Positions 1 through 64,000 of a stretch of 64,000 nucleotides of DNA are shown piece by piece. The position numbers and the translations under genes are program-made. Below the pieces are notes generated by a model. The model did not search any database. It was not told where the DNA came from and saw only the letters and a program-made list of their open reading frames with translations. Every line of letters begins with the position of its first letter. Within the stretch, counting starts at the first letter, position 1. Source of the DNA: Pseudofrankia coriaricola (lineage in GTDB: Bacteria > Actinomycetota > Actinomycetes > Frankiales > Frankiaceae); NCBI RefSeq assembly GCF_001854805.1, contig NZ_MBLO01000259.1, positions 124,001 through 188,000 of the forward strand. Direction: 5' to 3'.

Positions 1-34
1 GGAGGTCCGGTTGTCCCCAGGATCACTCGCTGGT

Positions 35-1612
35 TTATGCCACCACCGGACGCCGACGGTAGACGAACCGGCAGGCGAGGACCACCACGCCGACCTTGAT
101 GGGCAGCAACACCACCAGGTCCGACACGCTCGTCTCCGTGGTCAGCAACAGGGTGAACAGGGACGCGAACAGGGCGGTCAGCCGTAGGTCGCGCCCGGGG
201 TGCAGGGTCTCGTCCACGAATCGGCAGACCGCGCCCAAGAGAGCCGACCCGACGAGCATCACGAGGAGCCCGCCGTAACGGAACAGGTCGGCCTGCGGCG
301 AAATCCCGGCCGAGGTGTACAGGCCAGGAGGGGTTTCGTAGTACTCCTGGCTGAAGGTGTAGCCGGCGGTCCGGACCGGCTTGCCCGGCCACAGCGCGCG
401 CGGCACCCAACCCAGCACTGTGCCGCTGACCAACTCGAAGGTACCCCGGTACGGAACCACTTCCGGGGTCTTCTGGACGACGACGGCGAGGCTGTCAACA
501 GACCGGACGCGGTCGGCGAGATAGTCGGCGGAGTCGGTGAGGGTGTTGTGCGACTGCTCATCGTCGCGACCGCCGCCTTCGATCGTCTGAGTCAAGATCT
601 GAGGGGCGGCGGCTATCGCCGCCGACGGCGAGAGGTTCTGGTCCGCGTGTGGCCGGACGGTCTGCCGATACGTGGCGTTGTACGGCACGACGACGAACAT
701 CAGAACGGCTGCGGCGCCGAGCAGCCAGCGCAGGGGCAACCGGCCGCGAACAATGGCGAAGCTCATGCACACGGCGAGCAAGGTGAACACGAACTGTCCC
801 TTCACCCCGCTGAGCAGCCCGAAGCCGATCTCGGTCCCCAACAGGACCAGAAAGAGCGTCCGCTGGCGCGCGCCGCCGGATCGCGCCAGCTCGACCGCCG
901 CGATGACGAGTGCCGGGAGACCGAGGCTGGCGGCATATTCCAGGATCTGCGCATATCTTGACGAGTTGCTGACGAGTTGGGACGGGTCGGCCAGATAGCC
1001 GAACCGCCCGATGGCAATCTGGGTAAGGCGGGCCGCGACGGCCACACCGGCGAGCGCCCACACGGCGACCGGGCGGTATCTTCCGCCACCTTTGCCGTCA
1101 CGCTCCGATGTCGCGAGGGCGGCCAGCGAATGCCCGGCGCGAAATGCGAGCCCGCCGGGACCAACCAGGTATCCGATCGTCCAGAGCGGCACCCCCAACC
1201 CGAGGAGTGCCAGAGCGTACGCCACACTCGACGGGCCGATGACGGCCAGTACGCCGGCCTGCGGGGTTCGCCATGTAATCGATGTGAGTCCCAACGTCAC
1301 CGCGGACAGCAGTAGGTACCACGGCCCCAGCCGGAACTGGTACAGACCGTACCCTCGGCCGTAGCGGCTACCGATCAACGCGACGGCGGCCAGGTATTCG
1401 ACCGTGAGAGCAATCGACCGCAGCACCACCCGTTCAGGGACAGCCATGTAGGTAGCGGCGTCCACTCCCCACAGGACGATCGCCACCGCGGCCACCGCGG
1501 CCCACGCTGGCGAACCCGCGCGGCGCGCCGCGTCCAGGGGCCCGGGAGAACCCTTCCATGCTTCGGGCCTGGTCGGAGACGGCGAGACTGTGTGGATGCT
1601 TGTGGCGGTCAC
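35..1612 (-). CDS. Wzy-like polysaccharide polymerase, multi-pass membrane protein
   Basis: A 525-residue hydrophobic protein with roughly a dozen membrane segments from about residue 25 to the C-terminus and a large hydrophilic loop near residues 320-390. This is the layout of O-antigen/oligosaccharide repeat-unit polymerases (Wzy), which join lipid-linked repeat units outside the membrane. I chose the GTG at 1612 because it overlaps the TGA of the preceding glycosyltransferase in a GTGA junction; the reading frame stays open upstream but that part lies inside the glycosyltransferase gene. It is the last gene of a four-gene coupled unit (methyltransferase, flippase, glycosyltransferase, polymerase). 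Sequence conservation in this family is poor, so the call rests on topology plus context. A ligase or other polytopic glycan protein is the alternative. Confidence 0.7.
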   Translation of the reverse strand: MTATSIHTVSPSPTRPEAWKGSPGPLDAARRAGSPAWAAVAAVAIVLWGVDAATYMAVPERVVLRSIALTVEYLAAVALIGSRYGRGYGLYQFRLGPWYLLLSAVTLGLTSITWRTPQAGVLAVIGPSSVAYALALLGLGVPLWTIGYLVGPGGLAFRAGHSLAALATSERDGKGGGRYRPVAVWALAGVAVAARLTQIAIGRFGYLADPSQLVSNSSRYAQILEYAASLGLPALVIAAVELARSGGARQRTLFLVLLGTEIGFGLLSGVKGQFVFTLLAVCMSFAIVRGRLPLRWLLGAAAVLMFVVVPYNATYRQTVRPHADQNLSPSAAIAAAPQILTQTIEGGGRDDEQSHNTLTDSADYLADRVRSVDSLAVVVQKTPEVVPYRGTFELVSGTVLGWVPRALWPGKPVRTAGYTFSQEYYETPPGLYTSAGISPQADLFRYGGLLVMLVGSALLGAVCRFVDETLHPGRDLRLTALFASLFTLLLTTETSVSDLVVLLPIKVGVVVLACRFVYRRRPVVA

Positions 1613-2703
1613 AGGACGGCCTCGAGCAGCGCGGTGAGCCGATGCCCGTACGTGTGTTCGGAATGGCTGCGCAGAGACCCGGCATCGCCGACCGCGCGGG
1701 CCGCAGCCGGGTCGTCCGAACACCATTTGATCCGCGCCAACAGCTCGTCGAAGGTGCTGAAAACAAGAACCTCGCTTCCCTCGTCGAACAACGCGGGCAG
1801 CGTCTCCCGGCGCTCGCACAGGACGGCGCCCCCACACGCCGTCGCCTCGAACAGCCGACAGTTCACGCTCTGCATCTCCGCCGGGTGCAGCGCGTTGACG
1901 ACGGCGCGCGCCCCGCGGAACACCGCGGCCTTCTCCTCGCCGACCACGTAGCGCCCGGCGTGGCGGCCAGCCAGTCGAGGTTCACGAAGCCAGCGGGGTA
2001 TCGGCGGCCCGTAGACCCGCACGTCGACGCCGCGGTCGAGAAGCTGCCCGATCAGGCGGGCACGAGCGCCGTATACATTTCCGACGAACACGAAATATGG
2101 CGAGTCCGGCGCCGTGGCCGGTGGCTGGTGGCGGGCCGGGTTGCAGGCCTCCGGCAGATAGTGCGCCGGCAGTTCCAGGACGTCGGACAGCCGGCGGGCG
2201 ACGAGCGGGTCCTTGAGGAAAAGAGCGTCGTAGTCACCAAGCAGCATCCGCTGCCGGTCGAGGTTGGCCACGGCATCCGGGAACCACAGGCAGACCCGGA
2301 TCCCGCGGCGGCGCAGCTCGCGGACTGTCGTCGGCAGAAGGTTGAGGTCGACGGACAGCACCAGGCCGACTCCCGCGCGCTCGGCGGCCGCGACCAGCCT
2401 GCGCTGGTAGGCGAGGTCGAGGTGGTCGTAGGCCCGACGCGCAAGAGCGAGGACGGCCGAGACACGCCGGTCGGCCGGCCGAGGGACAGCCGGGCCGAGC
2501 GCCACGGGGTCGGCCCCGACGCCCGGCAGGCAGTCGAGGATGTTGTCCGCGAAGCTGTCCTCGAAGACCGGCCCGATCACGCCCACCCGGACCGCGCCAC
2601 CGACCGGGGCCGGGGCTGGCGCGGGTGAGGGCTTGGACGTGGACGTGGACGTCCAAGCGGCGAAAGGGCTGGCGGATCGCACCACGAGGCTTTCGTCGTT
2701 CAT
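1609..2703 (-). CDS. CgeB-like glycosyltransferase
   Basis: A 364-residue soluble protein. After a Pro/Ala/Ser-rich leader (about residues 15-36) comes a two-domain GT-B fold. The N-terminal half contains DALFLKDPLVARRL and the C-terminal half the group-1 signature region around residues 285-315 (NALHPAEMQSVNCRLFEATA followed by a Gly/Cys-rich turn). This arrangement is seen in the spore-protein CgeB/YkvP branch of glycosyltransferases, which transfer a sugar from a nucleotide donor; donor and acceptor cannot be told from sequence. It starts with an ATG that overlaps the flippase stop (ATGA) and ends in a GTGA overlap with the polymerase, so it is translated as part of the same unit. Its role is probably assembly of the repeat unit exported by the flippase. 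Confidence 0.8.
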   Translation of the reverse strand: MNDESLVVRSASPFAAWTSTSTSKPSPAPAPAPVGGAVRVGVIGPVFEDSFADNILDCLPGVGADPVALGPAVPRPADRRVSAVLALARRAYDHLDLAYQRRLVAAAERAGVGLVLSVDLNLLPTTVRELRRRGIRVCLWFPDAVANLDRQRMLLGDYDALFLKDPLVARRLSDVLELPAHYLPEACNPARHQPPATAPDSPYFVFVGNVYGARARLIGQLLDRGVDVRVYGPPIPRWLREPRLAGRHAGRYVVGEEKAAVFRGARAVVNALHPAEMQSVNCRLFEATACGGAVLCERRETLPALFDEGSEVLVFSTFDELLARIKWCSDDPAAARAVGDAGSLRSHSEHTYGHRLTALLEAVL

Positions 2704-4076
2704 GCCGCGTTACCTCTTCCGGATTCGGAGGGAACGCCGAGCCAGTCCCGGCGTCCGCGCCCGGCGGCCCGGCGCAGCCTCGCCGGCACGGACCTGGCTG
2801 TGATGCCGACGGCGCGCAGCACCGCATGCAGCAGGAAGGCGAAGGCGACGCCGTAGGCGATGCTGGACGCGACGGCGGCTCCGGCGACCCCCATCAGCGG
2901 AACCAGCGTGGCGAGCAGCGCCACCGTCACCACTGTCCCGATCCACTCACAGCGAGCCACCGTGAGCGCCCGCCCGAGCCCGCGCAGCACGTCGTCGATC
3001 GCCCGGTTGCAGCCGAGCACAGCCGCGCCCGGAGCGAGCAGCCAGAACAGTCCCACGCTCGGCGCGTAGTCCGGCCCCAGCAGCCCGTGCACAGCCAACG
3101 GCGCGATGGCGCTGACCGCGCCCATGCACAGCACGCCCGTGGCGAGACTGGCGCCCACGGCGGTCAGCGCCACCCGCCTGGCGGACCCGGCGGTCGTGCC
3201 GTCCGTGCCGGCCACCGCCGCGGCGGCCGCGAGGCGGGGCATCGCGACGTTGCCGAACGCGGAGCACACCGGCTGCGACAACATGCTCAGCGAAACCGCG
3301 ACGGCGTAGTGACCCACCTCGGCGGGCTCGACGAGCAGCGCCAGCAGGAGCACGTCCAGATGCGCGTTGAGCAGGTACGGGACAGCGGAGAGCATCGTCG
3401 CGCCGCCGTAGCCGGCCAGTTTCCGGCCAGTGGAGCGGCGCAGCCGGCCCCGTCCGGGAAGAGCCAGCCGGCACAGCACCACGGCCGCGATGGCCTGCAG
3501 GGCCGTCGAGCCGACGAGGCAGAACACCGCGCGCTCGACAGTGAGCAGGTTGGTGACCGCCAGCGTCACCACCGCGGTGGTGTAGACGGCCGGCTGGAGC
3601 GCACGGACCACGTTCCAGCTGCCGATCCGGGTGGCCTGCAGTGCGAACAGCCAGGTGGAGGCACCGAACACCAGCGGCTGGGCGGCAAAGGCGACCCGGA
3701 ACGCCGTCACCGCCTCCGGGTCGTCGAGCACCAGGGGCGCGGCCGCGATGCCGGCTGCGCCAACGAGGATCCCAAGCATCACGAGCATTGCCCCGCCAGT
3801 GCGGATGGAATCGCGGGCGCTGGAACGGTCCCGCGCGACCAGGTAGCAGATAGCGGTGGTCAGCCCGCACTCGCCGATGGTCGCGGCGGCCAGCATGTAG
3901 GAGGTGACGACGGCGAATGTGCCCCGCCCGGACGGGCCGAGGTAACGGGCGAGCAACAGTCCGCCGACCGCTGCCACTCCGCTGACGGCGACACTCGTCG
4001 CCGCGGTCGCTCCGACGGAGCGCAGGTATTCACCGCGCCAGCGGGATGACCGCCGGCGATGCTTGGCCCGGATCAC
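2700..4076 (-). CDS. Wzx-type polysaccharide flippase (MATE/MOP superfamily)
   Basis: A 458-residue protein with about 12-14 membrane segments. It has the N-terminal pattern typical of polysaccharide flippases: a short basic head, then a first helix ending in LLLARYLGPSGRGTFAV (about residues 30-46). These proteins flip lipid-linked oligosaccharide repeat units across the plasma membrane. The GTG at 4076 was chosen because it forms a GTGA overlap with the TGA of the FkbM methyltransferase; the much longer upstream open frame is Arg/Ala/Pro-rich and antiparallel-like, not protein-like. The stop overlaps the ATG of the glycosyltransferase. With the polymerase two genes on, it makes a Wzx/Wzy-type pathway. 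Confidence 0.85.
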   Translation of the reverse strand: MIRAKHRRRSSRWRGEYLRSVGATAATSVAVSGVAAVGGLLLARYLGPSGRGTFAVVTSYMLAAATIGECGLTTAICYLVARDRSSARDSIRTGGAMLVMLGILVGAAGIAAAPLVLDDPEAVTAFRVAFAAQPLVFGASTWLFALQATRIGSWNVVRALQPAVYTTAVVTLAVTNLLTVERAVFCLVGSTALQAIAAVVLCRLALPGRGRLRRSTGRKLAGYGGATMLSAVPYLLNAHLDVLLLALLVEPAEVGHYAVAVSLSMLSQPVCSAFGNVAMPRLAAAAAVAGTDGTTAGSARRVALTAVGASLATGVLCMGAVSAIAPLAVHGLLGPDYAPSVGLFWLLAPGAAVLGCNRAIDDVLRGLGRALTVARCEWIGTVVTVALLATLVPLMGVAGAAVASSIAYGVAFAFLLHAVLRAVGITARSVPARLRRAAGRGRRDWLGVPSESGRGNAA

Positions 4077-5029
4077 GTGGTCTGGTTCCGCGGGAACGGG
4101 GTGCGTTCGAGAGCCGCGACGACGCGGTCGAACCGGTCCCACCGGGGCGCCAGCGCCAGCACGTTCGGCGTGAACGCGCCACGCGTGGCGATCCCTTCGG
4201 GCGTCAGGTTGAAGATCACATAACCGGCGTCGGTGAGCCGGGCGACCAGCTCCGCCTGACCGCCCTGGCGGGTCAGGAGGCCTGGCAGCATCTCCAGCAG
4301 CAGCGCCGGCGACCGGGCGGCGAGCAGGCTCGCGGCGCCACGCAGGACGTCGATCTCGAAGCCCTCGACGTCGATCTTGACGAGGTCGGGGGGCCGGTGC
4401 CGCTCGACGTACGCGTCGAGGGTGGTGAGGCGCGCGATGTGGTCGGCGGTGCCGGCGTCCGCGACGGGATGGGCGAGGCCGGAGGCGTCGCGGTAGGTCC
4501 GCATGCCGGTCTCGCCGGCCGTCGCCCCGACGGCGCAGGACTCGAGCCGCACCTGCGGCAGCTCGTTGCGCCGGACCATCGACCGCAGGACCGCCATCGT
4601 GTCCGGCACCGGTTCGAAGGCGTGTACCTGCCCTGACAGGCCGACGAGTCCGGCGGCCCACAGTGTGTACACCCCGATGTTCGCGCCGACGTCGTAGCAG
4701 CAGTCCCCGGGGCCGAGCACGGCGGCGAACACCGGGGCCAACGCCGGCGGACGGTAACGCAGTGTGGACAACGCGCGCGCCGACCCGTCCCGGCAGCTGT
4801 CGACATCGAAGAGCATGCCATTGACGAACCGGCCACGAAGCGGGCCCGTGTACTCGTCGGCCGGCCCCTTCACCCACCCGACGACGCGGTCGCGACCACG
4901 CACCTCGGGAAGGTTGGCCGCCAGTCGGCCGGCGAGGCGCCAGCGCAACGGGCCCTGCCCATGTCCTCGGCCGAGCCGCCGCCACGTCGGATCGGTCCGC
5001 AGGTCCGTCGCTGCTGCGCCCTTTTCCAT
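4073..5029 (-). CDS. FkbM-family SAM-dependent methyltransferase
   Basis: A 318-residue class I methyltransferase of the FkbM family. The SAM-binding motif I reads CYDVGANIGVYT (about residues 110-121), the acidic post-motif FEPVPDTM follows, and the family hallmark KIDVEGFEIDVL sits near residue 220. FkbM proteins O-methylate sugars or polyketides. Beside a glycan flippase and polymerase this one probably caps or decorates sugar units. It is the first gene of the leftward four-gene unit; its ATG lies at the edge of a 320-bp divergent region shared with the rightward glycosyltransferase, so its promoter should be there. The substrate hydroxyl cannot be predicted. Confidence 0.85.
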   Translation of the reverse strand: MEKGAAATDLRTDPTWRRLGRGHGQGPLRWRLAGRLAANLPEVRGRDRVVGWVKGPADEYTGPLRGRFVNGMLFDVDSCRDGSARALSTLRYRPPALAPVFAAVLGPGDCCYDVGANIGVYTLWAAGLVGLSGQVHAFEPVPDTMAVLRSMVRRNELPQVRLESCAVGATAGETGMRTYRDASGLAHPVADAGTADHIARLTTLDAYVERHRPPDLVKIDVEGFEIDVLRGAASLLAARSPALLLEMLPGLLTRQGGQAELVARLTDAGYVIFNLTPEGIATRGAFTPNVLALAPRWDRFDRVVAALERTPFPRNQTT

Positions 5030-5349
5030 GCCACTGGTTGTATCACTTCAACTACATAGAGCGACGTACGTTGCGGTCAGTATCGGCCGCCGCTCGGTGG
5101 CGAATGTCAGCGCCGGCCGCTGCTCCGCCCGCGCCGTCCACGCCGACAACCAGGAGCGCCTGGCCGGCCTGCAGATCGGGACGCAGTCGGACGGCCGACC
5201 GGCGCCAGGGGACGCCAGAAGATCCACATGACGAGCCTTGGGCGGGATCTGCCAGCTGCGCCCGCTCCACCCGATTCCGCCAGGCGATGTCGGCACGCCG
5301 GGAGCAAGGCTCCACCACTCCAATACTCTGACACTTAGAGTAGTCGTTC
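5030..5349. other. Divergent intergenic region of the polysaccharide cluster
   Basis: 320 bp between the leftward FkbM operon and the rightward GT4 gene, with no convincing reading frame. It should hold both promoters. The only dyad I see is ACTCT-gacactt-AGAGT just before the GT4 start (about 5325-5341). Confidence 0.5.
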
Positions 5350-6642
5350 GTGCTCTCTATGTATCGCCCCGCTGTCGGGGCCGAGGCTGGGGCCGACCGC
5401 CCACGGGTCCTGCTGCTGGCCCCGTCCGGCGGGCTCGGCGGCGGCATCGAACGCTACCTCGGCACTGTCGAGGAGCGGCTGCGCGTCGGCGGCGCCGACG
5501 TGCACCGGTTGGACCTGCGCGGCCCAGCGAGACCGCCCGGCCTGCGGGCCCGGTTGCGCTTCGTGGTCACGGCATTGCGCACCGCCGTGCGGGTGGGCCC
5601 ATTCGACGCGGTCGTCACCGGGCACCCGAACCTCATCCCGGTGGCCGCGGCGGCCGTGCCCCTCGCCAGGGCACGCCACGGCCCGGTGTTCTTCTACGGA
5701 ATCGACATCTGGGGGTTGCGCCGGCGGAACCGGGCGATCCTCACCCGCCATCCGGTCCTGCACCCGATAACCATCAGCTCCTACAGCGCCGGCACGCTCG
5801 CCGACGTCGGCGTGGCGCCGGTGCTGCGGCCGGGCATCGCGACCTCGTGGCGGGAGACGCTGCTCGCGGCGGGCAGTCGGCGGCCCGTGCCCGGCCCGGT
5901 CCCCACCCTGCTCGGTGTCTTCCGGCTCAACGACGCCGACTGGGAGGGCAAGGGGCTGCGCGAGCTGCTCGCCGCGCTGCACATGGTCCGCGAGCGCATC
6001 GGTCCCGTCCGGCTCGTGGTGGCGGGCAAGGGCCCGGCGCTCGACGAGGTGCACCGGGTGGTCGACCGGCACGAGGACGTCGAGCTGGTCGAGTCGCCGG
6101 ACGACGTGGCGCTGGCCGGACTCTACGCGGCGGCGGACCTGTTCGTGCTGTCCACGCGGACCCGTCCGCCTCGCAGCGGCGAGGGGTACGGCATCGTGCT
6201 GGTCGAGGCCCAGCTCGCCGGCTGCCCGGTCGTCGGGCCGGTGTCCGGGGGCTCGCGCGACGCGTACCTGGACGGCGTCACCGGCGCCACCCCCACCGAC
6301 GAGTCCCCGGAGGCGCTGGCCGCGGTGCTGGCGGACCTGCTCTCGGATCCGGCCCGGCTCGCGCGGATGCGGCGACAGGCCGCCGAGTGGGCTCAGCTGG
6401 CCACCCAGCCCGAGGAACACATCCGCGCCGTGTTCTCCGCCGTCCTCGGCACCCCGCTCCCGACGCCGCGTCCGCCGCGACCGGACATCGCCCCCCGCTC
6501 CGGCCAGGCCGATCCCCCGGCTCCCCTCGCGGTCCTGGCTGCCGGCCCTCCCCGGTCGGCCACCCCGGCGCCGACGACACCGGCCGAGCCGTCCGCGCCT
6601 CAGCCGGCGCGGCGCGGCGGCAGCGACATCCTCGAGCAATGA
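5350..6642 (+). CDS. GT4-family glycosyltransferase
   Basis: A 430-residue GT-B glycosyltransferase. The N-terminal glycine-rich loop (SGGLGGGIERYL, about residues 22-33) binds the acceptor side. The C-terminal domain carries the GT4 donor-site block EGYGIVLVEAQLAGCPVVG (about residues 278-296) with the E-x7-E spacing of retaining enzymes. The last 60 residues are a Pro/Ala-rich tail with no fold. The start may be the GTG at 5350 or the ATG at 5359; no strong ribosome site favours either. Divergent from the FkbM-flippase operon and followed by UDP-sugar genes, it probably adds one sugar of the exported glycan. Confidence 0.85.
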   Translation: MLSMYRPAVGAEAGADRPRVLLLAPSGGLGGGIERYLGTVEERLRVGGADVHRLDLRGPARPPGLRARLRFVVTALRTAVRVGPFDAVVTGHPNLIPVAAAAVPLARARHGPVFFYGIDIWGLRRRNRAILTRHPVLHPITISSYSAGTLADVGVAPVLRPGIATSWRETLLAAGSRRPVPGPVPTLLGVFRLNDADWEGKGLRELLAALHMVRERIGPVRLVVAGKGPALDEVHRVVDRHEDVELVESPDDVALAGLYAAADLFVLSTRTRPPRSGEGYGIVLVEAQLAGCPVVGPVSGGSRDAYLDGVTGATPTDESPEALAAVLADLLSDPARLARMRRQAAEWAQLATQPEEHIRAVFSAVLGTPLPTPRPPRPDIAPRSGQADPPAPLAVLAAGPPRSATPAPTTPAEPSAPQPARRGGSDILEQ

Positions 6643-6821
6643 CAGCCGAGGGCAGCAACGCCGAGAAGATCCTCCGTGAATGCCCTCGAGTGCCACGGCC
6701 GGACGGGTCTCGCGCTTCGCCTCCCCGATATGGCCCAAGCTTCGCGCATTGCCATTGAGACCCGACATCCACCGAGCCAGGATCAGTGACAGCCCGCGAG
6801 GCTGCCACTACCTTCGGCAAT

Positions 6822-6855
6822 GCGACCTCCTGTTCGGAGCGACCTCCTGTTCGGA
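6822..6855. repeat. 17-bp perfect tandem duplication
   Basis: Two adjacent identical copies of GCGACCTCCTGTTCGGA, 58-91 bp upstream of the UDP-glucuronate decarboxylase start. It may be a slippage product or a doubled regulator site. Confidence 0.9.
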
Positions 6856-6912
6856 GAAGCGAGCCTCTTGGCGCCTGCCTGGTGCCGCGGGTACGGAAGG
6901 GAATGTCTCCTC

Positions 6913-7983
6913 ATGCGCGTTGTGGTCGCCGGCGGGGCCGGCTTCCTGGGCAGCCATCTGTGCGAACGGCTGTTGACGGATGGCGCCGAAGTGATCTGTC
7001 TGGACAACTTTGCCACGGGCCGTCCGGACAACGTAAGTAATCTCCGTACGCATCCACGGTTCGAGCTCGGCTGCCACGATGTGACGAATTTCGTACACGT
7101 CGCCGGGCCGGTGGACGCGGTGCTGCACCTGGCCTCGCCGGCCTCTCCGCTGCACTACCGCGACCTGCCGCTGGAGACGCTGATGGCGGGCGCGCTCGGA
7201 ACGCGCAACCTGCTCGGGCTCGCGCGCGCCAAAAAGGCACGCTTCCTGCTCGCGTCCACCTCCGAGGTGTATGGCGACCCACTGGTTCATCCGCAGACCG
7301 AGTCGTACTGGGGAAACGTCAACCCGGTCGGGCCGCGCAGCATGTACGACGAGGCAAAAAGGTACGCCGAGGCACTCACCACCGCCTACCGGATCACCCA
7401 CGAAACCAACACCGGAATAGTCCGGATCTTCAACACGTACGGCCCCAGGATGCGCATCGACGACGGCCGCGCGATTCCCGCGTTCGTCGCGCAGGCGCTA
7501 CGCGGGCAGCCAGTCACGGTGGCCGGCGACGGTTCGCAGACAAGGTCGCTGTGCTACGTCGACGACCTCGTCGACGGCGTCCTGAGGATGCTACGCACTG
7601 ACCTGCCCGGCCCCGTCAACCTCGGGAACCCACGGGAGATGACGATCCTCGAGCTGGCCCAGCTCGTCGTCGAGCTGTGCGGCACGAACGTGCCGATCAC
7701 TTTCGTTCCGCGTCCTGTCGACGACCCGATGGTGCGACGCCCCGACATCACGTTGGCCCGCTCCCAGCTCGGCTGGGAACCCCGGGTCGACCTTCGCGAC
7801 GGACTGGCTGTAGCCATCGCCTGGTTCGCCGATGCGCTGAACCTTCCCGCCCAGGCGATGGCTGGGCGGCCCCGCCGCAGCCAGCTCGTGGACGAGGCGA
7901 TACCGGCGCCGAGGCGACCCGGACAGGACACCGTCGGGCTGGTGGGTCTTCGGGCGGACGGCGCGGCGGGGAGTACCACGTGA
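6913..7983 (+). CDS. uxs: UDP-glucuronate decarboxylase (UDP-xylose synthase), extended SDR
   Basis: A 356-residue extended short-chain dehydrogenase. The NAD-binding motif [10 protein letters not shown] is at residues 7-16, and the active site has TSEVYGDP followed by [13 protein letters not shown] with catalytic Tyr145 and Lys149. The phrase from TSEVYGDP through NPVGPRS is the characteristic block of UDP-glucuronate decarboxylases, which convert UDP-glucuronate to UDP-xylose through a 4-keto intermediate. The ATG at 6913 places the nucleotide-binding strand at the N-terminus and has a GGAAGGG ribosome site about 10 nt upstream; the open frame before it is not family-like. The next gene makes the substrate UDP-glucuronate. 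A related 4,6-dehydratase is the alternative. Confidence 0.85.
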
Positions 7984-8026
7984 CCGCTCGGACGACGTGC
8001 GCGTACGTTTCCGGAGCGGACGACGT

Positions 8027-9520
8027 ATGACATACATCGGTGCCGGCCTCGGCTCCGGCTCTCGGGTGCCCGCATCGACGGACCGGCCAAGGCTGACCAT
8101 TATCGGGACGGGCTACCTCGGCGCGACGCACGCCGCGTGCATGGCGGAGCTTGGCTTCGATGTGCTCGCGGTGGACATCGACCAGGCGAAGATCGGCCTT
8201 CTGGCCGAAGGTGAGGCGCCGTTCTTCGAGCCGGGGCTCGACGACCTGCTGCGCACGAACCTGAAGGCCGGCCGCCTGCGTTTCACCACATCCTTCGAAC
8301 AGGTCGCCGACTTCGGCGACGTCCACTTCCTGTGCGTCGGCACCCCGCAGCTGCCCGGCGCCCAGGGCGCTGACCTGAGCTACCTGCATGGCGCCGTCGA
8401 TGCCCTCATGCCTCACCTACGCCGTCCCTGCCTGGTTGTCGGCAAGTCGACGGTGCCGGTCGGAACCGCGGCCGCCCTGGCCGCGCGGCTGGCCCGCGAG
8501 GCGCCGGCCGGCATCGAGCTCGCCTGGAACCCGGAGTTCCTCCGCGAGGGATTCGCCATCGCTGACACCCTGCGGCCCGACCGGCTCGTCTTCGGGGTCG
8601 CGACAGCGGCGGCGGAGGCGACTCTGCGCGCCGTATACACGCCGATCATCGACCAGCACGAGACACCGGTGATCGTCGGTGACTTCGCCACGGCGGAGCT
8701 GGTCAAGGTCGCGGCCAACTCGTTCCTCGCGACCAAGATCTCGTTCATCAACGCCATGGCCGAGGTGTGCGAGGCCGCGGGCGCCGACGTCACCACACTG
8801 GCCACGGCCCTGTCGTTCGACGCGCGGATCGGGGGTGCGTTCCTGCGGCCCGGGGTCGGGTTCGGCGGTGGCTGCCTGCCCAAGGACATCCGAGCGTTCC
8901 TGGCCCGCGCGGAGGAGCTCGGCGTCGGCGCCAGCCTCGCCTTCCTGCGCCAGGTGGACGAGGTCAACATGCGGTGCCGCGACAGGGTCGTCCAGCTCAC
9001 CCGAACGGCGCTGGGCGGACGGCTGACGGGCCGGCGGATCGCGGTCCTCGGTGCCTCGTTCAAACCGAACTCCGACGACGTCCGCGACTCGCCGGCGCTC
9101 GGGGTCGCCGCGGTGCTCGCCGACGAGGGCGCCGCCGTCACCGTCTACGACCCGATGGCGCTCGACAACGCGCGCCGAGCGCACCCACACCTGCGATACG
9201 CCACGTCAGCCGTCAGGGCGATGGCCGGCGCGGAGATCACCCTCCTGCTCACCGAATGGGCCGAGTTCGCCAACCTCGAGCCGGCGGCACTCGCCGAGGT
9301 GGTCGCCGGCCAGATCATCGTCGACGGACGACACGCCCTCGACCCCGAGCGCTGGCGCCAGGCCGGCTGGAACTACCTGGCGCCCGGCCGGCCCGGCACA
9401 CCCGCCATCCCGGCCGCACCCGCCGCGGTGCCGACGCCGCGGCGGACCAGCGAGACGATCACCCCTCAGGTGACGTGCTGGCCACCTCGGGCCAGTCGTA
9501 CGGCGCGGTACCCAGGTTGA
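8027..9520 (+). CDS. ugd: UDP-glucose 6-dehydrogenase
   Basis: A 497-residue enzyme that oxidises UDP-glucose to UDP-glucuronate with two NAD+. It has the N-terminal Rossmann motif GTGYLG (about residues 27-32), the substrate loop NPEFLREGFAI, the dimer helix with KVAANSFLATKISF, and the catalytic block GFGGGCLPKD with nucleophile Cys283. A second nucleotide-binding domain occupies the C-terminal third. The final 45 or so residues are Pro/Ala/Arg-rich and beyond the family's normal end. The ATG at 8027 has a GGAG about 10 nt upstream; a GTG 30 bp earlier is possible. It sits 43 bp after the decarboxylase gene, so the pair supplies UDP-glucuronate and UDP-xylose for the glycan cluster. Confidence 0.92.
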   Translation: MTYIGAGLGSGSRVPASTDRPRLTIIGTGYLGATHAACMAELGFDVLAVDIDQAKIGLLAEGEAPFFEPGLDDLLRTNLKAGRLRFTTSFEQVADFGDVHFLCVGTPQLPGAQGADLSYLHGAVDALMPHLRRPCLVVGKSTVPVGTAAALAARLAREAPAGIELAWNPEFLREGFAIADTLRPDRLVFGVATAAAEATLRAVYTPIIDQHETPVIVGDFATAELVKVAANSFLATKISFINAMAEVCEAAGADVTTLATALSFDARIGGAFLRPGVGFGGGCLPKDIRAFLARAEELGVGASLAFLRQVDEVNMRCRDRVVQLTRTALGGRLTGRRIAVLGASFKPNSDDVRDSPALGVAAVLADEGAAVTVYDPMALDNARRAHPHLRYATSAVRAMAGAEITLLLTEWAEFANLEPAALAEVVAGQIIVDGRHALDPERWRQAGWNYLAPGRPGTPAIPAAPAAVPTPRRTSETITPQVTCWPPRASRTARYPG

Positions 9521-9540
9521 AATGGCGGGTTGAAATGGCG
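9515..9540. repeat. 13-bp tandem duplication at the ugd stop codon
   Basis: Two adjacent copies of GGTTGAAATGGCG; the first contains the TGA stop of ugd and the second repeats the same stop context. Confidence 0.85.
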
Positions 9541-9748
9541 GTGCCCGCAACACGCCGCCGCCCACCACGGCACCGGCCGCCGCACGGGACAGCGCCCCAG
9601 CGGGCACCCGCGCCCCAGCTCACGGAGACCTGGACCTCTCCGTGAGCCACGGGCGGCGCGCCCGCGTCTTTGTCAGCGACACGTGCTCCGGACGTCCCCG
9701 GGCGCCGATCGCCCGGTCAAATCCCGGACACACCGGAGCCCTGGAGTA

Positions 9749-11533
9749 TCAGGCGGGTTCCACGATCATCCACGCGATGGTTGACGCGTCGGCCGAGGAC
9801 GCCGACGCGATCGTGAAGCTTGTTCCCGGGGTTCTCGCGGAAACCGCTATCGGTTGAGGGGTGCTGACTCCGGACAGGTTCTGTGGAGCCAGGAAGATCC
9901 GGCTATTAGCGGTGACAGCGGTTGTGGAAACTGTAGCCGAACCGCTGGACAGCGCGGCGGCACCGAGGCGTGCATTTGTCCCCTCCTTGACCAGGAGTCC
10001 GTTTCCGGCATTGCCTACGATCAGATTTCCACTCGTCTTGAGGGCCGCGTTGGTGGCAAGAATTCCGGACGCATCCCGTTCGAGTGTCACGTCCTCGGCC
10101 GCGCCAAAATCGATTCCATCCTTGCCGGCACCCAAGCGCAGACGCAACGTGCCGTCTTGACTTCGGATTCTGGTCGCAAACCCCTTGATGTTCACGTAGG
10201 AACCGCCGGTCCCCGAGTCGACGGTCATCTCCCCGCCGTCGCCGGCCACGCCCAGATTGAGCCACTGGCTTGCGCTGACGGACCCTTCGACTGTCGATTC
10301 GAGGCGTACGAAGTTCACCGCCTGCGACTGAGTCCCGTAGAGTGACAGACCGTTATAACAACGCACCTCCCCCGCCGATACGATGCCTGGTGACTGAGGT
10401 CGGCCGAGCGTAGCCGTCATACTCGTGGCACTGGCCGTCGCAGAAGCCGACATGGTGGCTTGAGTGGGGGACAGGATAGACGCGATCGTCGTGCTGGTCG
10501 GGATACCGGTGCCGCTGATCGAAAGTCCCACATCATCGGCACGGAACCCCACGCTTCCCGACGAGACGGTCGTCGAACCATTGGTTGTTGTGAAGTCGGA
10601 AAACACCCGACGGCGGCCCGCATTAGTTACCCCGAGCGCAAGGAGGTCTCTTCTGAACTCAAACGGCGTTCCACTCGTCGCATCCACAAACGGCGCATTT
10701 GTCGATTCGTCCAGATCCAGGAAGTAGTAGCCGCCGAAGATGTCGTCGCGATCGACGATCAGCTTGTTGGTGTGGATGGTCGGATGGAACGCGTTTCCTT
10801 GGGCGTCGATCATTGCGCGTGCCGACAGCCATCTGGTCCGCTCGCTCATCGCCCGGCAGAACGTCCCCTGGCCACACCCGGCGCTATTTGCGTAGGAAAT
10901 CAGGTTCGACACCTTGGTCAGCTGCGACGAGTCAATTGAGCCATGCATGAAGAGGACGACGATGCTGCGGTTCGCCACGGCCTCGTCGATGTAAGTCTCG
11001 ATAGTCGACTCGGATGGGGAAAGAATATCTATCCCCGGGACGTCGAACGGGTCCGGCGCATTGCGGCTGACCACACCCCGGCTGCACCGGAAGTACTCGT
11101 GCCGTCGACTGACGACTTCTCGTACCCGGTCGTCCGTTTGCCCATAGGGATAGGAGCCCGTCCTGACCGAGACGCCGAAGTCCGTTTGAATCTTGCCGAT
11201 GGCGGCACCAAGTAAGGTGTCCAGCGCCGCCGGACCGTTGATCGTGTAGTAGTTCAGAAGATCTTCATGGTCCTTGCCGTGCGAGCCGATCTCGTGACCG
11301 GCCGCAATGATTGCTTCCACCTGGGCCGTGGTGATGTACGCGTCCCCGTAGACCGGGGATGTACCAGATTTGTCCACCCAGTCGACTGACAGAAACAGGG
11401 TCCCCGCGATCCCGTTCGCCGCGAGCAGGGAAAAATACCCCGCCTGGGTGTCGTAGCCATCGTCGCCGGCCCACACCACGAATGGCCCAGGCTCATTACT
11501 TGTAACGCTGACCGGAGTGAGGTTGAACTGCAC
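9749..11533 (-). CDS. NodB-type polysaccharide deacetylase fused to phage-tail-like modules
   Basis: A 594-residue protein. Residues 1-260 are a NodB-homology deacetylase: the first motif is AGDDGYD (Asp24/Asp25), the metal motif is H80 with SHGKDH (His85, His89), then SYPYGQ (about 128-132) and LFMHGS (His197). These enzymes remove acetyl groups from amino sugars or trim glycans. Residues about 290-390 resemble the GTGIPTSTTI-type repeats of phage structural proteins. The last 60 residues match the end of phage/tailocin fibre proteins (FTIASASSADASTIAWMIVEP). No signal peptide or transmembrane segment is visible. The start GTG has a GGGAGG about 6 nt upstream. Base composition is clearly more AT-rich than neighbours, which suggests transfer. 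It may be a tail-spike-like depolymerase or an exported glycan modifier. Confidence 0.75.
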   Translation of the reverse strand: MQFNLTPVSVTSNEPGPFVVWAGDDGYDTQAGYFSLLAANGIAGTLFLSVDWVDKSGTSPVYGDAYITTAQVEAIIAAGHEIGSHGKDHEDLLNYYTINGPAALDTLLGAAIGKIQTDFGVSVRTGSYPYGQTDDRVREVVSRRHEYFRCSRGVVSRNAPDPFDVPGIDILSPSESTIETYIDEAVANRSIVVLFMHGSIDSSQLTKVSNLISYANSAGCGQGTFCRAMSERTRWLSARAMIDAQGNAFHPTIHTNKLIVDRDDIFGGYYFLDLDESTNAPFVDATSGTPFEFRRDLLALGVTNAGRRRVFSDFTTTNGSTTVSSGSVGFRADDVGLSISGTGIPTSTTIASILSPTQATMSASATASATSMTATLGRPQSPGIVSAGEVRCYNGLSLYGTQSQAVNFVRLESTVEGSVSASQWLNLGVAGDGGEMTVDSGTGGSYVNIKGFATRIRSQDGTLRLRLGAGKDGIDFGAAEDVTLERDASGILATNAALKTSGNLIVGNAGNGLLVKEGTNARLGAAALSSGSATVSTTAVTANSRIFLAPQNLSGVSTPQPIAVSARTPGTSFTIASASSADASTIAWMIVEPA

Positions 11534-11599
11534 GTGCGCCTCCCTGATACCGGGCGAGACTGTCGCTCGCCATGAGGATGGGGCCGCGCGCCGTCATGG

Positions 11600-12010
11600 C
11601 CTGCGGTGAGATTTCTCGGTCCCGGTTTTCCAAAATTCCTTTGGTTGACGGGACGAGGATGGCCTGGACGGCGGTGCTGACACGGCGCGGCAGCCGGGGC
11701 AGAGGTTGAGAATGCTTCGGTTCCAGGGCTCGGCGGAGCCAGCCGCTTTGCCCATGGGGGCGGATGGCGGCGTGGGCGCGGCCAGCGGCTTTGTGGTTGT
11801 CGGGGAGCTGACCCTGCCCGCGGGGTCTCGTGGAGGATGACGAGGCGGTCGCCCTCACCGCCGACGCAGCCGAGGTCGGCGTGGAGATGGAGTTCGGAGC
11901 CGCCGGCGACGTGGAGGATGTCGCGCATGCGGGACGACGGTCAGCTCGTGCACCGAGCCGGGCAGTCCTGCGGAGATCCAGATCATCCGGCGTGGTTCCC
12001 CTGTGTCTGC
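11600..12010 (-). pseudogene. Decayed IS5-type (DDE_Tnp_4) transposase
   Basis: The minus strand encodes, across two or more frames, blocks typical of HARBI1/IS5-like transposases. First comes MIWISAGLPGSVHELTVV (near 11985-11930), then after a frameshift RDILHVAGGSELHLHADLG and CVGG, and then LPDNHKAAGRAHAAIR and VSTAVQAILV near 11810-11640. Multiple frameshifts show it is dead. It lies directly upstream of the deacetylase-tail chimera and is a sign of past mobile DNA here. The element's ends were not identified. Confidence 0.7.
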
Positions 12011-12647
12011 GGAGCTGACTGGCTGGGGCAGAGCCGGGTCCGTGCTGGCTGTAGGTGGGTATACCCGTCGCCGCGCGCCTGATGGGGCCGAGGTTTTCCT
12101 GGCCTTGCTGTCCTGGCCGCGGGGTCATGACGCTCCGAGGTCAACCATGGCCGGAGGGCCACCGCCGGCAGGCGGCCGTGGAGCGGTCCCTGAGATCGAA
12201 GGGGCCGCCCCGCGTCCTGCGCGGCGTTGCCAGCCCGGTACCTGACCTCGGGGTGACGACTGCCCAAAACCAGCCATACGTCGCTTTCAGCGCCACCCCC
12301 GCGTGTACGCCCGCCTTGGCGACGTCCACCGCCACTACCTGCGATCGTTCGCGATACAGACAGAGCGGGTAGCTCGGCGGAGGCGGCGTCGTGGGGCCGA
12401 GGCCGCGGGCTGCTCGCCCACACCAGAAGCGCTGGCCCCAGCCCGGACCGAGGTCACCTACGGCGCCGCCTCCACCTACATCGACGGCGAGCAGATCCAG
12501 CTGTGCCGCGGCAGGTCAGCGCACTCGTTCGCGCCCTGCCGTGCTGGCGCCACATCGGTACGGTCCGCGGCTCGCTCACCGCCGCAGTCTCGTTCGCACC
12601 ACTGTATGCAATAGGAAATTTGCCCAGAGTGATAGAAGCGCGGCGAC
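12011..12647. other. Intergenic remainder, no recognisable gene
   Basis: About 640 bp between the transposase remains and the TylF-type gene. Short frames exist on both strands but none has family-like features. It is probably the 5' part of the decayed insertion element plus eroded flank. Confidence 0.4.
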
Positions 12648-13595
12648 TCAGGCCGTCCGACGCCAGTAAACCCCCGATGGGTCGATCCTCAGGATCTCTT
12701 CGGTGACCCCGTGATCGCGCCGGAAGTCGTCGACGGCCCGCCGGCACCCCTCGATGACGCCGTAGTCGTCGATGATGCAGAAGCCCCCGACGGACAGCTT
12801 CGGGTACAGCGCGGTCAGGGCCTCCATCGTGCTCTCGTACATGTCCCCGTCAAGGCGCAGCACGGCGAGCCGCTCGATCGGCGCGGCCGGCAGGGTGTCC
12901 CGGAACCACCCCTTCAGGAAGCGAACCTGCTCATCGAGAAGCCCGTACCGGCGAAAGTTCTCGCGGACCTCGGCCAGCGAGACGGCGAGCACCGTCACCT
13001 GGTGGTGCAGGTCACCGGCGTCCGCCGGGTAGCGTTCCGCGTCGGGCCGCGGCAGGCCCGCGAACGAGTCGGCGACCCACACCGTGCGAGCGGTGTCGCC
13101 GTACGCGGCGAGCACCCCGCGCATCAGGATGCAACTGCCACCGCGCCACACGCCGGTTTCGATCAGGTCGCCAGGGACACCGTCGCGGATCACCTGCTCG
13201 ACGCAGTACCGCAGGTTCTCCAGGCGGCGATCACCCACCATGGTGTGCGCCAACCTCGGCCAGTCCAGACCCTCGGCGCGCGCCCGCAGGCTCGACTTCT
13301 TGACGACCTCCAGGCCGTACCTGGCCGACAGCCTGTCGGTGACCGCCCGCACGGCCGGACGCGGCGCCCAGAGCGTCCCGTCTTGGGCATCCCACAGCGC
13401 GAAGGTAAGGGTGGCATGCAGGAGGCTGAGGTAACGCGCGCGCAAGTCCTCGGCGGCTCGCGGCAAAGGGATCCCGCCGTCAGGGTGCTCGGGCGTGTCG
13501 GGGGCCGACGCCGGCTCGAGCGCCGCCTCCCCAGCGGCGGCACGGTCGCTCGTGCCCGTCTCGGAGGTGGCACCGGCCGTCCTCGGACTCATCAT
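12648..13595 (-). CDS. TylF/MycF-type macrocin O-methyltransferase
   Basis: A 315-residue metal-dependent O-methyltransferase of the TylF family. Residues 1-50 are a disordered leader. The SAM site is ETGVWRGGS (about 146-154); the metal/active-site region is LRLDGDMYEST with IDDYG about 30 residues later. TylF relatives methylate hydroxyls on deoxysugars, and in EPS clusters act on glycan sugars. Three ATGs lie close together; the one at 13595 is placed 6 nt after a GGGAGG and fits best, while the ATG at 13601 would abut it. It faces the same way as the FkbM gene upstream of it, 175 bp apart, and both are likely decorators of the same polymer. Confidence 0.85.
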   Translation of the reverse strand: MMSPRTAGATSETGTSDRAAAGEAALEPASAPDTPEHPDGGIPLPRAAEDLRARYLSLLHATLTFALWDAQDGTLWAPRPAVRAVTDRLSARYGLEVVKKSSLRARAEGLDWPRLAHTMVGDRRLENLRYCVEQVIRDGVPGDLIETGVWRGGSCILMRGVLAAYGDTARTVWVADSFAGLPRPDAERYPADAGDLHHQVTVLAVSLAEVRENFRRYGLLDEQVRFLKGWFRDTLPAAPIERLAVLRLDGDMYESTMEALTALYPKLSVGGFCIIDDYGVIEGCRRAVDDFRRDHGVTEEILRIDPSGVYWRRTA

Positions 13596-13769
13596 GATCA
13601 TCCTCCCGTTACGTTGTCAAAGTCGTCGAATGAGATGCAGGATCGACGAGGCCCGCCGACGGGTCGGGACGCTCGGGCGGCCCACCAGTCGCTGGCCGGC
13701 GGTCCGGACAGCGGCCGGCGCTTTCGTCGAAACCTGGCCCCTCACCCCGAACAACTCCGTCGCGGGACG

Positions 13770-14777
13770 TCAGGACGCCTCGTTGACGCCGACCCCGACG
13801 CGCGCCGGATCCGGCTCCCGCCCGTGCCGGGTCCGGCTCACGACGGCCGGCGACACTGTGGCCACATCCGGCGACGACGCGCTCGACCGCCCCGGTGCGC
13901 CATCCTCCAGCCAGTCGGCCGGCACCGCGATGACGTTCTGAATCCGCGGCGGCGAGCCCGTCCAGGTCAGGGGCACCAACCGGCTCTCGTCGGGGAGATA
14001 GCGGGCAGCGACATAGCCAATCTCGGCGAATGACTCACCGAGTCGGACAGGATCGTTCCACTCGACGACGAGCGCCGGCCGGCAGCGCTGGAACAGGCCG
14101 CGTGCGCCAGCCAGCACGGCCGGCTCCAGACCCTCGACATCGATCTTGATAATGCCGACCGGCTCGTCGGACAGTTCGCTGTCGAGCCGCACGATCGGCA
14201 CACGTTCGATCGGCCGCCCCGTGGACGTGCCATCGACGACATGGTTGACGGTGTCGAGTCCGACGGTGAGTTCGACCATGCCGTTCGTGTCGCCCACAGC
14301 CGCGCGCCGGGCGTCGACCTCCAGCCAGGGATTCAGCCGTAGGTTCTCGGTCAGCCGCAGGTACGTGGCCGACGACGGCTCGAATGCCACCACCCGGACC
14401 CCCGGACGGCCGGCAGCGAGCAGTGTGTAGGTGCCGACGTTGGCGCCCACGTCCACGAACACGTCGCCCGGCCGAAGCGTGTCGCGGACAAACCGCATCG
14501 ACTCCCATTCCGGCAGTCGGCAGTAAAGCATCATGGACGCCGCCGTGGCGTGCGGATGGCAGCGCATCCGTACTCCGCCAGGCAACTTGACCGTAACCGG
14601 CCGCCGCGCCGTGCGCTGCCACACCTGCCAGCCGACCCAGCGCCCTAGCGCGCGTACCCGAGCGTCCCGCACCTCGGGATGCGCCCAAATGAACCGACCC
14701 GTTGTCCGAGCGTTTCCGGCGGCGGCCAGGAGGCCGTCCAGGCGGGAACGCGTCCATGTGCGTGAGACATCGACCAC
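13770..14777 (-). CDS. FkbM-family methyltransferase (second copy)
   Basis: A 335-residue SAM-dependent methyltransferase. Motif I is FVDVGANVGTYT (about residues 107-118), followed by AFEPSSATY and the family hallmark KIDVEGLEPAVL (about 210). The last 45 residues are a low-complexity Ser/Arg/Pro tail. It differs from the cluster's other FkbM protein outside the motifs, so it is a paralogue rather than a recent duplicate. It lies at the right boundary of the polysaccharide region and transcribes toward the TylF-type gene. A sugar hydroxyl is the likely target; the exact position is unknown. Confidence 0.85.
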   Translation of the reverse strand: MVDVSRTWTRSRLDGLLAAAGNARTTGRFIWAHPEVRDARVRALGRWVGWQVWQRTARRPVTVKLPGGVRMRCHPHATAASMMLYCRLPEWESMRFVRDTLRPGDVFVDVGANVGTYTLLAAGRPGVRVVAFEPSSATYLRLTENLRLNPWLEVDARRAAVGDTNGMVELTVGLDTVNHVVDGTSTGRPIERVPIVRLDSELSDEPVGIIKIDVEGLEPAVLAGARGLFQRCRPALVVEWNDPVRLGESFAEIGYVAARYLPDESRLVPLTWTGSPPRIQNVIAVPADWLEDGAPGRSSASSPDVATVSPAVVSRTRHGREPDPARVGVGVNEAS

Positions 14778-15027
14778 TCACTTAAAGTATCAGGACGGTT
14801 ACTAAGAGCACTGGAAGTTGGCGACGACACCCGCTCGCCACTCGCAGAACAGTCGTCATCCAAGGCTCGATGCTCATGGAATCCACTCGGATCCGTAGTT
14901 TCCGGCCGATCCCTCCAGACCGCGGGCCCACCCCGGCGTCTCCGACGACCAGGTGATCAGGAAGACGGCGACGGATCGACACTGGCGGCCGGCGGCGGGC
15001 CGCCCGGACACCCATCAGAGCAGATGG

Positions 15028-15056
15028 TTGACAATGTTGCCAGATATGGAAATAAT
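15028..15056 (+). promoter_or_regulatory. Sigma-A-like promoter of the VOC-ArsR-SRPBCC operon
   Basis: TTGACA (15028-15033), a 17-bp spacer and AATAAT (15051-15056). The ATG at 15063 lies 6 nt beyond the -10 box, so transcription should start at or next to the start codon, giving a leaderless message. This is an unusually strong match in such a GC-rich background. Confidence 0.7.
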
Positions 15057-15062
15057 TTCCTC

Positions 15063-15527
15063 ATGGATGACAACGTGTTCACGTCGAGCCTGCACTACCG
15101 GGATCCGAAGGCGGCGCTGGCCTGGCTGGCCGAGGCGTTCGGGTTCGAGGTGACGATGGCGATCGACGGGCCGCCGGAAGCGCCGGAGATGTGCCACTAC
15201 GAGATGAGCTGCGCCGGACGCGGAAGGATCATGATTGGCGCGGAGTGGACCGCGCTCGCCCGCAGCCCGGCGAGCGTCGGCGGAGCCAACACCCAGCGGG
15301 TGCACCTCCAGCTGCCGGGCGGGCTCGACGAGCACTGCGAGCGGGCCAGGGCCGCCGGCGCGGTGATCCAGGCCGAGCCCACCGACCAGTTCTACGGCGA
15401 CCGGACCTATCGGGCCGTCGACCCCGAGGGGCACTGCTGGACGTTCTCTGCTCACGTCCGTGATGTCACGCGCGAGGAGGCCGAGGCCGCGCTGGGGCAG
15501 CCGATCACGGCCACCGGCTGGGCATGA
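15063..15527 (+). CDS. VOC-superfamily (glyoxalase/PhnB-like) protein
   Basis: A 154-residue vicinal-oxygen-chelate protein. Paired beta-alpha-beta-beta-beta modules are visible, beginning SSLHYRDPKAALAWLAEAFGF and ending with YGDRTYRAVDPEGHCWTF, the common C-terminal signature of the PhnB/YkgC-like group. The reaction cannot be inferred. An earlier in-frame GTG at 15024 would place the start before the promoter's -35 box, so the ATG at 15063 is preferred. Its TGA overlaps the ATG of the ArsR gene. VOC, ArsR and SRPBCC genes together recur in actinobacteria as a small operon, often without a known substrate. Confidence 0.85.
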   Translation: MDDNVFTSSLHYRDPKAALAWLAEAFGFEVTMAIDGPPEAPEMCHYEMSCAGRGRIMIGAEWTALARSPASVGGANTQRVHLQLPGGLDEHCERARAAGAVIQAEPTDQFYGDRTYRAVDPEGHCWTFSAHVRDVTREEAEAALGQPITATGWA

Positions 15528-15898
15528 GCGAACCCGCGCCCGCGAGGCTGGACGAGACGCTCGCCGCGCTGGCCGACCCGGTCCGGCGCCGCGCCGTGGA
15601 GCTGCTCGCCGAGCGGCCGCGCCGGGCCGGCGAGCTGGCCAAGGAGCTCGGCACCGCGCCATCGGCGATGAGCAAGCACCTGCGGGTGCTGCGCCAGTCC
15701 GGCCTGGTGACCGAGACCAGCCCCGAGTTCGACACCCGGGTGCGGATCTACGCGCTCTCCTCGGCGCCCATGCTGGAGCTCCGGCGCTGGCTCGCCGTCG
15801 CCGAGCAGGCCTGGGCCGAGCAGCTCGGCTCCTTCGCCGCCCACATCGAGCGCGACACGAACGGCACGAACGACGAGGCTGAGGAGTCGCGGGCGTGA
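15524..15898 (+). CDS. ArsR-family winged-helix regulator
   Basis: A 124-residue winged-helix protein. ALADPVRRRAVELLAERP, then the recognition helix region GTAPSAMSKHLRVLRQSGLV, is the standard ArsR/SmtB DNA-binding unit. No cysteine pair for metal sensing is present, so it belongs to the non-metal branch often paired with SRPBCC proteins. It is coupled to the VOC gene by an ATGA overlap and to the SRPBCC gene by a GTGA overlap. It probably represses this operon. Confidence 0.9.
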   Translation: MSEPAPARLDETLAALADPVRRRAVELLAERPRRAGELAKELGTAPSAMSKHLRVLRQSGLVTETSPEFDTRVRIYALSSAPMLELRRWLAVAEQAWAEQLGSFAAHIERDTNGTNDEAEESRA

Positions 15899-16443
15899 CC
15901 GAAGGATCGCGCGTCCTCGTCGCGCTGCGGGTGCCAGCCCCGGCGGCGCGGGCATTCACCGTGTTCACGGCGCAGATCGCCGACTGGTGGCGACCCAACG
16001 GCCTCTTCTCGTTCAGCGCTCGAACGGGAACCCTGGCCTTCGAGCCAGGCCCCGGCGGCCGGTTGGTCGAGACCTACGACGACGGTGACTCGTTCGTGGT
16101 CGGCCACATCCGCGTCTGGGACCCGCCCAGTCGGCTGGTGCTCAGCTGGCGCCACGCCAGCTTCGCCCCCGATCAGGAAACCGAGCTGCATGTCCGGTTC
16201 GACGAGATCCACGACGACCCCGCCGGCCCACCCGTCCAGACCCGCGTCACCGTCGAGCACTTCGGCTGGGACCGGATACCGCCCGAGCACGCGGCCCGCC
16301 ACGGCTTCCCGCTCGCGGTCTTCCAGCTCCGCTTCGCCGAATGGTGGCGGTCCCAGCTGCGGACCCTCACCCTCGTCGACCTCGAGCCCGCCTGCTCGGA
16401 CGGCGCCGGGCCACCGGGTGAGGACACAGCATCGCCGCGATGA
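15895..16443 (+). CDS. SRPBCC (AHSA1-like) domain protein
   Basis: A 182-residue START/Bet v1-like hydrophobic-cavity protein. It shows the AHSA1 pattern: PAPAARAFTVFTAQIADWW near the N-terminus, FEPGPGGRLVE, then VWDPPSRLVLSW and a C-terminal helix ending in EWWRSQLRTL. Such proteins bind small hydrophobic ligands; partners and ligands are unknown. The GTG start overlaps the ArsR stop, placing it last in the three-gene operon. Confidence 0.85.
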   Translation: MTEGSRVLVALRVPAPAARAFTVFTAQIADWWRPNGLFSFSARTGTLAFEPGPGGRLVETYDDGDSFVVGHIRVWDPPSRLVLSWRHASFAPDQETELHVRFDEIHDDPAGPPVQTRVTVEHFGWDRIPPEHAARHGFPLAVFQLRFAEWWRSQLRTLTLVDLEPACSDGAGPPGEDTASPR

Positions 16444-16620
16444 CCGGGAAGTCGGCAGGATGCCACCGCCGCGGCATGCATGACCGCTAGGCCAGGCGGT
16501 CGGCGATGGCGATGTGGGCGCCTGTGGCGGAGGCGCGGCGGGGGCTGGGGAGGGCAAGACGGGTCGCGATGTCGAGGAGCGACTCGTCGCTCCAGCCCGT
16601 CCCGCCCGCGCGGCTTCCGC

Positions 16621-16674
16621 CGCCGTCACTGTCACCACCGCCGTCACTGTCACCACCGCCGTCACCGTCACCAC
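16621..16674. repeat. Three tandem 18-bp units
   Basis: Units at 16621-16638, 16639-16656 and 16657-16674; the first two are identical (CGCCGTCACTGTCACCAC) and the third has one substitution. They lie in the 259-bp gap after the SRPBCC gene, downstream of both converging genes. Confidence 0.9.
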
Positions 16675-16702
16675 ACGCACCTCCGCCTCGGCCAACCCAA
16701 CG

Positions 16703-18130
16703 TCAGACGGCCGGCGGCTGCTCCTGGGACGCCTGGGTGGTGGGCGCCGAGCCGTTCCGGGAGCCGAGGCGCCGGACCGCGACGCGGCGCAGGGTCCAGG
16801 TGATGACGCCGGCGTCCGGTGGCGCCGACGTCAGCGCCGCCAGGTCGGTGGCGAGCCGGTCGAGCTCGGCCTCGCGGTCACGGAACAGCGGGTCCGTCCG
16901 CCAGACGGCGAGGTTCATGCCGAACATCGCCGCCGCGGCGGCGACCGGCGGGCTCAGCCGCTCGGTGGCGTTGTACTCGACCTCGAAATCCGGCGTCGGT
17001 TGGTGGGCGGCCAGGTCGTGCAGCGCGGTGTTGAGCAGCCGGCCGGCGTGCAGTGTCGTGCCGCGGGCGGCGAGCAGGCGCCTGGCGTGGTCGAGGTAGG
17101 CGGCGAGGACGGGCTGGTCGGTGTCGATGGACTCGATCTCGTCGAGCAGCAGCACGCCGTGCGGCGCGAGCTGGGTGACCCAGCCGCCGATGGCCGTGGT
17201 CACGTCGGCGAGGTGCGCCAGCAGGAGCCGTGCGTAGACGACGTCGGCGCCGCGGGCCTGTGTGGGGAACGGGACACGCCGGATGTCGTGACGAGCGAAC
17301 TCGATCTCGCCCGCTTCATCAAGGCCGGCGCCCGCGGCGCTCTCGTCGCCCGCCTGCTTCTCAGCGCGGGGGGAGCCGTGCGCGGCGGCGAGGAACGCCC
17401 CCGACGCGTCCAGCCCGACCGTGCGCCGCGCGCCGGTGGCCGCCGCGAGCAGGCGGGTCGTGTGGCCGGGCCCACAGCCGAGATCGACAGCGAGCGCCGG
17501 CTCCGAGCCCTGAGACACCCGCGCGGCGACGAACGCCCGCGACCCCGGATCGAAGATCTCGGAGACCAGGGCGAGCCGGCGTACCGCCGCCTCGGTGTCC
17601 CGGAAGGCATACGGAGTGAGGATCTCGAACGTTGGCTCGACGGTGACCGGGCAGGCGAGCGACGCGGCGATGTAGCACTGCTGGTGCGCCAGCTGGACGA
17701 GCCGGCGCAGCCGGTCCTCGGCCGCTTCCGTGACGGCCGTGATCCGCGGGCGCAGCGTGATCTCGGTGATCCGGCCACCGCCTTTGCCGTCCTCGGTCAT
17801 GACGGCGTGGCCGCTGTCCTGGTAGTCCCGCACGTCGATCCGGGCACGGGCGGCGACCGCGAGAAACGACAGTAGCTGGCAGGACGCCGCCGACAGGACC
17901 AGAAGCTGCTCGGGATTCAGCAGTGCCGGGTCGCCGCGGAACGCCGGGTCCGCGGACAGTCGTACGGCCGGCGCGACGGTACTCGCGTGCCCCACGTGCG
18001 CCCGCGAGTACCGCTCGTACCCGGCCCCGGTGGACCCCGACCACGAGCAGGTGACCGAGTAGGTGTGCGTCGGCGGATGTGGCTGGGTGGCGTGGGTCTG
18101 CGCGGCAGCGACCATGCCCGCCATCCTCAT
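16703..18130 (-). CDS. OsmC-domain / SAM-methyltransferase fusion protein
   Basis: A 475-residue two-domain protein. Residues 20-170 are an OsmC/Ohr-type domain with both redox cysteines: Cys84 in SAASCQLLSFL and Cys160 in AASLACPVTVEP. This domain reduces organic hydroperoxides. Residues about 185-420 are a class I methyltransferase with the SAM loop VDLGCGPGHTT (214-224), a following acidic residue in VGLDAS, and VVYARLLLAHL as motif IV region. Both parts keep their key residues. ATGs at 18130, 18124 and 18115 compete; the last has a GAGG 8 nt upstream. The fusion suggests a redox-linked methyl transfer, but substrate and partner are unknown. It is a single-gene unit, convergent with the VOC operon. 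Confidence 0.85.
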   Translation of the reverse strand: MRMAGMVAAAQTHATQPHPPTHTYSVTCSWSGSTGAGYERYSRAHVGHASTVAPAVRLSADPAFRGDPALLNPEQLLVLSAASCQLLSFLAVAARARIDVRDYQDSGHAVMTEDGKGGGRITEITLRPRITAVTEAAEDRLRRLVQLAHQQCYIAASLACPVTVEPTFEILTPYAFRDTEAAVRRLALVSEIFDPGSRAFVAARVSQGSEPALAVDLGCGPGHTTRLLAAATGARRTVGLDASGAFLAAAHGSPRAEKQAGDESAAGAGLDEAGEIEFARHDIRRVPFPTQARGADVVYARLLLAHLADVTTAIGGWVTQLAPHGVLLLDEIESIDTDQPVLAAYLDHARRLLAARGTTLHAGRLLNTALHDLAAHQPTPDFEVEYNATERLSPPVAAAAAMFGMNLAVWRTDPLFRDREAELDRLATDLAALTSAPPDAGVITWTLRRVAVRRLGSRNGSAPTTQASQEQPPAV

Positions 18131-18200
18131 CCAGGCACCGGCGCCTCGTTAAGAGGAATTTCGCGGGTAGTGCCCGGACAGCCGATCCGTCCGCGTTGTC

Positions 18201-18824
18201 TCAGCGAGGGCTCGACGTCGGACGGTCCGCCCCCCGCGGCGCTTCCGCGTGCCGGCCGAGACCGGTCCAGCCCGCGGTGCCCGCGGCCGGGCGCCCGCCG
18301 GCCATCGCCTCGCGGCGCAGCGTGCCACCCGTCACCAGCAGGTTCACGCCGTAGACCAGCAGGAACAGCCCGAACAGCAGCGCCAGACTCAGCGCGCCGG
18401 CGTACGGGTGCGTGAACACGACGATCCCGAACAGGATGCTGGCGACGCCGAGGAGCCCCAGGCTGAGGCGGAGACCGCCAGGACGCTCAGACGCGACGGC
18501 CGACCCGATCTCGATCACTCCGGTGACTACCGCCCAAGCCGCGACCCAGATGGCCAGCACGAACACGGTGATGCTCGGCCAGGCGAGCGCCACGATTCCA
18601 GCCGCGATGTCCAGCAGCCCGAGCAGCACGTGGCCGGCGACCGAACCGCCCCGGTCGCTGGCGTACGCGCGGTAGAACTGGCCGATTGCGTCGCAGAACA
18701 CGTAGATCGCGAACAGCGCCACGAGTGTGGCGATGGTGATGCTGGGCCAGGCGATGGCGAAGATCCCCAAAATCACCGCGACCGTGCCGCGTACCAGCAA
18801 TGACGTGGATTCCGACCGGACCAT
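18201..18824 (-). CDS. HdeD/DUF308-family membrane protein
   Basis: A 207-residue protein with six predicted membrane helices in three similar hairpins; the motif IAWPSITI (about residue 24) recurs as ALAWPSITVFVL (about 80). This is the HdeD/DUF308 repeat family, linked to acid or envelope stress in enterobacteria but of unproved function in actinobacteria. A hydrophilic tail follows from about residue 165. It is monocistronic, in the same direction as the ABC exporter but separated from it by about 150 bp. Confidence 0.85.
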   Translation of the reverse strand: MVRSESTSLLVRGTVAVILGIFAIAWPSITIATLVALFAIYVFCDAIGQFYRAYASDRGGSVAGHVLLGLLDIAAGIVALAWPSITVFVLAIWVAAWAVVTGVIEIGSAVASERPGGLRLSLGLLGVASILFGIVVFTHPYAGALSLALLFGLFLLVYGVNLLVTGGTLRREAMAGGRPAAGTAGWTGLGRHAEAPRGADRPTSSPR

Positions 18825-18971
18825 GTCCGCTCACCCCCTGAGTGCGCCTGATCTCTCTGCGTGTACATGCCCAGTTGAGATCGGACGACGCCCGCGACGG
18901 CCGACTGGCCGGCGCCCGGCCAGCCGGGACCACGTGACCATGGCGGGCTCCCCACGCGGCCCGAGGCCGGT

Positions 18972-20606
18972 TCAGGCGACGGGGATGTCGCGGCGACGCA
19001 GGCCGGCCAGGCCGGCGGCGCCGAGGGCCACGGCCAGGACGCACAGGACGGCCAGCGGCACAGCGGTGACGGAGCCACCGGGAGGGCGGGTCGCGTGGGT
19101 GAAGGGAGAGACGTCGAGGAGCCAGTGACTGAGATTCAGGCCGGAGCCGACGAGGCCGATGAGCAGGCAGGCGGCAAGTGCCGCCCAGCTGACCGGCCAC
19201 AGGCGCGGGACCAGGCCGAACAGGGCGAGCGCGAGCGCGGCCAGCACCGCGACGGCGGGCAGTTGCACCCCCGCCGAGCTGACCCCCCTGGCCGTCTCGT
19301 GGCCAATGTCGCCGGAGCTGGCCCCGTACACGAGTCCCGTGACGGCCCCGGCGACCAGCATCGCGAGGGCCGGGCCGAGAACCGCGAAGACAAGATGGCT
19401 CGTGGCCCAGCGCAGCCGGCCGACGGCCGTGGTCAGGACAGGCTCCGCGCGGCCGCTCGCCTCCTCGGCGCGCAGGCGCAGCACCGCCTGGATGGCGTAG
19501 CCGGCGGCGATCATCCCGAGGAGGGACATGATCGAGGCCAGGTAGGAGCTGACGAGCTCAGCCCGGCCGCCGAGGCGGGTGAACACGTCCCGCAGGCCCG
19601 GGTTGTCGCCGACCAGGTCCGTCACGCCGCTCGCGACGCCACCGAAGACGACACCGAGCAGCGCGAACCCGGCGACCCAGCCGGCGAGCAGCCCCCGATG
19701 CAGCCGCCAGGCCAGCGCCAGGGGCGAGCCGAACGCCGGCCGCGCCGTCGCCGGGCCGAGCCGGTCGGGCAGCAGGCCCGCGCCGAGGTCGCGCCGCGCC
19801 GACAGCGCCGTTGCCACCGCGACGAGACCGGCGACGATGCCCGCGATGACCGCGAACACCCACCAGTGCCGCGCGCCGGACGGCCCGGCGAACGGGTGGA
19901 CGCGTTGGAGCAGCCCGATCGGCGAGACCCACGACAGCCATTCCAGCGCGCCCCCGGCACCGCCGGGGGTGGCGGAGCCGCCGCGATCACCGAGGATCCG
20001 GGCGGCGTAGGAGGCCGCGAGCACGGCGACGCCGATCCCGCGCGCGGCGCCGGCGCTGGTCGTCAGCTGCGCGGCCACCGCCCCGACGCCCGCGAAGATC
20101 CAGCCGGCGGCCGCCCATTCCAGGCCCACGGCGACCGACCCGGCCACGGGCAGGCCGCGCAGGCTCAGCGCGACCGCGGTCAACAGGGCGGTACCCAGGT
20201 TCGCCGCGAACACGACCGCGAGCGCCGCGGCCAGGCCCGCCTGCCGGCCGACGACCGTCGAACCGACCAGCTCGCGCCGGCCGGCCTCCTCCTCGGTCCT
20301 GGTGTGCCGGATGACGGCGAGCAGGCTGATCAGGCCGATGACGACCGGGATGAAGCCGCCGCGCCAGGTGACCAACTCGCCAAGGCTGGAGCCCGAAAGC
20401 CTGCCGTAGAGCGCCGTGAACGCGCCGTTGTGCGCGCTGGTCGCGGCGAAGCGCGCCCGGTCCGCGGGCGTCGGGTACAGGTCGGCGAACGTCACGGCGA
20501 AGCTGACCGGGAGGATCCCGACGACGTAGACCCAGATCGGCAGCAGCACCCGGTCACGCCGCAGCACCAGCCGCGCCAGGGCGCCGGTCCCCCGCAGGCT
20601 GGTCAT
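18972..20606 (-). CDS. ABC-2-type exporter permease
   Basis: A 544-residue protein with about 12 membrane segments arranged as two similar halves, matching the double-length permeases often annotated as exporters of polyketide antibiotics. It begins [15 protein letters not shown], and the phrases [22 protein letters not shown] and [21 protein letters not shown] mark the cytosolic loops of each half. Its ATG overlaps the ATPase stop. With the ATPase and TetR genes it forms a drug-efflux-like unit; the exported molecule is unknown. Confidence 0.9.
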
Positions 20607-21643
20607 CGCCGCGCCTCCGCCCGCCCGTCGCCGGTGGGGGCCGCCTCGGCGTCCGCGCCGACGCCGCCGTCGGCGTGGCCCGCGCCGACGGCGGCGGCGG
20701 CGGGCACGCCACCGGATGCGGCCGTGCCTTCCCGGCCGCCGGTCCGGTCGTAGTGGCGCAGGAACAGCTCCTCAAGCGTGGGTGGCTTGCTCACCAGGCC
20801 GCGGACCCCGGCCGAGGCCAGCCGCGACAGAGCGGGGTTGAGCGCGTCGGCGTCCGCCTCGAAGCTGACCCGGTAGCCGTCGGTCACCAGATCGTGGACG
20901 CCGGGCAGGCTGGCGAGACCGGCGGCGGTCGCCGCCGTGTCGGCCGTGGCCGCGAGGTCCGCCGCCACGACGGTCCGGGTGAGGTGGCGCATGTCGGCGA
21001 GGGTGCCGGCCTCGACCGTCCGCCCGTCGCGGATGATCGTGAGCCTTTCGCACAGCGCCTCGACCTCGTCGAGGAGGTGGCTGGACAGCAGCACCGTGCG
21101 CCCGCCCCGGCGCCGCTCCTCCTGGATGTACTGGCGGAACTGGTCCTCCATCAGCGGGTCGAGGCCGCTCGTCGGCTCGTCGAGCAGCAGCAGCTCGACG
21201 TTGGACGCGAACGCGGCGACAAGCGCGACCTTCTGCCGGTTGCCCTTCGAGTAGGACCGGCCCTTCTTGCGCGGGTCCAGGTCGAACCGCTCCAGCAGCT
21301 CGGCCCGCCGGCGCCCGTCCAGGCCGCCGCGCAGCCGGCCGAGCAGGTCGATCGCCTCACCACCGGACAGGTTCGGCCACAGCGTCACGTCGCCGGGTAC
21401 GTACGCGAGCCGGCGGTGCAGCTCGGTCACGTCCCGCCAGGCGTCCTCGCCCAGCACGGTCGCCTTCCCCGCGTCGGCCCGCATCAGCCCGAGCAGGATG
21501 CGCAGCGTCGTGCTCTTGCCTGCGCCGTTGGGCCCCAGGAAGCCGTGCACCTCCCCGGTGTGCACGGCCAGGTCCAGCCTGTCGAGGGCGCGGGTGGCCC
21601 CGAACGTCTTGACCAGCCCTTCCGCGCGGATTGCCTCGCTCAT
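20603..21643 (-). CDS. ABC exporter ATP-binding protein
   Basis: A 346-residue ABC ATPase. Walker A is GPNGAGKST (about residues 38-46), and Walker B is [14 protein letters not shown]. The usual signature LSGG appears here as [13 protein letters not shown], the variant seen in DrrA-type drug-export ATPases. The C-terminal 130 residues are a DrrA-like regulatory domain followed by a low-complexity Ala/Gly tail. It overlaps both the TetR gene (upstream) and the permease (downstream) by 4 nt, so all three are translated together. Confidence 0.92.
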
Positions 21644-22341
21644 GGTCGGGGGCCCTTCGTCACTGTGCCCGCCGCCGCCGGCGCCGAGGGCGCGGACGAG
21701 AACGGCGCGCGAGCCTGTAGCTGGTCATATGCGGCCCGTGCCTGGGCGGCCTGGTCGTCGGTGAGCAGCGGGTGCGTGTAGATGTCGAGGATCGCCCTGC
21801 CGAGCCGGATATGCCCGCTCGCGTCGAGGACGTCGGCACCGAGCGCGCGCGAGACCTGGTCATGCAGCATGAGCAGCCCGGTCTGCATGGCGACCAGCGC
21901 TGCGGCGAACGCCCGCGGGTCGTCCGGCCTGGTCGGAAGCCGCCCGTCCTGGGCCCACTGCTCGGCGAGGTCGACCATGCGGTCGAACAGCGCGGCGGCC
22001 GACGGCGAGCCGTCGACCAGCGACCGCGCCAGGTAGCGCTGCATCAGCAGTATCGACGGGTAGACGGCCGCCATGAACGTGGAGTCGGCCAGTCCCCCCG
22101 CGAGGATGGCCTCCTCCTTGATGGCCATCGCGTGGTCGAGCGCGTGCACGTCACACGCGTCGCGCAGCGCCTCCTTCGACCCGAAATGGTGGCGCACCAG
22201 GCCCGACGACACGCCGGCCGCCGAGGCGACCCCCCGGATCGTCGTCGCCTCGAAGCCCTGCTCGGCGAACAGCCGCAGCGCCGCGTCCCGGATCCGCGCC
22301 TTGGCGGTCAGGTCCTCGTTCGCTCGCTCCATCCTCGTCAC
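21640..22341 (-). CDS. TetR-family repressor of the ABC exporter
   Basis: A 233-residue regulator. The N-terminal helix-turn-helix reads [32 protein letters not shown] in sequence order, followed by [13 protein letters not shown] (about residues 14-60). The remaining helical domain binds an unknown inducer. Translation may start at the GTG (22341), preceded by a GAGGAGAGGAG stretch, or the ATG at 22332. A strong concentric dyad lies 22 bp upstream of the start, the natural place for self-repression. It is the first gene of the exporter operon. Confidence 0.9.
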
Positions 22342-22362
22342 CTTCTCCTCTCCTCAACCTCC

Positions 22363-22400
22363 ACTATACGGAGAGGCAGTCGACTACACATCCGTATAGT
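22363..22400. promoter_or_regulatory. Probable TetR operator: concentric palindromes
   Basis: ACTATACGGA at 22363-22372 and its exact complement TCCGTATAGT at 22391-22400 share their centre (22381/22382) with the perfect inner palindrome AGTCGACT (22378-22385). The 38-bp dyad is the most AT-rich stretch in the region and sits just upstream of the TetR-exporter operon. Confidence 0.75.
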
Positions 22401-22548
22401 CAAATCCAAGATCGGACGGCACATGCCTCAGTTCAACCAGGTTTGGAGGAAACGTGACCATCCAGCCACGGGGCACGTAGGCGCAGCACCCAAGCAACCA
22501 GCTCCGCGCCCCTGATCCAGACCAGCCCCGCCGCATCCCCTCAAACCC

Positions 22549-22625
22549 CGGGACCACGCTGGGAGCAGGGTCCCTGCCGGATCGGCGGAGCCGATCTGGC
22601 AGGTCGTGATCTGGGAGGTCCGGGT
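22549..22625. repeat. Dispersed palindromic repeat, copy 1
   Basis: Contains the family core GGTCCCTGCCGGATC and a perfect hairpin GATCGGC-gga-GCCGATC (22580-22596), ending in ATCTGGGAGGTC. It is preceded by CCACGCTGGGAGCAGGGTCC, the complement of the right part of copy 2. It lies between the divergent TetR and hydrolase genes. Confidence 0.8.
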
Positions 22626-22683
22626 CGCGCCAGCGACCTTCGAGCCGATCGCCACAGTTCGGGCGGATACGCGGGGATCGCGT

Positions 22684-22689
22684 TAGCGT
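22684..22689 (+). promoter_or_regulatory. -10 box of a probable leaderless promoter
   Basis: TAGCGT lies 6 nt before the GTG at 22696, the spacing typical of leaderless actinobacterial messages (TANNNT then start codon). No convincing -35 box is visible. Confidence 0.45.
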
Positions 22690-22695
22690 GCCGGA

Positions 22696-23364
22696 GTGGC
22701 TGATTCAGCGCCGATCGTCCTGATACATGGCTTTGCGTCTTCGAGCGAGCACGGCTGGCGTCCGGCTGGCTGGATCGACCTGCTGCGGGAGACGGGGCGG
22801 GAGGTCATCGCCGTCGACCTGCCCGGGCATGGCACGGCCCCTCACTCGACCGACCCGGCGGACTACGCCGACGTCGCCGCGACTGTCGCCGGCGTGTTCG
22901 CCGACCGCGGCCCGGTCGACGCCGTCGGCTTCTCCGCCGGCGCCCGCCTGCTGCTCGAGTGCGCCACGCGCGGGCTCGCCTCGTTCGAGCGGCTGGTGCT
23001 GATGGGTATCGGCCCGGCGATTCTCGAGATCCGCGAGGCCGTCCCGTTCGCGATCGACAACGCCGACCCGGCCGACGTCCGGGCCCGGCTCTTCCGCGGC
23101 CTCGCCCGCAGCGCGGGCAACGACCTCGACGCCCTGGCCGCGTTCGCCCGCCGCCCCGTGGAGCCGATCACGGCCGTGGAGCTGGCCGCCGTCACCTGTG
23201 AGGTGCTCGTCGTCACCGGCGAGCGCGACAGCGTCGGCTCGCCCGAGGCCCTGGCCGCCCTGCTGCCCAACGCCACCGGCGTGACCATCGACGGCGCCGA
23301 CCACTTCTCCCTGCAGTCCAACATGCGTGCCATGGACACCGTCCTGAGCTTCCTCGGCGTCTGA
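22696..23364 (+). CDS. Alpha/beta-hydrolase
   Basis: A 222-residue hydrolase fold protein. The oxyanion region is VLIHGFASSSEHGW (about residues 8-21), the nucleophile elbow is VGFSAGARL (Ser about 99), the acid follows VVTGERDSVGSP (Asp about 177) and the histidine is in IDGADHFSL (about 206). The complete triad indicates an active esterase or related hydrolase; the substrate is unknown. The GTG start has only a poorly spaced GGAG but lies 6 nt from a TANNNT box, fitting leaderless expression. It stands alone between two copies of the dispersed repeat. Confidence 0.88.
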   Translation: MADSAPIVLIHGFASSSEHGWRPAGWIDLLRETGREVIAVDLPGHGTAPHSTDPADYADVAATVAGVFADRGPVDAVGFSAGARLLLECATRGLASFERLVLMGIGPAILEIREAVPFAIDNADPADVRARLFRGLARSAGNDLDALAAFARRPVEPITAVELAAVTCEVLVVTGERDSVGSPEALAALLPNATGVTIDGADHFSLQSNMRAMDTVLSFLGV

Positions 23365-23404
23365 GGCGCTCCCGTTGCCGGACGTTCCGCGCCCGCAACC
23401 GGGC

Positions 23405-23735
23405 AGCGCCCGGGGTTCCTGCCGGATTGGCGGAGCTTGCGGAGCCAATCTGGGAGGTCCGCGGACGCTGAGCCTGACCTCCCAGATCGCTTACCTCCCA
23501 GCAGACCTCCCAGATCGCTCCGCGATCCGGCAGGGACCCCGGCTTCGCGATCCGGCAGGAACCCTGTCGCCGATCCGGCAGGGACCCTGCTCCCAGCGTG
23601 GTTCCGGGCCCTGGCATATGGCGGTGGTCCGGCCGGATCCGGGCTCACGACGTGGCTCGGTTGGCGCTGCGCTGATGCGCGGTCACCAGCTGTAGATGAG
23701 TTACGCGCGTTGCTCACCAGCATGATGTTGCATTT
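23405..23735. repeat. Dispersed palindromic repeat, copy 2 (longest)
   Basis: Fills most of the 516-bp gap between the hydrolase and kinase genes. It has four cores of the GATCCGGCAGGGACC type (one in reverse with a G-to-A change), the phrase CTCCCAGATCGCT twice, then GTGGTTCCGGGC, GCATATGGCGGTGG, GACGTGGCT and GCGCTGATGCG. The same order recurs in copy 3. Confidence 0.85.
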
Positions 23736-23880
23736 GCCGGGTGGCCGCACGTCGAAAGTGTGATGGCCCAGGCGGAGGGGGTGCGAAGGACACCCAGGCC
23801 GTCACGGAAGATATTGGGCGTCGCCGCGACTGCGACGGCTGACGAATGACGGATCGCGGAGGCGAGGAGGACGACGCCGC

Positions 23881-25539
23881 GTGAGACCGCTCCGTGCGGA
23901 CGACCCCCGCGCCGTCGGCGGCTACCAGCTGCTCGGCGTCCTCGGCGGCGGGGGCATGGGCCGCGTCTACCTGGCCCGCGGCCACGGCGGCCGGACCGTG
24001 GCGGTCAAGGTGATCCGCCCCGAGTACGCCGACGACCCATCGTTTCGCGCCCGGTTCCGGCGGGAGGTCGACGCGGCGCGGCGGGTCGGTGGCCCATGGA
24101 CCGCCCCGCTGCTCGATGCCGACCCGGACGCCGAGCATCCCTACCTCGTCACCGCCTACATCCCCGGGCCGTCGCTGATGCAGGCGGTGGCCGAGCACGG
24201 CCCGCTGCCGGCGCCGACCGTGCGCACGCTCGGCGCCGGCCTCGCCGAGGCGCTGGTCGCCATCCACGGCGCCGGTCTGGTCCACCGCGATCTCAAGCCG
24301 TCGAACGTGCTGCTCAGCCTGGACGGGCCGCGGGTCATCGACTTCGGGATCTCCCGGGCGATCGACGCCTCGGTGCTCACCCGGACCGGCTCGCCGATCG
24401 GCTCGCCCGCGTTCATGTCGCCCGAGCAGGTGGGCGGGGCGGAGGCCGGCCCCGCGAGCGACGTGTTCTCCCTGGGTTCCGTGCTGGCGTTCGCCGCGAC
24501 CGGCACTGGCCCGTTTGACGGCTCCATCGTCGCCGCTGTGCTGCACAGCGTGGTCACCCGGGAGCCGAACCTCGCCGCCATGCCCCCCGATCTGCGTGAC
24601 CTCGCGCGCGCCTGCCTGAACAAGGACCCGGCCGCGCGGCCCACCCCACCCGCCGTACTCGCCGCGATCGCCTCAGGCCGCGACGCGGCCTCGCTCGTCG
24701 CGGCGGGTTGGCTGCCGGCCGATCTCATCACCGGCATCAGCCGGCAGGCCATCGCCCTTCTCGACCTGGACACACCCGCCGGGCCACTCACCGGCCAGTC
24801 GGGTCCTCAGGGCAGCTACCCGTCGTGGGGGTCCGCGACGGCCGCGACGTCGACGCCCCGACCCGAGGCCGTGTCGATCCCGCCCGTTCCGCCGACACCG
24901 CCCGCCGCCGGCAACCCACGCCGCGGCCAACTCGTCGTGGCCGCGGCCGCGGGCTTCCTGAGCCTCGCGATCGCCGCCCTGCTGATCGTCCTGCTGGTGC
25001 TGCCCAGCTCTGGCAGCGACGACGGATCGCGGGGTTTGGAGACGACCAGTGCCAGCGGTTCTCCGGCCGTCACCAGCCGGCCGGCCACCTCGGACGCCGC
25101 CGGCGAATCCACCCGACCTGACGAGACCGACGCCCCTAAGCAGGGTGTCCTGCCCGCGGGCTACGTGGGGACATGGGAAGGACGAGTGACCTCCCAGGAG
25201 GGCCTCGTCTCCAACGTGGTGATCACGTTGCGGGCGGGCGAGAGCGGACAGACCCTCGGCCACGCGGAATCCACTCTGATCCAGTTCCTCAGCGTGGACG
25301 TGGGCTCGCTTCGATGCACGGGAGACTTGCGGTTCGCCGGAATCGGCGGCCCCTACGGCGACGAGGTGATCGTCGTGGACATCCCCGACTCTGGTGAGAA
25401 CCCGATCGTTTTAGGTATGCACATGTGTACCCAGGGTGACACTGTTCGCCTGCGGCTGGAGCCTGATGGCGGGCTGACCTACACCTCCGGCTCCGCCGCC
25501 GCCGGCCAGCCGACCGGCGTCCTGCTCCGCAGGCCGTAG
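23881..25539 (+). CDS. Receptor-type serine/threonine protein kinase
   Basis: A 552-residue PknB-like kinase. It has a glycine loop VLGGGGMGRVY (20-30), ATP lysine Lys43 in VAVKVI, catalytic loop LVHRDLKPSN with Asp137, DFG at 154-156 and SPEQV in the activation segment. A Pro-rich linker leads to one membrane helix (about 351-375). The extracellular part (about 376-552) is a Ser/Thr-rich stalk plus a compact beta-rich domain with two cysteines (RCTGDL and MHMCTQ), perhaps a disulfide-stabilised sensor. The GTG start has GAGGAGG about 9 nt upstream. Signal and targets are unknown; no cognate phosphatase is adjacent. Confidence 0.92.
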   Translation: MRPLRADDPRAVGGYQLLGVLGGGGMGRVYLARGHGGRTVAVKVIRPEYADDPSFRARFRREVDAARRVGGPWTAPLLDADPDAEHPYLVTAYIPGPSLMQAVAEHGPLPAPTVRTLGAGLAEALVAIHGAGLVHRDLKPSNVLLSLDGPRVIDFGISRAIDASVLTRTGSPIGSPAFMSPEQVGGAEAGPASDVFSLGSVLAFAATGTGPFDGSIVAAVLHSVVTREPNLAAMPPDLRDLARACLNKDPAARPTPPAVLAAIASGRDAASLVAAGWLPADLITGISRQAIALLDLDTPAGPLTGQSGPQGSYPSWGSATAATSTPRPEAVSIPPVPPTPPAAGNPRRGQLVVAAAAGFLSLAIAALLIVLLVLPSSGSDDGSRGLETTSASGSPAVTSRPATSDAAGESTRPDETDAPKQGVLPAGYVGTWEGRVTSQEGLVSNVVITLRAGESGQTLGHAESTLIQFLSVDVGSLRCTGDLRFAGIGGPYGDEVIVVDIPDSGENPIVLGMHMCTQGDTVRLRLEPDGGLTYTSGSAAAGQPTGVLLRRP

Positions 25540-25673
25540 TCGCCTCGGCGCGGCGATCTCGGCCCGCGCCCACGGGTACCCGGCCATCGTGACGAACCGG
25601 CCGTCGTCACGGAAATGATGTTTCGACGCCGTCGTCGCCACAGTCCGATGGCCCGGCCACTGGCCGGGTTCGC

Positions 25674-26465
25674 TCAGCGGTCGCGAAGGCGGTAACGGCT
25701 CCAGGGCAGAGGGTCGCTGGGACCGCGCCTCGGCCCAGGCACGGCCGGCGGCTCCGCCGAGGCCGCGGCGGGCCGGGCCGGGGCGGCCGCCGGCTCGGCG
25801 CCGGTGGCGCGGACGCCGCCGGCGGATGCCTCGCTGAGGCCAGAAGCTCCGGCCGCGGTGCCGCCGGCGGCGGAAGGACGGCCGGTCTGGTAGCCGAGGG
25901 CGATCTCCGCGCGGGCCAGCCAGTCCAGGTCGAGAGCGGGGGTGACCCGCGCGAGCAGGGTGTCGAGGCGCTCGACGAGCGCGTCCGCCTCGGGGCCGCG
26001 GCGCTGGCGGCGGGCGGCCAGCGCCCAGCGGCTGGCCGCGTCCTCCAGATCGCTCAGCGGACTGGTGTCGTGCAGGCCGCGCCGGACGATGCCGGCGAGC
26101 TCGCCGGAGAGCCGGCTGGAGCCGGACCGCTCGGCCAGGGCGACCAGGTCGGAGGCGACGGCCAGCGCCCGCCCCCACGCGAACAGGCCTGCATGCCGGC
26201 GGGGAAGCGCGGCCAGCTGGCTGACCCAGCTGGTCGTCACGCCGAGCGCGCGGGCCAGTTCGCCGAGGCCTCGGCGGGAGCCGTCCTCCGGGAGCAGCTG
26301 GTGGACCGTCATCGCCTGCAGTCCCGCCCGGTTGTCGGCCAGCTCGCGCAGCGCCCGCCAACGGACCACCGGCGGCGCCGCGGCCCACAGCCGCGTCATC
26401 GCGGTCAGCAGCTCGTCCACCTGCTGATCGACCTGATCATCATGTCGGCTCATCCGCGGCAGCAC
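25674..26465 (-). CDS. Helix-turn-helix protein of unknown function
   Basis: A 263-residue protein I do not recognise. Residues 65-95 (LGELARALGVTTSWVSQLAAL) look like a helix-turn-helix, the remainder to about 195 is helical and Arg/Ala/Leu-rich, and the last 65 residues are low-complexity Ala/Pro. The start may be the GTG at 26465 (AGGTGAGGG upstream) or the ATG at 26453. An imperfect 12-bp dyad lies 13 bp upstream of the first start. It ends up immediately outside the left end of the Tn7-like remnant. A regulator is the best guess. Confidence 0.6.
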   Translation of the reverse strand: MLPRMSRHDDQVDQQVDELLTAMTRLWAAAPPVVRWRALRELADNRAGLQAMTVHQLLPEDGSRRGLGELARALGVTTSWVSQLAALPRRHAGLFAWGRALAVASDLVALAERSGSSRLSGELAGIVRRGLHDTSPLSDLEDAASRWALAARRQRRGPEADALVERLDTLLARVTPALDLDWLARAEIALGYQTGRPSAAGGTAAGASGLSEASAGGVRATGAEPAAAPARPAAASAEPPAVPGPRRGPSDPLPWSRYRLRDR

Positions 26466-26477
26466 CCCTCACCTCGT

Positions 26478-26511
26478 TTATCGCCACTTAACACTCGTCA
26501 AGTGACAATAA
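26478..26511. promoter_or_regulatory. Imperfect dyad upstream of the HTH gene
   Basis: TTATCGCCACTT (26478-26489) and AAGTGACAATAA (26500-26511) are complementary at 10 of 12 positions around a 10-nt spacer. AT-rich and placed as an operator or promoter element for the leftward HTH gene. The phrase TTTATCGCCACTTAAC (26477-26492) has a close relative at 62370. Confidence 0.5.
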
Positions 26512-26552
26512 ACGCTAACACACTGCAACTTGATCACTACTCGCCTGCGCCT

Positions 26553-26576
26553 TGTAGGTTCCCCCGTTGATCTTCC
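26553..26576 (+). repeat. Left terminal inverted repeat of the Tn7-like element (end A)
   Basis: A 24-bp sequence beginning TGTAGGTTCCCCCGTTGATC, exactly complementary to 35397-35420. The TGT start is normal for Tn7-like ends. It is preceded by CCTGCGCCT (26544-26552), which also follows the other end. Confidence 0.8.
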
Positions 26577-26589
26577 ACTTCCCAGATCG

Positions 26590-26617
26590 CTTTTCCACTC
26601 GCCGGCAATTGGAAGTG
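26590..26617. other. Hairpin inside transposon end A
   Basis: CTTTTCCA and TGGAAGTG enclose the 12-nt loop CTCGCCGGCAAT. The five inner pairs are Watson-Crick and the sixth is G-T. The loop and the preceding TTCCCAG are shared with the end-like sequence at 32123-32190, but the stem bases differ. Confidence 0.6.
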
Positions 26618-26764
26618 ATCTAGGTAGGCGTCCGGGTCCTAGCGCGGACCGCCTGGTCCGAGGGCCGCGACGGGTCAGAGGGCACACGAGATCACAGTTG
26701 CACCCTAGATGGGCACTTTCTGTCGCTTTACGGTTGCCGTGAGGAGCGTGGGGGGTGTTGCGGG

Positions 26765-27499
26765 ATGGCGCGGTCGGCGGCTGCGTTGGGGTCCGCCCGA
26801 CTCAGGGTTCGCAGAGCTGACGGCGTTGTCGAGGTGGAGCTCGACCGGCCTGTGCACGTCGAGTTCGACGGGGTGCTGCCATGGCGGACATTCCGTTGGC
26901 ACCGGGGCCAGGCGCACTACTCGGGCTTGTACTGGTCGGCGGTGACCTGCGGTCACGTGGGCTACGAGTCGCGGCTGGAGCTGGCCTGGCTGCTGTTGGC
27001 AGATCGGGATCGCTTGCTACGGCAGGTAGCGTCGCAGCCGTTTCAGATGGTCGCGCGGGTCGACGGCGAGGTGCGCCGTCATGTGCCGGACTTCGTGGCG
27101 GTGCGCGCTGATGGGCTGGTGACGGTGGTGGACGTCAAGCCGCGGCGGCGCCTGGCGGACGAGAAGGTGGCATTCACCTTCGGGTGGGCTGGTCGGGTCA
27201 CGGCGGCACAAGGTTGGTCGTTCGAGGTGTTCAGCGAGCCCGACCCGGTGGTGCTGGCGAACGTCCGGTTCCTGGCGGGCTACCGGCGGAGCACGCAGTT
27301 CGACCAGGGGTTGCTGGACGCGGTGGTCACCGCAGTCGGCTCGCCCGTGTCGTTCGCCGAGGCGGTGCGGTCGGCGGGCGCGGTGGTGGGGAGCGGTCCC
27401 GCTGGTCGTGCCTATGTGCTCGCTGCGCTGTGGTCGGGGCGCCTCTGCGCGGATCTTCGGTTGCCGTTGGCGTCCGCGACGGTGGTGACGGCGGCGTGA
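26765..27499 (+). CDS. tnsA: TnsA-like transposon endonuclease
   Basis: A 244-residue protein with a restriction-endonuclease-like core. GYESRLELAWLL supplies Glu68, HVPDFVAV supplies Asp109, and VVDVKPRR supplies Asp123 and Lys125, matching the E...D...(D/Q)xK active site of TnsA. TnsA cuts the 5' ends of the transposon so that it leaves by cut-and-paste with TnsB. N-terminally a beta-rich segment of about 55 residues precedes the catalytic core, as in actinobacterial relatives. Unlike its neighbours this gene looks intact. The ATG is 188 bp inside the left end, and the stop overlaps the tnsB start (GTGA). Confidence 0.85.
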   Translation: MARSAAALGSARLRVRRADGVVEVELDRPVHVEFDGVLPWRTFRWHRGQAHYSGLYWSAVTCGHVGYESRLELAWLLLADRDRLLRQVASQPFQMVARVDGEVRRHVPDFVAVRADGLVTVVDVKPRRRLADEKVAFTFGWAGRVTAAQGWSFEVFSEPDPVVLANVRFLAGYRRSTQFDQGLLDAVVTAVGSPVSFAEAVRSAGAVVGSGPAGRAYVLAALWSGRLCADLRLPLASATVVTAA

Positions 27500-28470
27500 G
27501 TTCGGCGCGGGCGAGTGTCGGGCTTGGCAGCAAGGTTGTCCGGGACGGCGAGCTGTGTGAGGTCATCGAGCTGCAGGGCGACGCGGTCGTTGTCGAGGAC
27601 CGCAAGGGCCAGGTCTCGCGGCTTCGGCTTGCCGACCTGCTGCGGCCGGGCGGCCCGGCTGTCCCGCGCCTGGTGGGAGCGGCGGCGCCTGGCAGCGAGG
27701 AGCCGCCCCAGGTGTTGTTGGACCGGGTGGGCGAGGAGGCGGCCGCGCGGGCACGAGAACGGGCTAATCATGTCCGTGAGGTGCTCACGGGCTACCGGTC
27801 GGGATCCGCGGAGCTCGCGGCGCCTGGAGAGCCGCGCGGCGCGTTCGCGCCGAGCGTCCCGCTGATGAGGCGGTACGAGGCCAAGGCCGAGGAGCTTGGG
27901 GTGACGGCCCGGACGGTTCGCGGCTGGGTGATCGCTTACCGGGCGGGCGGGGAGGCGGGGCTGGTCGATGCCGCGGCTGGGCGCCGCCGTCCGGTGCTGG
28001 AACAGGTCGACACCCGGTGGGTGGACGCCTGTCGGGCCGTGCTCGATGACCAGGTCGACGACTCGAACGTGACGAAGTCGCTGACGTTGCGGCGGGTGGC
28101 GGCGCGGCTGGAACGGGAGTTCGGCGCCGGGGTCGTCCCGGCGCCCCGGGGCGGCGCGGCCTACCGGGCGCTCAACGAGATCGCCCGGGGTCGGGGAAGC
28201 TTCGGGGCGAGCGCGAAGGCACGCCGTTCGATCGCGAACCGGCCGGCGGTCTCCTACGGCCGGCTGCGGGCGTCCCGGCCGGGTGAGTACGTGCTCCTCG
28301 ACACCACCCGCCTCGACGTGTTCGCGATGGAGCCGGTGACGCTGCGCTGGGTCCAGGTGGAGCTGACGATCGCAATGGATCTCTATACTCGCTGCGTCAC
28401 GGGGATGCGGTGCAGCCCGGTGTCGACGAAGAGCGTGGATGTCGCGTCGGTGCTGTTCGAGATGATCCAA
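27496..28470 (+). pseudogene. tnsB: Truncated TnsB-like DDE transposase
   Basis: About 325 residues of an actinobacterial TnsB. A small beta domain (1-75) comes first, then winged helices with TARTVRGWVIAYRAGGEAGLVD (about 130-150), then the start of the catalytic core: YVLLDTTRLDVFAM with the first catalytic Asp and AMDLYTRCVTGM. The sequence breaks off after SVLFEMIQP (about 28468), where tnsC-like sequence begins in another frame. The second Asp and the Glu of the DDE triad are therefore missing. The GTG start overlaps the tnsA stop. A deletion joining tnsB to tnsC is the simplest explanation. Confidence 0.85.
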
Positions 28471-29075
28471 CCAAGCGCTTGTCGCGGGCCGCGCTCGACG
28501 CGCTGTCCCCGGACGCGAAGGCGGAGCACGACCGGGCCAGGCGGGTCTGGCACGCGAACATCGGCCCGCTGCGCACCCCGCAGATGGCCGCGCTGCACGA
28601 CGACCTGTGGGACATCGTCGAGACGAACCAGCAGGACGGGGACAAGGCCAAGGGCGCTGCCGCGATCGACGGCTACCCGGGGCTGGGCAAGACGACCGCC
28701 ACGCTGGTCTTCGCCCGCGAGTTCCACCGCCGCCAGATCACCGAGGAAGGACGGTCCACCCCCGGCGGGCACGAGCACCTGCCGGTCTGCTGGATCGGCC
28801 TCGGCGCGAACACCACCATCAAGGGCCTCAACCAGACGATCCTCGACTTCGCCCGCACCACCGGCCACATCGGCTCCCTGATGACCCTGATCAGCCGCGG
28901 CGCCGGCCGGGCGATCCGCCACGGCCAGGAACGGCTCACCCGCGACCTGCTCGACCGGGTGAAGGCCGACGAAGGAGCCGAGCAGTCCCGCGCCCCGCTG
29001 CAGGCAGCGCTCGACGCCGGCCGGCTGACCCCGCATCACCGCGCCCTACGCACCACCGCGTCCGCCGACGCATAA
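28470..29075 (+). pseudogene. tnsC: Internally deleted TnsC-like AAA+ ATPase
   Basis: Starts abruptly with KRLSRAALDALSPDAKAEHD, a typical near-N-terminal TnsC segment, and keeps Walker A (GYPGLGKTT). After IKGLNQTILDFARTTGH it jumps to GSLMTLISRGAGRAIRHG, which resembles the C-terminal end of the family. Walker B, the sensor motifs and about half the normal length are missing, yet the frame is open to a TAA at 29075. TnsC normally links the target selector TniQ to TnsA/TnsB; this copy should be inactive. tniQ begins 2 nt later. Confidence 0.8.
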
Positions 29076-29077
29076 CG

Positions 29078-29702
29078 ATGCCGGCCCGCACGCTGCCACT
29101 GCGGCTCGACCCGCTGCCCGACGAGGCACTCGGCTCCTGGCTGGAGACCTACGCGCACCGGCTGCAGGCCACCCTCGGGGACCTCGCCATCGCGCTCGGG
29201 CTACCGACGACCGACCGAGAGCACCCCTCACGGATGCTTGCACATGCGCCGGACTGGACTGTCAGCCTGCACACCAGCGAAGCAGCATCCATCGCCGCTG
29301 CCTGCGGGATCTCCCCCGCAGCCCTCCACAGCCTGACCCTGACCCGTTTCGACGGCCGTGCGGTGCATGTCGACACCGAACGACGCCGTGTCCGCTACCG
29401 GCTCTGGGCCCGGACCGAAGGCTCACGCTTCTGCCCCAGCTGCCTACACGAGAGCGACGGACGGTGGCCACTGAACTGGCGCCTGAGCTGGTCCTTTGCC
29501 TGCCCAATCCACCAATGCCTGCTCGTCGACACCTGCCCTCGCTGCGACCGCCCGGCCCGCACGGCCGGCGTCGCGCTCGGCTTCGTTCCCCACCCAGGAC
29601 ACTGCGCGCGCAGCATCGGCGGCGCCCGAGGCCGGGAAGCGGCACGCTGCGGCGCCGACCTCACCGCCGCCCCCGCCCTAGCCCTGTCCTTCGCACGTGC
29701 GT
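29078..29702 (+). pseudogene. tniQ: TniQ target-selection protein, 5' part
   Basis: About 208 residues of TniQ. The N-terminal domain is RLDPLPDEALGSWLETYAHRL, and a zinc-binding block begins FCPSCL, with CPIHQCLL and TCPRC completing the cysteine/histidine set (about residues 117-160). TniQ/TnsD proteins choose the insertion site. The ATG follows the tnsC stop by 2 nt. The coding sequence runs into an IS1634-family element and resumes on its far side, so this is a clean insertional split. Confidence 0.85.
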
Positions 29703-31430
29703 GTGATGGGCCAGCTACGTGATCTTTTGATCGTTCTGTGTCGGGCCTGCCGCGCCGCGGAGTGGTGGGCCTGGCACGGTTCCTGGCTGTGACGGCCGCG
29801 GCGGACTACGGGCCGCCGAGCGTCGAGAAGATGCTCGGCGCGCTGCCGGTCATCCGTGACTTCCTGCGCCGGCTCGATGTCGCCGGCACCGTCGACCGGC
29901 TCTGCCCGGTCCGCGACATCGCCCGGCTCACCCATGGCCAGGTCATCGAGGTCCTGATCGCCAACCGGCTGACCTGCCCGACCGCGATGGTCCGCGTCGC
30001 CGACTGGGCGGCGGCCTGGGCGGTCGAGGAGGTCTTCGACGTCCCGGCGGACGCGCTGGGCGACGACCGGATCGCCCGGGCCCTCGACGCGCTCGCGGAG
30101 CAGGCCGACCAGGTCGTCGGCTCGATCGGCGCGGCCGCGGTCGCCGGCTTCGGCCTGGATGTGTCCCAGGTGCACTGGGACATGACGTCGATCTCCCTGT
30201 ACGGCGCCTACCCCGAGACGGATCCCGACTACGCCACGCCGCGGTACGGCCATCCCAAGGACCGTCGGCCCGACCTCAAACAGATCCAGACCGGGCTCGG
30301 GGTCCTCGCCGACGGCGGGGTCCCGCTGGTCGCGAGGGCCTACGACGGTGGCGCGGCCGAGGTCTGTCAGGTCGTCGGTGCGCTGCGCGCCCTGCGGACG
30401 GCCGCCGGCCCGCGCCCGTTCCTGCTGGTCGGCGACACGAAGCTGGTCTCCTACACCAACCTGTCCGCGCTCGTCGCCACCGACGGCGCACGGTTCATCG
30501 CCCCGGCGCCCAGGAACGTCGTGCCCGCGACCGTGCTCGCCGCCCTCGACGTGACCACCGCGGCCCCGGTCGACTACGTCGCCGTCCGCGACCGGGAGAA
30601 GTTCGCCCACCAGCGGGCCTTCTACCGGGCCTGTGAGGGCCGGACCACGGTGCGCGGGCCGCGGAAGAAGGATCCGCCGCTGGTCGTGCGCACCGTCCAC
30701 GTCTGGTCGTCGGCCAGAGCCCAGGCCGCCGTGTCCGCCCGCCGGCTCAAGCTGGCCAGGGCCACCGACGAGCTCGACCGGCTCGTGCGCACCGCCGGCA
30801 CCCGCTACCACCCCGACGAGCAGGCGGTACGGGCCCGTGCCGAGCAGGTCTGCCGGTCCCGCCGGGTCACCGGCCTGGTCCACTACGAGATCGACGCCGA
30901 TGAGGCCAGTGGGAAGACCACCTTCACCTGGGCGTTCGACGAGACGGCCCTGGCCGCCGAGGCAGCCAGCGACGGCTGGTACGCGCTGCTGACGAACCTG
31001 ACCGTCGCCGAGGCGGACGCGGCCGAGGTGCTGCGCCGCTACAAGGGGCAGGAGAAGGTCGAGCGCCGCTACAGCGACTACAAGGGGCCGCTCGCCGTCG
31101 CGCCGCTGTTCCTGCGGTCCAACCAGCGGATCGACGGGCTGATCCACGTGATCTGCCTGGCGTTGCTGGTCTTCAGCCTGATCGAACGTGAGGTCCGCCG
31201 GGCGATCGCTCCGGCCGAGAAGCTGCCGGGTCTCTACGCCGGCCGGCCCGCCAGGCCCACCGGCCGGCTCGTCTTCGAAGCCCTCGCCGCGCTGCGCCTG
31301 GTTCCCGCCATCGGCGGCCAGCCCGCCTACATCCCCTGGCCGGGGACGTTGCAACGCCACCTGCTCGACCTCCTCGGAGTCGACCCCACCCAGCCTCCAT
31401 GATCGAAAAACGTGATCACCGGGGCGGGTA
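29703..31430 (+). mobile_element. IS1634-family insertion sequence inside tniQ
   Basis: About 1.7 kb interrupting tniQ. It contains one full transposase gene. GTGATC and a nearby TTTTnGATC-like stretch occur in opposite orientation near both ends (about 29718-29732 and 31404-31420), consistent with imperfect terminal repeats. I could not fix the exact ends or a target duplication, so the limits are approximate. Confidence 0.75.
29738..31402 (+). CDS. IS1634-family transposase
   Basis: A 554-residue DDE transposase. Catalytic candidates lie in VHWDMTSISLYGAYP (first Asp), FLLVGDTKLVSYTNL (second Asp) and the C-terminal block VERRYSDYKGPLAVAPLFL (Glu), which is the characteristic IS1634 signature. 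Length and motifs are complete, so the element may still be active. The GTG start lies about 35 bp inside the left end of the element and the stop about 28 bp from its right end, the tight packing normal for insertion sequences. Confidence 0.92.
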   Translation: MSGLPRRGVVGLARFLAVTAAADYGPPSVEKMLGALPVIRDFLRRLDVAGTVDRLCPVRDIARLTHGQVIEVLIANRLTCPTAMVRVADWAAAWAVEEVFDVPADALGDDRIARALDALAEQADQVVGSIGAAAVAGFGLDVSQVHWDMTSISLYGAYPETDPDYATPRYGHPKDRRPDLKQIQTGLGVLADGGVPLVARAYDGGAAEVCQVVGALRALRTAAGPRPFLLVGDTKLVSYTNLSALVATDGARFIAPAPRNVVPATVLAALDVTTAAPVDYVAVRDREKFAHQRAFYRACEGRTTVRGPRKKDPPLVVRTVHVWSSARAQAAVSARRLKLARATDELDRLVRTAGTRYHPDEQAVRARAEQVCRSRRVTGLVHYEIDADEASGKTTFTWAFDETALAAEAASDGWYALLTNLTVAEADAAEVLRRYKGQEKVERRYSDYKGPLAVAPLFLRSNQRIDGLIHVICLALLVFSLIEREVRRAIAPAEKLPGLYAGRPARPTGRLVFEALAALRLVPAIGGQPAYIPWPGTLQRHLLDLLGVDPTQPP

Positions 31431-31445
31431 GGGGCACCAGAATCC

Positions 31446-31955
31446 GATGTGCGAAACACAGGCCTAGCGTTGGACGACGGCCACCCCGTGCTCGAAGCCC
31501 AGCAGATTCTCTGGCACGTGCTCGACCGCCCCACCGCGAACTTTGGGATCTACAAGGCCGTCCCGGAGCCCGTCACGACCATGCTCACCGACCTCGCCTT
31601 CCTCGGCCGCAGAGTGCTCCACGACGCGAGCATCGACGACCTGGCCAGCCGGCTGCCCGCCGACGTGCTCGCCCAGTACGTCCGCGACCGTGACGGCAGG
31701 TCACCCCGTCAGCCCATTCACCCACCCGACCGGGCGTCCCTCGTCGCCGTCACCGTCACCGCCGCTCTGCACGCCCTGCGGATCGCCGACACACGCACAG
31801 CCGGCCACGACCTGCGCTGGCTGTTCAAAGACCCGCAATCACCACCAGCGACGGAGTTGAGCATCCCGCTGAAAAGAGCGCTACGCCCCCCAGAACCCCC
31901 TCGCCGTCGGGGCCTCCGCTGGCCGCCCCGGTGGAGGGATCAACCAGCCGTCTAA
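31446..31955 (+). pseudogene. tniQ: TniQ target-selection protein, 3' part
   Basis: Continues TniQ after the insertion sequence: GLALDDGHPVLEAQQILWHVLD, then VTTMLTDLAFLGRRVLHDAS and a long helical region, ending in a Pro/Arg-rich tail. The frame is open from the element to the stop at 31955. Joined to the 5' part it would give a protein of about 380 residues. A GTG at 31449 could in principle start translation of this piece alone, but no ribosome site supports that. Confidence 0.8.
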
Positions 31956-32008
31956 CAGCCGCGTCGCCGTCCTCAGCGCGACCGCCGCGGACCGAGAGGG
32001 ACACCCCT

Positions 32009-32064
32009 GCGTCGGGCCAGGGGCCCGCGTCCACGGGACCTAACCATCCTGCCGCGCCTCGGGA
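32009..32064. repeat. 56-bp repeat, left copy
   Basis: Begins GCGTCGGGCCAG and continues GGGCCCGCGTCCACGGGACC. A copy of about 85 percent identity lies in the same orientation at 36098-36153. The pair brackets the transposon cargo and the NTF2-like gene. Confidence 0.8.
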
Positions 32065-32122
32065 CGCGACGTCCCGTTCATAGCAGGCCCGACCTCTCGC
32101 GAGCCCTGGGCGATCAGAAGGT

Positions 32123-32190
32123 GTATATAGGTTCCCGGCTCTCGCCGCCGTTTCCCAGCTTGCTCCGCCACTCGACCGGCATTGGCGGAG
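32123..32190 (+). repeat. Diverged transposon-end-like sequence (end B) with hairpin
   Basis: TATAGGTTCCC, then TTTCCCAG, then CTCCGCCA-(12 nt)-TGGCGGAG. Order and spacing match end A (26553-26617) but the sequence has diverged. The stem (32163-32170 with 32183-32190) is perfect over 8 bp and its loop CTCGACCGGCAT resembles that of end A. It lies 168 bp after tniQ, in the same orientation as end A. Confidence 0.6.
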
Positions 32191-32297
32191 GGGGTCTTGA
32201 CCGGCTCTGCGAAGCCGCCGCGGCGCCTGCCCGCCGGGCCCGCCGGGTGGCCGCGCCGCCTTCAGCGGGCGGAGGACCCCGGCGAGCCCGGTTCAGG

Positions 32298-33686
32298 TCA
32301 CGCGTGCGGGCAGCTCAGCATTTCCATCCCCAGCAGGTTGAGGGAACCGCACCAAGACCTTCGCTGGAGTTTCCAGCCGTCAGCCGTACGGATCGCCCCG
32401 ACGGTGATGGGGAATCGGACGACGCCGTCCGGCCCGCGCTGGCCAGCCATCACCGCGACCGTCGGGTCGATGAACGTCATCGTCACCCGGGCCATGACGA
32501 AGTCGGATCCGCTCTGGCTGAGGCTGTCGACCGTGACCTCCATGGTGTCGCTCAACTGTGGGAAGTGGGCGCGCAGGTTGGCATGGATGGCTGTCAGCGC
32601 CGGGCCGTCTTCCACGGCCGCGGCCCAGCGCTCGTCGGGCACGCCGTGGGCGAAGGCGTCGTGGAGGACCGACTCCACCGCCGCGGCGATCCCGGCGTCC
32701 TCGAGGGGCCGCAGGGACTCGGTCGGTAGCGGAGCGATGCTCGGCATCGGGCCGAGGACCAGCCCGGCGCCGATCTGCCGCAGCACCTCGAGGTCCACCG
32801 GAGCGGCACCGTCGGCCTCGACGCCGAGCACGGCGCCGCTGGCCGTGGGCCAGGTGAGCAGGCCCCCGTAGCGGTGGTCCGGTTCCGGGCCCTGGGGATG
32901 TGCGGCGTCGTGCCCGAGGGCGAGGTCGTTGCGGACGAAGGCGGCGTCCCGGTCGCCCACCGTCACCGCCGACACCTCGGTGACGCCGGCGGCCTCCCCG
33001 GCGGAGCCGTCACTGTCAAAGAAGCCCCCCAGCTCCTCCTGGATCCGAGGGATGGTCGCCCCGATCGTGTGGTCGTCCGGCGGATAGGCCGCGATCACCC
33101 AGACGGTGGACAGCCCGGCCGTCGCAGTCGTCGACGCCGTGGACGGCGCGACGAACCTGCTGACGAACGCGTTGGCGCCGAGCATGTGCACGTAGCTGGC
33201 CAGGAGCGGTGCTTCGGCCTCGAACGGGATCACGTCGGTCAGGTCCGCGTCGTGCGTCATCGCCGCCGGCAGCCAGGTCGTGGTCACGCCGCCGAAGGCG
33301 TACGGAACGTCCCGCGACGCGGGCCCTGCCGCGGCCACGGCGGACCCCGGGTCGTTCCCGCCGGCACGCAGGCTCACCGGGATGCCGACTCCCGCCACGA
33401 TCACCAGCACGAGCGCGGCGACCGCGGCGACGCGAGCGCGTGACCGATGACGGCGGGCCTGTGCGCACACAAGGTCGGGGAACGCGGTGCCGACACCGCG
33501 CCGCGGCCTCCCGGCGCCCAGGGCGCGCAGGTGCGCCACCAGGTCCTGGTCAGCGCCGTCCACGATGTCGCGCGTGGGCTGCGTCCCCGCCGCAGCCCCG
33601 ACCCGCGCGGTGAAATTGCCCCTTTGGACCGGTCCACCTGGGTCGGTGCGCCCGTTTGCTCCTGTACTCACAGCATCTCCCCTCAC
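32298..33686 (-). CDS. Membrane-anchored protein paired with the ECF sigma factor
   Basis: A 462-residue protein. A basic/hydrophilic N-terminal region of about 90 residues precedes one membrane helix (about 94-113: VAAVAALVLVIVAGVGIPVS), leaving a large C-terminal domain outside. I do not recognise that domain. The position right behind a SigE-subfamily sigma gene, with a GTGA overlap, is that of an anti-sigma factor or co-regulated sensor, but no anti-sigma zinc motif is visible. The GTG at 33671 (AGGGGAG upstream) is an alternative start. It lies inside the Tn7-like boundaries and may be cargo. Confidence 0.65.
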   Translation of the reverse strand: MRGDAVSTGANGRTDPGGPVQRGNFTARVGAAAGTQPTRDIVDGADQDLVAHLRALGAGRPRRGVGTAFPDLVCAQARRHRSRARVAAVAALVLVIVAGVGIPVSLRAGGNDPGSAVAAAGPASRDVPYAFGGVTTTWLPAAMTHDADLTDVIPFEAEAPLLASYVHMLGANAFVSRFVAPSTASTTATAGLSTVWVIAAYPPDDHTIGATIPRIQEELGGFFDSDGSAGEAAGVTEVSAVTVGDRDAAFVRNDLALGHDAAHPQGPEPDHRYGGLLTWPTASGAVLGVEADGAAPVDLEVLRQIGAGLVLGPMPSIAPLPTESLRPLEDAGIAAAVESVLHDAFAHGVPDERWAAAVEDGPALTAIHANLRAHFPQLSDTMEVTVDSLSQSGSDFVMARVTMTFIDPTVAVMAGQRGPDGVVRFPITVGAIRTADGWKLQRRSWCGSLNLLGMEMLSCPHA

Positions 33687-34333
33687 CGGGTGGGTCGCGT
33701 CGAACGCGGAGCGGAAGCCCCTGGGGACGAAGCGGTGCCGCCATCCCCTGTCTCGTTGGTCAGGACGTCGAGGCCTCCCCCGCCGCGGTGGCGTCCTCGT
33801 GGGGCGTGGACGGCGCCGAGCGCCGCCAGGTGCTCGCTGTCGCGCAGCCGGGCAAGGCCCCGCGAGGCCTGGCTGCGCACCGAACCGACGGAGCAGCCGA
33901 GCGCGGCGGCGACCTCCGCCTCGGGCAGATCATCGACGTAGCGCAACACCAGCACGGCCCGCTGCCGAGGCGGCAGGGACAGCAGCGCGCGGACCAGGCC
34001 GTCGCGCAGGGACAACCGGTCAGCATGGTCGACGCCCACGGCGGCGACATCGACAGTCCACTCGCCATCGACGACCAGCGGCACCTCCGCGACCCGCGAC
34101 CGCAGCCACCGCCACCGGTTCGTCGCGGCATTGACCAACGCCCGGCGTACATACGCCTCCGGCCGGCCCTCGGCTATCCGCGGCCACTGCCGGTAGGTGC
34201 GCTCGAACGCCCCCTGCAGCAAGTCCTCCCCCGCACCCCAGTCCCCGCCGACGAGCAGAACCGCACTCAGCAGCAACCGGTCGGCAGCCCCGGCCACGAA
34301 CGTCTTAAAGGCCAGCTCCTCATCAGCACGCAC
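33683..34333 (-). CDS. SigE-subfamily ECF RNA polymerase sigma factor
   Basis: About 216 residues. Region 2 runs from FKTFVAGAADRLLLSAVLL through GGDWGAGEDLLQGAFERTY to RPEAYVRRALVNAATNRW, and region 4 is LSLPPRQRAVLVLRYVDDLPE through GCSVGSVRSQASRGLARLR. These are hallmarks of the actinobacterial SigE-type (ECF41/42-like small) family that directs stress transcription. The open frame extends far upstream, but the GTG at 34333, 5 nt after GGAGG, gives a normal start. The C-terminal 40 residues are a Gly/Ser-rich tail. It is coupled to the membrane-anchored partner by 4-nt overlap. Confidence 0.85.
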   Translation of the reverse strand: MRADEELAFKTFVAGAADRLLLSAVLLVGGDWGAGEDLLQGAFERTYRQWPRIAEGRPEAYVRRALVNAATNRWRWLRSRVAEVPLVVDGEWTVDVAAVGVDHADRLSLRDGLVRALLSLPPRQRAVLVLRYVDDLPEAEVAAALGCSVGSVRSQASRGLARLRDSEHLAALGAVHAPRGRHRGGGGLDVLTNETGDGGTASSPGASAPRSTRPTR

Positions 34334-34413
34334 CCTCGCCTCCACTGTGTCCAGCTCGCCCGTGTCTGGCCCGTCCCAGTACAAACACGCCCGACCCCAG
34401 CCACGATGAGTAC

Positions 34414-35067
34414 TCAGCCGAAACCCACGCTGAAAAGACGTCGCCGACGCGGGCCGCCGCGATTGACGCGACGCCACCCGTCCATCCCGCCGAGGAGTCG
34501 GTCTTGGAAATCCAGGGTCCGGACGACGGACGAGCCGCTGTCGGCGCAGGCCCGAACCGAATACGTCACCCGACTTGCCCCCAATTGGGATCTGTCCGAC
34601 TGACGCACCCTGTCCCGTCCCCGCCAACCTGGTCTGGCCACGAGGCACTGACCAGGCAAGAGACCAGATGCGGTGGACAACGCCGCTGCTCGTCCCAGTG
34701 CGGCCGCGAGCTCGGTGAGTACCGAGGTCCGGAAGGTCTCCAGGTCGCGGTCGCCGAGCAGGAACCGGACGTCGAGGTCGGTGCAGGCGACGAGCAGGTG
34801 GCGTTCGGCCTTCTTACGGCCTGGCTGGGGTAGCCAGGGGCCGACGCGCAGCGGGTCTCGTCCATCACCACGACCATCGCCATCCTTCGACGCGGGCATC
34901 GACGAGTTCGAGCCGTTCCGCGACAGCAGGCGCTCCACCCGGCCGAGCCGGTCCGCCAACACCGCGTTCGCCGCCGTCAACTCCGTGATCCTGGCGTCCC
35001 GCGCCGCGTTGTCCTCCGTCAGCCGGGCGATCCGCCCTGCCTGCAGCCACACCAGCACGACCAGCAC
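34414..35067 (-). pseudogene. IS66-family transposase fragment
   Basis: The first 70 residues (34860-35067) match the N-terminus of IS66 transposases: a coiled coil ARLTEDNAARDARITELTAA followed by RLLSRNGSNSSMPASKDGD, the variant of the RNSSNSSKPPS hallmark. After about residue 75 the frame is not transposase-like, so only the N-terminal fragment survives. It is an insertion-sequence remnant within the right arm of the Tn7-like element. Confidence 0.75.
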
Positions 35068-35396
35068 GTCACGCGCCAGACCTCACCAACCCCGACACCA
35101 GCCGCTACGCGACCATAACCCCACAGACCGCCACCAAAACTGACAAATCAGCACTCTCCGCAAGGGCGCTGCATGTACCTGGTCAGGCATCAGCTGATCG
35201 ACCTTCCGGCCGGATCGGACCAGCTTCGGAGGGGACGACCGGTCGACCTGGCCAGCTTCGACTGGGACGAGACCAGGGCGCCGGGACGGGACACACCCGG
35301 CGACTCCCCGCGCAGAACTGCCATCGAAACCCGGTAAGTCAGCACTACGCCTAATGACACCCCGCCTGGGAAACCCCTGGCAGCACGCCACCGATT
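35068..35396. other. Non-coding right arm of the Tn7-like remnant
   Basis: About 330 bp between the IS66 fragment and the right end. No gene is recognisable on either strand. TTTCCCAGGCGGGGTGTC on the minus strand near 35355-35372 resembles the sequence beside end C. Confidence 0.4.
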
Positions 35397-35450
35397 GGAA
35401 GATCAACGGGGGAACCTACACCTGCGCCTGCAGGTTCCCTCGTTGATCGT
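35397..35450. repeat. Right transposon end (D) and facing end-like copy (C), 8 bp apart
   Basis: 35397-35420 is the exact inverted copy of end A and finishes in ACA. After CCTGCGCC a second copy in opposite orientation starts TGCAGGTTCCCTCGTTGATC (35429-35448). Together they form a long near-perfect inverted repeat with an 8-nt loop. Both carry TTTCCC(A)GGCGGG-like sequence further out. CCTGCGCCT (35421-35429) repeats the 9 bp before end A. Confidence 0.75.
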
Positions 35451-35619
35451 CGTTTTCCCGGCGGGTTGTCAGACGGGTAGACACCGGTACTTTCGCACCA
35501 TGAAGGTGCTCCTTCGACTGGAACGGATCGGGCTCTCGACGAGCCCGTCCTCCCAGCCCAGGAGCGCTTTCCTATTTCAGACACACCCACCAGACGGTCA
35601 TGGCGTGAAAGCTTGAGGC

Positions 35620-36018
35620 CTAGCTTCCGGGCGTCAGCGACTCGTGATAGTGCACCCCGTGCCATCCGGTGGCGTCGCGGCGGAACACCACGGACACCCG
35701 GCCGGCAACCACGTGCAATGGCCCGCTGACGAAGTGGGCTCGAAAGCGGAACCCAAAATGGACGGCGACAACATCGTCACTCAAGCGCTGGTGACGGACA
35801 GCGAATACGTCCATGATCTCGACGTCGCGAAACAACCGCACGACGCGGGCGTAGTACGCGTCAAGGTCGACCTTGGAGGTGATCGGATCCGCCAGCTCGG
35901 CCGGGCTGTACACGATGTCCTGGTCGGCCCACAGGGAACCCAACAACCCCGCGTCGAGCCGTAGGAAGCCATCTTGGTAGCGGCTGATGAGGTCATCGAT
36001 CTCGTTCACGCACGGCAC
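35620..36018 (-). CDS. NTF2-like / SnoaL-fold protein
   Basis: A 132-residue single-domain protein with the NTF2-like pattern: N-terminal helices IDDLISRYQDGFLRLDAGLLGSLW, then the beta sheet with VVAVHFGFRFRAHFVSGPLHVVAGRVSVVFRRDATGW in sequence order, and HYHESL at the end. Members act as isomerases, cyclases, dehydratases or binding proteins, and sequence alone does not distinguish them. The start is a GTG (36018) or the GTG three codons later. It lies just outside the right transposon end. Confidence 0.75.
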   Translation of the reverse strand: MPCVNEIDDLISRYQDGFLRLDAGLLGSLWADQDIVYSPAELADPITSKVDLDAYYARVVRLFRDVEIMDVFAVRHQRLSDDVVAVHFGFRFRAHFVSGPLHVVAGRVSVVFRRDATGWHGVHYHESLTPGS

Positions 36019-36097
36019 ACTAGGACCTCAACCGCGCTTGAGGTCAACCGAACCTGTGCAGCCACCGACGCAGCTGCGAGGTTTGGTTTCCGGACAG

Positions 36098-36153
36098 GCG
36101 TCGGGCCAGGGCCCGCGTCCACGGGGACCTGGCCCTCCTTCCGCGCCTTGGGA
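36098..36153. repeat. 56-bp repeat, right copy
   Basis: Direct partner of 32009-32064; begins GCGTCGGGCCAGGGCCCGCG. It lies in the 220-bp gap between the NTF2-like and ROK genes, the rest of which shows nothing else. Confidence 0.8.
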
Positions 36154-36238
36154 GGCGGCAGCAGCGCATGGTGCTGCTGTCTGGCGTCAGGAGTTGTGCG
36201 TCTGCGGTAGGCGGCGACGCCGAGGTCAGCCGCCGAGG

Positions 36239-37237
36239 TCAGCGGACGCTGGGCAGGGTCGGGGACGGGTAGCCGGCGGGGGGCTCGGCCGCCCAGGCGG
36301 CGGCGCCGACGGCGCCGGCGAAGCCGTCGATGGCGGTGACGACCCGCGGGTTCTCCACGAGAACGGTGTAGCGGGACATGATGTCGTCGAAGTGCGGGCG
36401 GAAGGCCGACAGGCCGGCCGACACCCCGCCACCGAACACGATGACCTCGGGCGCCAGCGCGTTCGCGAGGCAGGCCAACGCGATGCCGAGGGCCCGCCCG
36501 GCGCGGGCGACCAGGCGTGCGCAGGCCGGATCGACGGGGGCGAGCTGGACCACGTGCCCGGGCGTGACCAGCTCGGGCCGGCCCTCGACGGCCGCGGCGA
36601 GCACCGGCGCGGAGCCGGTCCGGACGAGGTCTCCGCCCATCTCGGCCAGTGCCCGGCCACCCGCGATGGTCTCCAGGCAGCCGATCGCGCCACAGCCGCA
36701 CTTGCGGCCGTCATCGGGCTCGATCGGCATGTGCCCGATCTCGCCACCGCGGCGCTGGTAGCCGAGCCGCAGCTGGCCGTCGGAGGCGATCGCGCCGCCG
36801 ATCCCGGTCCCGAGCGTCACGAAGATCGCGTCGGCCGCGGTGGCGGCGGCGCCGTGCCGCAGCTGGCCATAGGCGAACGCCCGCGCGTCGTTGGCGAGGT
36901 TGACCGGCCGCCCGATGGCGTTCGCGAGCTCCGGGCCGATCGCCCGGGCGGGCCAGTCGCCCGGGATGTTCGGGACGACGAGCAGCTTGCCGGCGACCGG
37001 GTCCAGCGCGCCCGCCACCGCGATGCCGATCGCCCGCGCCGCCGGGACCTGGGCGGCGAGGCCGGCGAGCGCGCACAGCACGTCGTCGACGCCGGTCCGC
37101 GGCGTGGGCACCTGGCCCTTGTCGATCACCGTGCCGTCGACCAGGGTCACCCACTTGATCGACGTGCCGCCGAGGTCGAGGCCAAGAACCGGATCCGTGC
37201 CCGCGCTGCCCGCGCGTGGTACGCCGTCCTGAGTCAC
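36239..37237 (-). CDS. ROK-family sugar kinase (glucokinase-like)
   Basis: A 332-residue ROK kinase. The ATP phosphate loop is GLDLGGTSIKWV (about residues 18-29), catalytic Asp is in NLANDARAFAYG, and the family's zinc motif is complete: GHMPIEP, then CGCGAIGCLE. FGGGVSAGL completes the adenosine site. It phosphorylates a hexose such as glucose or N-acetylhexosamine with ATP. No DNA-binding domain is attached, so it is a kinase and not a repressor. GTG start; transcribed alone. Confidence 0.88.
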   Translation of the reverse strand: MTQDGVPRAGSAGTDPVLGLDLGGTSIKWVTLVDGTVIDKGQVPTPRTGVDDVLCALAGLAAQVPAARAIGIAVAGALDPVAGKLLVVPNIPGDWPARAIGPELANAIGRPVNLANDARAFAYGQLRHGAAATAADAIFVTLGTGIGGAIASDGQLRLGYQRRGGEIGHMPIEPDDGRKCGCGAIGCLETIAGGRALAEMGGDLVRTGSAPVLAAAVEGRPELVTPGHVVQLAPVDPACARLVARAGRALGIALACLANALAPEVIVFGGGVSAGLSAFRPHFDDIMSRYTVLVENPRVVTAIDGFAGAVGAAAWAAEPPAGYPSPTLPSVR

Positions 37238-37810
37238 CGCGCCATTCTCCGTCCCTGCCAGCGAGGCCGAACCGCCTTCGGCCTAGTTGTCGCCCAGTTG
37301 CCGCGAGTCGCGTCACATACCGGCCAGTCATGCCCGACTTTGGTGCCCCAGTGGCGGCGCGCCGACCGCCTGGACGCCCGTCCGGCACCAGGCTGGTCGA
37401 GCGCCTCCGGCCGCGCGAGACGTCGCCGTCGTGGCGCGGCCCCGCATCAGGTAGGCCGAGAGCCTCCGCCGTCAAGGCTGCGTTATCGTCGCGCAGCCGC
37501 CGCCGGGTCGGCCCGGCGACCCCGCCTCCGCCTCCGCCCGCGACCGCGTGGCTGTCTCACGGCCGGGAGGACAGGGCCCGCTCGCCGCGCGCCAGGGCTG
37601 GACCGCACCGCGGGCCGGGCCGTGGGCCGGGCAGCCCTCGAGACCGCGCCCGCTGCTCGCCGGCCGATGAGGAGAGCCGACGAGGAGAACTGTGGGCAGG
37701 CGCATCGGGCCGCCCGCCGGAGGACCGCGGCGGCTGTCGTCAGCCTCGAAACTGATGTTCGATGAGCTGGCTCGCTGGACCGAGGTGCTCGCCCCGTTAC
37801 GGCCTGGGCG
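37238..37810. other. Intergenic region with no recognised feature
   Basis: 573 bp between the ROK and lipase genes, both leftward. All open frames are Arg/Pro-rich and lack family motifs. The ROK promoter and lipase terminator should be here, but none is distinctive. Confidence 0.4.
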
Positions 37811-39073
37811 CTAGAGGCCCGCGCAGATGTTGGGGACCGGCGGCGGGTCGGTGGCGAACCGGCCCGCGATCCAGCTGTACATCTCCGGATAGGACGCGCC
37901 GACGACCGTGCTGTGGTCCGCGATCGCGTAGCGGTGGTAGGCGACCTCCGTGCCGGTGGCGCACAGGTCGCGCACCACACCGTCCGTGACGGGCTGATGG
38001 ATCACATCGTCGATGTCGCCCTGCAGTACCAGCACAGGGGCCATCCGCGCGATGACCGCGGTCCGCTGCGCGGCGAACACCGAGGCGTAGGGCTCGGTGG
38101 TCAGCGGATCGTGGACGAACACCGTCGCGCTGCTCTGCCCGGAGCTCGCGATGAGCAGATCCAGCGCGCACTTCTCCCGGGCGATCGACAACAGCCGTCG
38201 TCCCTGCGCGGTGAGGTCGTCAGAAAGCCGCACGCCGGGATCGATCACCGAGACGCCAATCGCCGCCAGCAGCACGTAGGCGACTCCGTTGGGCTCGGCG
38301 AGCATGCTGCGCAGCGAGTTCGGCACGTCAGCCAGGGGCGCGGTCGTCACCACCCCGCGGATTAAGAGTTCCGGCGCGTAGCGGGCGGCCAGCGCTCCGG
38401 CGGCCAACGCGGCCTGGCCGCCCTGCGAGTAACCCCAGATGACCACACTTTCACCGGCATGCGCGGCCGGAAGCGACCGGGCGGCACGGGCGACGTCGAG
38501 CAGCGCCTGGCCCTCCGGGCGGGCGACATAGATCGCGTGCTCGCCGGGAGTGCCGAGCCCGATGTAGTCGGCGGCGGCGAGCACGTACCCCTGCGTCACC
38601 AGCCCGAGCGCCCCGCCGATGGATGACAGCGGCGGGTTGGACCTGGACGGCGCGCACGCGTCATTCACCCCCGTGGTGCCATGCCCGAAGGCGACCACCG
38701 GCCGACCGTCGGCCGGGACAGGGCCGCCCTGCCCGGCCGACGGAGTGACGACCAGCCCGGAGGCCACCACGTCGGCGCCGTTCTGGTCCCGCGTGTGGTA
38801 GACGACCCGCCAGGCCGCCATGCCATCCGACGCGGTCAGCGGCGTCGCCGAGATCAGCTCGCCCGGCGCGCCCGGCCTGACATCCGCGGGTAACTCGGTG
38901 TCCGCCTGGGTCGGCTCGGCCGTCGCGGGCGCGGCGCCGCCACCATCCCCGCCGGAGCCACAACCGGTCAGCGGCGCGGTCGCGCACACAACGGCCAGAG
39001 CCGCCGCGACGACAACCAGCCCTCGCCGTGCCCGCCGTCTGCCCGGTCCACCCGGAGATGCCTGCGTCCGCAC
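37811..39073 (-). CDS. Secreted lipoprotein lipase (LIP family)
   Basis: A 420-residue exported hydrolase. The signal peptide has basic RRRARRG, a hydrophobic core and the lipobox LTGC (Cys about 38), after which a Gly/Ala/Thr spacer leads to an alpha/beta-hydrolase. It has FGHGTTG (oxyanion region), IWGYSQGGQAAL with the nucleophile Ser, QGDIDDVIHQ (Asp) and IADHSTV (His). This is the secretory-lipase (LIP) fold found in actinobacteria and yeasts. It is membrane-anchored outside the cell and should cleave esters. Start is the GTG at 39073. Confidence 0.88.
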   Translation of the reverse strand: MRTQASPGGPGRRRARRGLVVVAAALAVVCATAPLTGCGSGGDGGGAAPATAEPTQADTELPADVRPGAPGELISATPLTASDGMAAWRVVYHTRDQNGADVVASGLVVTPSAGQGGPVPADGRPVVAFGHGTTGVNDACAPSRSNPPLSSIGGALGLVTQGYVLAAADYIGLGTPGEHAIYVARPEGQALLDVARAARSLPAAHAGESVVIWGYSQGGQAALAAGALAARYAPELLIRGVVTTAPLADVPNSLRSMLAEPNGVAYVLLAAIGVSVIDPGVRLSDDLTAQGRRLLSIAREKCALDLLIASSGQSSATVFVHDPLTTEPYASVFAAQRTAVIARMAPVLVLQGDIDDVIHQPVTDGVVRDLCATGTEVAYHRYAIADHSTVVGASYPEMYSWIAGRFATDPPPVPNICAGL

Positions 39074-39462
39074 ATGTCGAGGTTATTCACCCTCTGTGTC
39101 GGCGAACGTTTCACGTGAACCAACTTCGCCCGCTATGGCCGGAGGCACCACCGTCGCCAACCGTCAACCGCCGACCGCTTCGCCGCTCCACGCCCAACGC
39201 GGCACCGGATCCGGTTCCTGCTCCGGTCGCGCGGCCACCGGCCGCCCGGCCGCGGTATGGCATGAGACACACGCTCCGGCCAAGGCCTCCGGACCACAGA
39301 CTCCGGCCAGCTCAGCCGGGTACTGCCAGCCGCTCGCCCGGCGGGCGGAGACGCTCGTTACCCTGATCTGGACCCACGGACTGGGCCATCGACGAGCGGG
39401 CATGCCGTTCCCGCGGGCGGCTGGCCATCCTCGCGACCGCGTCCGCTCCGGAGGCCCGCACT
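39074..39462. other. Divergent intergenic region, lipase/DedA
   Basis: 389 bp that must contain promoters for both genes. The stretch GAACGTTTCACGTGAAC near 39104-39120 holds the dyad GTTTCACGTGAAC. No gene is visible. Confidence 0.45.
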
Positions 39463-40272
39463 GTGACCACCTCGATCGCGGCGAACACGCTTGCCCTCCC
39501 CGCCTTCCTGAATGCGGACACCCTGGCCAAGGCCGGCATCGCGGTCATTCTGATCATCGTCTTCGCCGAGTCGGGACTGCTCGTCGGCTTCTTCCTGCCC
39601 GGCGACTCGGTGCTGTTCACCTTCGGCATGCTGATCGCGCGGGGCGAGATCTCCACCCCGATCTGGCTCGCCTGCCTGTTGATCGGCGTGGCGGCCGCGG
39701 CCGGCGACCAGGTCGGCTATCTGTTCGGGCGCAAGGTCGGCCCCGCGCTGTTCCGCCGGCCGAACTCCCGGGTGTTCAAGCAGGAGCACATCGAGAAGGC
39801 ACACGCCTTCTTCGAGCAGCACGGCGCCCGGTCGATCGTGCTGGCCCGCTTCGTACCGGTGATCCGCACCTTCACGCCGATCATCGCCGGCGTGAGCCGG
39901 ATGAGCTACCGCACATTCGTCATGTACAACCTGATCGGCGCCGTGATCTGGGGCTGCGGTGTGACGGCCCTCGGATACTTCCTCGGCCAGATCGGCGTCA
40001 TCCGGAACAACATCGAGGCGATTCTCGTCCTCATCGTGCTGATCTCGGTGGTCCCGATCGGCTACGAGCTCCTGCGCGCCCGCCGCGCGGCCAGGCGCCG
40101 CTCTCACGACACCGTCCCCGCGATGGACGACACGCTGGACGACGAGGTACTTCCAGTCAGCCACGAGACGACCCAGGTCCTCGTCCGTCCGCGCCCCGGC
40201 CTGTCCGTCCAGCCGCCGGTCCCGCGCCCCACCCCTCGCCGCCCCGACGGCGGCGGCCGCCACCGTCGCTGA
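39463..40272 (+). CDS. DedA-family membrane protein
   Basis: A 269-residue member of the DedA/SNARE-associated superfamily. It has an N-terminal helix with VFAESGLLVGFFLPGDSVLF (about residues 33-52), then GDQVGYLFGRKVG, and the core motif ARFVPVIRTFTPIIAGVSRM, holding the conserved acidic and arginine residues needed for lipid-carrier transport. DedA proteins recycle undecaprenyl phosphate or scramble phospholipids. About five membrane helices and a 60-residue hydrophilic tail. The GTG start has a GGAGG about 9 nt upstream. Confidence 0.9.
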   Translation: MTTSIAANTLALPAFLNADTLAKAGIAVILIIVFAESGLLVGFFLPGDSVLFTFGMLIARGEISTPIWLACLLIGVAAAAGDQVGYLFGRKVGPALFRRPNSRVFKQEHIEKAHAFFEQHGARSIVLARFVPVIRTFTPIIAGVSRMSYRTFVMYNLIGAVIWGCGVTALGYFLGQIGVIRNNIEAILVLIVLISVVPIGYELLRARRAARRRSHDTVPAMDDTLDDEVLPVSHETTQVLVRPRPGLSVQPPVPRPTPRRPDGGGRHRR

Positions 40273-40449
40273 CGGGTCCCGGCCACACACGAAAAATCTC
40301 GATCGCCTACTCGTCGATACGGGGGGATTCGACGAGCAGGACGACCGAGACGAACGCTAGCTTACGCCACCTCAGGCCGGCACGACACAACAGACGACAT
40401 CTGAATACTCATCTTCTGGAACTGAGGTCTGGAACTGGGCTCCCGAAGA

Positions 40450-40788
40450 TCAGAGCGCATCGGGGCCTCGCTCGCCGGTACGCACGCGGGCCAGCCCGTC
40501 GACCGTAGTGACCCAGATCTTGCCCGCGCCGCTCGCGGTGCTCGAGGCCGAGCGCAGGATGACGTTGACTACGTCCTCCGCGTCAGCATCCTCGGTGACG
40601 ATCTCCAACCGGACGTTACTGACGGTTTCGTCATGGAACCTCTGCCCCCTATACGAACTGGTACGCCAAACTTCCATGCCGTAACCGGTTACCTGGCTAG
40701 TCGTCATGCCATGGATACCGAACGTGGTCAGCGCGGCGCGCACGTCGGCTACCCGGTGCGGGCGGAGGATTGCGGTGACAAGCTTCAC
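40450..40788 (-). CDS. PII-family signal protein lacking the modification tyrosine
   Basis: A 112-residue protein, exactly the length of GlnB/GlnK, starting at the GTG at 40788 (KLVTAILRP). Ungapped comparison with GlnB numbering shows Phe at 51 (the modified Tyr), Glu at 39 (normally Gln) and Asn at 58 (normally Lys, which binds 2-oxoglutarate). Tyr46, Gly87, Gly89, Lys90 and Arg101/Arg103, which form the nucleotide site, remain. It can probably bind ATP/ADP but should not be nucleotidylated or sense 2-oxoglutarate in the usual way. No amtB or glnD is adjacent; it is divergent from the PEBP gene. Confidence 0.82.
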   Translation of the reverse strand: MKLVTAILRPHRVADVRAALTTFGIHGMTTSQVTGYGMEVWRTSSYRGQRFHDETVSNVRLEIVTEDADAEDVVNVILRSASSTASGAGKIWVTTVDGLARVRTGERGPDAL

Positions 40789-40898
40789 GACCAGGCCCCA
40801 CTCATGCGCTCGGACTGCGGGTTTTCGTTCCGCCAAAGCGTAGAGCCGACGCATGCCGGGCTGCGCTGCCCACCCTTGCTCATCTGGAGGAACGCCGT

Positions 40899-41441
40899 AT
40901 GTCGCTGGCCGACCGCGCACTGGCGCCAGACCCTCTCGACCTGCTGCCGCCTGCTCCCAGCTTTGCCGTGACGAGCACCGACCTGACCGACGGCGAGCCG
41001 CTGTCCCTGGCCCAGGTGCACGGCAGCGCCGGTGGGGAGGACGTCTCTCCGCAGTTGTCCTGGTCCGGATTCCCGGCCGAAACGGCCAGCTTCGTCATCA
41101 GCTGCTATGACCCGGACGCGCCGACGGGATCCGGCTTCTGGCACTGGACCCTCGTCGACATCCCGGCGTCGGTCACCGAGCTGGCGACCGGGGCCGCCTC
41201 GGGCGACCTCTCCGGCCTGCCGGCGGGCGCCTATCACGTGGCGTGCGACTGGGGGACGAAGAGCTACGGCGGCGCGGCACCCCCGGCGGGCGACCGCCCG
41301 CACCGGTACGTGTTCGTCGTGCACGCGGTCGACGTCCCGAAGCTGGAGATCAACGACGCGGTCTCGCCCGCGGTCGTCGGATTCAACCTGGCGTTCCACA
41401 CGCTTGCCCGGGGCGTCCTGCGGGCGACCTACCAGCGCTGA
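40899..41441 (+). CDS. PEBP (YbhB/YbcL-like) protein
   Basis: A 180-residue phosphatidylethanolamine-binding-protein homologue. It has DVSPQLSWSG (about 51-60), SCYDPDAPTGSGFWHWTLVDIP with the DPDAP motif, GGAAPPAGDRPHRYVF for the ligand pocket and a C-terminal helix ending in GVLRATYQR. Bacterial members are small cytosolic proteins of uncertain ligand. A GGAGG lies 7 nt before the ATG. A strong hairpin follows the stop. Confidence 0.9.
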   Translation: MSLADRALAPDPLDLLPPAPSFAVTSTDLTDGEPLSLAQVHGSAGGEDVSPQLSWSGFPAETASFVISCYDPDAPTGSGFWHWTLVDIPASVTELATGAASGDLSGLPAGAYHVACDWGTKSYGGAAPPAGDRPHRYVFVVHAVDVPKLEINDAVSPAVVGFNLAFHTLARGVLRATYQR

Positions 41442-41457
41442 GCGGCCCAGGGCAACG

Positions 41458-41482
41458 CCGAGCGCCCCTCCGGGGCGCTCGG
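41458..41482 (+). terminator. Hairpin terminator after the PEBP gene
   Basis: CCGAGCGCCCC-tcc-GGGGCGCTCGG, a perfect 11-bp stem with a 3-nt loop, 16 bp after the stop. No T-run, as is usual in actinobacteria. Confidence 0.75.
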
Positions 41483-41587
41483 TCCACCCAGGCACGATCC
41501 TGCCCGCTCAACCCACGAACCCAGCCACCTCGTCGACTCGGGACCAGGCCAGGCTCGTCGTATGCCCCGACCTGGAATCACGTAAGA

Positions 41588-41623
41588 GGGCGCCCTGCGC
41601 CCGATCGCGGGCGCAGGGCGCCC
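41588..41623. terminator. Very strong 16-bp hairpin before DLW-39
   Basis: GGGCGCCCTGCGCCCG and its exact complement around the 4-nt loop ATCG. It lies 58 bp before the DLW-39 start. It could be a second terminator for the PEBP gene or a structured leader for the microprotein. Confidence 0.6.
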
Positions 41624-41681
41624 GAGATACCGTGACGAGGCGGGGCCGGGAGCCCAGCAACCAGGACAAGGAGAGCGTCCG

Positions 41682-41813
41682 ATGATGCGCAAGCTTGCGT
41701 TGATCGCCGCGGTGGCCAGTGCCGCCGCGCTGGCCACCCGCTGGCGCCGGGACAAGGGCGAGCAGATCGATCTGTGGCGGGAGGCGACCTCCGCCAGCAC
41801 CAGCCAGGACTAG
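41682..41813 (+). CDS. DLW-39 family microprotein
   Basis: A 43-residue protein with a short hydrophobic N-terminal segment (LALIAAVASAAALA) and the family signature IDLWREAT near its C-terminus. It matches the actinobacterial DLW-39 family, tiny proteins of unknown function. AAGGAG lies 8 nt before the first of two adjacent ATGs. It is flanked by a 16-bp hairpin upstream and by the dispersed palindromic repeat downstream. Confidence 0.8.
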   Translation: MMRKLALIAAVASAAALATRWRRDKGEQIDLWREATSASTSQD

Positions 41814-41837
41814 GGCGGTCCCGCGCCCGGACGCTCC

Positions 41838-42105
41838 GCGCCCCAGACCTCCCAGATCGCTTCGCGATCCGGCAGGGACCCCGGCCGGGCGCCGCCCGGG
41901 GTCCCTGCCGGATCGACGGAGCCTGCGGAGTCGATCTGGGAGGTCCGCGGGCGCTGGACGCCCTCCCCGCGTGGTTCCGGGCTGACGCATATGACGGTGG
42001 CCCGGCTGATCCCGCTCGACGAGGTGGCTGGGTTGGCACTGCGCTGATGCGTTGTCACGATCTGTGGTGGCGTTACGTGCCTTGCTCGCCAGCCCAATGT
42101 CACAC
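41838..42105. repeat. Dispersed palindromic repeat, copy 3
   Basis: Contains CTCCCAGATCGCTTCGC, two GATCCGGCAGGGACC-type cores in opposite orientation around a GCCGGGCGCCGCCCGG centre, then GTGGTTCCGGGC, GCATATGACGGTGG, GAGGTGGCT and GCGCTGATGCG, in the same order as copy 2. It fills the 305-bp gap between DLW-39 and potC. Confidence 0.85.
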
Positions 42106-42118
42106 CCACCGCGCGGGG

Positions 42119-43036
42119 TCAGGCCGGGGCGCCGGCGGTGTCGTCGGCCGGCCGCCGGGTGCGCCGGCCTCGGCCAATGGTCGCGCCGAGTACGGCGAGC
42201 AGCACGCCACCCATGAAGATGATCGTGGCCATGACGTTCACCTGCGGCGGGACGCCGACCCGTGTCGCCCCGAAGACCCACAGCGGGAAGGTGAGCGTTC
42301 CGCCTGCGTTGAACTGCGTCATGATGTACTCGTCGATCGACAGCGAGAAGGCGAGCAGCGCGCCCGACATCACGCCCGGGAAGATGATGGGCAGGGTGAC
42401 CAGCCGGAACGTCGCGAACGGGCCGGCACCCAGGTCACGCGCCGCTTCCTCGAGGCTCAGGTCGTAGCTGGCCAGCCGTGTACTGACCACCACCGCGACA
42501 TAGGCGATGTTGAACATCGCGTGCGCGATGAGGATCGTCAGGTAGCCGCGCGGGATACCAAGCGTGATGAACAGCGACAGCAGCGACGCGCCGAGTACCA
42601 CCTCGGGCGCGGCGATGTTCGCGAACAGCAACAGGTTCACGGCGCCCTTGCCGCGGAACGCGTGCTTGCCGATCGCCATGCCGATCATCGTCCCGAGCAC
42701 GGTCGCGATGAGGGTCGACAGCAGCGCGATCGTGAGCGAGTTCTCGAGCGCGGTGGTCAGGTCGGGAATGGCCCCGATGCGTTTCCACCAGGTGAGGGTG
42801 AACCCCTGCCAGTTGTTGTTCTGCTTGCTGTGCGTGTCGTTGAAACTGAAGACGATCATCGAGATGATCGGCGCGACCAGCCACAGCAGGATCAGCCAGG
42901 TATAGACCCGCAGCAGGTGCTCGCCGAGCCGGCCGCGCGGGCGCCTGGCCTTGCCCTTGGGCATGGCCCCGGACGCCGCCGAGGCCGAGGCCGGACGCGA
43001 TGTCGAGGACGGAACCGGAGTCGGAGCCGCGCTCAT
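42119..43036 (-). CDS. potC: Spermidine/putrescine-type ABC permease
   Basis: A 305-residue inner-membrane permease with six helices. The EAA loop, which contacts the ATPase, reads SLEEAARDLGAGPFATFRLVTLPIIFPG in sequence order (about 195-222). It has the PotC-typical end SLSIDEYIMTQF. A 35-residue Ser/Pro/Ala leader precedes the first helix. The ATG overlaps the potB stop. It forms the translocation channel with PotB and is the last gene of the potA-D-B-C set, read leftward. Confidence 0.9.
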   Translation of the reverse strand: MSAAPTPVPSSTSRPASASAASGAMPKGKARRPRGRLGEHLLRVYTWLILLWLVAPIISMIVFSFNDTHSKQNNNWQGFTLTWWKRIGAIPDLTTALENSLTIALLSTLIATVLGTMIGMAIGKHAFRGKGAVNLLLFANIAAPEVVLGASLLSLFITLGIPRGYLTILIAHAMFNIAYVAVVVSTRLASYDLSLEEAARDLGAGPFATFRLVTLPIIFPGVMSGALLAFSLSIDEYIMTQFNAGGTLTFPLWVFGATRVGVPPQVNVMATIIFMGGVLLAVLGATIGRGRRTRRPADDTAGAPA

Positions 43037-43965
43037 CGGGTGCCCATCTCGAAGACGTCGCGGGTGCCCAGCACACGCGCGTAGATGAAGATCCCGACGA
43101 GCAGGATCACCATCAGGATGAACGAGATCGCGGAGGCCAGCGGATAGTCCGCGTTCGTCAGGAACGTCGTCTGGATGATGTTGCCGATCATCGTGTCACT
43201 GGTGCCGCCGAGGATCGAGGCGTTGACATAGTCCGAGGTCGCGGGCACGAAGGTGAGCAGCACGCCGGCGAACACGCCCGGCATCGACAGCGGCAGCACC
43301 ACCCGGCCGAACACCGCCGCCCTGCCGGCGTAGAGGTCGTCGGCGGCCTCGAGCAGCTTCGGGTCCATCCGCTCGAGCGCGACATAGATCGGCAGCAGCA
43401 TGAAAGGGAACGAGTTGTAGGTCAGGCCCCCGATGACCGCCGTCGAGGTGGCGAGCACCCGGAAGTCGTCCGGCAGCAGGCCGATGTCCTTCAGGTTGCC
43501 CAGCAGCACGCCGTCGTCGGCCAGCAGGAACTTCCACGAGACGGTCCGGATCACGAACGAGACGAAGAACGGCAGCAGCACCAGGAACAGGTAGGTCGAG
43601 CGGCGCCGCCCGCCGTGGAATGCGATCCAGTACGCCATCGGGTAGGCGAGCACGACGCACAGGACGGTGCAGATCCCGCCGTAGGCGAAGGACCGGATGA
43701 ACTGGTCGGAGTACTGCCTGATCGCGTCGGGGTAGACCGCGAAATGGAAGGTCTGCACGAAGCCGTCCACGACGTTCCCGGTTTGCAGCGAGACCGAGAG
43801 CATCACCAGCATCGGGACGACGAAGAAGATGGCGAGCCACAGCCCGCCCGGCAGCGCCAGCAGGTACGGGGTGAAGGGCGAGCGCCACCGCGCGCCCCGT
43901 CGCCCGCGCCGGGGACCAGTCGCCCCTGGGGCAGGGGCGACTGTGGCCGCGGGCTCGGCGCTCAC
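43033..43965 (-). CDS. potB: Spermidine/putrescine-type ABC permease
   Basis: A 310-residue permease with six helices. The EAA loop region is LLEAADDLYAGRAAVFGRVVLPLSMPGVFAG in order (about 205-235), preceded by the PotB-like VGGLTYNSFPFMLLPIYVAL. The GTG at 43965 makes a GTGA overlap with potD and is preferred over the ATG 33 bp earlier, which lies inside potD. It overlaps potC by 4 nt downstream, so potD, potB and potC are coupled. Confidence 0.9.
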   Translation of the reverse strand: MSAEPAATVAPAPGATGPRRGRRGARWRSPFTPYLLALPGGLWLAIFFVVPMLVMLSVSLQTGNVVDGFVQTFHFAVYPDAIRQYSDQFIRSFAYGGICTVLCVVLAYPMAYWIAFHGGRRRSTYLFLVLLPFFVSFVIRTVSWKFLLADDGVLLGNLKDIGLLPDDFRVLATSTAVIGGLTYNSFPFMLLPIYVALERMDPKLLEAADDLYAGRAAVFGRVVLPLSMPGVFAGVLLTFVPATSDYVNASILGGTSDTMIGNIIQTTFLTNADYPLASAISFILMVILLVGIFIYARVLGTRDVFEMGTR

Positions 43966-45212
43966 GACTGGTAGACCGGCTGGAAGATCTTGTTCCACTC
44001 GGTTTCCTCGTCGGTGGTGAGGACGCGGAAACGGTGGGTCTTCGCGAGGTCCGACTCGCTCGGGAAGATCAGCGGCGAGTCGGCGAGCGCCGGGGACACG
44101 TCCTGCTTGGCGGTCGGCACCGGGGTGATGTAGTTGATGTACTCAGCCAGCATCGCGGCGATCTCCGGCTTGTACACGTAGTCCATGTAGGTGATCGCGT
44201 CGACCGGGTGCTGGGCGGTGATCGGGATGCACATGTTGTCGGTCCAGAGGATCCCGCCCTCCTTCGGAACGATGAACCGCAGGTTCTTGCCGCTCGCGAC
44301 CTGCTGGTACACGTCACCGGACCACGCCATGGAGATCCACAGGTCACCGGACGCCAGCGCGTCGATGTAGTCCTGCGTGTAGTACTTGCGGACGATGCCG
44401 TCGGTGCGCTGCTTGTTCAGCTTCTCGGCGGCCTTCTTCCAGTCGTCCGGGGTGGACTTCTCCGGGTTCACCCCCATGCCGACGAGCGCCAGGTTCGGCA
44501 GGTCGAGGTTGTCGCCGAACATGCCGACGTGGCCGGCGAACTTCGGGTCGAACAGGTCCTCGTAGCTGGTGATCTCCCGGCCGGTCTTGGCCGGGTCGTA
44601 CGCGATGCCGGTGAGCCCGGACTGCCAGGCGACCGTGTACTTGTTGCCCGGGTCGTACGACGGGTTCTTCACGCTGGCGTCCGCGTTCGCCGCGAACGTG
44701 GGCAGCTTCGTCTGGTCGAGCGGCGCGAGGTAGCCGAGCTGGATGAACTTGTCCAGGAAGATGCCGTTGGTGATGACGATCAGGTCGGCGCCGATCGACT
44801 TCCCGGCGGCCAGGCTCGGCCGGACCTTGCCGAAGTACGACTCGTTGTCCTGGATGTCCTCGCGGTAGTTGACCTTGATTCCCGTGTCGGCCTTGAACTT
44901 GTCCAGCGACGGGTTGGACTTCCCGTCCTCCGACACGTCGATGTAGAGCGGCCAGTTCGAGAAGTCGAGCGTGTTGGTCTTGGTCTTGCCCGCCCAGAAG
45001 TCGCTGGGCACGACGCTGGCCGAGTCGTCCTTCTTCTCGCCCTTGACCCCGCAGGCGGCCAGCAGCGCGGCCGCGCCGGCGAGGCCGCCCAGCCGGAAGA
45101 CGTCGCGACGGCCCAGCCTGGGCTGGGTCAGCCCGCGCAGGAGCGCCGGATTGACGGCGGGGGCGGGCGCCTGGTGCGCGCCGGGATGGTCCGAGCTGCC
45201 GTGAGTCGTCAC
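43962..45212 (-). CDS. potD: Spermidine/putrescine-type substrate-binding lipoprotein
   Basis: A 416-residue exported binding protein. The N-terminus has twin arginines (LGRRDVFRL, about residue 33) followed by a hydrophobic stretch and lipobox LAAC (Cys about 54), so it is probably Tat-exported and lipid-anchored. The mature part is PotD-like: LDFSNWPLYID, GKSIGADLIVITN, and the Trp-rich ligand site WQSGLTGIAYDP and ISMAWSGDVYQ. It presents a polyamine or similar cation to the permease. potA lies just upstream with 67 bp between. Confidence 0.9.
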   Translation of the reverse strand: MTTHGSSDHPGAHQAPAPAVNPALLRGLTQPRLGRRDVFRLGGLAGAAALLAACGVKGEKKDDSASVVPSDFWAGKTKTNTLDFSNWPLYIDVSEDGKSNPSLDKFKADTGIKVNYREDIQDNESYFGKVRPSLAAGKSIGADLIVITNGIFLDKFIQLGYLAPLDQTKLPTFAANADASVKNPSYDPGNKYTVAWQSGLTGIAYDPAKTGREITSYEDLFDPKFAGHVGMFGDNLDLPNLALVGMGVNPEKSTPDDWKKAAEKLNKQRTDGIVRKYYTQDYIDALASGDLWISMAWSGDVYQQVASGKNLRFIVPKEGGILWTDNMCIPITAQHPVDAITYMDYVYKPEIAAMLAEYINYITPVPTAKQDVSPALADSPLIFPSESDLAKTHRFRVLTTDEETEWNKIFQPVYQS

Positions 45213-45279
45213 AGTGGGGGTCCTCCGCGAGATGCAGTGGTACTAGCGTTGTTCGCTGTGCTTGGGCGGCCCAGGCGGT

Positions 45280-46584
45280 TCAGCCGGCGGTGGCCACCGG
45301 CTCAGTCGGTGCCTCGGCCGCGGCGGGATCGGCGCCACTGGGCGCGAGCGCGTAGGAGTGGTCCTCTCGCCAGGACAGCCACACCTCGTCGCCGCGACCC
45401 GCGAGGTCGTTCGCGTCCGCGCTGTTCTGCCAGAAGACCGTGATCTCGTCGCCGCCGGCGGTGAACACCGTGTACGTGGTGTTGGTGCCCAGGTAGACGA
45501 CCTCGGTGACCCGGCCGCGCAACACGCAGACGTCACCCTCGGGCCGGGCGGCGGTCATATTGATCTTCTCTGGCCGCACGGTCAGCTCGACAACCGAGCC
45601 GGTGACCACCCCGCCCAGCCCCGAGTGCACCGGCACGATCACCCGTTCGTCCGCGCCGGCGTCCAGGATCGCGATCGGACCGGTCCCGTCGGTGGTCACC
45701 GTGCGCACGGATCTGCGCAGCACGTTGGACGTGCCGATAAAGCCGGCGACGAACCGGGTGCGCGGCCGCTCGTAGAGCTCGCGCGGCGAGGCGAGCTGCT
45801 CGATCTGGCCCTTGTTCATGACGGCGATGCGGTCCGACATGGTCAGCGCCTCGCTCTGGTCGTGCGTCACGTAGACGAACGTGATCCCGACCTCGCGCTG
45901 GATCCGCTTCAGCTCGATCTGCATGGTCTGGCGCAGCTTGAGGTCGAGCGCGCCCAGCGGCTCGTCGAGTAGCAGCGCCCGCGGCCGGTTGACCAGCGCA
46001 CGGGCGAGCGCGACCCGCTGCTGCTGGCCGCCCGACAGCTCCCGGGGCCGGCGGTCGGCGAGTGCGCCGAGCTCGACCAGGTCGAGGATCTCGCCGACCC
46101 GCCGGCGCACCTGGCCGCGGGCGACGCCCTTGCGCTTGAGGCCGAACGCGACGTTGCCGGCGACGTCGAGGTGCGGGAAGAGCGCGTAGCTCTGAAAGAC
46201 CAGGTTGACGTCGCGCTTGTTCGGCGGGACGGACGTCACGTCCTGGCCGTGCAGCAGGATCTGGCCGCGGCTGGGCTCCTCGAAGCCGCCGATCATGCGC
46301 AGCGTGGTCGTCTTGCCACAGCCGGACGGGCCGAGCAGGGAGAAGAACTCGCCCTCGGCGATCCGCAGGTCGATGGTCTCGACGGCGGTCACCGCGCCGC
46401 GGCGCGACATGTACTCCTTCGCGACGCCGACCAGCTCGATCGCGGGCGGTGCATCACCCGTTCCACCGGTGGGCACCGTCGTGGACACCTGGGCGGACAC
46501 CGACCTCGCATCGCCCACCGCGTCCGCGGCGGACGCCGGCCCCTCGTCCGCGGTCACCGCCAAGCTCGCACCCGCCTTTCTCAC
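45280..46584 (-). CDS. potA: Spermidine/putrescine-type ABC ATPase
   Basis: A 434-residue ATPase. It has a 45-residue variable leader, Walker A GPSGCGKTT (about 84-92), signature LSGGQQQRVALARAL, Walker B ALLLDEPLGALD, the H-loop VTHDQSEA, and a C-terminal TOBE-like domain (about 290-420) with LTVRPEKI. It energises the polyamine-type importer. The start is a GTG; a second GTG at residue 10 is possible. First gene of the unit; the 860-bp region upstream carries unusual inverted repeats. Confidence 0.9.
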   Translation of the reverse strand: MRKAGASLAVTADEGPASAADAVGDARSVSAQVSTTVPTGGTGDAPPAIELVGVAKEYMSRRGAVTAVETIDLRIAEGEFFSLLGPSGCGKTTTLRMIGGFEEPSRGQILLHGQDVTSVPPNKRDVNLVFQSYALFPHLDVAGNVAFGLKRKGVARGQVRRRVGEILDLVELGALADRRPRELSGGQQQRVALARALVNRPRALLLDEPLGALDLKLRQTMQIELKRIQREVGITFVYVTHDQSEALTMSDRIAVMNKGQIEQLASPRELYERPRTRFVAGFIGTSNVLRRSVRTVTTDGTGPIAILDAGADERVIVPVHSGLGGVVTGSVVELTVRPEKINMTAARPEGDVCVLRGRVTEVVYLGTNTTYTVFTAGGDEITVFWQNSADANDLAGRGDEVWLSWREDHSYALAPSGADPAAAEAPTEPVATAG

Positions 46585-47444
46585 TTTCTGTGACAGATCT
46601 GCGGCAACCTGTAGAAGTTGCGCACTGGCGCCGAGCCAGACTGACAGCGGAACGAGGCCTCGACAAGGGATCCGACGTAAAGGTTCGATTTCCCGGCCGA
46701 ATCAGAGCCCACCGGCGCCTCGGACCAGGGATTCCACTCTCGTTCGTTCGTCACGCGACGGCCCTGCCGGAGGCGTCGCGGACCCGCCACCTGCGTGGAC
46801 CGGGCCGGGGGGCACGAGGCACGGCCTCGGGACACCTTCGTGGCACTGCTCGCGTAGGGAAAGTGTCTGTACACGAACGGATACCAGCCGGCGTAGTCCT
46901 GACGTGGCACTGCCCCTTTGGTGGTCAGCGTACGGGCGGAGCGTGTCCAGCGAAGCTCCCGCGGGCGTCGGTGAGGCCAGGCCCACGCGTTGTGAGGGTG
47001 CTCCCCGATGCCCACCGGTGGTCAGCGCCTTCGGAGATGGTCCGCACGGTCAACAGTGCGCCACCCTGCCGGCGGCACCGACCACCGGTGGGCATCGTGA
47101 GGAGACGGCCGCGGGCGTGACACGAGCCATGGCCGCGGCGAGCGATGGCCGGCCCGCGACTGCCGCCGGCAGGCCATCGCGCGGCGGTTTCCACCGGGGG
47201 TCGCCGTTCTCGGGTGACGATCCCCGTCTCGCGGCCAGGAACGAGTCCTTGCCAACACTGCCCCTCTGATGGTCAGCGTTGGCAAGGGCACGTTGGAACG
47301 AGGTGGACGGTGTCCCTGTGGATGGGCAGCGTCCGTCCGTGGACGCGTGACCTCGCCGGTGTGGCTCTGGGGGTCTGGCGAGCGCCCAAGCCCGGCGACG
47401 ACCGCCGGTTGGACGGACGGCGCGCGGTGGCCCATCGTGGGCTG
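46585..47444. repeat. 860-bp intergenic region with inverted repeats
   Basis: Divergent region between potA and the MDMPI gene. An 18-bp perfect inverted repeat has arms at 47006-47023 and 47080-47097 (CGATGCCCACCGGTGGTC and complement). A 10-bp one (CCTTGCCAAC / GTTGGCAAGG) has arms at 47247-47256 and 47278-47287. Its 21-nt interior, ACTGCCCC-TCTGA-TGGTCAGC, is nearly repeated at 46911-46931. No gene is supported here. Confidence 0.6.
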
Positions 47445-48242
47445 GTGGCCACCGAGACTCGGCCCGGCACCCGGGAGCCAGGCATCCCGCCGTCCGCGCG
47501 GGAAACGCACGCCACGCCCGTCGGCTCCGGCTATGTCCCGTCGCCCATCCCCCACGACCTGCTCGCGGGGGCGTCCACCGGTCATCGGCGGCTGCTCGCC
47601 CTCGCCTCGGCCGCCGAGGACCAGGTCATCGCCCGCCCGTCGCTGCTTTCCGGCTGGACCGTGGGGCATGTGCTGAGCCACCTGGCCCAGGGCGCGGACA
47701 CCCACACCAGGTTGTTCGAGGCCGCCGCGGCCGGCCTCGGCCTGGATCTCGACCCGGACGTGGACCTGGACGTGGCCGCCGGCCGGCCGGCGGCGGTGAT
47801 CCGTGATGACCTGGCGCGGGCCATCGCGGCGCTCGAGCGCGCCTGGGACCGCACGCACGTCGACGTCTGGCGGACCGGGATCGTGCACCACGGAAGGGCA
47901 CCGACGAGCCTGACCGACCTGGTCTTCGCGCGCTGGCGTGAGGTCGAGGTACACCTCGTCGACCTCGGGCTCATCGACAAGGGCGGCCCTGGCTGGGCCG
48001 ACCTGCCGGCCGCCTACGTCGACGCCGAGTGGGCGTGGAGCGCGGCCCGTCTGTCGGAACGGTTGCCACCCGAGGTCACCGTGCTGCTGGCACCGGGCGA
48101 CCGGCCGTCACGCGCGTTCGGCCGCGGCCCGCGGATGGTCACCGTGCGGGCCTCGACCCCGGAGACGTTGCGCTGGCTTCTCGGCCGGCTGCCCACGGCG
48201 GCCACCCCGACGGACTGGCCACCTCTCGCCCCCTCGAGCTGA
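47445..48242 (+). CDS. MDMPI/DinB-like (maleylpyruvate isomerase N-terminal domain) protein
   Basis: About 265 residues. The core begins PHDLLAGASTGHRRLLALAS, and SGWTVGHVLSHLAQGADTHTRL is the signature of the mycothiol-dependent maleylpyruvate-isomerase N-terminal four-helix bundle, with metal-ligand histidines in GHVLSH and in the later RWREVEVHLVDL. The C-terminal 90 residues are a second small domain. Members catalyse thiol-dependent isomerisations or transfers. The true start is uncertain; the GTG at 47445 is a compromise, because the frame is open much further upstream without family similarity. Confidence 0.78.
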   Translation: MATETRPGTREPGIPPSARETHATPVGSGYVPSPIPHDLLAGASTGHRRLLALASAAEDQVIARPSLLSGWTVGHVLSHLAQGADTHTRLFEAAAAGLGLDLDPDVDLDVAAGRPAAVIRDDLARAIAALERAWDRTHVDVWRTGIVHHGRAPTSLTDLVFARWREVEVHLVDLGLIDKGGPGWADLPAAYVDAEWAWSAARLSERLPPEVTVLLAPGDRPSRAFGRGPRMVTVRASTPETLRWLLGRLPTAATPTDWPPLAPSS

Positions 48243-48299
48243 GCGTCCCGGGAGCGCCTCCTTTACTCGCGTACTCGCGCCACGACGTCCACCCAGGGA

Positions 48300-48321
48300 C
48301 GGTGCCCACGCATGGGCACCG
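48300..48321 (+). terminator. Hairpin after the MDMPI gene
   Basis: CGGTGCCCA-cgca-TGGGCACCG, 9-bp perfect stem with 4-nt loop, 58 bp after the stop codon. Confidence 0.6.
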
Positions 48322-48784
48322 CACCGTGTCGTGTCGGCATCCCCACCGCTTCCGACGCCGGTCCGTTCCTTTCCTTCTGTCGGTCCTTCTGTCGGCCGGG
48401 CCTCCTTCGGCCGGGCCGGACGGGGAGGAAGGGCGGGGCCCAGGCCCAGCAGAGCCCGACCGTGGTCACCGTGGTCACCACGGATCCCCTGCATGGTCAC
48501 CGTGCCGAACCAGGGCCCGATACGGGCAGCCGATGACCCTGGCAATGCGCCGGGTCGGGGTGGTAGGGAGACAATGGTCGGGTGCGCGCGCAACATGCCG
48601 GTTTGACCGGCTTTTCTGGCCGTCGGGGCCCCCGCATGCGCACGGATGTTCAGCTGCGCGGCTCCGCCGGTCCCGGGCGAAGGTGGCGCGAGAACGGCGA
48701 AGCCCCGCGCCGCCGGCGGACATGTGGCGGCTTCGGGCTGACACGGGCCGGGTGGGCGGCTCGAGGGGGCCGGCGTTGATCACA
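48322..48784. other. Region upstream of the ParA gene, no gene recognised
   Basis: About 460 bp. It contains GTGGTCACC twice in tandem near 48463-48480 followed by ATGGTCACCGTG. No family-like reading frame or clear promoter is seen. Confidence 0.4.
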
Positions 48785-49903
48785 ATGGCGCTGTTCAACA
48801 ACAAGGGTGGCGTTGGCAAGACGACGCTGACCTTCCATCTCGCGCACATGCTGGCGCGCCAGGGGCACCGTGTGCTCGCCGTTGACCTCGATCCCCAGGC
48901 GAACCTGACCGCGCAGTTCCTCGACGAGGACGAACTCGCGACGTTGTGGCAGGAACAGGCCGCCGCCGTGTCGCCGGCGAACGCCAGGCTGGGCTCGACG
49001 GGGTCTTCGGCTCCGCGGCACCTCGACATCCTCGGCGGCGGGCGACGCCCGCGGATCGCTGCCGGCACGGGGACCATCGCCACGGCGATCGCGCCGATCA
49101 TGGAGGGCGTCGGGGACGTCGCGCTGTTCGACCCCGTATCCGTCGACGACAACGTCTGGCTGCTGCCCGGCGACGTCGACCTTTCTGTCTTCGAGGACAA
49201 GTTGTCGGCGGCGTGGCCGAACAGCTTCCTCGGCAAGGACGTCGCCGCGCTGCGCACGACCACCGCGCTGCATCGGGTCGTCGACCATGGCGGGCGCGCG
49301 GTCCGCGCCGAGATCGTGCTCATCGACGTCGGACCCAACCTGGGCGCGATCAACCGGGCCGCGCTGCTGTCCGCGGACACTGTGCTCATGCCGCTGGGTG
49401 CCGACCTGTTCTCGCTGCGCGGCCTGCGCAACCTCGGCCCAACGCTGCGGGACTGGCGTTCCACCTGGCAGGGCATGGTGCTGCCGAAGGTGCCCGACCG
49501 CATCGCCGCGCCGCGCGCCCTGATGATGCCGATCGGGTACGTCATCATGCAGCCGGCCTCGGGCAGGGACCGGCCGGTGCGGGCGTACGACCGCTGGCTC
49601 GACAGGATCCCCGAGGTGTTCGCGACATCGGTGCTCGGCGCTCAGCGCGCCGACCCGTTCGACAAGTCGTTCGAGATCGCGAACCTGCCGCACTACCAGG
49701 CGCTGATGCCGCTGGCGCAGGACGCCCGCAAGCCGATGTTCGAACTGCGGGCCGGCGACGGCGCCCTCGCCGCGGCGCAGACCCAGGTCCGCAAGTGTTA
49801 CCAGGAGTTCCGCGACCTGGCGGTGAACGTGCGCGAGCGGCTGCGCTACCTCGACCCGACGCTGCCCCGTCTGCCCGTTTCCGCCTCCGGCAACAGACAG
49901 TAG
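48785..49903 (+). CDS. Orphan ParA-family ATPase
   Basis: A 372-residue P-loop ATPase. The deviant Walker A FNNKGGVGKTTLTFHLA begins at residue 4, DLDPQANLTAQF is the A' region, and IVLIDVGPNLGAINR is Walker B. An insertion of about 90 residues between A' and Walker B, and a long C-terminal region ending about residue 372, are larger than in chromosomal ParA. No parB or centromere-like repeat is adjacent. Such orphans position cargo or act in plasmid-like islands. The ATG at 48785 puts the P-loop at the N-terminus; a TTG 9 bp earlier is possible. Confidence 0.82.
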   Translation: MALFNNKGGVGKTTLTFHLAHMLARQGHRVLAVDLDPQANLTAQFLDEDELATLWQEQAAAVSPANARLGSTGSSAPRHLDILGGGRRPRIAAGTGTIATAIAPIMEGVGDVALFDPVSVDDNVWLLPGDVDLSVFEDKLSAAWPNSFLGKDVAALRTTTALHRVVDHGGRAVRAEIVLIDVGPNLGAINRAALLSADTVLMPLGADLFSLRGLRNLGPTLRDWRSTWQGMVLPKVPDRIAAPRALMMPIGYVIMQPASGRDRPVRAYDRWLDRIPEVFATSVLGAQRADPFDKSFEIANLPHYQALMPLAQDARKPMFELRAGDGALAAAQTQVRKCYQEFRDLAVNVRERLRYLDPTLPRLPVSASGNRQ

Positions 49904-50141
49904 TCGCCGGCCGCACCAGCACCAGCAGACAGGGATGCCGCGCACCATGCCCGCGCACCGCCGCTCCACTGAAGGGACCTTGATAGTCCGTTGTTGGTGG
50001 ACGCCGATTCGCCCGGCTGGTCGGCGGTCATCTACCGCCATGTGGAACCGTGAGAACCGGTAGTCAGCGCCCAGGCACCGCGCTCCGCCGCCGTACGGCG
50101 CGCGGACCCGCGCGAGAAGTAGGCGACAGGGGCACGTCACG

Positions 50142-51821
50142 ATGAGCGAAGCGGCCGCGGGGAGCTGGAACAACGGCGACGCGGGAGACGTGGGATCGGA
50201 TTCGGCTCACGACGCCGTGACACTCCGCCCCGGACCGACCCGCGCCTCGTCCCAGGATGAGGCCGTGCCCCAGGACGAGGTGGCCCAGGCTGGCGCCGTC
50301 TCGCCGGCCAGTCCCGTGTCCCACATCACAATCGGCCCGGCGCAGCCCACGTCGAGGCCGTCCGCGAACACCGCCGACACCCATGGCGGCGCAGACAACG
50401 GCCACCGTGAACATCAACAGATCATCCCACTACAAGCGGCGGAGCGACTCGGAACGGACAACGAAACCCGGGTCACCTTCGCGGCGCGGCGCCGCGCCGC
50501 GGGCGTCGCGGCCTTTCTCCGGTCCCGACGGACGCTCGTTCGCCCGCCCGCTCAGCACCCATTCGGGGCATCCCTCCCCGCTTCGAACGACCTCGCCCCC
50601 GGGGCAGACCCGCACTCGCCCGAGGACGACGCCGCCGACCCAGAAGCCACGCTGAAAGGGAGCGTCCCCCTCGTCCCTCTCGCCCCCGCGGACCCGCCCG
50701 CCTCCGAGGCCTCGACGCCCAGCCCAACCGAGGGCTCTCTGACCGAGTCCAAGCCTGACAGCGGCGGCCTTGAAACCCTCTCGCCACCCGAGCGACCGAC
50801 CGTCGACGAGTCAGAGGCGGCCGGTGCGACCCGGCCAGGCGACGACGGCGGTGCGAGCGAGACCGGCGGCGGCCTCACCGCGGCCGACCTCGACGAGGTC
50901 GAGGACGCCTCCGCCAGCCAGGACGCTCCAGCCGATTCCGGCGCCTCGTCCGAGACCCATGCGGACAACGCCACCCCCGGATCCCTTGACGCAAGCGACG
51001 CGGCGCCGACGAGCACGGAACCCGATCCCGACGCCTCCGCCCAGGCCGGGGACACCGCGCAGGTCGAGGACACCGCGCAGGTCGGGAACGCCGCCCCGGC
51101 GGCGGAGATCGCTCAGGCCGGGAACATCACCGCTGACCAGCCCAACACCGCTGGCACCGCGGCCGACGCGGCCGGCGGAGGACCAACGGTCCACGGCCCT
51201 TCGCCAGTCGACGACTCGGTGGAGATCGACCAACGGAAATGGCCGGACGGGGCCGCCAACGGCTCCCTGCCCCTCGATGAGGACGAGATCCCTTACGGGA
51301 CCGCTCGGCTCCTGATTCCTATCGAGCCCGCCGACGAACCTCGCGACCGCGGCCTCCGGGAGCGGGTGAACATGCTGCGCACGGGCACCTTCGTCCACAG
51401 CCCGATCGGCCGAACGACGATTGCCCTCGCCGCCGCGGCCGTTGTCATGATCGTAGGCGGCGTCGCACTACTCACTGTCGGTCCCGGTAGCAGCCGAGCG
51501 CCGTCCCCAAACGCGGGATTCCCCGCGGCGGATGGCACCGACCGCGTGCCCGCGACCTCGTCGAGCACCCCGACGTCGCCCGTGTTCCCAGGCCTGCCCT
51601 CGGCGACCCCGCCGCTCGGCGCCCAGGCGTCCGCGAGCTCGACGACCCTCCCGGCCCCGCCCCGCCGGCCCGTCACGGCCGTCCCAGCACCACGGCCCAC
51701 CTCTACTCCGTCACCGGCACAGGCCCCGACGCCGCCCGCCGCCCCGTCGACCCGTCCCGCCTGCTACGACCAGCTGCCGCCGCTGCTCGCGTCGTGGCTG
51801 GATCAGATGGGCCGCTGCTGA
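50142..51821 (+). CDS. Long disordered protein with one membrane helix
   Basis: A 559-residue protein I do not recognise. Residues 1-400 are low-complexity, rich in Ala, Pro, Ser, Thr, Asp and Glu, and acidic overall. A single membrane helix lies at about 432-454 (TTIALAAAAVVMIVGGVALL), followed by a Pro/Ser/Thr-rich stretch and a short C-terminus with two cysteines (CYDQLPP and MGRC). The long acidic part would be cytosolic if the positive side (RDRGLRERVNMLR) is inside. Base use at third positions is typical of a real gene. It follows the ParA gene by 238 bp in the same direction, which suggests but does not prove a joint role. Confidence 0.6.
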   Translation: MSEAAAGSWNNGDAGDVGSDSAHDAVTLRPGPTRASSQDEAVPQDEVAQAGAVSPASPVSHITIGPAQPTSRPSANTADTHGGADNGHREHQQIIPLQAAERLGTDNETRVTFAARRRAAGVAAFLRSRRTLVRPPAQHPFGASLPASNDLAPGADPHSPEDDAADPEATLKGSVPLVPLAPADPPASEASTPSPTEGSLTESKPDSGGLETLSPPERPTVDESEAAGATRPGDDGGASETGGGLTAADLDEVEDASASQDAPADSGASSETHADNATPGSLDASDAAPTSTEPDPDASAQAGDTAQVEDTAQVGNAAPAAEIAQAGNITADQPNTAGTAADAAGGGPTVHGPSPVDDSVEIDQRKWPDGAANGSLPLDEDEIPYGTARLLIPIEPADEPRDRGLRERVNMLRTGTFVHSPIGRTTIALAAAAVVMIVGGVALLTVGPGSSRAPSPNAGFPAADGTDRVPATSSSTPTSPVFPGLPSATPPLGAQASASSTTLPAPPRRPVTAVPAPRPTSTPSPAQAPTPPAAPSTRPACYDQLPPLLASWLDQMGRC

Positions 51822-51956
51822 TCAGCGATCGCGAGCACGAGCCCCGATGCCGTAGGTACTTCGAGGCTCCTCACCTCGCGCCTGCATGTCGTACGCTTGG
51901 AGCCGCGCGCCGCTGCGCAGCCGCCGGACCGGCGGCTCCCGCCGGCCGCACGGTAC

Positions 51957-52032
51957 GGGGGCGTAGCTCAACTGGCAGAGCACTGCCTTTGCAAGGCAGG
52001 GGTTAGGGGTTCGAGTCCCCTCGTCTCCACCA
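51957..52032 (+). tRNA. tRNA-Ala (anticodon TGC)
   Basis: Complete cloverleaf. The acceptor stem is GGGGGCG with CGTCTCC, including the G3-U70 pair that identifies alanine tRNAs. The D arm is GCTC/GAGC and the anticodon stem CTGCC/GGCAG has loop TTTGCAA (anticodon TGC). The T arm is AGGGG-TTCGAGT-CCCCT. The discriminator is A and CCA is encoded. The direct repeat TTCACATCTG (52038-52047 and 52061-52070) lies just downstream. Confidence 0.96.
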
Positions 52033-52222
52033 CGATCTTCACATCTGAGCAGCGTCGATGTTCACATCTGGGTGTGACAGTCTGCTGGTGATCGTTTCTG
52101 GCTTGCTGGGGTGGTGGTTTCGGTCGTCTGCTGGCGCTGCCCCCTCGGCTACACCGTCCGCTTCGATCCGATCCCGGCGGCCGCCTGACCCAGAACGCTG
52201 TCACCTCACCTTATTTTTCGGG

Positions 52223-52969
52223 TCAGTCGTCGCTCGGGAGCCTGGCCTCGCCTGCCGGCCGGCGAACCGCGGTCTCGACGAGCTTGCGGACTCGCGCTGC
52301 GGGAACGACGACGCCGGGTGTCCGGAGAGTCCAGCGAAGGAAGGCCTCGACGTTCATGGCTGGTGTTTCGCCGAGATAGGGCTGGACGTATACCGGTGTG
52401 TTCGGTTCACTGCGCCAGCTGGCGGCAAGTATGCCGATGTCCACCGCGTCATAACCGAGGACGTCCAACAGCCGGGTGGCCTCTGCCTTGGCCTCTGCGT
52501 CGTCGCCGGCGACGGGAAGGGCGCTGCGGTCCGGCGCACCCGCGGGCCGGGCGAGAGAGAACAGCTGGTGCGGGGTGATGTTGTTGAACGCTTTGATCAC
52601 CTGGGAGCCCGTGAGGTGGCGCTGTACCAGAGCGCTGGAGGTCAGTTCGCCCGCATCCAGTTCGGCGAGGTGGCCGTCCCGTTCGGGGTAGTAGTTCGCC
52701 GTGTCCAGCACCGTCTTGCCGGCCAGAGCATCGGCGGGGAGCTGTTCGTAGGCATTCAGCGGGATTGCCGCCACCACCAGGTCTGCGGCGCGTGCTGCTT
52801 CTGCCGGTGTGGCCGCTCGGGCACGCCCGCCCAGGTCAGCGACAAGACCAGCGAGTGTCTCAGGGCCTCGCGAATTACTGAGGACGACCTCGAGGCCTGC
52901 CGCGGCGGCCAAGCGGGCAACGGAAGAACCGATCATTCCGCTGCCGATGAGTCCGAGCGTTTGGGGCAC
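52223..52969 (-). CDS. NADPH-dependent F420-reductase-like oxidoreductase
   Basis: A 248-residue protein with an N-terminal Rossmann fold. LGLIGSGMIGSSVARLA is the dinucleotide loop, VVLSNSRGPETL follows, with a Ser/Arg pair typical of NADP binding, then VVAAIPLNAY and GKTVLDTANYY, as in the F420-dependent NADP reductase / ProC-like family. It may reduce a cofactor or small ketone. The GTG at 52969 has GGAGAG 7 nt upstream and puts the Rossmann strand at the N-terminus; the earlier open frame is low-complexity. It is divergent from an XRE regulator, a pairing that is common in actinobacteria. Confidence 0.85.
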   Translation of the reverse strand: MPQTLGLIGSGMIGSSVARLAAAAGLEVVLSNSRGPETLAGLVADLGGRARAATPAEAARAADLVVAAIPLNAYEQLPADALAGKTVLDTANYYPERDGHLAELDAGELTSSALVQRHLTGSQVIKAFNNITPHQLFSLARPAGAPDRSALPVAGDDAEAKAEATRLLDVLGYDAVDIGILAASWRSEPNTPVYVQPYLGETPAMNVEAFLRWTLRTPGVVVPAARVRKLVETAVRRPAGEARLPSDD

Positions 52970-53151
52970 GGCTTCTCTCCGTTCGTTCGTGTGAATGCCG
53001 CAACAAGAGCCGGCGGGCGGTGAACGAGCGCGGCAAGGCCGCGCCGGTCGCGTGCGGGTGGCTCGCCAGACAGCGTGGAACCGCCGCGACCGCCCGACCA
53101 GGCCCGTGTTCTGCGTACTCACGACGTGATCACCCGCTGCACGCTCAGCCG

Positions 53152-53157
53152 TAGGGT
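53152..53157 (+). promoter_or_regulatory. -10 box of a probable leaderless promoter
   Basis: TAGGGT lies 6 nt before the GTG start of the XRE regulator, the spacing of leaderless actinobacterial genes. No clear -35 box. Confidence 0.45.
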
Positions 53158-53163
53158 TGACGC

Positions 53164-53994
53164 GTGGACGACCGGGCCGAGCTGAGCGAGTTCCTCAAGT
53201 CACGCCGTGCCCGCCTGCGCCCGGAGGACGTCGGGCTGTGGGACTACGGCGGAGTGCGCCGGGTCGCGGGCCTGCGGCGTGAGGAGCTGGCCGGGCTGGC
53301 GGGCGTGAGCATCGCTCACTACACGCGTCTGGAACAGGGCAAGGGCGACAGCGTCTCGGACGAGGTCTTGAACGCCGTCGGCACGGCGCTGCGCCTGGAC
53401 GCGGACGAGTTGGCTTACCTGCACCGAATCGCACGGCGTCCCCTGCCGTGTGCGGGGGTCGCGGCCTCGTCGGACGTACCTCCGGGCTTGCGCAACCTGC
53501 TGGAGTCGTTCGTGATGACTCCAGCGCTGGTGGTCGGTCGGCACACCCAGCTTGTCGGCTGGAATCGGCTCGCCGTGGCGGTGTTCGGCGACTTCGCCGC
53601 GCTGCCGGAGAACCGCCGCACGCTCTCGCACCTGCTGTTCGACGAGCCCCACCTGCGCGAGCTGCACCGCACCGGTTGGGAGCGGGCGGCACGCGAGCAC
53701 GTGGCGCATCTGCGCGTTCTGTTCGGGCGGTACCGCGGGGACTCCGGACTCGCGGCGCACGTCGACCACATGCGGGACCTGAGCGCGGACTTCACGCGGA
53801 TGTGGGCAGAGCACCCGGTCGCGCAGGTCCGGTACCGGGTGTACGAGCTGCACCACCCGGTCGTGGGCGAACTGACGCTGCACGGCGAGCTCGTCGCGCT
53901 GCCCGACGAGCCGTCGTGCTGCGGGCTGGACCTGTTCGCCGCCGAGCCGGGCTCGGCATCTGAGCAGGCGCTGCGGATACTCGGGACCCTGTAG
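53164..53994 (+). CDS. XRE-family regulator with MmyB-like ligand domain
   Basis: A 276-residue regulator. The N-terminal helix-turn-helix is VAGLRREELAGLAGVSIAHYTRLEQGK (about residues 33-59, given in order), with the SVSDEVLNAVGTALRLDADE helix that follows in this family. Residues 105-270 are a MmyB-like PAS-related domain, with VGRHTQLVGWNRLA near its start, that senses small molecules such as fatty acids. It probably controls the divergent oxidoreductase gene; the 190-bp gap holds both promoters. GTG start, apparently leaderless. Confidence 0.9.
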   Translation: MDDRAELSEFLKSRRARLRPEDVGLWDYGGVRRVAGLRREELAGLAGVSIAHYTRLEQGKGDSVSDEVLNAVGTALRLDADELAYLHRIARRPLPCAGVAASSDVPPGLRNLLESFVMTPALVVGRHTQLVGWNRLAVAVFGDFAALPENRRTLSHLLFDEPHLRELHRTGWERAAREHVAHLRVLFGRYRGDSGLAAHVDHMRDLSADFTRMWAEHPVAQVRYRVYELHHPVVGELTLHGELVALPDEPSCCGLDLFAAEPGSASEQALRILGTL

Positions 53995-54238
53995 TTCATC
54001 CCCACACAGCGGACGGACCCCGGCATCCCGGCAACAGGCCGGGAATCGGAGACATCGCCGCATCGGGTGGCCCGGCTGCGTCGTTTCTGACCGAGCGGGT
54101 GGAAGAGCCAGCGTGGTTGCCGACCGTGAGGTGCCCGGTGCCGCGCGAAGGGGTCAGCTCGTCGGGTCGTCTCTGCCGCCCTCAATCCCGTCAGCCTGGT
54201 GAGGGCGGCCCGGTGCGCACGCGGAGGCGGCGAACCGG

Positions 54239-54784
54239 TCAGGACCTCCATTTGATGGAGCAGCCCATGCTGGGGGTGTGCGGCTCGGGTACCGGCTCGC
54301 CGACGAGCACGTGTACGAACGCCGCCTCCAGCAGGTCCCCGCGGACCGGTCGACGGTTGCCCGGCGTGGATTCGTCGAAGGCGCCGCGGTAAGCCAGCCT
54401 GCGGTGGACGTCGTACAAGAAGAAGTCAGGCGTGCAGGCGGCCTGGTACGCCCGGCCGACCGTCTGGTCGCCGTCGACCAGGTACGGGAAGGTCCAGCCC
54501 GCCCGCCTGGCCTGTTCGGCGAGCAGCTCGGGACGGTCGTCCGGATATGCCTGGGCGTCGTTGCTGCACACGCCCACGACCGCCAGGCTGGGGTGGCGGC
54601 CGAGCACTCGGCCCAGCTCGGCCTCGATGTGCCGCACGTAGGGGCAGTGGTTGCAGAGAAATGCGACGAGCAGCGCCGGCGCGGCGGCAAGGTCGTCGCG
54701 ACGCACTGTCCGGCCAGCGGTGTCGGCGAGCGCGAAGTCCGGCGCCGCCGCGCCCAGAGGCACCATCAGGGACGAGACAGCCAT
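54239..54784 (-). CDS. Thioredoxin-fold (AhpC/TSA-like) protein
   Basis: A 181-residue thioredoxin-like protein. It has the entry APDFALADTAGRTVRRDDL, the active-site motif LCNHCPYVRHIEAELG (CxxC with Cys about 44 and 47), and ACTPDFFLYD with the cis-Pro. This matches the redoxin branch that reduces disulfides or peroxides in the cytosol; no signal peptide is present. Transcribed alone leftward. Confidence 0.9.
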   Translation of the reverse strand: MAVSSLMVPLGAAAPDFALADTAGRTVRRDDLAAAPALLVAFLCNHCPYVRHIEAELGRVLGRHPSLAVVGVCSNDAQAYPDDRPELLAEQARRAGWTFPYLVDGDQTVGRAYQAACTPDFFLYDVHRRLAYRGAFDESTPGNRRPVRGDLLEAAFVHVLVGEPVPEPHTPSMGCSIKWRS

Positions 54785-55229
54785 GCCCGCAGGTTACGAG
54801 TCGGGCTCGACGGCTGCACGCGCACCACGATGATCCTGTCGCAGGCTTCGCCGCATGCCCTGCTTGCAGGCGGTACGCCCGCCCCTGCGGACGATCACGA
54901 AATTCCTGATGCTTCACAACCCTGCCGAGCTGTCACCGAGATCGATCTCGGGAAGGCCGACGACGCTCCGCTTGCTTACGCTCAACCAAACTGGTAACAC
55001 CGCCGCAAATGAGTTCTGCCTACTGAGGCGACGCGTCCAAAAGTTTAGTCGATCAATCATCCCGACGCGCGCTCATCGGCAGAGGAGGGTGTTCGTGGAG
55101 GGTGCCGTTGGCCCTGGTCCGTCTTGTTCGACGTCTCGTGCGTCGGCTACGACCTGGCCGGGCAAGGCGCTGATCCTGGCGGCCGACTCCCGCGCTTCCG
55201 CGGCTCGTCGGAGCCGTGAGTCCGTGCCG
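54785..55229. other. Intergenic region, no recognised gene
   Basis: 445 bp. Frames are short and lack motifs; the middle (about 54985-55070) is more AT-rich than average. It is followed by a broken microprotein and transposase fragments. Confidence 0.4.
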
Positions 55230-55411
55230 TCACCCCGGATCCCGGCTTTCTACTTCCTGGCAGTGTCCGCACAGGCATTCGCCGTACTTGGCGTACTCGT
55301 CGCTGTGAGGAGGGTAGGGCCCCTCCGCCCACAGCTTGCGCAAGGTCTCGTCCGCCCGCGCATTTGTTCGATGAGCTCGAGCTCCTCGGGGGTGTGCTTG
55401 TACGCTTCCAT
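55230..55411 (-). pseudogene. Frameshifted cysteine-containing microprotein
   Basis: The ATG at 55411 reads MEAYKHTPEELELIEQMRG; the continuation ADETLRKLWAEGPYPPHSDE and then YGECLCGHCQEVE is in a different frame. A single-base indel in the GC-run at about 55352-55361 would join them into a protein of about 61 residues. The CLCGHC motif could bind metal. It may be a true pseudogene or a sequencing error. I do not recognise the family. Confidence 0.5.
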
Positions 55412-55466
55412 GCACTCATTGTGACAACAACTCGTCGTTTGCGTCATGTGGTCTGGTTGTCCCGCG

Positions 55467-55640
55467 ATACGACCACGGACGTCGGGCGGTTCTGGCGGCC
55501 AAGTTCAAGGTGATCTTCCCGCATCTCGACGAGCGGCAGCGGCAGCCGTTGACGGCGGCGGAGGCGCGGTCGATCGGCCACGGCGGGATCAGGCTGGTCG
55601 CCCAGGCCGGGACCCGCAGCACGGCCCGGACGCCCGACCG
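55467..55640 (+). pseudogene. ISAzo13-family transposase, N-terminal fragment
   Basis: Encodes AVLAAKFKVIFPHLDERQRQ, then PLTAAEARSIGHGGIRLVAQ, the N-terminal signature of ISAzo13 transposases (hLDERqrR...aEA...GhGGi). After about 55610 the frame is lost and no DDE domain follows. Confidence 0.7.
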
Positions 55641-55809
55641 GTCGCGGCGATCAGCGCGGTCGCCGAGCGCGTCCGGACCGGGACTTGGCCCTGGTGGGGT
55701 CGAGCCCCGTTTCCCGGTCGGGCAGCAGGTCGATCGGCCGACGGCGGTCCAGATCGATCAGGACCGTGCCGTAGACATGTCCAGCCACCCGCGGACTTTC
55801 CAGCTGGTG

Positions 55810-56070
55810 TGGGTGGCCAGGTGTCGGTGACGACCCGGATCGGGCCGCGGGGATTGGCTCGGGCCAGCTGGGTCAGCAGCCCGATCCAGCCGTCGCTGTT
55901 GTGCGCCGGGGCGCAGCAGATGACCTCGGTGCCGTCACGGATGTGCGGGCCGCCGAAGACCCAGATCTTCTCGCTGCCGCGGGAGTACTCCAGGGGTGCC
56001 TTGATGCGGTGGCCGTCGGGTGACCAGTCCGGTGCTGGCGGAAAGGTGCGCGGGATCACCGGGCCGAGTT
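55810..56070 (-). pseudogene. IS630-like transposase fragment
   Basis: The minus strand reads GPVIPRTFPPAPDWSPDGHR, then PLEYSRGSEKIWVFGGPHIRDG and AHNSDGWIGLLTQLARANPR, ending IRVVTDTW, the middle of an IS630/DDE_3 transposase catalytic domain. Both ends are missing; its 5' part is replaced by the cupin gene, with which it overlaps by a few bases. The ISAzo13 scrap lies beyond its 3' side on the opposite strand. Confidence 0.7.
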
Positions 56071-56469
56071 CGTCGGCGCGACGGGCTTGAACGTGGTGCC
56101 CGAGCCGTAGGTGATGTGGAGGAGCTCGGCTTGATCGTCGACCTTTGCTGTATGCCAGGTTCCGCGTGGCACGACAACCGTCTGTCCGGGGGTCAGCTCG
56201 AGGGTCCGAGCTCCGCTCGGCGTCTCGAGGACAAAGGAGCACGCGCCGGTCCGACAGTGGACGACCTCGTCACCCTTGGGATGCATCTCCCAGTTCTGCC
56301 ACGACTCAGTAAGCACGTAGGACGAGACAAGCCATCCGCCGTCCGCCGGAGAGAGCGCGGCATCGTTGGACGCCATGCGCCGCCAGAACGCTTCACCGCC
56401 TTCGAACCTCGTCGCCGTGTCTCCGGCGACGACGACGTAGGTGGTAGTGAGATCGAACAGGTCAGTCAT
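56056..56469 (-). CDS. Cupin-domain protein
   Basis: A 137-residue single cupin. Motif 1 is MHPKGDEVVHCRTGACSFVLE and motif 2 is GQTVVVPRGTWHTAKV, with His in each as potential metal ligands. The N-terminal region includes EGGEAFWRRMASNDAAL. It overlaps the upstream ArsR-NTF2 gene by 8 nt, so the two are co-translated. A small-molecule binding or oxygenase role is possible; the ligand is unknown. Confidence 0.85.
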   Translation of the reverse strand: MTDLFDLTTTYVVVAGDTATRFEGGEAFWRRMASNDAALSPADGGWLVSSYVLTESWQNWEMHPKGDEVVHCRTGACSFVLETPSGARTLELTPGQTVVVPRGTWHTAKVDDQAELLHITYGSGTTFKPVAPTNSAR

Positions 56470-57172
56470 CGGTAATGCCTTTCTGGTCGGGAGGAGCTGC
56501 TGGTGTCCATTGGAGGTGGGCGAGTTGCCAGGGGTCGCGTTCTTCCATCACCGCGGTGATGAAGGTGTGACGAGGGTGATCGTCGACCGCGGTCCCGACC
56601 TCGGCGTGGAGCGTGATCACCGTGGTGGCGGTCCCTAGGAGCTGCACGGTCGGTTCGGCCAGGAGCTGGTGTCGCTGGTAAGGGGGGTGGCTGCTCACGG
56701 ACTGGATGCACCCGCGCTTGTCGATCGGCTCGGCGAGGCCCGGGAAGATCAGGACGGCCTCCTCGCTGAGGTGCCGTTCGAAGAACGACACGTCGCTGTC
56801 GGTGAGTGCGTCGAGGAACCCTCCGATTCGACCGACGAGCTCACGGGTGCGGGGGTGCGACACCGCGGCCGTCAGCTCCGCGCTCCATGTCGTGGAGCGA
56901 ATCCAGTCGGCCAAATGCTCCAGCGCGGCCGGCCGGAGGCGGTAGGCGCGCCCGCGGCCGTCATCGGCCACATCCAGGCGCTCGACAACGTCCCCGTCGC
57001 GTAGGAGCTGAAGATGCCGGCTCACCGCCGCTGCCGACATCGACGCCGCTGCGGCGAGCTCGGAGGTCCGCAACGGTCCGGCAGTCAGGGCGTCGAGGAG
57101 TCGGACCCGGGTCGGATCCGCCAGTAGGCGAGCAGCTGCGGCTGTATCGAGCACGAAACCGACCTTACTCAC
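56462..57172 (-). CDS. ArsR winged-helix / NTF2-like fusion regulator
   Basis: A 236-residue protein. Residues 10-90 are an ArsR-type winged helix (ARLLADPTRVRLLDALTAGP, then AASMSAAAVSRHLQLLRDGD). Residues about 120-225 resemble the NTF2/SnoaL fold (LTDSDVSFFERHLSEEAVLIFPG ... HTFITAVMEERDPWQLAHLQW in order). The second domain could bind the effector. The GTG at 57172 overlaps a near-perfect palindrome; the GTG at 57154 would leave the palindrome fully upstream and may be the true start. The cupin gene is the downstream partner. Confidence 0.8.
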   Translation of the reverse strand: MSKVGFVLDTAAAARLLADPTRVRLLDALTAGPLRTSELAAAASMSAAAVSRHLQLLRDGDVVERLDVADDGRGRAYRLRPAALEHLADWIRSTTWSAELTAAVSHPRTRELVGRIGGFLDALTDSDVSFFERHLSEEAVLIFPGLAEPIDKRGCIQSVSSHPPYQRHQLLAEPTVQLLGTATTVITLHAEVGTAVDDHPRHTFITAVMEERDPWQLAHLQWTPAAPPDQKGITDD

Positions 57173-57186
57173 TCATTAGTGAGTAA
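57165..57186. promoter_or_regulatory. Operator-like palindrome for the ArsR-NTF2 regulator
   Basis: TTACTCACT-catt-AGTGAGTAA, 9-bp perfect arms. A further half-site TGAGTAATC follows at 57199-57207, repeating 57180-57188. AT-rich and located at the regulator's start, as expected for autoregulation. Confidence 0.75.
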
Positions 57187-57207
57187 TCAAGCAGATCATG
57201 AGTAATC

Positions 57208-57572
57208 GAGGTCGCGGACTCGGCCTTGGGCAGTCGCCAACGGGGATGTGAGGGCCTGCATCCGGCATGGATCCAGCATTGACGGTGGGGCGTTCCCTGC
57301 CTGTCTGGCACGAAGCGCGACTGGGAGGCTCGGTGGGCCGCTGGCCGGTCGGGTACGCGAGTGCGGCCGGCCCGACTGCGCGCTGCTGTTCGTCGATGAG
57401 AGCCGTGCGGGAGTACGTCGGTGGTGCTCGATGGACGACTGCGGTGCCCGGTCGAAGATGACGGCGTACCGGGCCCGCAGAGCCACAGGTACCGGCGATG
57501 GGGTGTGAACCGCGTCGCACAGTCCCCCGTGCCGCTCGCCCGAGGCCGCCTCCCACCCACCCGACCGACCGA
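57208..57572. other. Intergenic region, no recognised gene
   Basis: About 365 bp upstream of the composite VOC-Ndh pseudogene. No frame shows a family motif on either strand. Confidence 0.4.
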
Positions 57573-57692
57573 CCTGGGAGCCATTCGTACGTATCGCCCG
57601 AGCCGTCCACCTCGTGCTCACCGTCGCCGACATCGACCGGACCGTCGGCTAATACTCCCGCGTCCTGGGAATGCGGCCAGTTACTCTCGGCG
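57573..57692 (+). pseudogene. VOC-family N-terminal fragment with in-frame stop
   Basis: Reads AVHLVLTVADIDRTVG, a TAA stop (57650-57652), then YSRVLGMRPVT, the standard opening of a glyoxalase-type VOC protein in which the codon after VG should encode a residue before YSRVLGM. It continues without frame change into the Ndh-like fragment, so two gene remnants have been fused by deletion. Confidence 0.7.
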
Positions 57693-58095
57693 ACGCGGCG
57701 GCGGTACACGACGTGACCAGGGACGGGGCACCCGCCGGGCAGACCGCGCAGCACGCCGTCCGTCAGGGGGCCGCCGCCGGGCGCAACGTCGCCGCCTCGG
57801 TCGGCTACGGCACGGCGCGGCCGTACCGCCACCGTGACCTCGGGTTCGTCGTCGACCTCGGTGGCGCCGACGCGGTCGCCAACCCGCTCGGGATCCGGAT
57901 TTCGGGCGTCCCGGCCGCCGCGGTCACCGTGCCTATCACCTGCTCGCCCTCGGCGCGGGCACCAACCGGGCACACGTGGCGGCCGACTGGCTGCTGGCCA
58001 CGGCGGTTCCCGAACAGGTGGTCCAGCTCGGGTTTCTGCCCCCGCCCAAGGTGACGATCACCGAGATCGAGGACAGCTACCTCTACCCCGGGTGA
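57681..58095 (+). pseudogene. NADH-dehydrogenase-like flavoprotein, C-terminal fragment
   Basis: GDAAAVHDVTRDGAPAGQTAQHAVRQG, read in order, is the FAD-binding GD motif and following helix of type II NADH dehydrogenases/pyridine nucleotide oxidoreductases; HRDLGFVVDLGGADAVANPLG follows. A frameshift at about 57930 moves the rest (AYHLLALGAGTNRAHVAADW to EIEDSYLYPG) to another frame, ending at 58095. The N-terminal nucleotide-binding halves are missing. Confidence 0.75.
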
Positions 58096-58230
58096 GGCAA
58101 CCTGCTGTGCCTGGACGGCCTCAGCGCGGGGGGGCGCCAGGGCCAAGGTCGATACCGCCGCCGACATGCGGTACTGGGCCAGATCGCCTAATCCGCGACT
58201 CGGTGGGCGAGCGCGGGGGACGATCGGGTC

Positions 58231-59067
58231 ATGGTCCGAATCGCGGCAGTTGGAGATCTCCACGTCACCACCGGCTCCGCGGCCCGGCTTCGGCCTCTGT
58301 ACGAGCGCGCGGCCGACGTGGCCGACATCCTCCTTCTAGCCGGGGATCTGACCGAGGACGGCAGTATCGATTCCGCCGCGGAGGCCCGCGACCTGTTCGG
58401 TGGGCTGGACCTGCCGGTGATCGCCGTTCTCGGGAACCATGATTACAACCGCGGCGAAGAGGCGGCGTTCGCAGAGATGCTGACCGGCGCCGGCGTGACC
58501 GTGCTGGAGGGGGCGTCAACGGTCGTCGACACCGCTGGAGGACAGGTCGGGATCGCCGGCGTGAAGGGATTCGCTGGAGGTTTCACCGGCCGCGCGGCCA
58601 CCGCGCACGGTGAGCAGGAAATGAAGGCGTTCGCCCGGCATGCCGCGACGACCGCGCAGGCCTTGCGAGGCGCGCTGGAGCAGCTCGACGTTGACGTGCG
58701 GGTGGCGCTCACGCACTATGCGCCGACCCGGGACACCCTCGTAGGCGAGCCGTTGGAGCTGTACCCGTTCCTGGGCAGCCACCTCCTCGGCGCGGCGATC
58801 GACGGGGAACCCCCGCCCGGCGCGACGACCAGGACAGACGACGTTCATGGGACCGGGACGTCTGACCACCGGATAGGCGACGAACACCCCCGCGACCTGG
58901 TCCCAGGCGCCCGGCGCCAGGTCACGCTGGCCCTGCACGGCCACGCGCACTACGGGACCGAGGTCGGCGTGACGCCCGCCGGCACCGCGGTACGCAACGT
59001 TGCCGCGCCGGTCATCGGCGCCCCGTTCGCCGTCTACCAGCTTCCGGAGGCGGTCCGCATCGGGTGA
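58231..59067 (+). CDS. Calcineurin-like metallophosphoesterase
   Basis: A 278-residue phosphoesterase with the full metal-site set: GDLHVT (about 8-13), LAGDLTEDG, VLGNHDYN, LTHYAP and LHGHAHYG near the C-terminus. It cleaves phosphoesters such as cyclic nucleotides or other phosphodiesters with two metal ions; the substrate is not predictable. It starts at an ATG following a degenerate region and appears monocistronic. Confidence 0.9.
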   Translation: MVRIAAVGDLHVTTGSAARLRPLYERAADVADILLLAGDLTEDGSIDSAAEARDLFGGLDLPVIAVLGNHDYNRGEEAAFAEMLTGAGVTVLEGASTVVDTAGGQVGIAGVKGFAGGFTGRAATAHGEQEMKAFARHAATTAQALRGALEQLDVDVRVALTHYAPTRDTLVGEPLELYPFLGSHLLGAAIDGEPPPGATTRTDDVHGTGTSDHRIGDEHPRDLVPGARRQVTLALHGHAHYGTEVGVTPAGTAVRNVAAPVIGAPFAVYQLPEAVRIG

Positions 59068-59156
59068 TGCGCGACGCCCCGAGCGGGCCGGCCGAAACCG
59101 CCGCCGTCGCGAACGTGGTCCGGCCCGGATCCGGACCGGACCCGGACGCCTGCTCG

Positions 59157-59825
59157 CTACAGGTGGGCCCCGCCGCCGTCACCGACGAAATCGAACAGCC
59201 GGATGTCGAGCCGGTACGGCAACGTCGGTCCGACCAGCCGGTGGGTTCCCACACCGATCAGGAAGCCGTCCTCGACGTCGAACCCCACCTCCTCGAACCC
59301 GGTCGCGGCGAACCAGGAGCGCACGGTGGGAGTGAGATCAGGTGAACGGCGATGACGTGTCCAGATCACGGTCGCGGCCGGCCGGCACAGCCGGGGCAGC
59401 TGCTCGACGGTGTGCCGCACGTCGGCGTCGCTGACATTGCCGAACACTCCGCAGACCAGGGCGATGTGCGCCGGCGCAATGCCCTCGTACGCACCAAGGT
59501 CCGATGCGTCCCCGACCACGACCCGTACACCATCCAGGCCGGCGGACCTCGCCGCCCGCTCCGCGTCGGTGGCAAGATCGGGGTCGAGCTCGACGAGCCT
59601 GGCCCGGACGTCGTCACGACGCTCATGGTCGACCAGTGCGCCCAGGATGTCGCGGCCCTGGCCCGCGCACATGCTCAGCACCCGGATCTGCCCCGGTGGC
59701 TGGTCGTCCAGGGCCTGCCGGATGCGCCGCTGGACGATGGCGAGGCGACGGCTCAGCGACGACCCCGTGACGTCGTACCGCCGGTGCCAGTCGACCCAAT
59801 GACGCTCCGAAGCGGGACGATTCAC
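59157..59825 (-). CDS. Class I SAM-dependent methyltransferase
   Basis: A 222-residue protein with RVLSMCAGQGRD as motif I (about 48-59), VELDPDLATDAERAA, then VVVGDASDLGAYEG and LVCGVFGNVSDADV, typical of a small-molecule methyltransferase. HWVDWHRRYD near the N-terminus is frequent in this actinobacterial subgroup. Monocistronic, convergent with the phosphoesterase gene. Confidence 0.85.
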   Translation of the reverse strand: MNRPASERHWVDWHRRYDVTGSSLSRRLAIVQRRIRQALDDQPPGQIRVLSMCAGQGRDILGALVDHERRDDVRARLVELDPDLATDAERAARSAGLDGVRVVVGDASDLGAYEGIAPAHIALVCGVFGNVSDADVRHTVEQLPRLCRPAATVIWTRHRRSPDLTPTVRSWFAATGFEEVGFDVEDGFLIGVGTHRLVGPTLPYRLDIRLFDFVGDGGGAHL

Positions 59826-59944
59826 AAGCTCCCACCGTAGCCAGGAAAGGGATCGCGCGGCTCTGGAACAGGGATCGCGCGGCTCTGGAATCCGGAGATC
59901 GCCGAGTCCGGGGATGGCCGGACAGCCGGAGGCGCGTCCAGGCG

Positions 59945-60808
59945 CTATGACGCCACTGGAGCCGTCTTGCGCAGGCCGAGCATGCGGGTCAGAAGGCGGT
60001 CCTTGGTCCGAGTCGGAAGGCGGGACAGCATCGCCGCGGCGCGGGCATCGGCATTGGCGAGGTAGTAGGCCTTCGGCTTCGAGGCCTCGATCGCGCGCAG
60101 AACGGTGTCGGCGACGGTCTGGGGCTTCGAGGTCCTCATCGCCGCCTGCGCGCCGGCGACGGCTTCGAGCTGACGGCTGTACAGGGCGACCTTGCCCGGG
60201 TCCGCGTCGCGCAGCGCGGCCTGCGCGGCGGCGTCGGCCTTGGTGAAGATCGGGGTCTCGATAGCTCCGGGGACGACGGTCACGACGTGAATGCCCCAGG
60301 GCGCCAGTTCGACGCGGGCGGCGTCGGAGAACGAGTCGAGTGCCGCCTTGCTCGCCGAGATCGGTCCGGCGAAGGGGATCGCGACGCTCGCGCTCGGGGC
60401 GCTGATGTTCACCAGGCGGCCGCGGCCCGCTCGCAGCAACGGAAGAAACGCCTGCGCGACCTCGACCGCGCCGAAGACGTTGACGGCGAACTGGCGTTCC
60501 AGTTCGGCGGCGGCGACCAGCTCGACCGGGCCGTGGACAATCACTCCGGCGTTGTTCACCACCGCTCGCAGACCCCTGTCCCGCCGCGCGGCGGTGACCT
60601 GCTCGGCCGCGGCGCGAACGCTGCCTCGGTCGGTGACGTCCAAGCCCACGATGTCGACGTTCGGAAGGCCCTTCAGGTGCTCACCACCGCCGCGCACGGC
60701 CGCGTAGACGTGGAGACCACGCCTGGCGAGCGTCTCGGTGATGGCCGTACCGATGCCGCCGGCGGCGCCGGTGACGAGGACCGCTGGGCGATCTGTTGGC
60801 TGCGACAC
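59945..60808 (-). CDS. SDR-family protein with Ile in place of catalytic Tyr
   Basis: A 287-residue classical short-chain dehydrogenase. It has VTGAAGGIGTAI for the cofactor loop, LDVTD, NNAGV, and the active-site region NISAPSAS with Lys154 in ISASKAAL. The position of the catalytic Tyr (YxxxK) is Ile150, coded ATC. Normal redox chemistry through Tyr is therefore not expected unless another residue substitutes. The GTG at 60808 has GAGG 6 nt upstream. The PadR regulator gene is divergent and starts about 100 bp away, a frequent pairing. Confidence 0.88.
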   Translation of the reverse strand: MSQPTDRPAVLVTGAAGGIGTAITETLARRGLHVYAAVRGGGEHLKGLPNVDIVGLDVTDRGSVRAAAEQVTAARRDRGLRAVVNNAGVIVHGPVELVAAAELERQFAVNVFGAVEVAQAFLPLLRAGRGRLVNISAPSASVAIPFAGPISASKAALDSFSDAARVELAPWGIHVVTVVPGAIETPIFTKADAAAQAALRDADPGKVALYSRQLEAVAGAQAAMRTSKPQTVADTVLRAIEASKPKAYYLANADARAAAMLSRLPTRTKDRLLTRMLGLRKTAPVAS

Positions 60809-60913
60809 GGAAGCCTCACATGAATGAAGTGACATGTTGGTTGAGACAGGTGCGAGCATCCACGTGGTGCTGCCGACGTGTCAAGGTGTACATGTGTCTA
60901 CCGACGGGAGCGG

Positions 60914-61465
60914 GTGAGGGTGTCCCTACGACATGGGCTGCTTGGGTTGCTGGCCGAGGGACCGGCCAGCGGCTACGACCTCACCCGCCGGTTTCAGGAG
61001 ACCCTCGGGCCGATCTGGCCCGCTCAGCATCCTCAGATCTATGCCGAGCTCGGCCGTCTGGCCGATGCGGGCCTGATCGAGGTGGAGAGCCGAGGACCGA
61101 GGGGGCGAAAGGCGTACGGCATCACCGGCGCCGGTCTCGACGAGGTCCGCCGCTGGCTCACCGAAGGCGAGGTCGACCACACCTTGCGCATTGAGCCCCT
61201 GCTACGTTCCGTGTTCTTCTGGCTGATGGCGCCCGACGACCTCGACGCCCATCTCGAACGGGAAGGCCGCTACTTCGCCGAGCAGGCGAACCTCTACCGC
61301 GAGCACACCACCGCCAAGGATCGCGGCGACTACGGTGACAGCCCGCAGACCCGGTCGATCCGCATCGCGGCCGAAGCCGGCGTCCGGCTCTTCCAGGCCC
61401 TGGCCGACTGGGCCGAGTGGGCCCGCGCCATGCCGCCGGTCAGCGACCCCGACCGCACAAGCTGA
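60914..61465 (+). CDS. PadR-family regulator
   Basis: About 183 residues. The N-terminal winged helix reads LRHGLLGLLAEGPASGYDLTRRF, then PQIYAELGRLADAGLIEV and GRKAYGITGAGLDEVRRWL, the PadR pattern, followed by a C-terminal helical dimerisation domain of about 90 residues. It probably represses the divergent SDR gene and itself. The GTG at 60914 (GGGAG about 5 nt upstream) or 60920 may start it; the open frame before is not family-like. Confidence 0.88.
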   Translation: MRVSLRHGLLGLLAEGPASGYDLTRRFQETLGPIWPAQHPQIYAELGRLADAGLIEVESRGPRGRKAYGITGAGLDEVRRWLTEGEVDHTLRIEPLLRSVFFWLMAPDDLDAHLEREGRYFAEQANLYREHTTAKDRGDYGDSPQTRSIRIAAEAGVRLFQALADWAEWARAMPPVSDPDRTS

Positions 61466-61516
61466 CCGCGTCGCCTGGCAGCTGGCAGCTGGTTCCCCCG
61501 GCGGGCCCGCTCCGCG

Positions 61517-62326
61517 GTGACGGAGTCGTCCTCGACGGTCCGCCTGCCCCAGTTGACAATCGGCGTCGAAAATGACCAACCGATCATCTTCGGATGGTCC
61601 GCCTACGGGCCCGTTTCCGCGCTCTTTCACGGACGGCTGGCGATCATGGCCTGTGGGGGCGAGCCGGGGCGGCGGATCGACGGGCCCGTTTCTGGTAGTA
61701 CCTACCTTGTGGATAAGGGGCTGCGGCGGGCGGCGTTGGCCGCGAAGGGGTTCATGCCGGAGGACGAGGGTGACGCGCTCTATGCCGCGGCGAGAACGGT
61801 GCCGGCGGGTGGGCTGATCCTCGAGGTCGGCTCCTACTGCGGGAAGTCGACGATCTACCTTGCGGCGGCCGCTCGGGAGGCGGGGGCCCAGGTCGTGACG
61901 GTCGACCACCACCGCGGCTCGGACGAGAACCAGGCCGGCTGGGAGCACCACGACCCGACGGTGGTCGACCCGCGCACCGGCCGGATGGACACGCTGCCCT
62001 TCCTGCGCCGCAACCTCGAGGACGCGGGCGTGGAGGACGTCGTCACCCTCGTCATCGGACGCACGGAGCAGGTCGGCGGCTGGTGGACGACACCCGTCTC
62101 CCTGCTGTTCATCGACGGCGGGCACGCCGAGTACCAGGCCCAGGCGGACTACGAGGCGTGGGCGCACCACGTCGCGCCGGGCGGCACGCTGCTCATCCAC
62201 GACGTGTTCCCCGACCCCGCGGACGGCGGCCAGGCCCCGTACCACATCTTCTTGCGAGCGCTGGACGACGGTTTCAAGGAGCGCTCCCGCACCGGCTCCC
62301 TGCGCGTCCTCGATCGCGTCCCCTAG
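61517..62326 (+). CDS. Class I methyltransferase (Methyltransf_24 type)
   Basis: A 269-residue protein whose core from about residue 65 is a SAM methyltransferase: ILEVGSYCGKSTIYLAAAAR (motif I), VVTVDHHRG, then LLFIDGGHAEYQAQADYEAW (motif IV with metal-like Asp/His) and GGTLLIHDVFPD. The first 60 residues are variable, and the GTG at about 61712 could be the true start; GTG at 61517 is the longest option. The reversed prenyltransferase-like gene lies beyond a 520-bp repeat-rich gap. Confidence 0.82.
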   Translation: MTESSSTVRLPQLTIGVENDQPIIFGWSAYGPVSALFHGRLAIMACGGEPGRRIDGPVSGSTYLVDKGLRRAALAAKGFMPEDEGDALYAAARTVPAGGLILEVGSYCGKSTIYLAAAAREAGAQVVTVDHHRGSDENQAGWEHHDPTVVDPRTGRMDTLPFLRRNLEDAGVEDVVTLVIGRTEQVGGWWTTPVSLLFIDGGHAEYQAQADYEAWAHHVAPGGTLLIHDVFPDPADGGQAPYHIFLRALDDGFKERSRTGSLRVLDRVP

Positions 62327-62369
62327 CGAGCCACCCGCCCGCCAATCCCCGACTGGCCCGGCTACCTGC

Positions 62370-62397
62370 TTTATTGCCAGTTAACTTCCATTAACTG
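62370..62397. promoter_or_regulatory. AT-rich dyad related to the one at 26478
   Basis: CAGTTAA-cttcca-TTAACTG is a perfect 7-bp dyad. The surrounding TTTATTGCCAGTTAAC matches TTTATCGCCACTTAAC (26477-26492) at 14 of 16 positions. Confidence 0.45.
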
Positions 62398-62623
62398 CCA
62401 CTGAACGGATACCCAAAGTAACGAGCCCATCTGGGCCGCCAGCGACCTCGCCATACCCAGCGACAGGGAACCGGCAACGCCACCACGGCCCAGTGGCAAC
62501 AAATCAGCGCTGCGCCAACGCGGCCGCCCCATGGGTTTTGAGCCAGACGGGCCCGTGTCATACGCCTACGGGCCCGGATGTCCAGCCGCGATGGCCCGCG
62601 ACACCGTCCCAGCGACCAGTAAA

Positions 62624-62685
62624 CGGATCTCAGCCACACGTGGCGACAGCGCATCGGATCTCAGCCACACGTGGCGACAGCGCAT
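62624..62685. repeat. Two perfect 31-bp tandem units
   Basis: 62624-62654 and 62655-62685, each starting CGGATCTCAGCCACACGTGG. The start of a third unit (CGG) follows. They adjoin copy 4 of the dispersed repeat. Confidence 0.9.
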
Positions 62686-62694
62686 CGGCGCAAT

Positions 62695-62830
62695 GCCCGG
62701 GGTCCCTGCCGGATCGGCGAAGCCGATCTGGGAGGTCTGCCAGCCACGTCGTCAGCCCAGTCCAAGCCCTACCACCGCCATATGCCTGGGCCCGGAACCA
62801 CGCGGGGAGGGCGCCCAGCGCCCGACACGG
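62695..62830. repeat. Dispersed palindromic repeat, copy 4
   Basis: GGTCCCTGCCGGATC, GAAGCC and GATCTGGGAGGTC, then on the opposite strand the shared GTGGTTCCGGGC, GCATATGGCGGTGG and GACGTGGCT phrases. Inverted relative to copies 2 and 3. Confidence 0.8.
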
Positions 62831-62849
62831 GGCGAGCGCGTCCAGCGCC

Positions 62850-63998
62850 TCACCCCGACAGGCGGGTGCTCTCGCGCCCGCCCTCGGTGAGGCGCTCGGC
62901 GAGCGGGCCGCTGGCCCAGGTGGCGAGCAGCGGGGCCGGCTCGCAGTCGCAGGCCAGTTCCAGCTGTTCCCCGCTACGCGGAAGCGGCGGGATCCGGCCC
63001 ACCGGCAGGGCCGCGGCCCCGGGATGGGATCTGTCCCCGGGCTGGATGGGCTCCAGGATGGTCATCGGCTCGGGCAGGTCGTCGCCGCGGAAGACCGCCT
63101 CGCTGACGCCGCCGGCGAGCACGTCGACGGCGAGGATGACGGCGGCCGCCGTGTAGGAGCTGTGTTCCACCGGCCAGTGGCAGCCGGTCTCGAACTGCCA
63201 GCCGGTCCAGTAGGCGCCGTCGTCGTGGCGCAGGTGCTGCATGTCGTCGACGAGTGTGCGCGCCGCGGCCGTCTCCCCGGCCAGGTGCATCGCGATCGCG
63301 AGTTCGCACGTCTCGGCGCCGGTGACCCATGGCTCGTCGTCGACACACCGGATACCCAGGCCGTCGACGACGAAGTCGTCCCAGCGCTCGCGTAGCCGGG
63401 CCAGGCCCTCGGCGCCCTTGAGCGCGCCGCCGATCACCGGGTAGTACCAGTCCATCGACCAGCGATCGGTCGGCAGGAAGTACTCGGGGTGGGCACGCAC
63501 CGCGTGCGCGAGCGCGCCGGTGGCCAGTTCCCAGCCTGGCTGCGCCTCGCCGACGAGGTTGGCGAGGCCAAGCCCACAGCGCAGGCTGTGCAGGGTGCTG
63601 GCGCATCCGGTGACCAGGGCCGCCGGGTAGTCGCTGCCGTCGGCCGACCGGGCCCACCAGATCTGGCCGCTGGGAGCCTGCATGTCGACCACGAAGTCCA
63701 GCGCGGCCCGGACCACGGGCCACATCCGGGCAACGAACGCGCGGTCGCCGGTGCGCCGCCAGTGGTGCCAGACCGCGGTGGCGACGTAGGCGCACTGGTT
63801 GCTGTCGGCGTGGTCCTGCTTGACGACGCCGCCCACCGTGCTGCCCGCCCACGAGCCGTCGGGGCGCTGGTTGCGCACCAGCCAGTCCCAGCCCCGCTGG
63901 GCCGCGTCCTGCCGGCCGCCGATCTCGAGCGCCATCACGCATTCGAGATGGTCCCAGGCCTCGGTGTGGCCGCCGGCGAACCAGGGGATCGCGCCGTC
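62850..63998 (-). CDS. Prenyltransferase/squalene-oxidase-repeat protein (N-terminus beyond window)
   Basis: About 382 residues of the C-terminal part; the frame remains open to the window edge, where it reads DGAIPWFAGGHTEAWDHLEC. Repeats of the alpha-toroid type occur, including NQRPDGSW (QxxxGxW-like motif), with alternating helices to about residue 330. The family covers squalene-hopene cyclases and uncharacterised actinobacterial relatives lacking the catalytic DxDD motif; no DxDD is visible here. Activity is unknown. It faces the methyltransferase gene across a repeat-rich gap. Confidence 0.75.
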   Translation of the reverse strand, partial: DGAIPWFAGGHTEAWDHLECVMALEIGGRQDAAQRGWDWLVRNQRPDGSWAGSTVGGVVKQDHADSNQCAYVATAVWHHWRRTGDRAFVARMWPVVRAALDFVVDMQAPSGQIWWARSADGSDYPAALVTGCASTLHSLRCGLGLANLVGEAQPGWELATGALAHAVRAHPEYFLPTDRWSMDWYYPVIGGALKGAEGLARLRERWDDFVVDGLGIRCVDDEPWVTGAETCELAIAMHLAGETAAARTLVDDMQHLRHDDGAYWTGWQFETGCHWPVEHSSYTAAAVILAVDVLAGGVSEAVFRGDDLPEPMTILEPIQPGDRSHPGAAALPVGRIPPLPRSGEQLELACDCEPAPLLATWASGPLAERLTEGGRESTRLSG

Positions 63999-64000
63999 CG

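Follow-up and report, generated by a model that had tools for sequence, protein, structure and literature searches.

PMC8649781 describes a Tn7-like clade that is dominated by Actinobacteria and lacks experimental characterization. There, Tn7-like cargo is tallied between the outermost ends predicted around tnsB, and a Tn7-like element lying within or next to an existing one is offered as a possible explanation for more than one left and right end. The element studied here, from a 64,000-nucleotide stretch of Pseudofrankia coriaricola DNA that was analyzed as a whole (the window), probably belongs to that clade. In the open-licence literature, no account was found of tandem or non-autonomous Tn7-like units, of Tn7-like rows in Frankia, or of Pseudofrankia transposons.

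This part of the actinobacterial chromosome probably consists of three or more Tn7-like mobile units set side by side in a row, as opposed to one broken transposon. In order, the row comprises a unit that begins at 26553, carries a ruined tnsABC-tniQ set, and has lost its far end; a unit that begins at 32126, carries a sigma-factor pair, and closes with a 109-bp far end at 35420; and a remnant that begins at 35429 (Table 1). The ruined transposition genes would thus sit in one unit and the regulator pair in a separate small one, which suggests that genes were moved here singly or in pairs by a common machinery.

Table 1. Features of the row and its flanks, in window coordinates
Feature	Position	Strand	Basis
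Chromosomal gene on the left flank (263 aa, without Pfam family); adjoins ROK kinase in relatives	25674..26465	-	
9-bp CCTGCGCCT, flush with first end, recurring at 35421-35429	26544..26552	+	
End A1 (tnsA side, conventionally "right"); words CTTCCA/TTTCCA/TGGAAG at offsets 19, 39, 57	26553..26632	+	
tnsA, intact motifs	26765..27499	+	NCBIfam, alignment to relatives
tnsB, truncated past its first catalytic Asp block, leaving the N-terminal part	27499..28491	+	alignment to relatives
tnsC, retains Walker A, lacks an internal block that includes Walker B	28440..29075	+	alignment to relatives
tniQ, N-terminal part	29078..29722	+	PF06527
IS1634-family transposase	29738..31402	+	NF033559, E 8.8e-76
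ORF of no recognized family, considered as possible tniQ tail	31449..31955	+	family and similarity searches
End A2, words CCGCCG/CCGCCA/TGGCGG; start of separate sigma unit	32126..32205	+	
462-aa protein beside sigma factor, putative anti-sigma by position only	32298..33686	-	no Pfam/NCBIfam family
SigE-family ECF sigma factor, start codon uncertain	33683..34402	-	Pfam/NCBIfam
775 bp, non-alignable with the ~170 bp in the homologous G001 unit	34534..35308	.	unit alignment
D-end (far end, conventionally "left"), 109 bp, closes sigma unit	35312..35420	-	
End A3 of third unit, 8 bp outside D-end	35429..35508	+	
SnoaL-like ORF after A3, weak, under Pfam cutoff	35620..36018	-	
Right flanking ROK-family kinase gene	36239..37237	-	

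The insertion site and the transposition genes

Homology to five relatives ends at 26512-26543 and restarts at 36232-36238, and all three units therefore lie within one inserted stretch. An empty site, which a first-pass annotation of this DNA had proposed to look for, is present in the relatives G001, G002, and G004, and in the G001 orthologue just ~264 bp separate the flanking genes. Two exceptions align inside the non-homologous stretch: G006 has a fragment of tnsA, and G005 has one of the putative anti-sigma gene. In G000, G005, and G006, the same conserved AATAAACG is accompanied at ~30-40 bp by tnsA-side ends (A-ends), of three kinds in all, which may reflect either a fixed attachment site next to a conserved gene or common ancestry of the site.

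The unit at 26553 holds tnsA, tnsB, tnsC, and tniQ in Tn7-like order, the last three damaged, and most of what the first-pass annotation said of these genes was borne out. TnsA, reported with intact motifs, retains the YESRLELA, VPDF, and VDVK stretches in alignment with three relatives, which we take to hold the catalytic residues; it matches NCBIfam NF033179 (TnsA_like_Actin, E 1.2e-67) and scores only 24.2 bits against Pfam PF08722, under the cutoff of 26.5. TnsB, described as cut after its first catalytic Asp, matches residues 34-361 of a 733-aa relative and ends shortly past the DTTRLDVFAMEP block, lacking the VVDHGK region further on and everything C-terminal of it when aligned with relatives. 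TnsC, described as lacking Walker B, retains Walker A (GYPGLGKTT) and has lost ~145 residues relative to its relatives, among them the VVDDVHF / IIDDVHF stretch that we take as Walker B; past the gap, the same frame resumes at 53-61% identity to three relatives. The claim that an insertion sequence splits tniQ is borne out only as to the truncation: the gene (PF06527, E 8.5e-24) breaks off next to the IS1634 transposase, but the ORF beyond it has no family match, did not significantly resemble any TniQ protein in the comparison, and was dropped as a tniQ tail.

The unit opens with an A-end that has a TGT terminus and repeated words, and its own far end was not found unless it is that at 35420: a search of 31381-32130 detected none at a threshold as loose as E 50, although the real far end (D-end), used as control, was recovered. 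A repeat of 148 bp (31970-32117), which also occurs on C9, was ruled out as a second kind of far end, having no CCTACA terminus. In place of a 5-bp target site duplication, the flanks of 26553 and 35420 carry the flush 9-bp direct repeat (chance ~2e-5); the true partner end of 26553 may have been lost, which would bear on the missing 5-bp duplication.

Intact tnsABC genes, which the first reading had proposed to seek in related genomes, are present there. In G008, identical 6746-bp copies bounded by TGTAGG...CCTACA occupy three contig ends and have GCTGA on both flanks, provided that the left and right flanks from different contigs belong together. The intact family members also envisaged within the same genome were not found: a TnsB search returned one match, the broken window copy, and C78 carries another tnsA remnant that is likewise broken. 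Among the scored candidates in 8 genomes of the genus, which are part of the first-look set, no intact transposase is closer than 50%.

The ends and the sigma-factor unit

The complementary TGT...ACA ends noticed at 26553 and 35420 are real, and span 25 nt rather than 24 (26553-26577 and 35396-35420, 100% complementary). With up to 3 mismatches, this end occurs at 9 places in the 11.2-Mb genome, including the window pair, and its reversed control at 0. Each A-end bears a hexamer three times, directly at offsets 18-19 and 38-39 and inverted at 57-58; the hexamer comes in five co-varying kinds, and the D-end is constant. The training set of the A-end profile included A2, which was also recovered by a search using the G001 end (E 2.3e-14). 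For A3, no D-end was recognized in the remainder of the window. The first-pass annotation had held that its end sequence turning up as an unrelated high-copy repeat at many loci without tns genes, or relatives with the cargo in place and no transposon, would speak against its element. Ends at several loci without tns genes, and a relative that has the cargo but no tns genes, were both found, but the repeat itself is a transposon end: an unrelated repeat is ruled out because A-ends precede tnsA in two remnants (window and C78) and because the units delimited by A- and D-ends have defined lengths.

The sigma/putative anti-sigma pair, previously assigned to the tns element as cargo, has its own end at 32126, and in G001, a genome of the same genus, it lies at another locus between the same two kinds of end, with no TnsA, TnsB, TnsC, or TniQ match at E ≤0.1 between them. 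The two units are homologous from end to end (G001 C1:3893285-3895636), with 87% identity over 63 bp in the A-end, 74% over 1.9 kb in the body, and 88.6% over 114 bp in the D-end. Having both family ends, no transposition genes, and unrelated loci in the window and G001, the unit 32126-35420 qualifies as non-autonomous. No target site duplication is seen for it in the window, where the flanks of 32126 and 35420 mismatch; those of the G001 unit (CTCGTC / CTCGCC) agree at 5 of 6 positions, at one offset only. Relatives of the putative anti-sigma protein occur in seven of the eight genus genomes, and only the window and G001 copies, among 20 loci scanned, adjoin these ends; the pair therefore belongs to an ordinary gene family acquired by the units and is no hallmark of them. 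In G005, the fragment of the putative anti-sigma gene is preceded, at a distance of 24 bp, by an A-end of another kind (TAGCA), so the pairing of end kind and cargo is not fixed there.

A DNA search of 35 genomes of the family found 12 full D-end copies in 7 genomes, an incomplete count, as a profile added one degraded D-end in G003:C53 outside the 12. Seven of the 12 have another tnsA-side end directly outside, at a gap of 0-18 bp, and six of these seven are visible with a 10-mer at ≤1 mismatch (0.0012 expected per D-end). Half (6/12) have a partner end inside and so bound units of 2.0-3.9 kb, whose cargo elsewhere is TIR-NB-ARC-TPR, ketosynthase, or ABC transporter genes; in the DNA fetched, no inner A-end was recognized for the D-ends of C8, C140, G003 4509, one G005 copy, G006, and G002. 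A CGCCA-kind A-end is followed by the same D-end in four places, with the same cargo in the window and G001 and other cargo in G003:C29 and G005:C3; a fifth place, G003:C53, is weaker, degraded, and adjoins an assembly gap. Rows also occur in G003, in G005, and on C9, where a TIR-NB-ARC-TPR unit precedes a TetR/MFS module that we do not claim as a sharply bounded unit, because its boundaries vary among five genomes. One exact degenerate D-end pattern matched 4 stretches in 2 genomes of a genome collection, which, with the window's near kin possibly excluded, is no measure of spread. The end is also present at C28 (2518), G034:C492, G015:C100 (partial), and G003:C4.

Origin of the row

We prefer, as the likely explanation, a head-to-tail row formed by separate insertions at the window site. 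The chromosomal site between a small gene of no known family and a ROK kinase would have taken Tn7-like insertions in succession, every unit delimited by an A-end (~80 bp) and a D-end (109 bp). The unit that starts at 26553 would be the autonomous one; after delivering tnsABC-tniQ it would have lost its far end, half of tnsB, and the stretch of tnsC with Walker B, and its tniQ would have been broken. The regulator pair would be a non-autonomous unit (32126-35420) mobilized in trans by Tns machinery recognizing the common ends, and a third unit would begin at 35429. We infer that TnsABC acted in trans, that one attachment site was used repeatedly, and in what sequence the units arrived. Weighing against this explanation are the missing far end of the tns unit, the missing D-end for A3, the six D-ends with no recognized inner A-end, and the variable pairing of end kind and cargo in G005. 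It could further be speculated, though we hold this to be unlikely, that the threefold hexamer of the A-end is an identity tag, and that one machinery moves all units via the constant D-end; differently tagged units could then be stacked because target immunity would act only within a tag. Were this true, it would amount to a stackable, cassette-like Tn7 system assembling rows of single genes.

A somewhat unlikely alternative is a composite: the sigma unit would have inserted into or next to the tns unit, and after loss of the inner far end the 8.87 kb between A1 and the D-end of the sigma unit would have moved to this site as a single element, which requires that D-ends can substitute for one another. 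In its favor, A1 and the D-end have the word CTTCCA at the same offset, and the flush 9-bp repeat together with the perfect 25-bp match between precisely these ends fits one insertion bounded by them. The repeat is 9 bp, however, whereas the G008 relative fits 5 bp, and its right-hand copy runs into the end of the next unit, where recombination between similar ends or target reuse could have copied it; moreover, G005 retains the putative anti-sigma piece at the same site with no A1 or tns genes recognized, in a badly decayed setting. That the abutting ends arose by recombination, for example as a tandem duplication or deletion scar, and not by successive transposition is quite improbable, since adjoining units differ in cargo and mostly in A-end kind. 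Rearrangement at ends does occur, as two A-ends lie 92 bp apart in G005 and two ends are fused as a 36-bp perfect palindrome in G006. The first-pass proposal, in which 26553-35420 is one original Tn7-like element and the sigma pair its ordinary cargo, suits the canonical gene order, the perfect ends, and the flush repeat and was right that a decayed Tn7-like element is present, but it is very improbable and was rejected as first choice because of the inner A-end at 32126 and the independent G001 unit.

Comparison with known systems

Like Tn7-like transposons, the family has the tnsA-B-C-tniQ order, TGT...ACA termini, and, where both ends are recognized, two different ends with repeated sites, and the flanks of its G008 relative fit a 5-bp duplication. 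Unlike them, several copies here are tns-less units of 2.0-3.9 kb set head to tail, 0-18 bp apart, and the A-end is variable while the D-end is constant. The minimal Tn7-like element of G008 resembles the window element in its TnsB (50% identical), TGTAGG end, and gene order, and differs in that no other large ORF was seen between its ends and in having a 781-aa TniQ and another subterminal sequence.

Integron cassette arrays are likewise head-to-tail rows of single genes, but the ends described here are of Tn7 type and adjoin tnsA. The common 109-bp end offers a simple DNA handle for locating such units, including the lone TIR-NB-ARC-TPR gene.

If tns-less units stack beside a tns unit, counts of cargo between outermost ends would misassign cargo and overlook units without a tns gene. 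The clustering of left and right ends at a single place recalls the internal or adjacent elements of PMC8649781; in that paper, this is suggested for two of 18 checked elements, whereas here it concerns 7 of 12 D-ends.

A probable sigma-factor unit within a row of transposon ends

The first-pass annotation read 26553-35420 as one Tn7-like transposon with a sigma-factor pair as cargo, and placing this span in genomic context confirms the observation and partly supports its interpretation. The inverted repeat is real (25 nt, perfect), as is the Tn7-like remnant, with tnsA-tnsB-tnsC-tniQ present and damaged as claimed, except that the stretch after the IS1634 copy is not recognisable as tniQ. The remnant sits in a row of units, and the sigma gene and its putative anti-sigma partner most likely form a separate, small unit of their own.

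By the convention given in a review (PMC11406308), the right end is the one upstream of the tns genes; we use the neutral names A-end (tnsA side, about 80 bp) and D-end (opposite end, 109 bp). An A-end profile, trained on all three window ends, detects copies, all oriented alike, at 26553, 32126 and 35429, and the end at 32126 was recovered independently with the A-end of a unit in G001 as query (E 2.3e-14; G001 to G007 are the other genus genomes). Only 8 bases separate the D-end at 35420 from the A-end at 35429. The tns unit's own far end was not found, leaving the border between the first and second units unseen.

The G001 unit aligns to the window unit in three collinear blocks, namely A-end, sigma with putative anti-sigma gene, and D-end. 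The sigma factors are 82% identical and the partner proteins 53-57% identical, the G001 partner being without about 135 C-terminal residues. Between the G001 ends no match to tns proteins was found at E 0.1, and the surrounding 20 kb gave a single one, which covers 21 residues of TnsB (E 0.013) and lies beyond the unit. Relatives of the sigma-adjacent protein occur in seven of eight genus genomes, and among 20 loci from this search, scanned with both end profiles over at most 1.5 kb on each side, only the window and G001 copies adjoin such ends; the pair therefore belongs to an ordinary family, with these two copies carried by units.

The genes flanking the row, a 263-aa gene without Pfam family (25674..26465) and a ROK-family kinase gene (36239..37237), are adjacent, about 264-430 bp apart, in G001, G002 and G004, and the sigma unit thus stands at unrelated places in the window's genome and G001. 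The orthologous G005 site (about 300 bp) is not virgin: it holds a piece of the putative anti-sigma gene and what is left of an A-end (profile E 1.3e-8). A row at this site probably predates the split between G005 and the window's genome. In G006 the site spans 8.6 kb and contains a different A-end, part of a tnsA gene (81% identical over 264 bp), a TetR/MFS module and a damaged D-end. G003, with the flanking genes on different contigs, and G007, where only the kinase was found, are uninformative on site state. A repeat of about 150 bp, its copies 79-94% alike in parts, occupies intergenic DNA immediately ahead of the inner window end and ahead of the ROK gene; it recurs on contig C9 of the window's genome and, partially, in G002.

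A family of ends with a variable word

The transposon ends form a family. In the window's own genome (11.2 Mb, 280 contigs) the 24-base end occurs at nine places with at most 3 mismatches, two being the window pair, and its reversed-sequence control at none. A search with the D-end recovered 12 full-length copies, spread over 7 of 35 family genomes (four in the own genome, seven in five further genus genomes, making six of eight genus genomes, and one in another genus), a count that is not exhaustive, as a profile later added one degraded copy, G003:C53. Conservation ends at one common inner position in 11 aligned copies.

A hexamer at offset 18-19 of the A-end, repeated at 38-39 and inverted at 57-58, is found in 13 of 18 A-ends examined, in five kinds (CTTCCA, CCGCCA, CTAGCA, CTTCAT and GTCRT). 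Agreement is 5.2-5.3 of 6 letters within ends against 2.3-2.6 between kinds; when each kind is represented by one end, only the observed arrangement among 120 permutations reached it, although with words picked by eye and five ends omitted this is a description and not a blind test. The irregular third window A-end was left out of the word comparison. Every one of the 12 D-ends has CTTCCA or CTTCCG at the matching offset, irrespective of A-end kind, the G001 word being shifted one base further in. Adjacent A-ends are of unlike kind in the window row, G003 and G005, and alike in C9.

Rows and complete units elsewhere

An A-end lies directly outside 7 of the 12 full D-ends, at 4 bp in C8, 6 in C9, 18 in G001, 13 and 11 in G003 and 0-1 in G005, besides the window; the exceptions are C140, a second G005 copy, G006, G002 and G034, the genome outside the genus. 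Six of the seven were detected by a 10-mer at ≤1 mismatch, against 0.0012 expected per D-end from a background that includes the real ends. Six full D-ends have an inner A-end partner, giving complete units; for the other six none was recognised in the DNA examined.

Coordinates and contents of units and associated features (G000, the window's genome; L, extracted locus)
Feature	Location	Length	Content
Window unit	32126-35420	3295 bp	sigma, putative anti-sigma
C9 unit	G000:C9:71297-74507 (L009 11298-14508)	3211 bp	TIR-NB-ARC-TPR protein, 919 aa (also NCBIfam FxSxx_TPR); only likely gene picked between ends
G003 unit		3873 bp	ABC transporter, PadR genes
G001 unit	C1:3893285-3895636	2352 bp	sigma, putative anti-sigma
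G005 unit		~2.1 kb	ketosynthase
G034 unit		1969 bp	438-aa ORF
TetR/MFS modules	L009 14677-17168; L093 14103-16607; L118 5912-8409; L158 7328-9745; L101 959-3273		TetR, MFS transporter
Intergenic repeat	31970-32117; 36098-36157; L009 17729-17889; L095 11367-11415 (partial)	~150 bp	
Facing ends	G003:C53 (L132 1497-1752)		degraded A-end, degraded D-end
Fused ends	G006:C2:1621860-1621895 (L094 17861-17896)	36 bp	perfect palindrome
D-end at tnsC/TniB-like gene	G000:C140 (L010 3691-4927)		
Second tnsA remnant	G000:C78 (L013 6585-7649)		three pieces
G004 relative, start	G004:C172 (L039 6377-6390)		

The facing ends in G003, beside an assembly gap and G-runs, are possibly another junction of units. 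In G006 two ends are fused, with all between them gone. The TetR/MFS module is 94-98% identical in five of eight genus genomes, in differing surroundings, and follows an A-end by 0.2 to 2.1 kb in three (C9, G005, G006). On C140 the D-end lies where the tnsC/TniB-like gene of another Tn7-like element starts, and the long reading frame begins inside the D-end.

One insertion or several, and autonomous relatives

Nine bases, CCTGCGCCT, directly abut both 26553 and 35420 (chance about 2e-5), and entry of the whole piece as a single insertion fits this flush repeat. However, nine bases is an unexpected length for Tn7, whose target duplication is 5 bp, and the right copy extends one base into the end that follows (35429). 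Repeated use of one target would also give the repeat, as would recombination between the similar ends at 26553 and 35429. Against a row of units count the flush repeat itself, the flanks of the sigma unit alone, which do not match each other in the window, and the absence of a far end for the tns unit. For specialists, the features worth following are the rows and the variability of the A-end.

TnsB has one match in the own genome, broken; within the genus an intact TnsB is found in G004 (50% identical), the G002 match is split across two frames and that in G006 has an internal stop. A second tnsA remnant of the own genome, 62-78% identical and partly duplicated, stands behind an A-end of another kind. 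The G004 relative starts 12 bp past the dnaB stop codon, a possible attachment site. In G008, another genome compared, three contig ends carry identical copies of 6746 bp, whose differing right flanks indicate two insertions or more; they encode TnsA, TnsB, TnsC and TniQ of 270, 733, 385 and 781 aa. GCTGA adjoins the left side of a copy on one contig and the right side of a copy on another, consistent with a 5-bp duplication provided that the two flanks belong to a single insertion.
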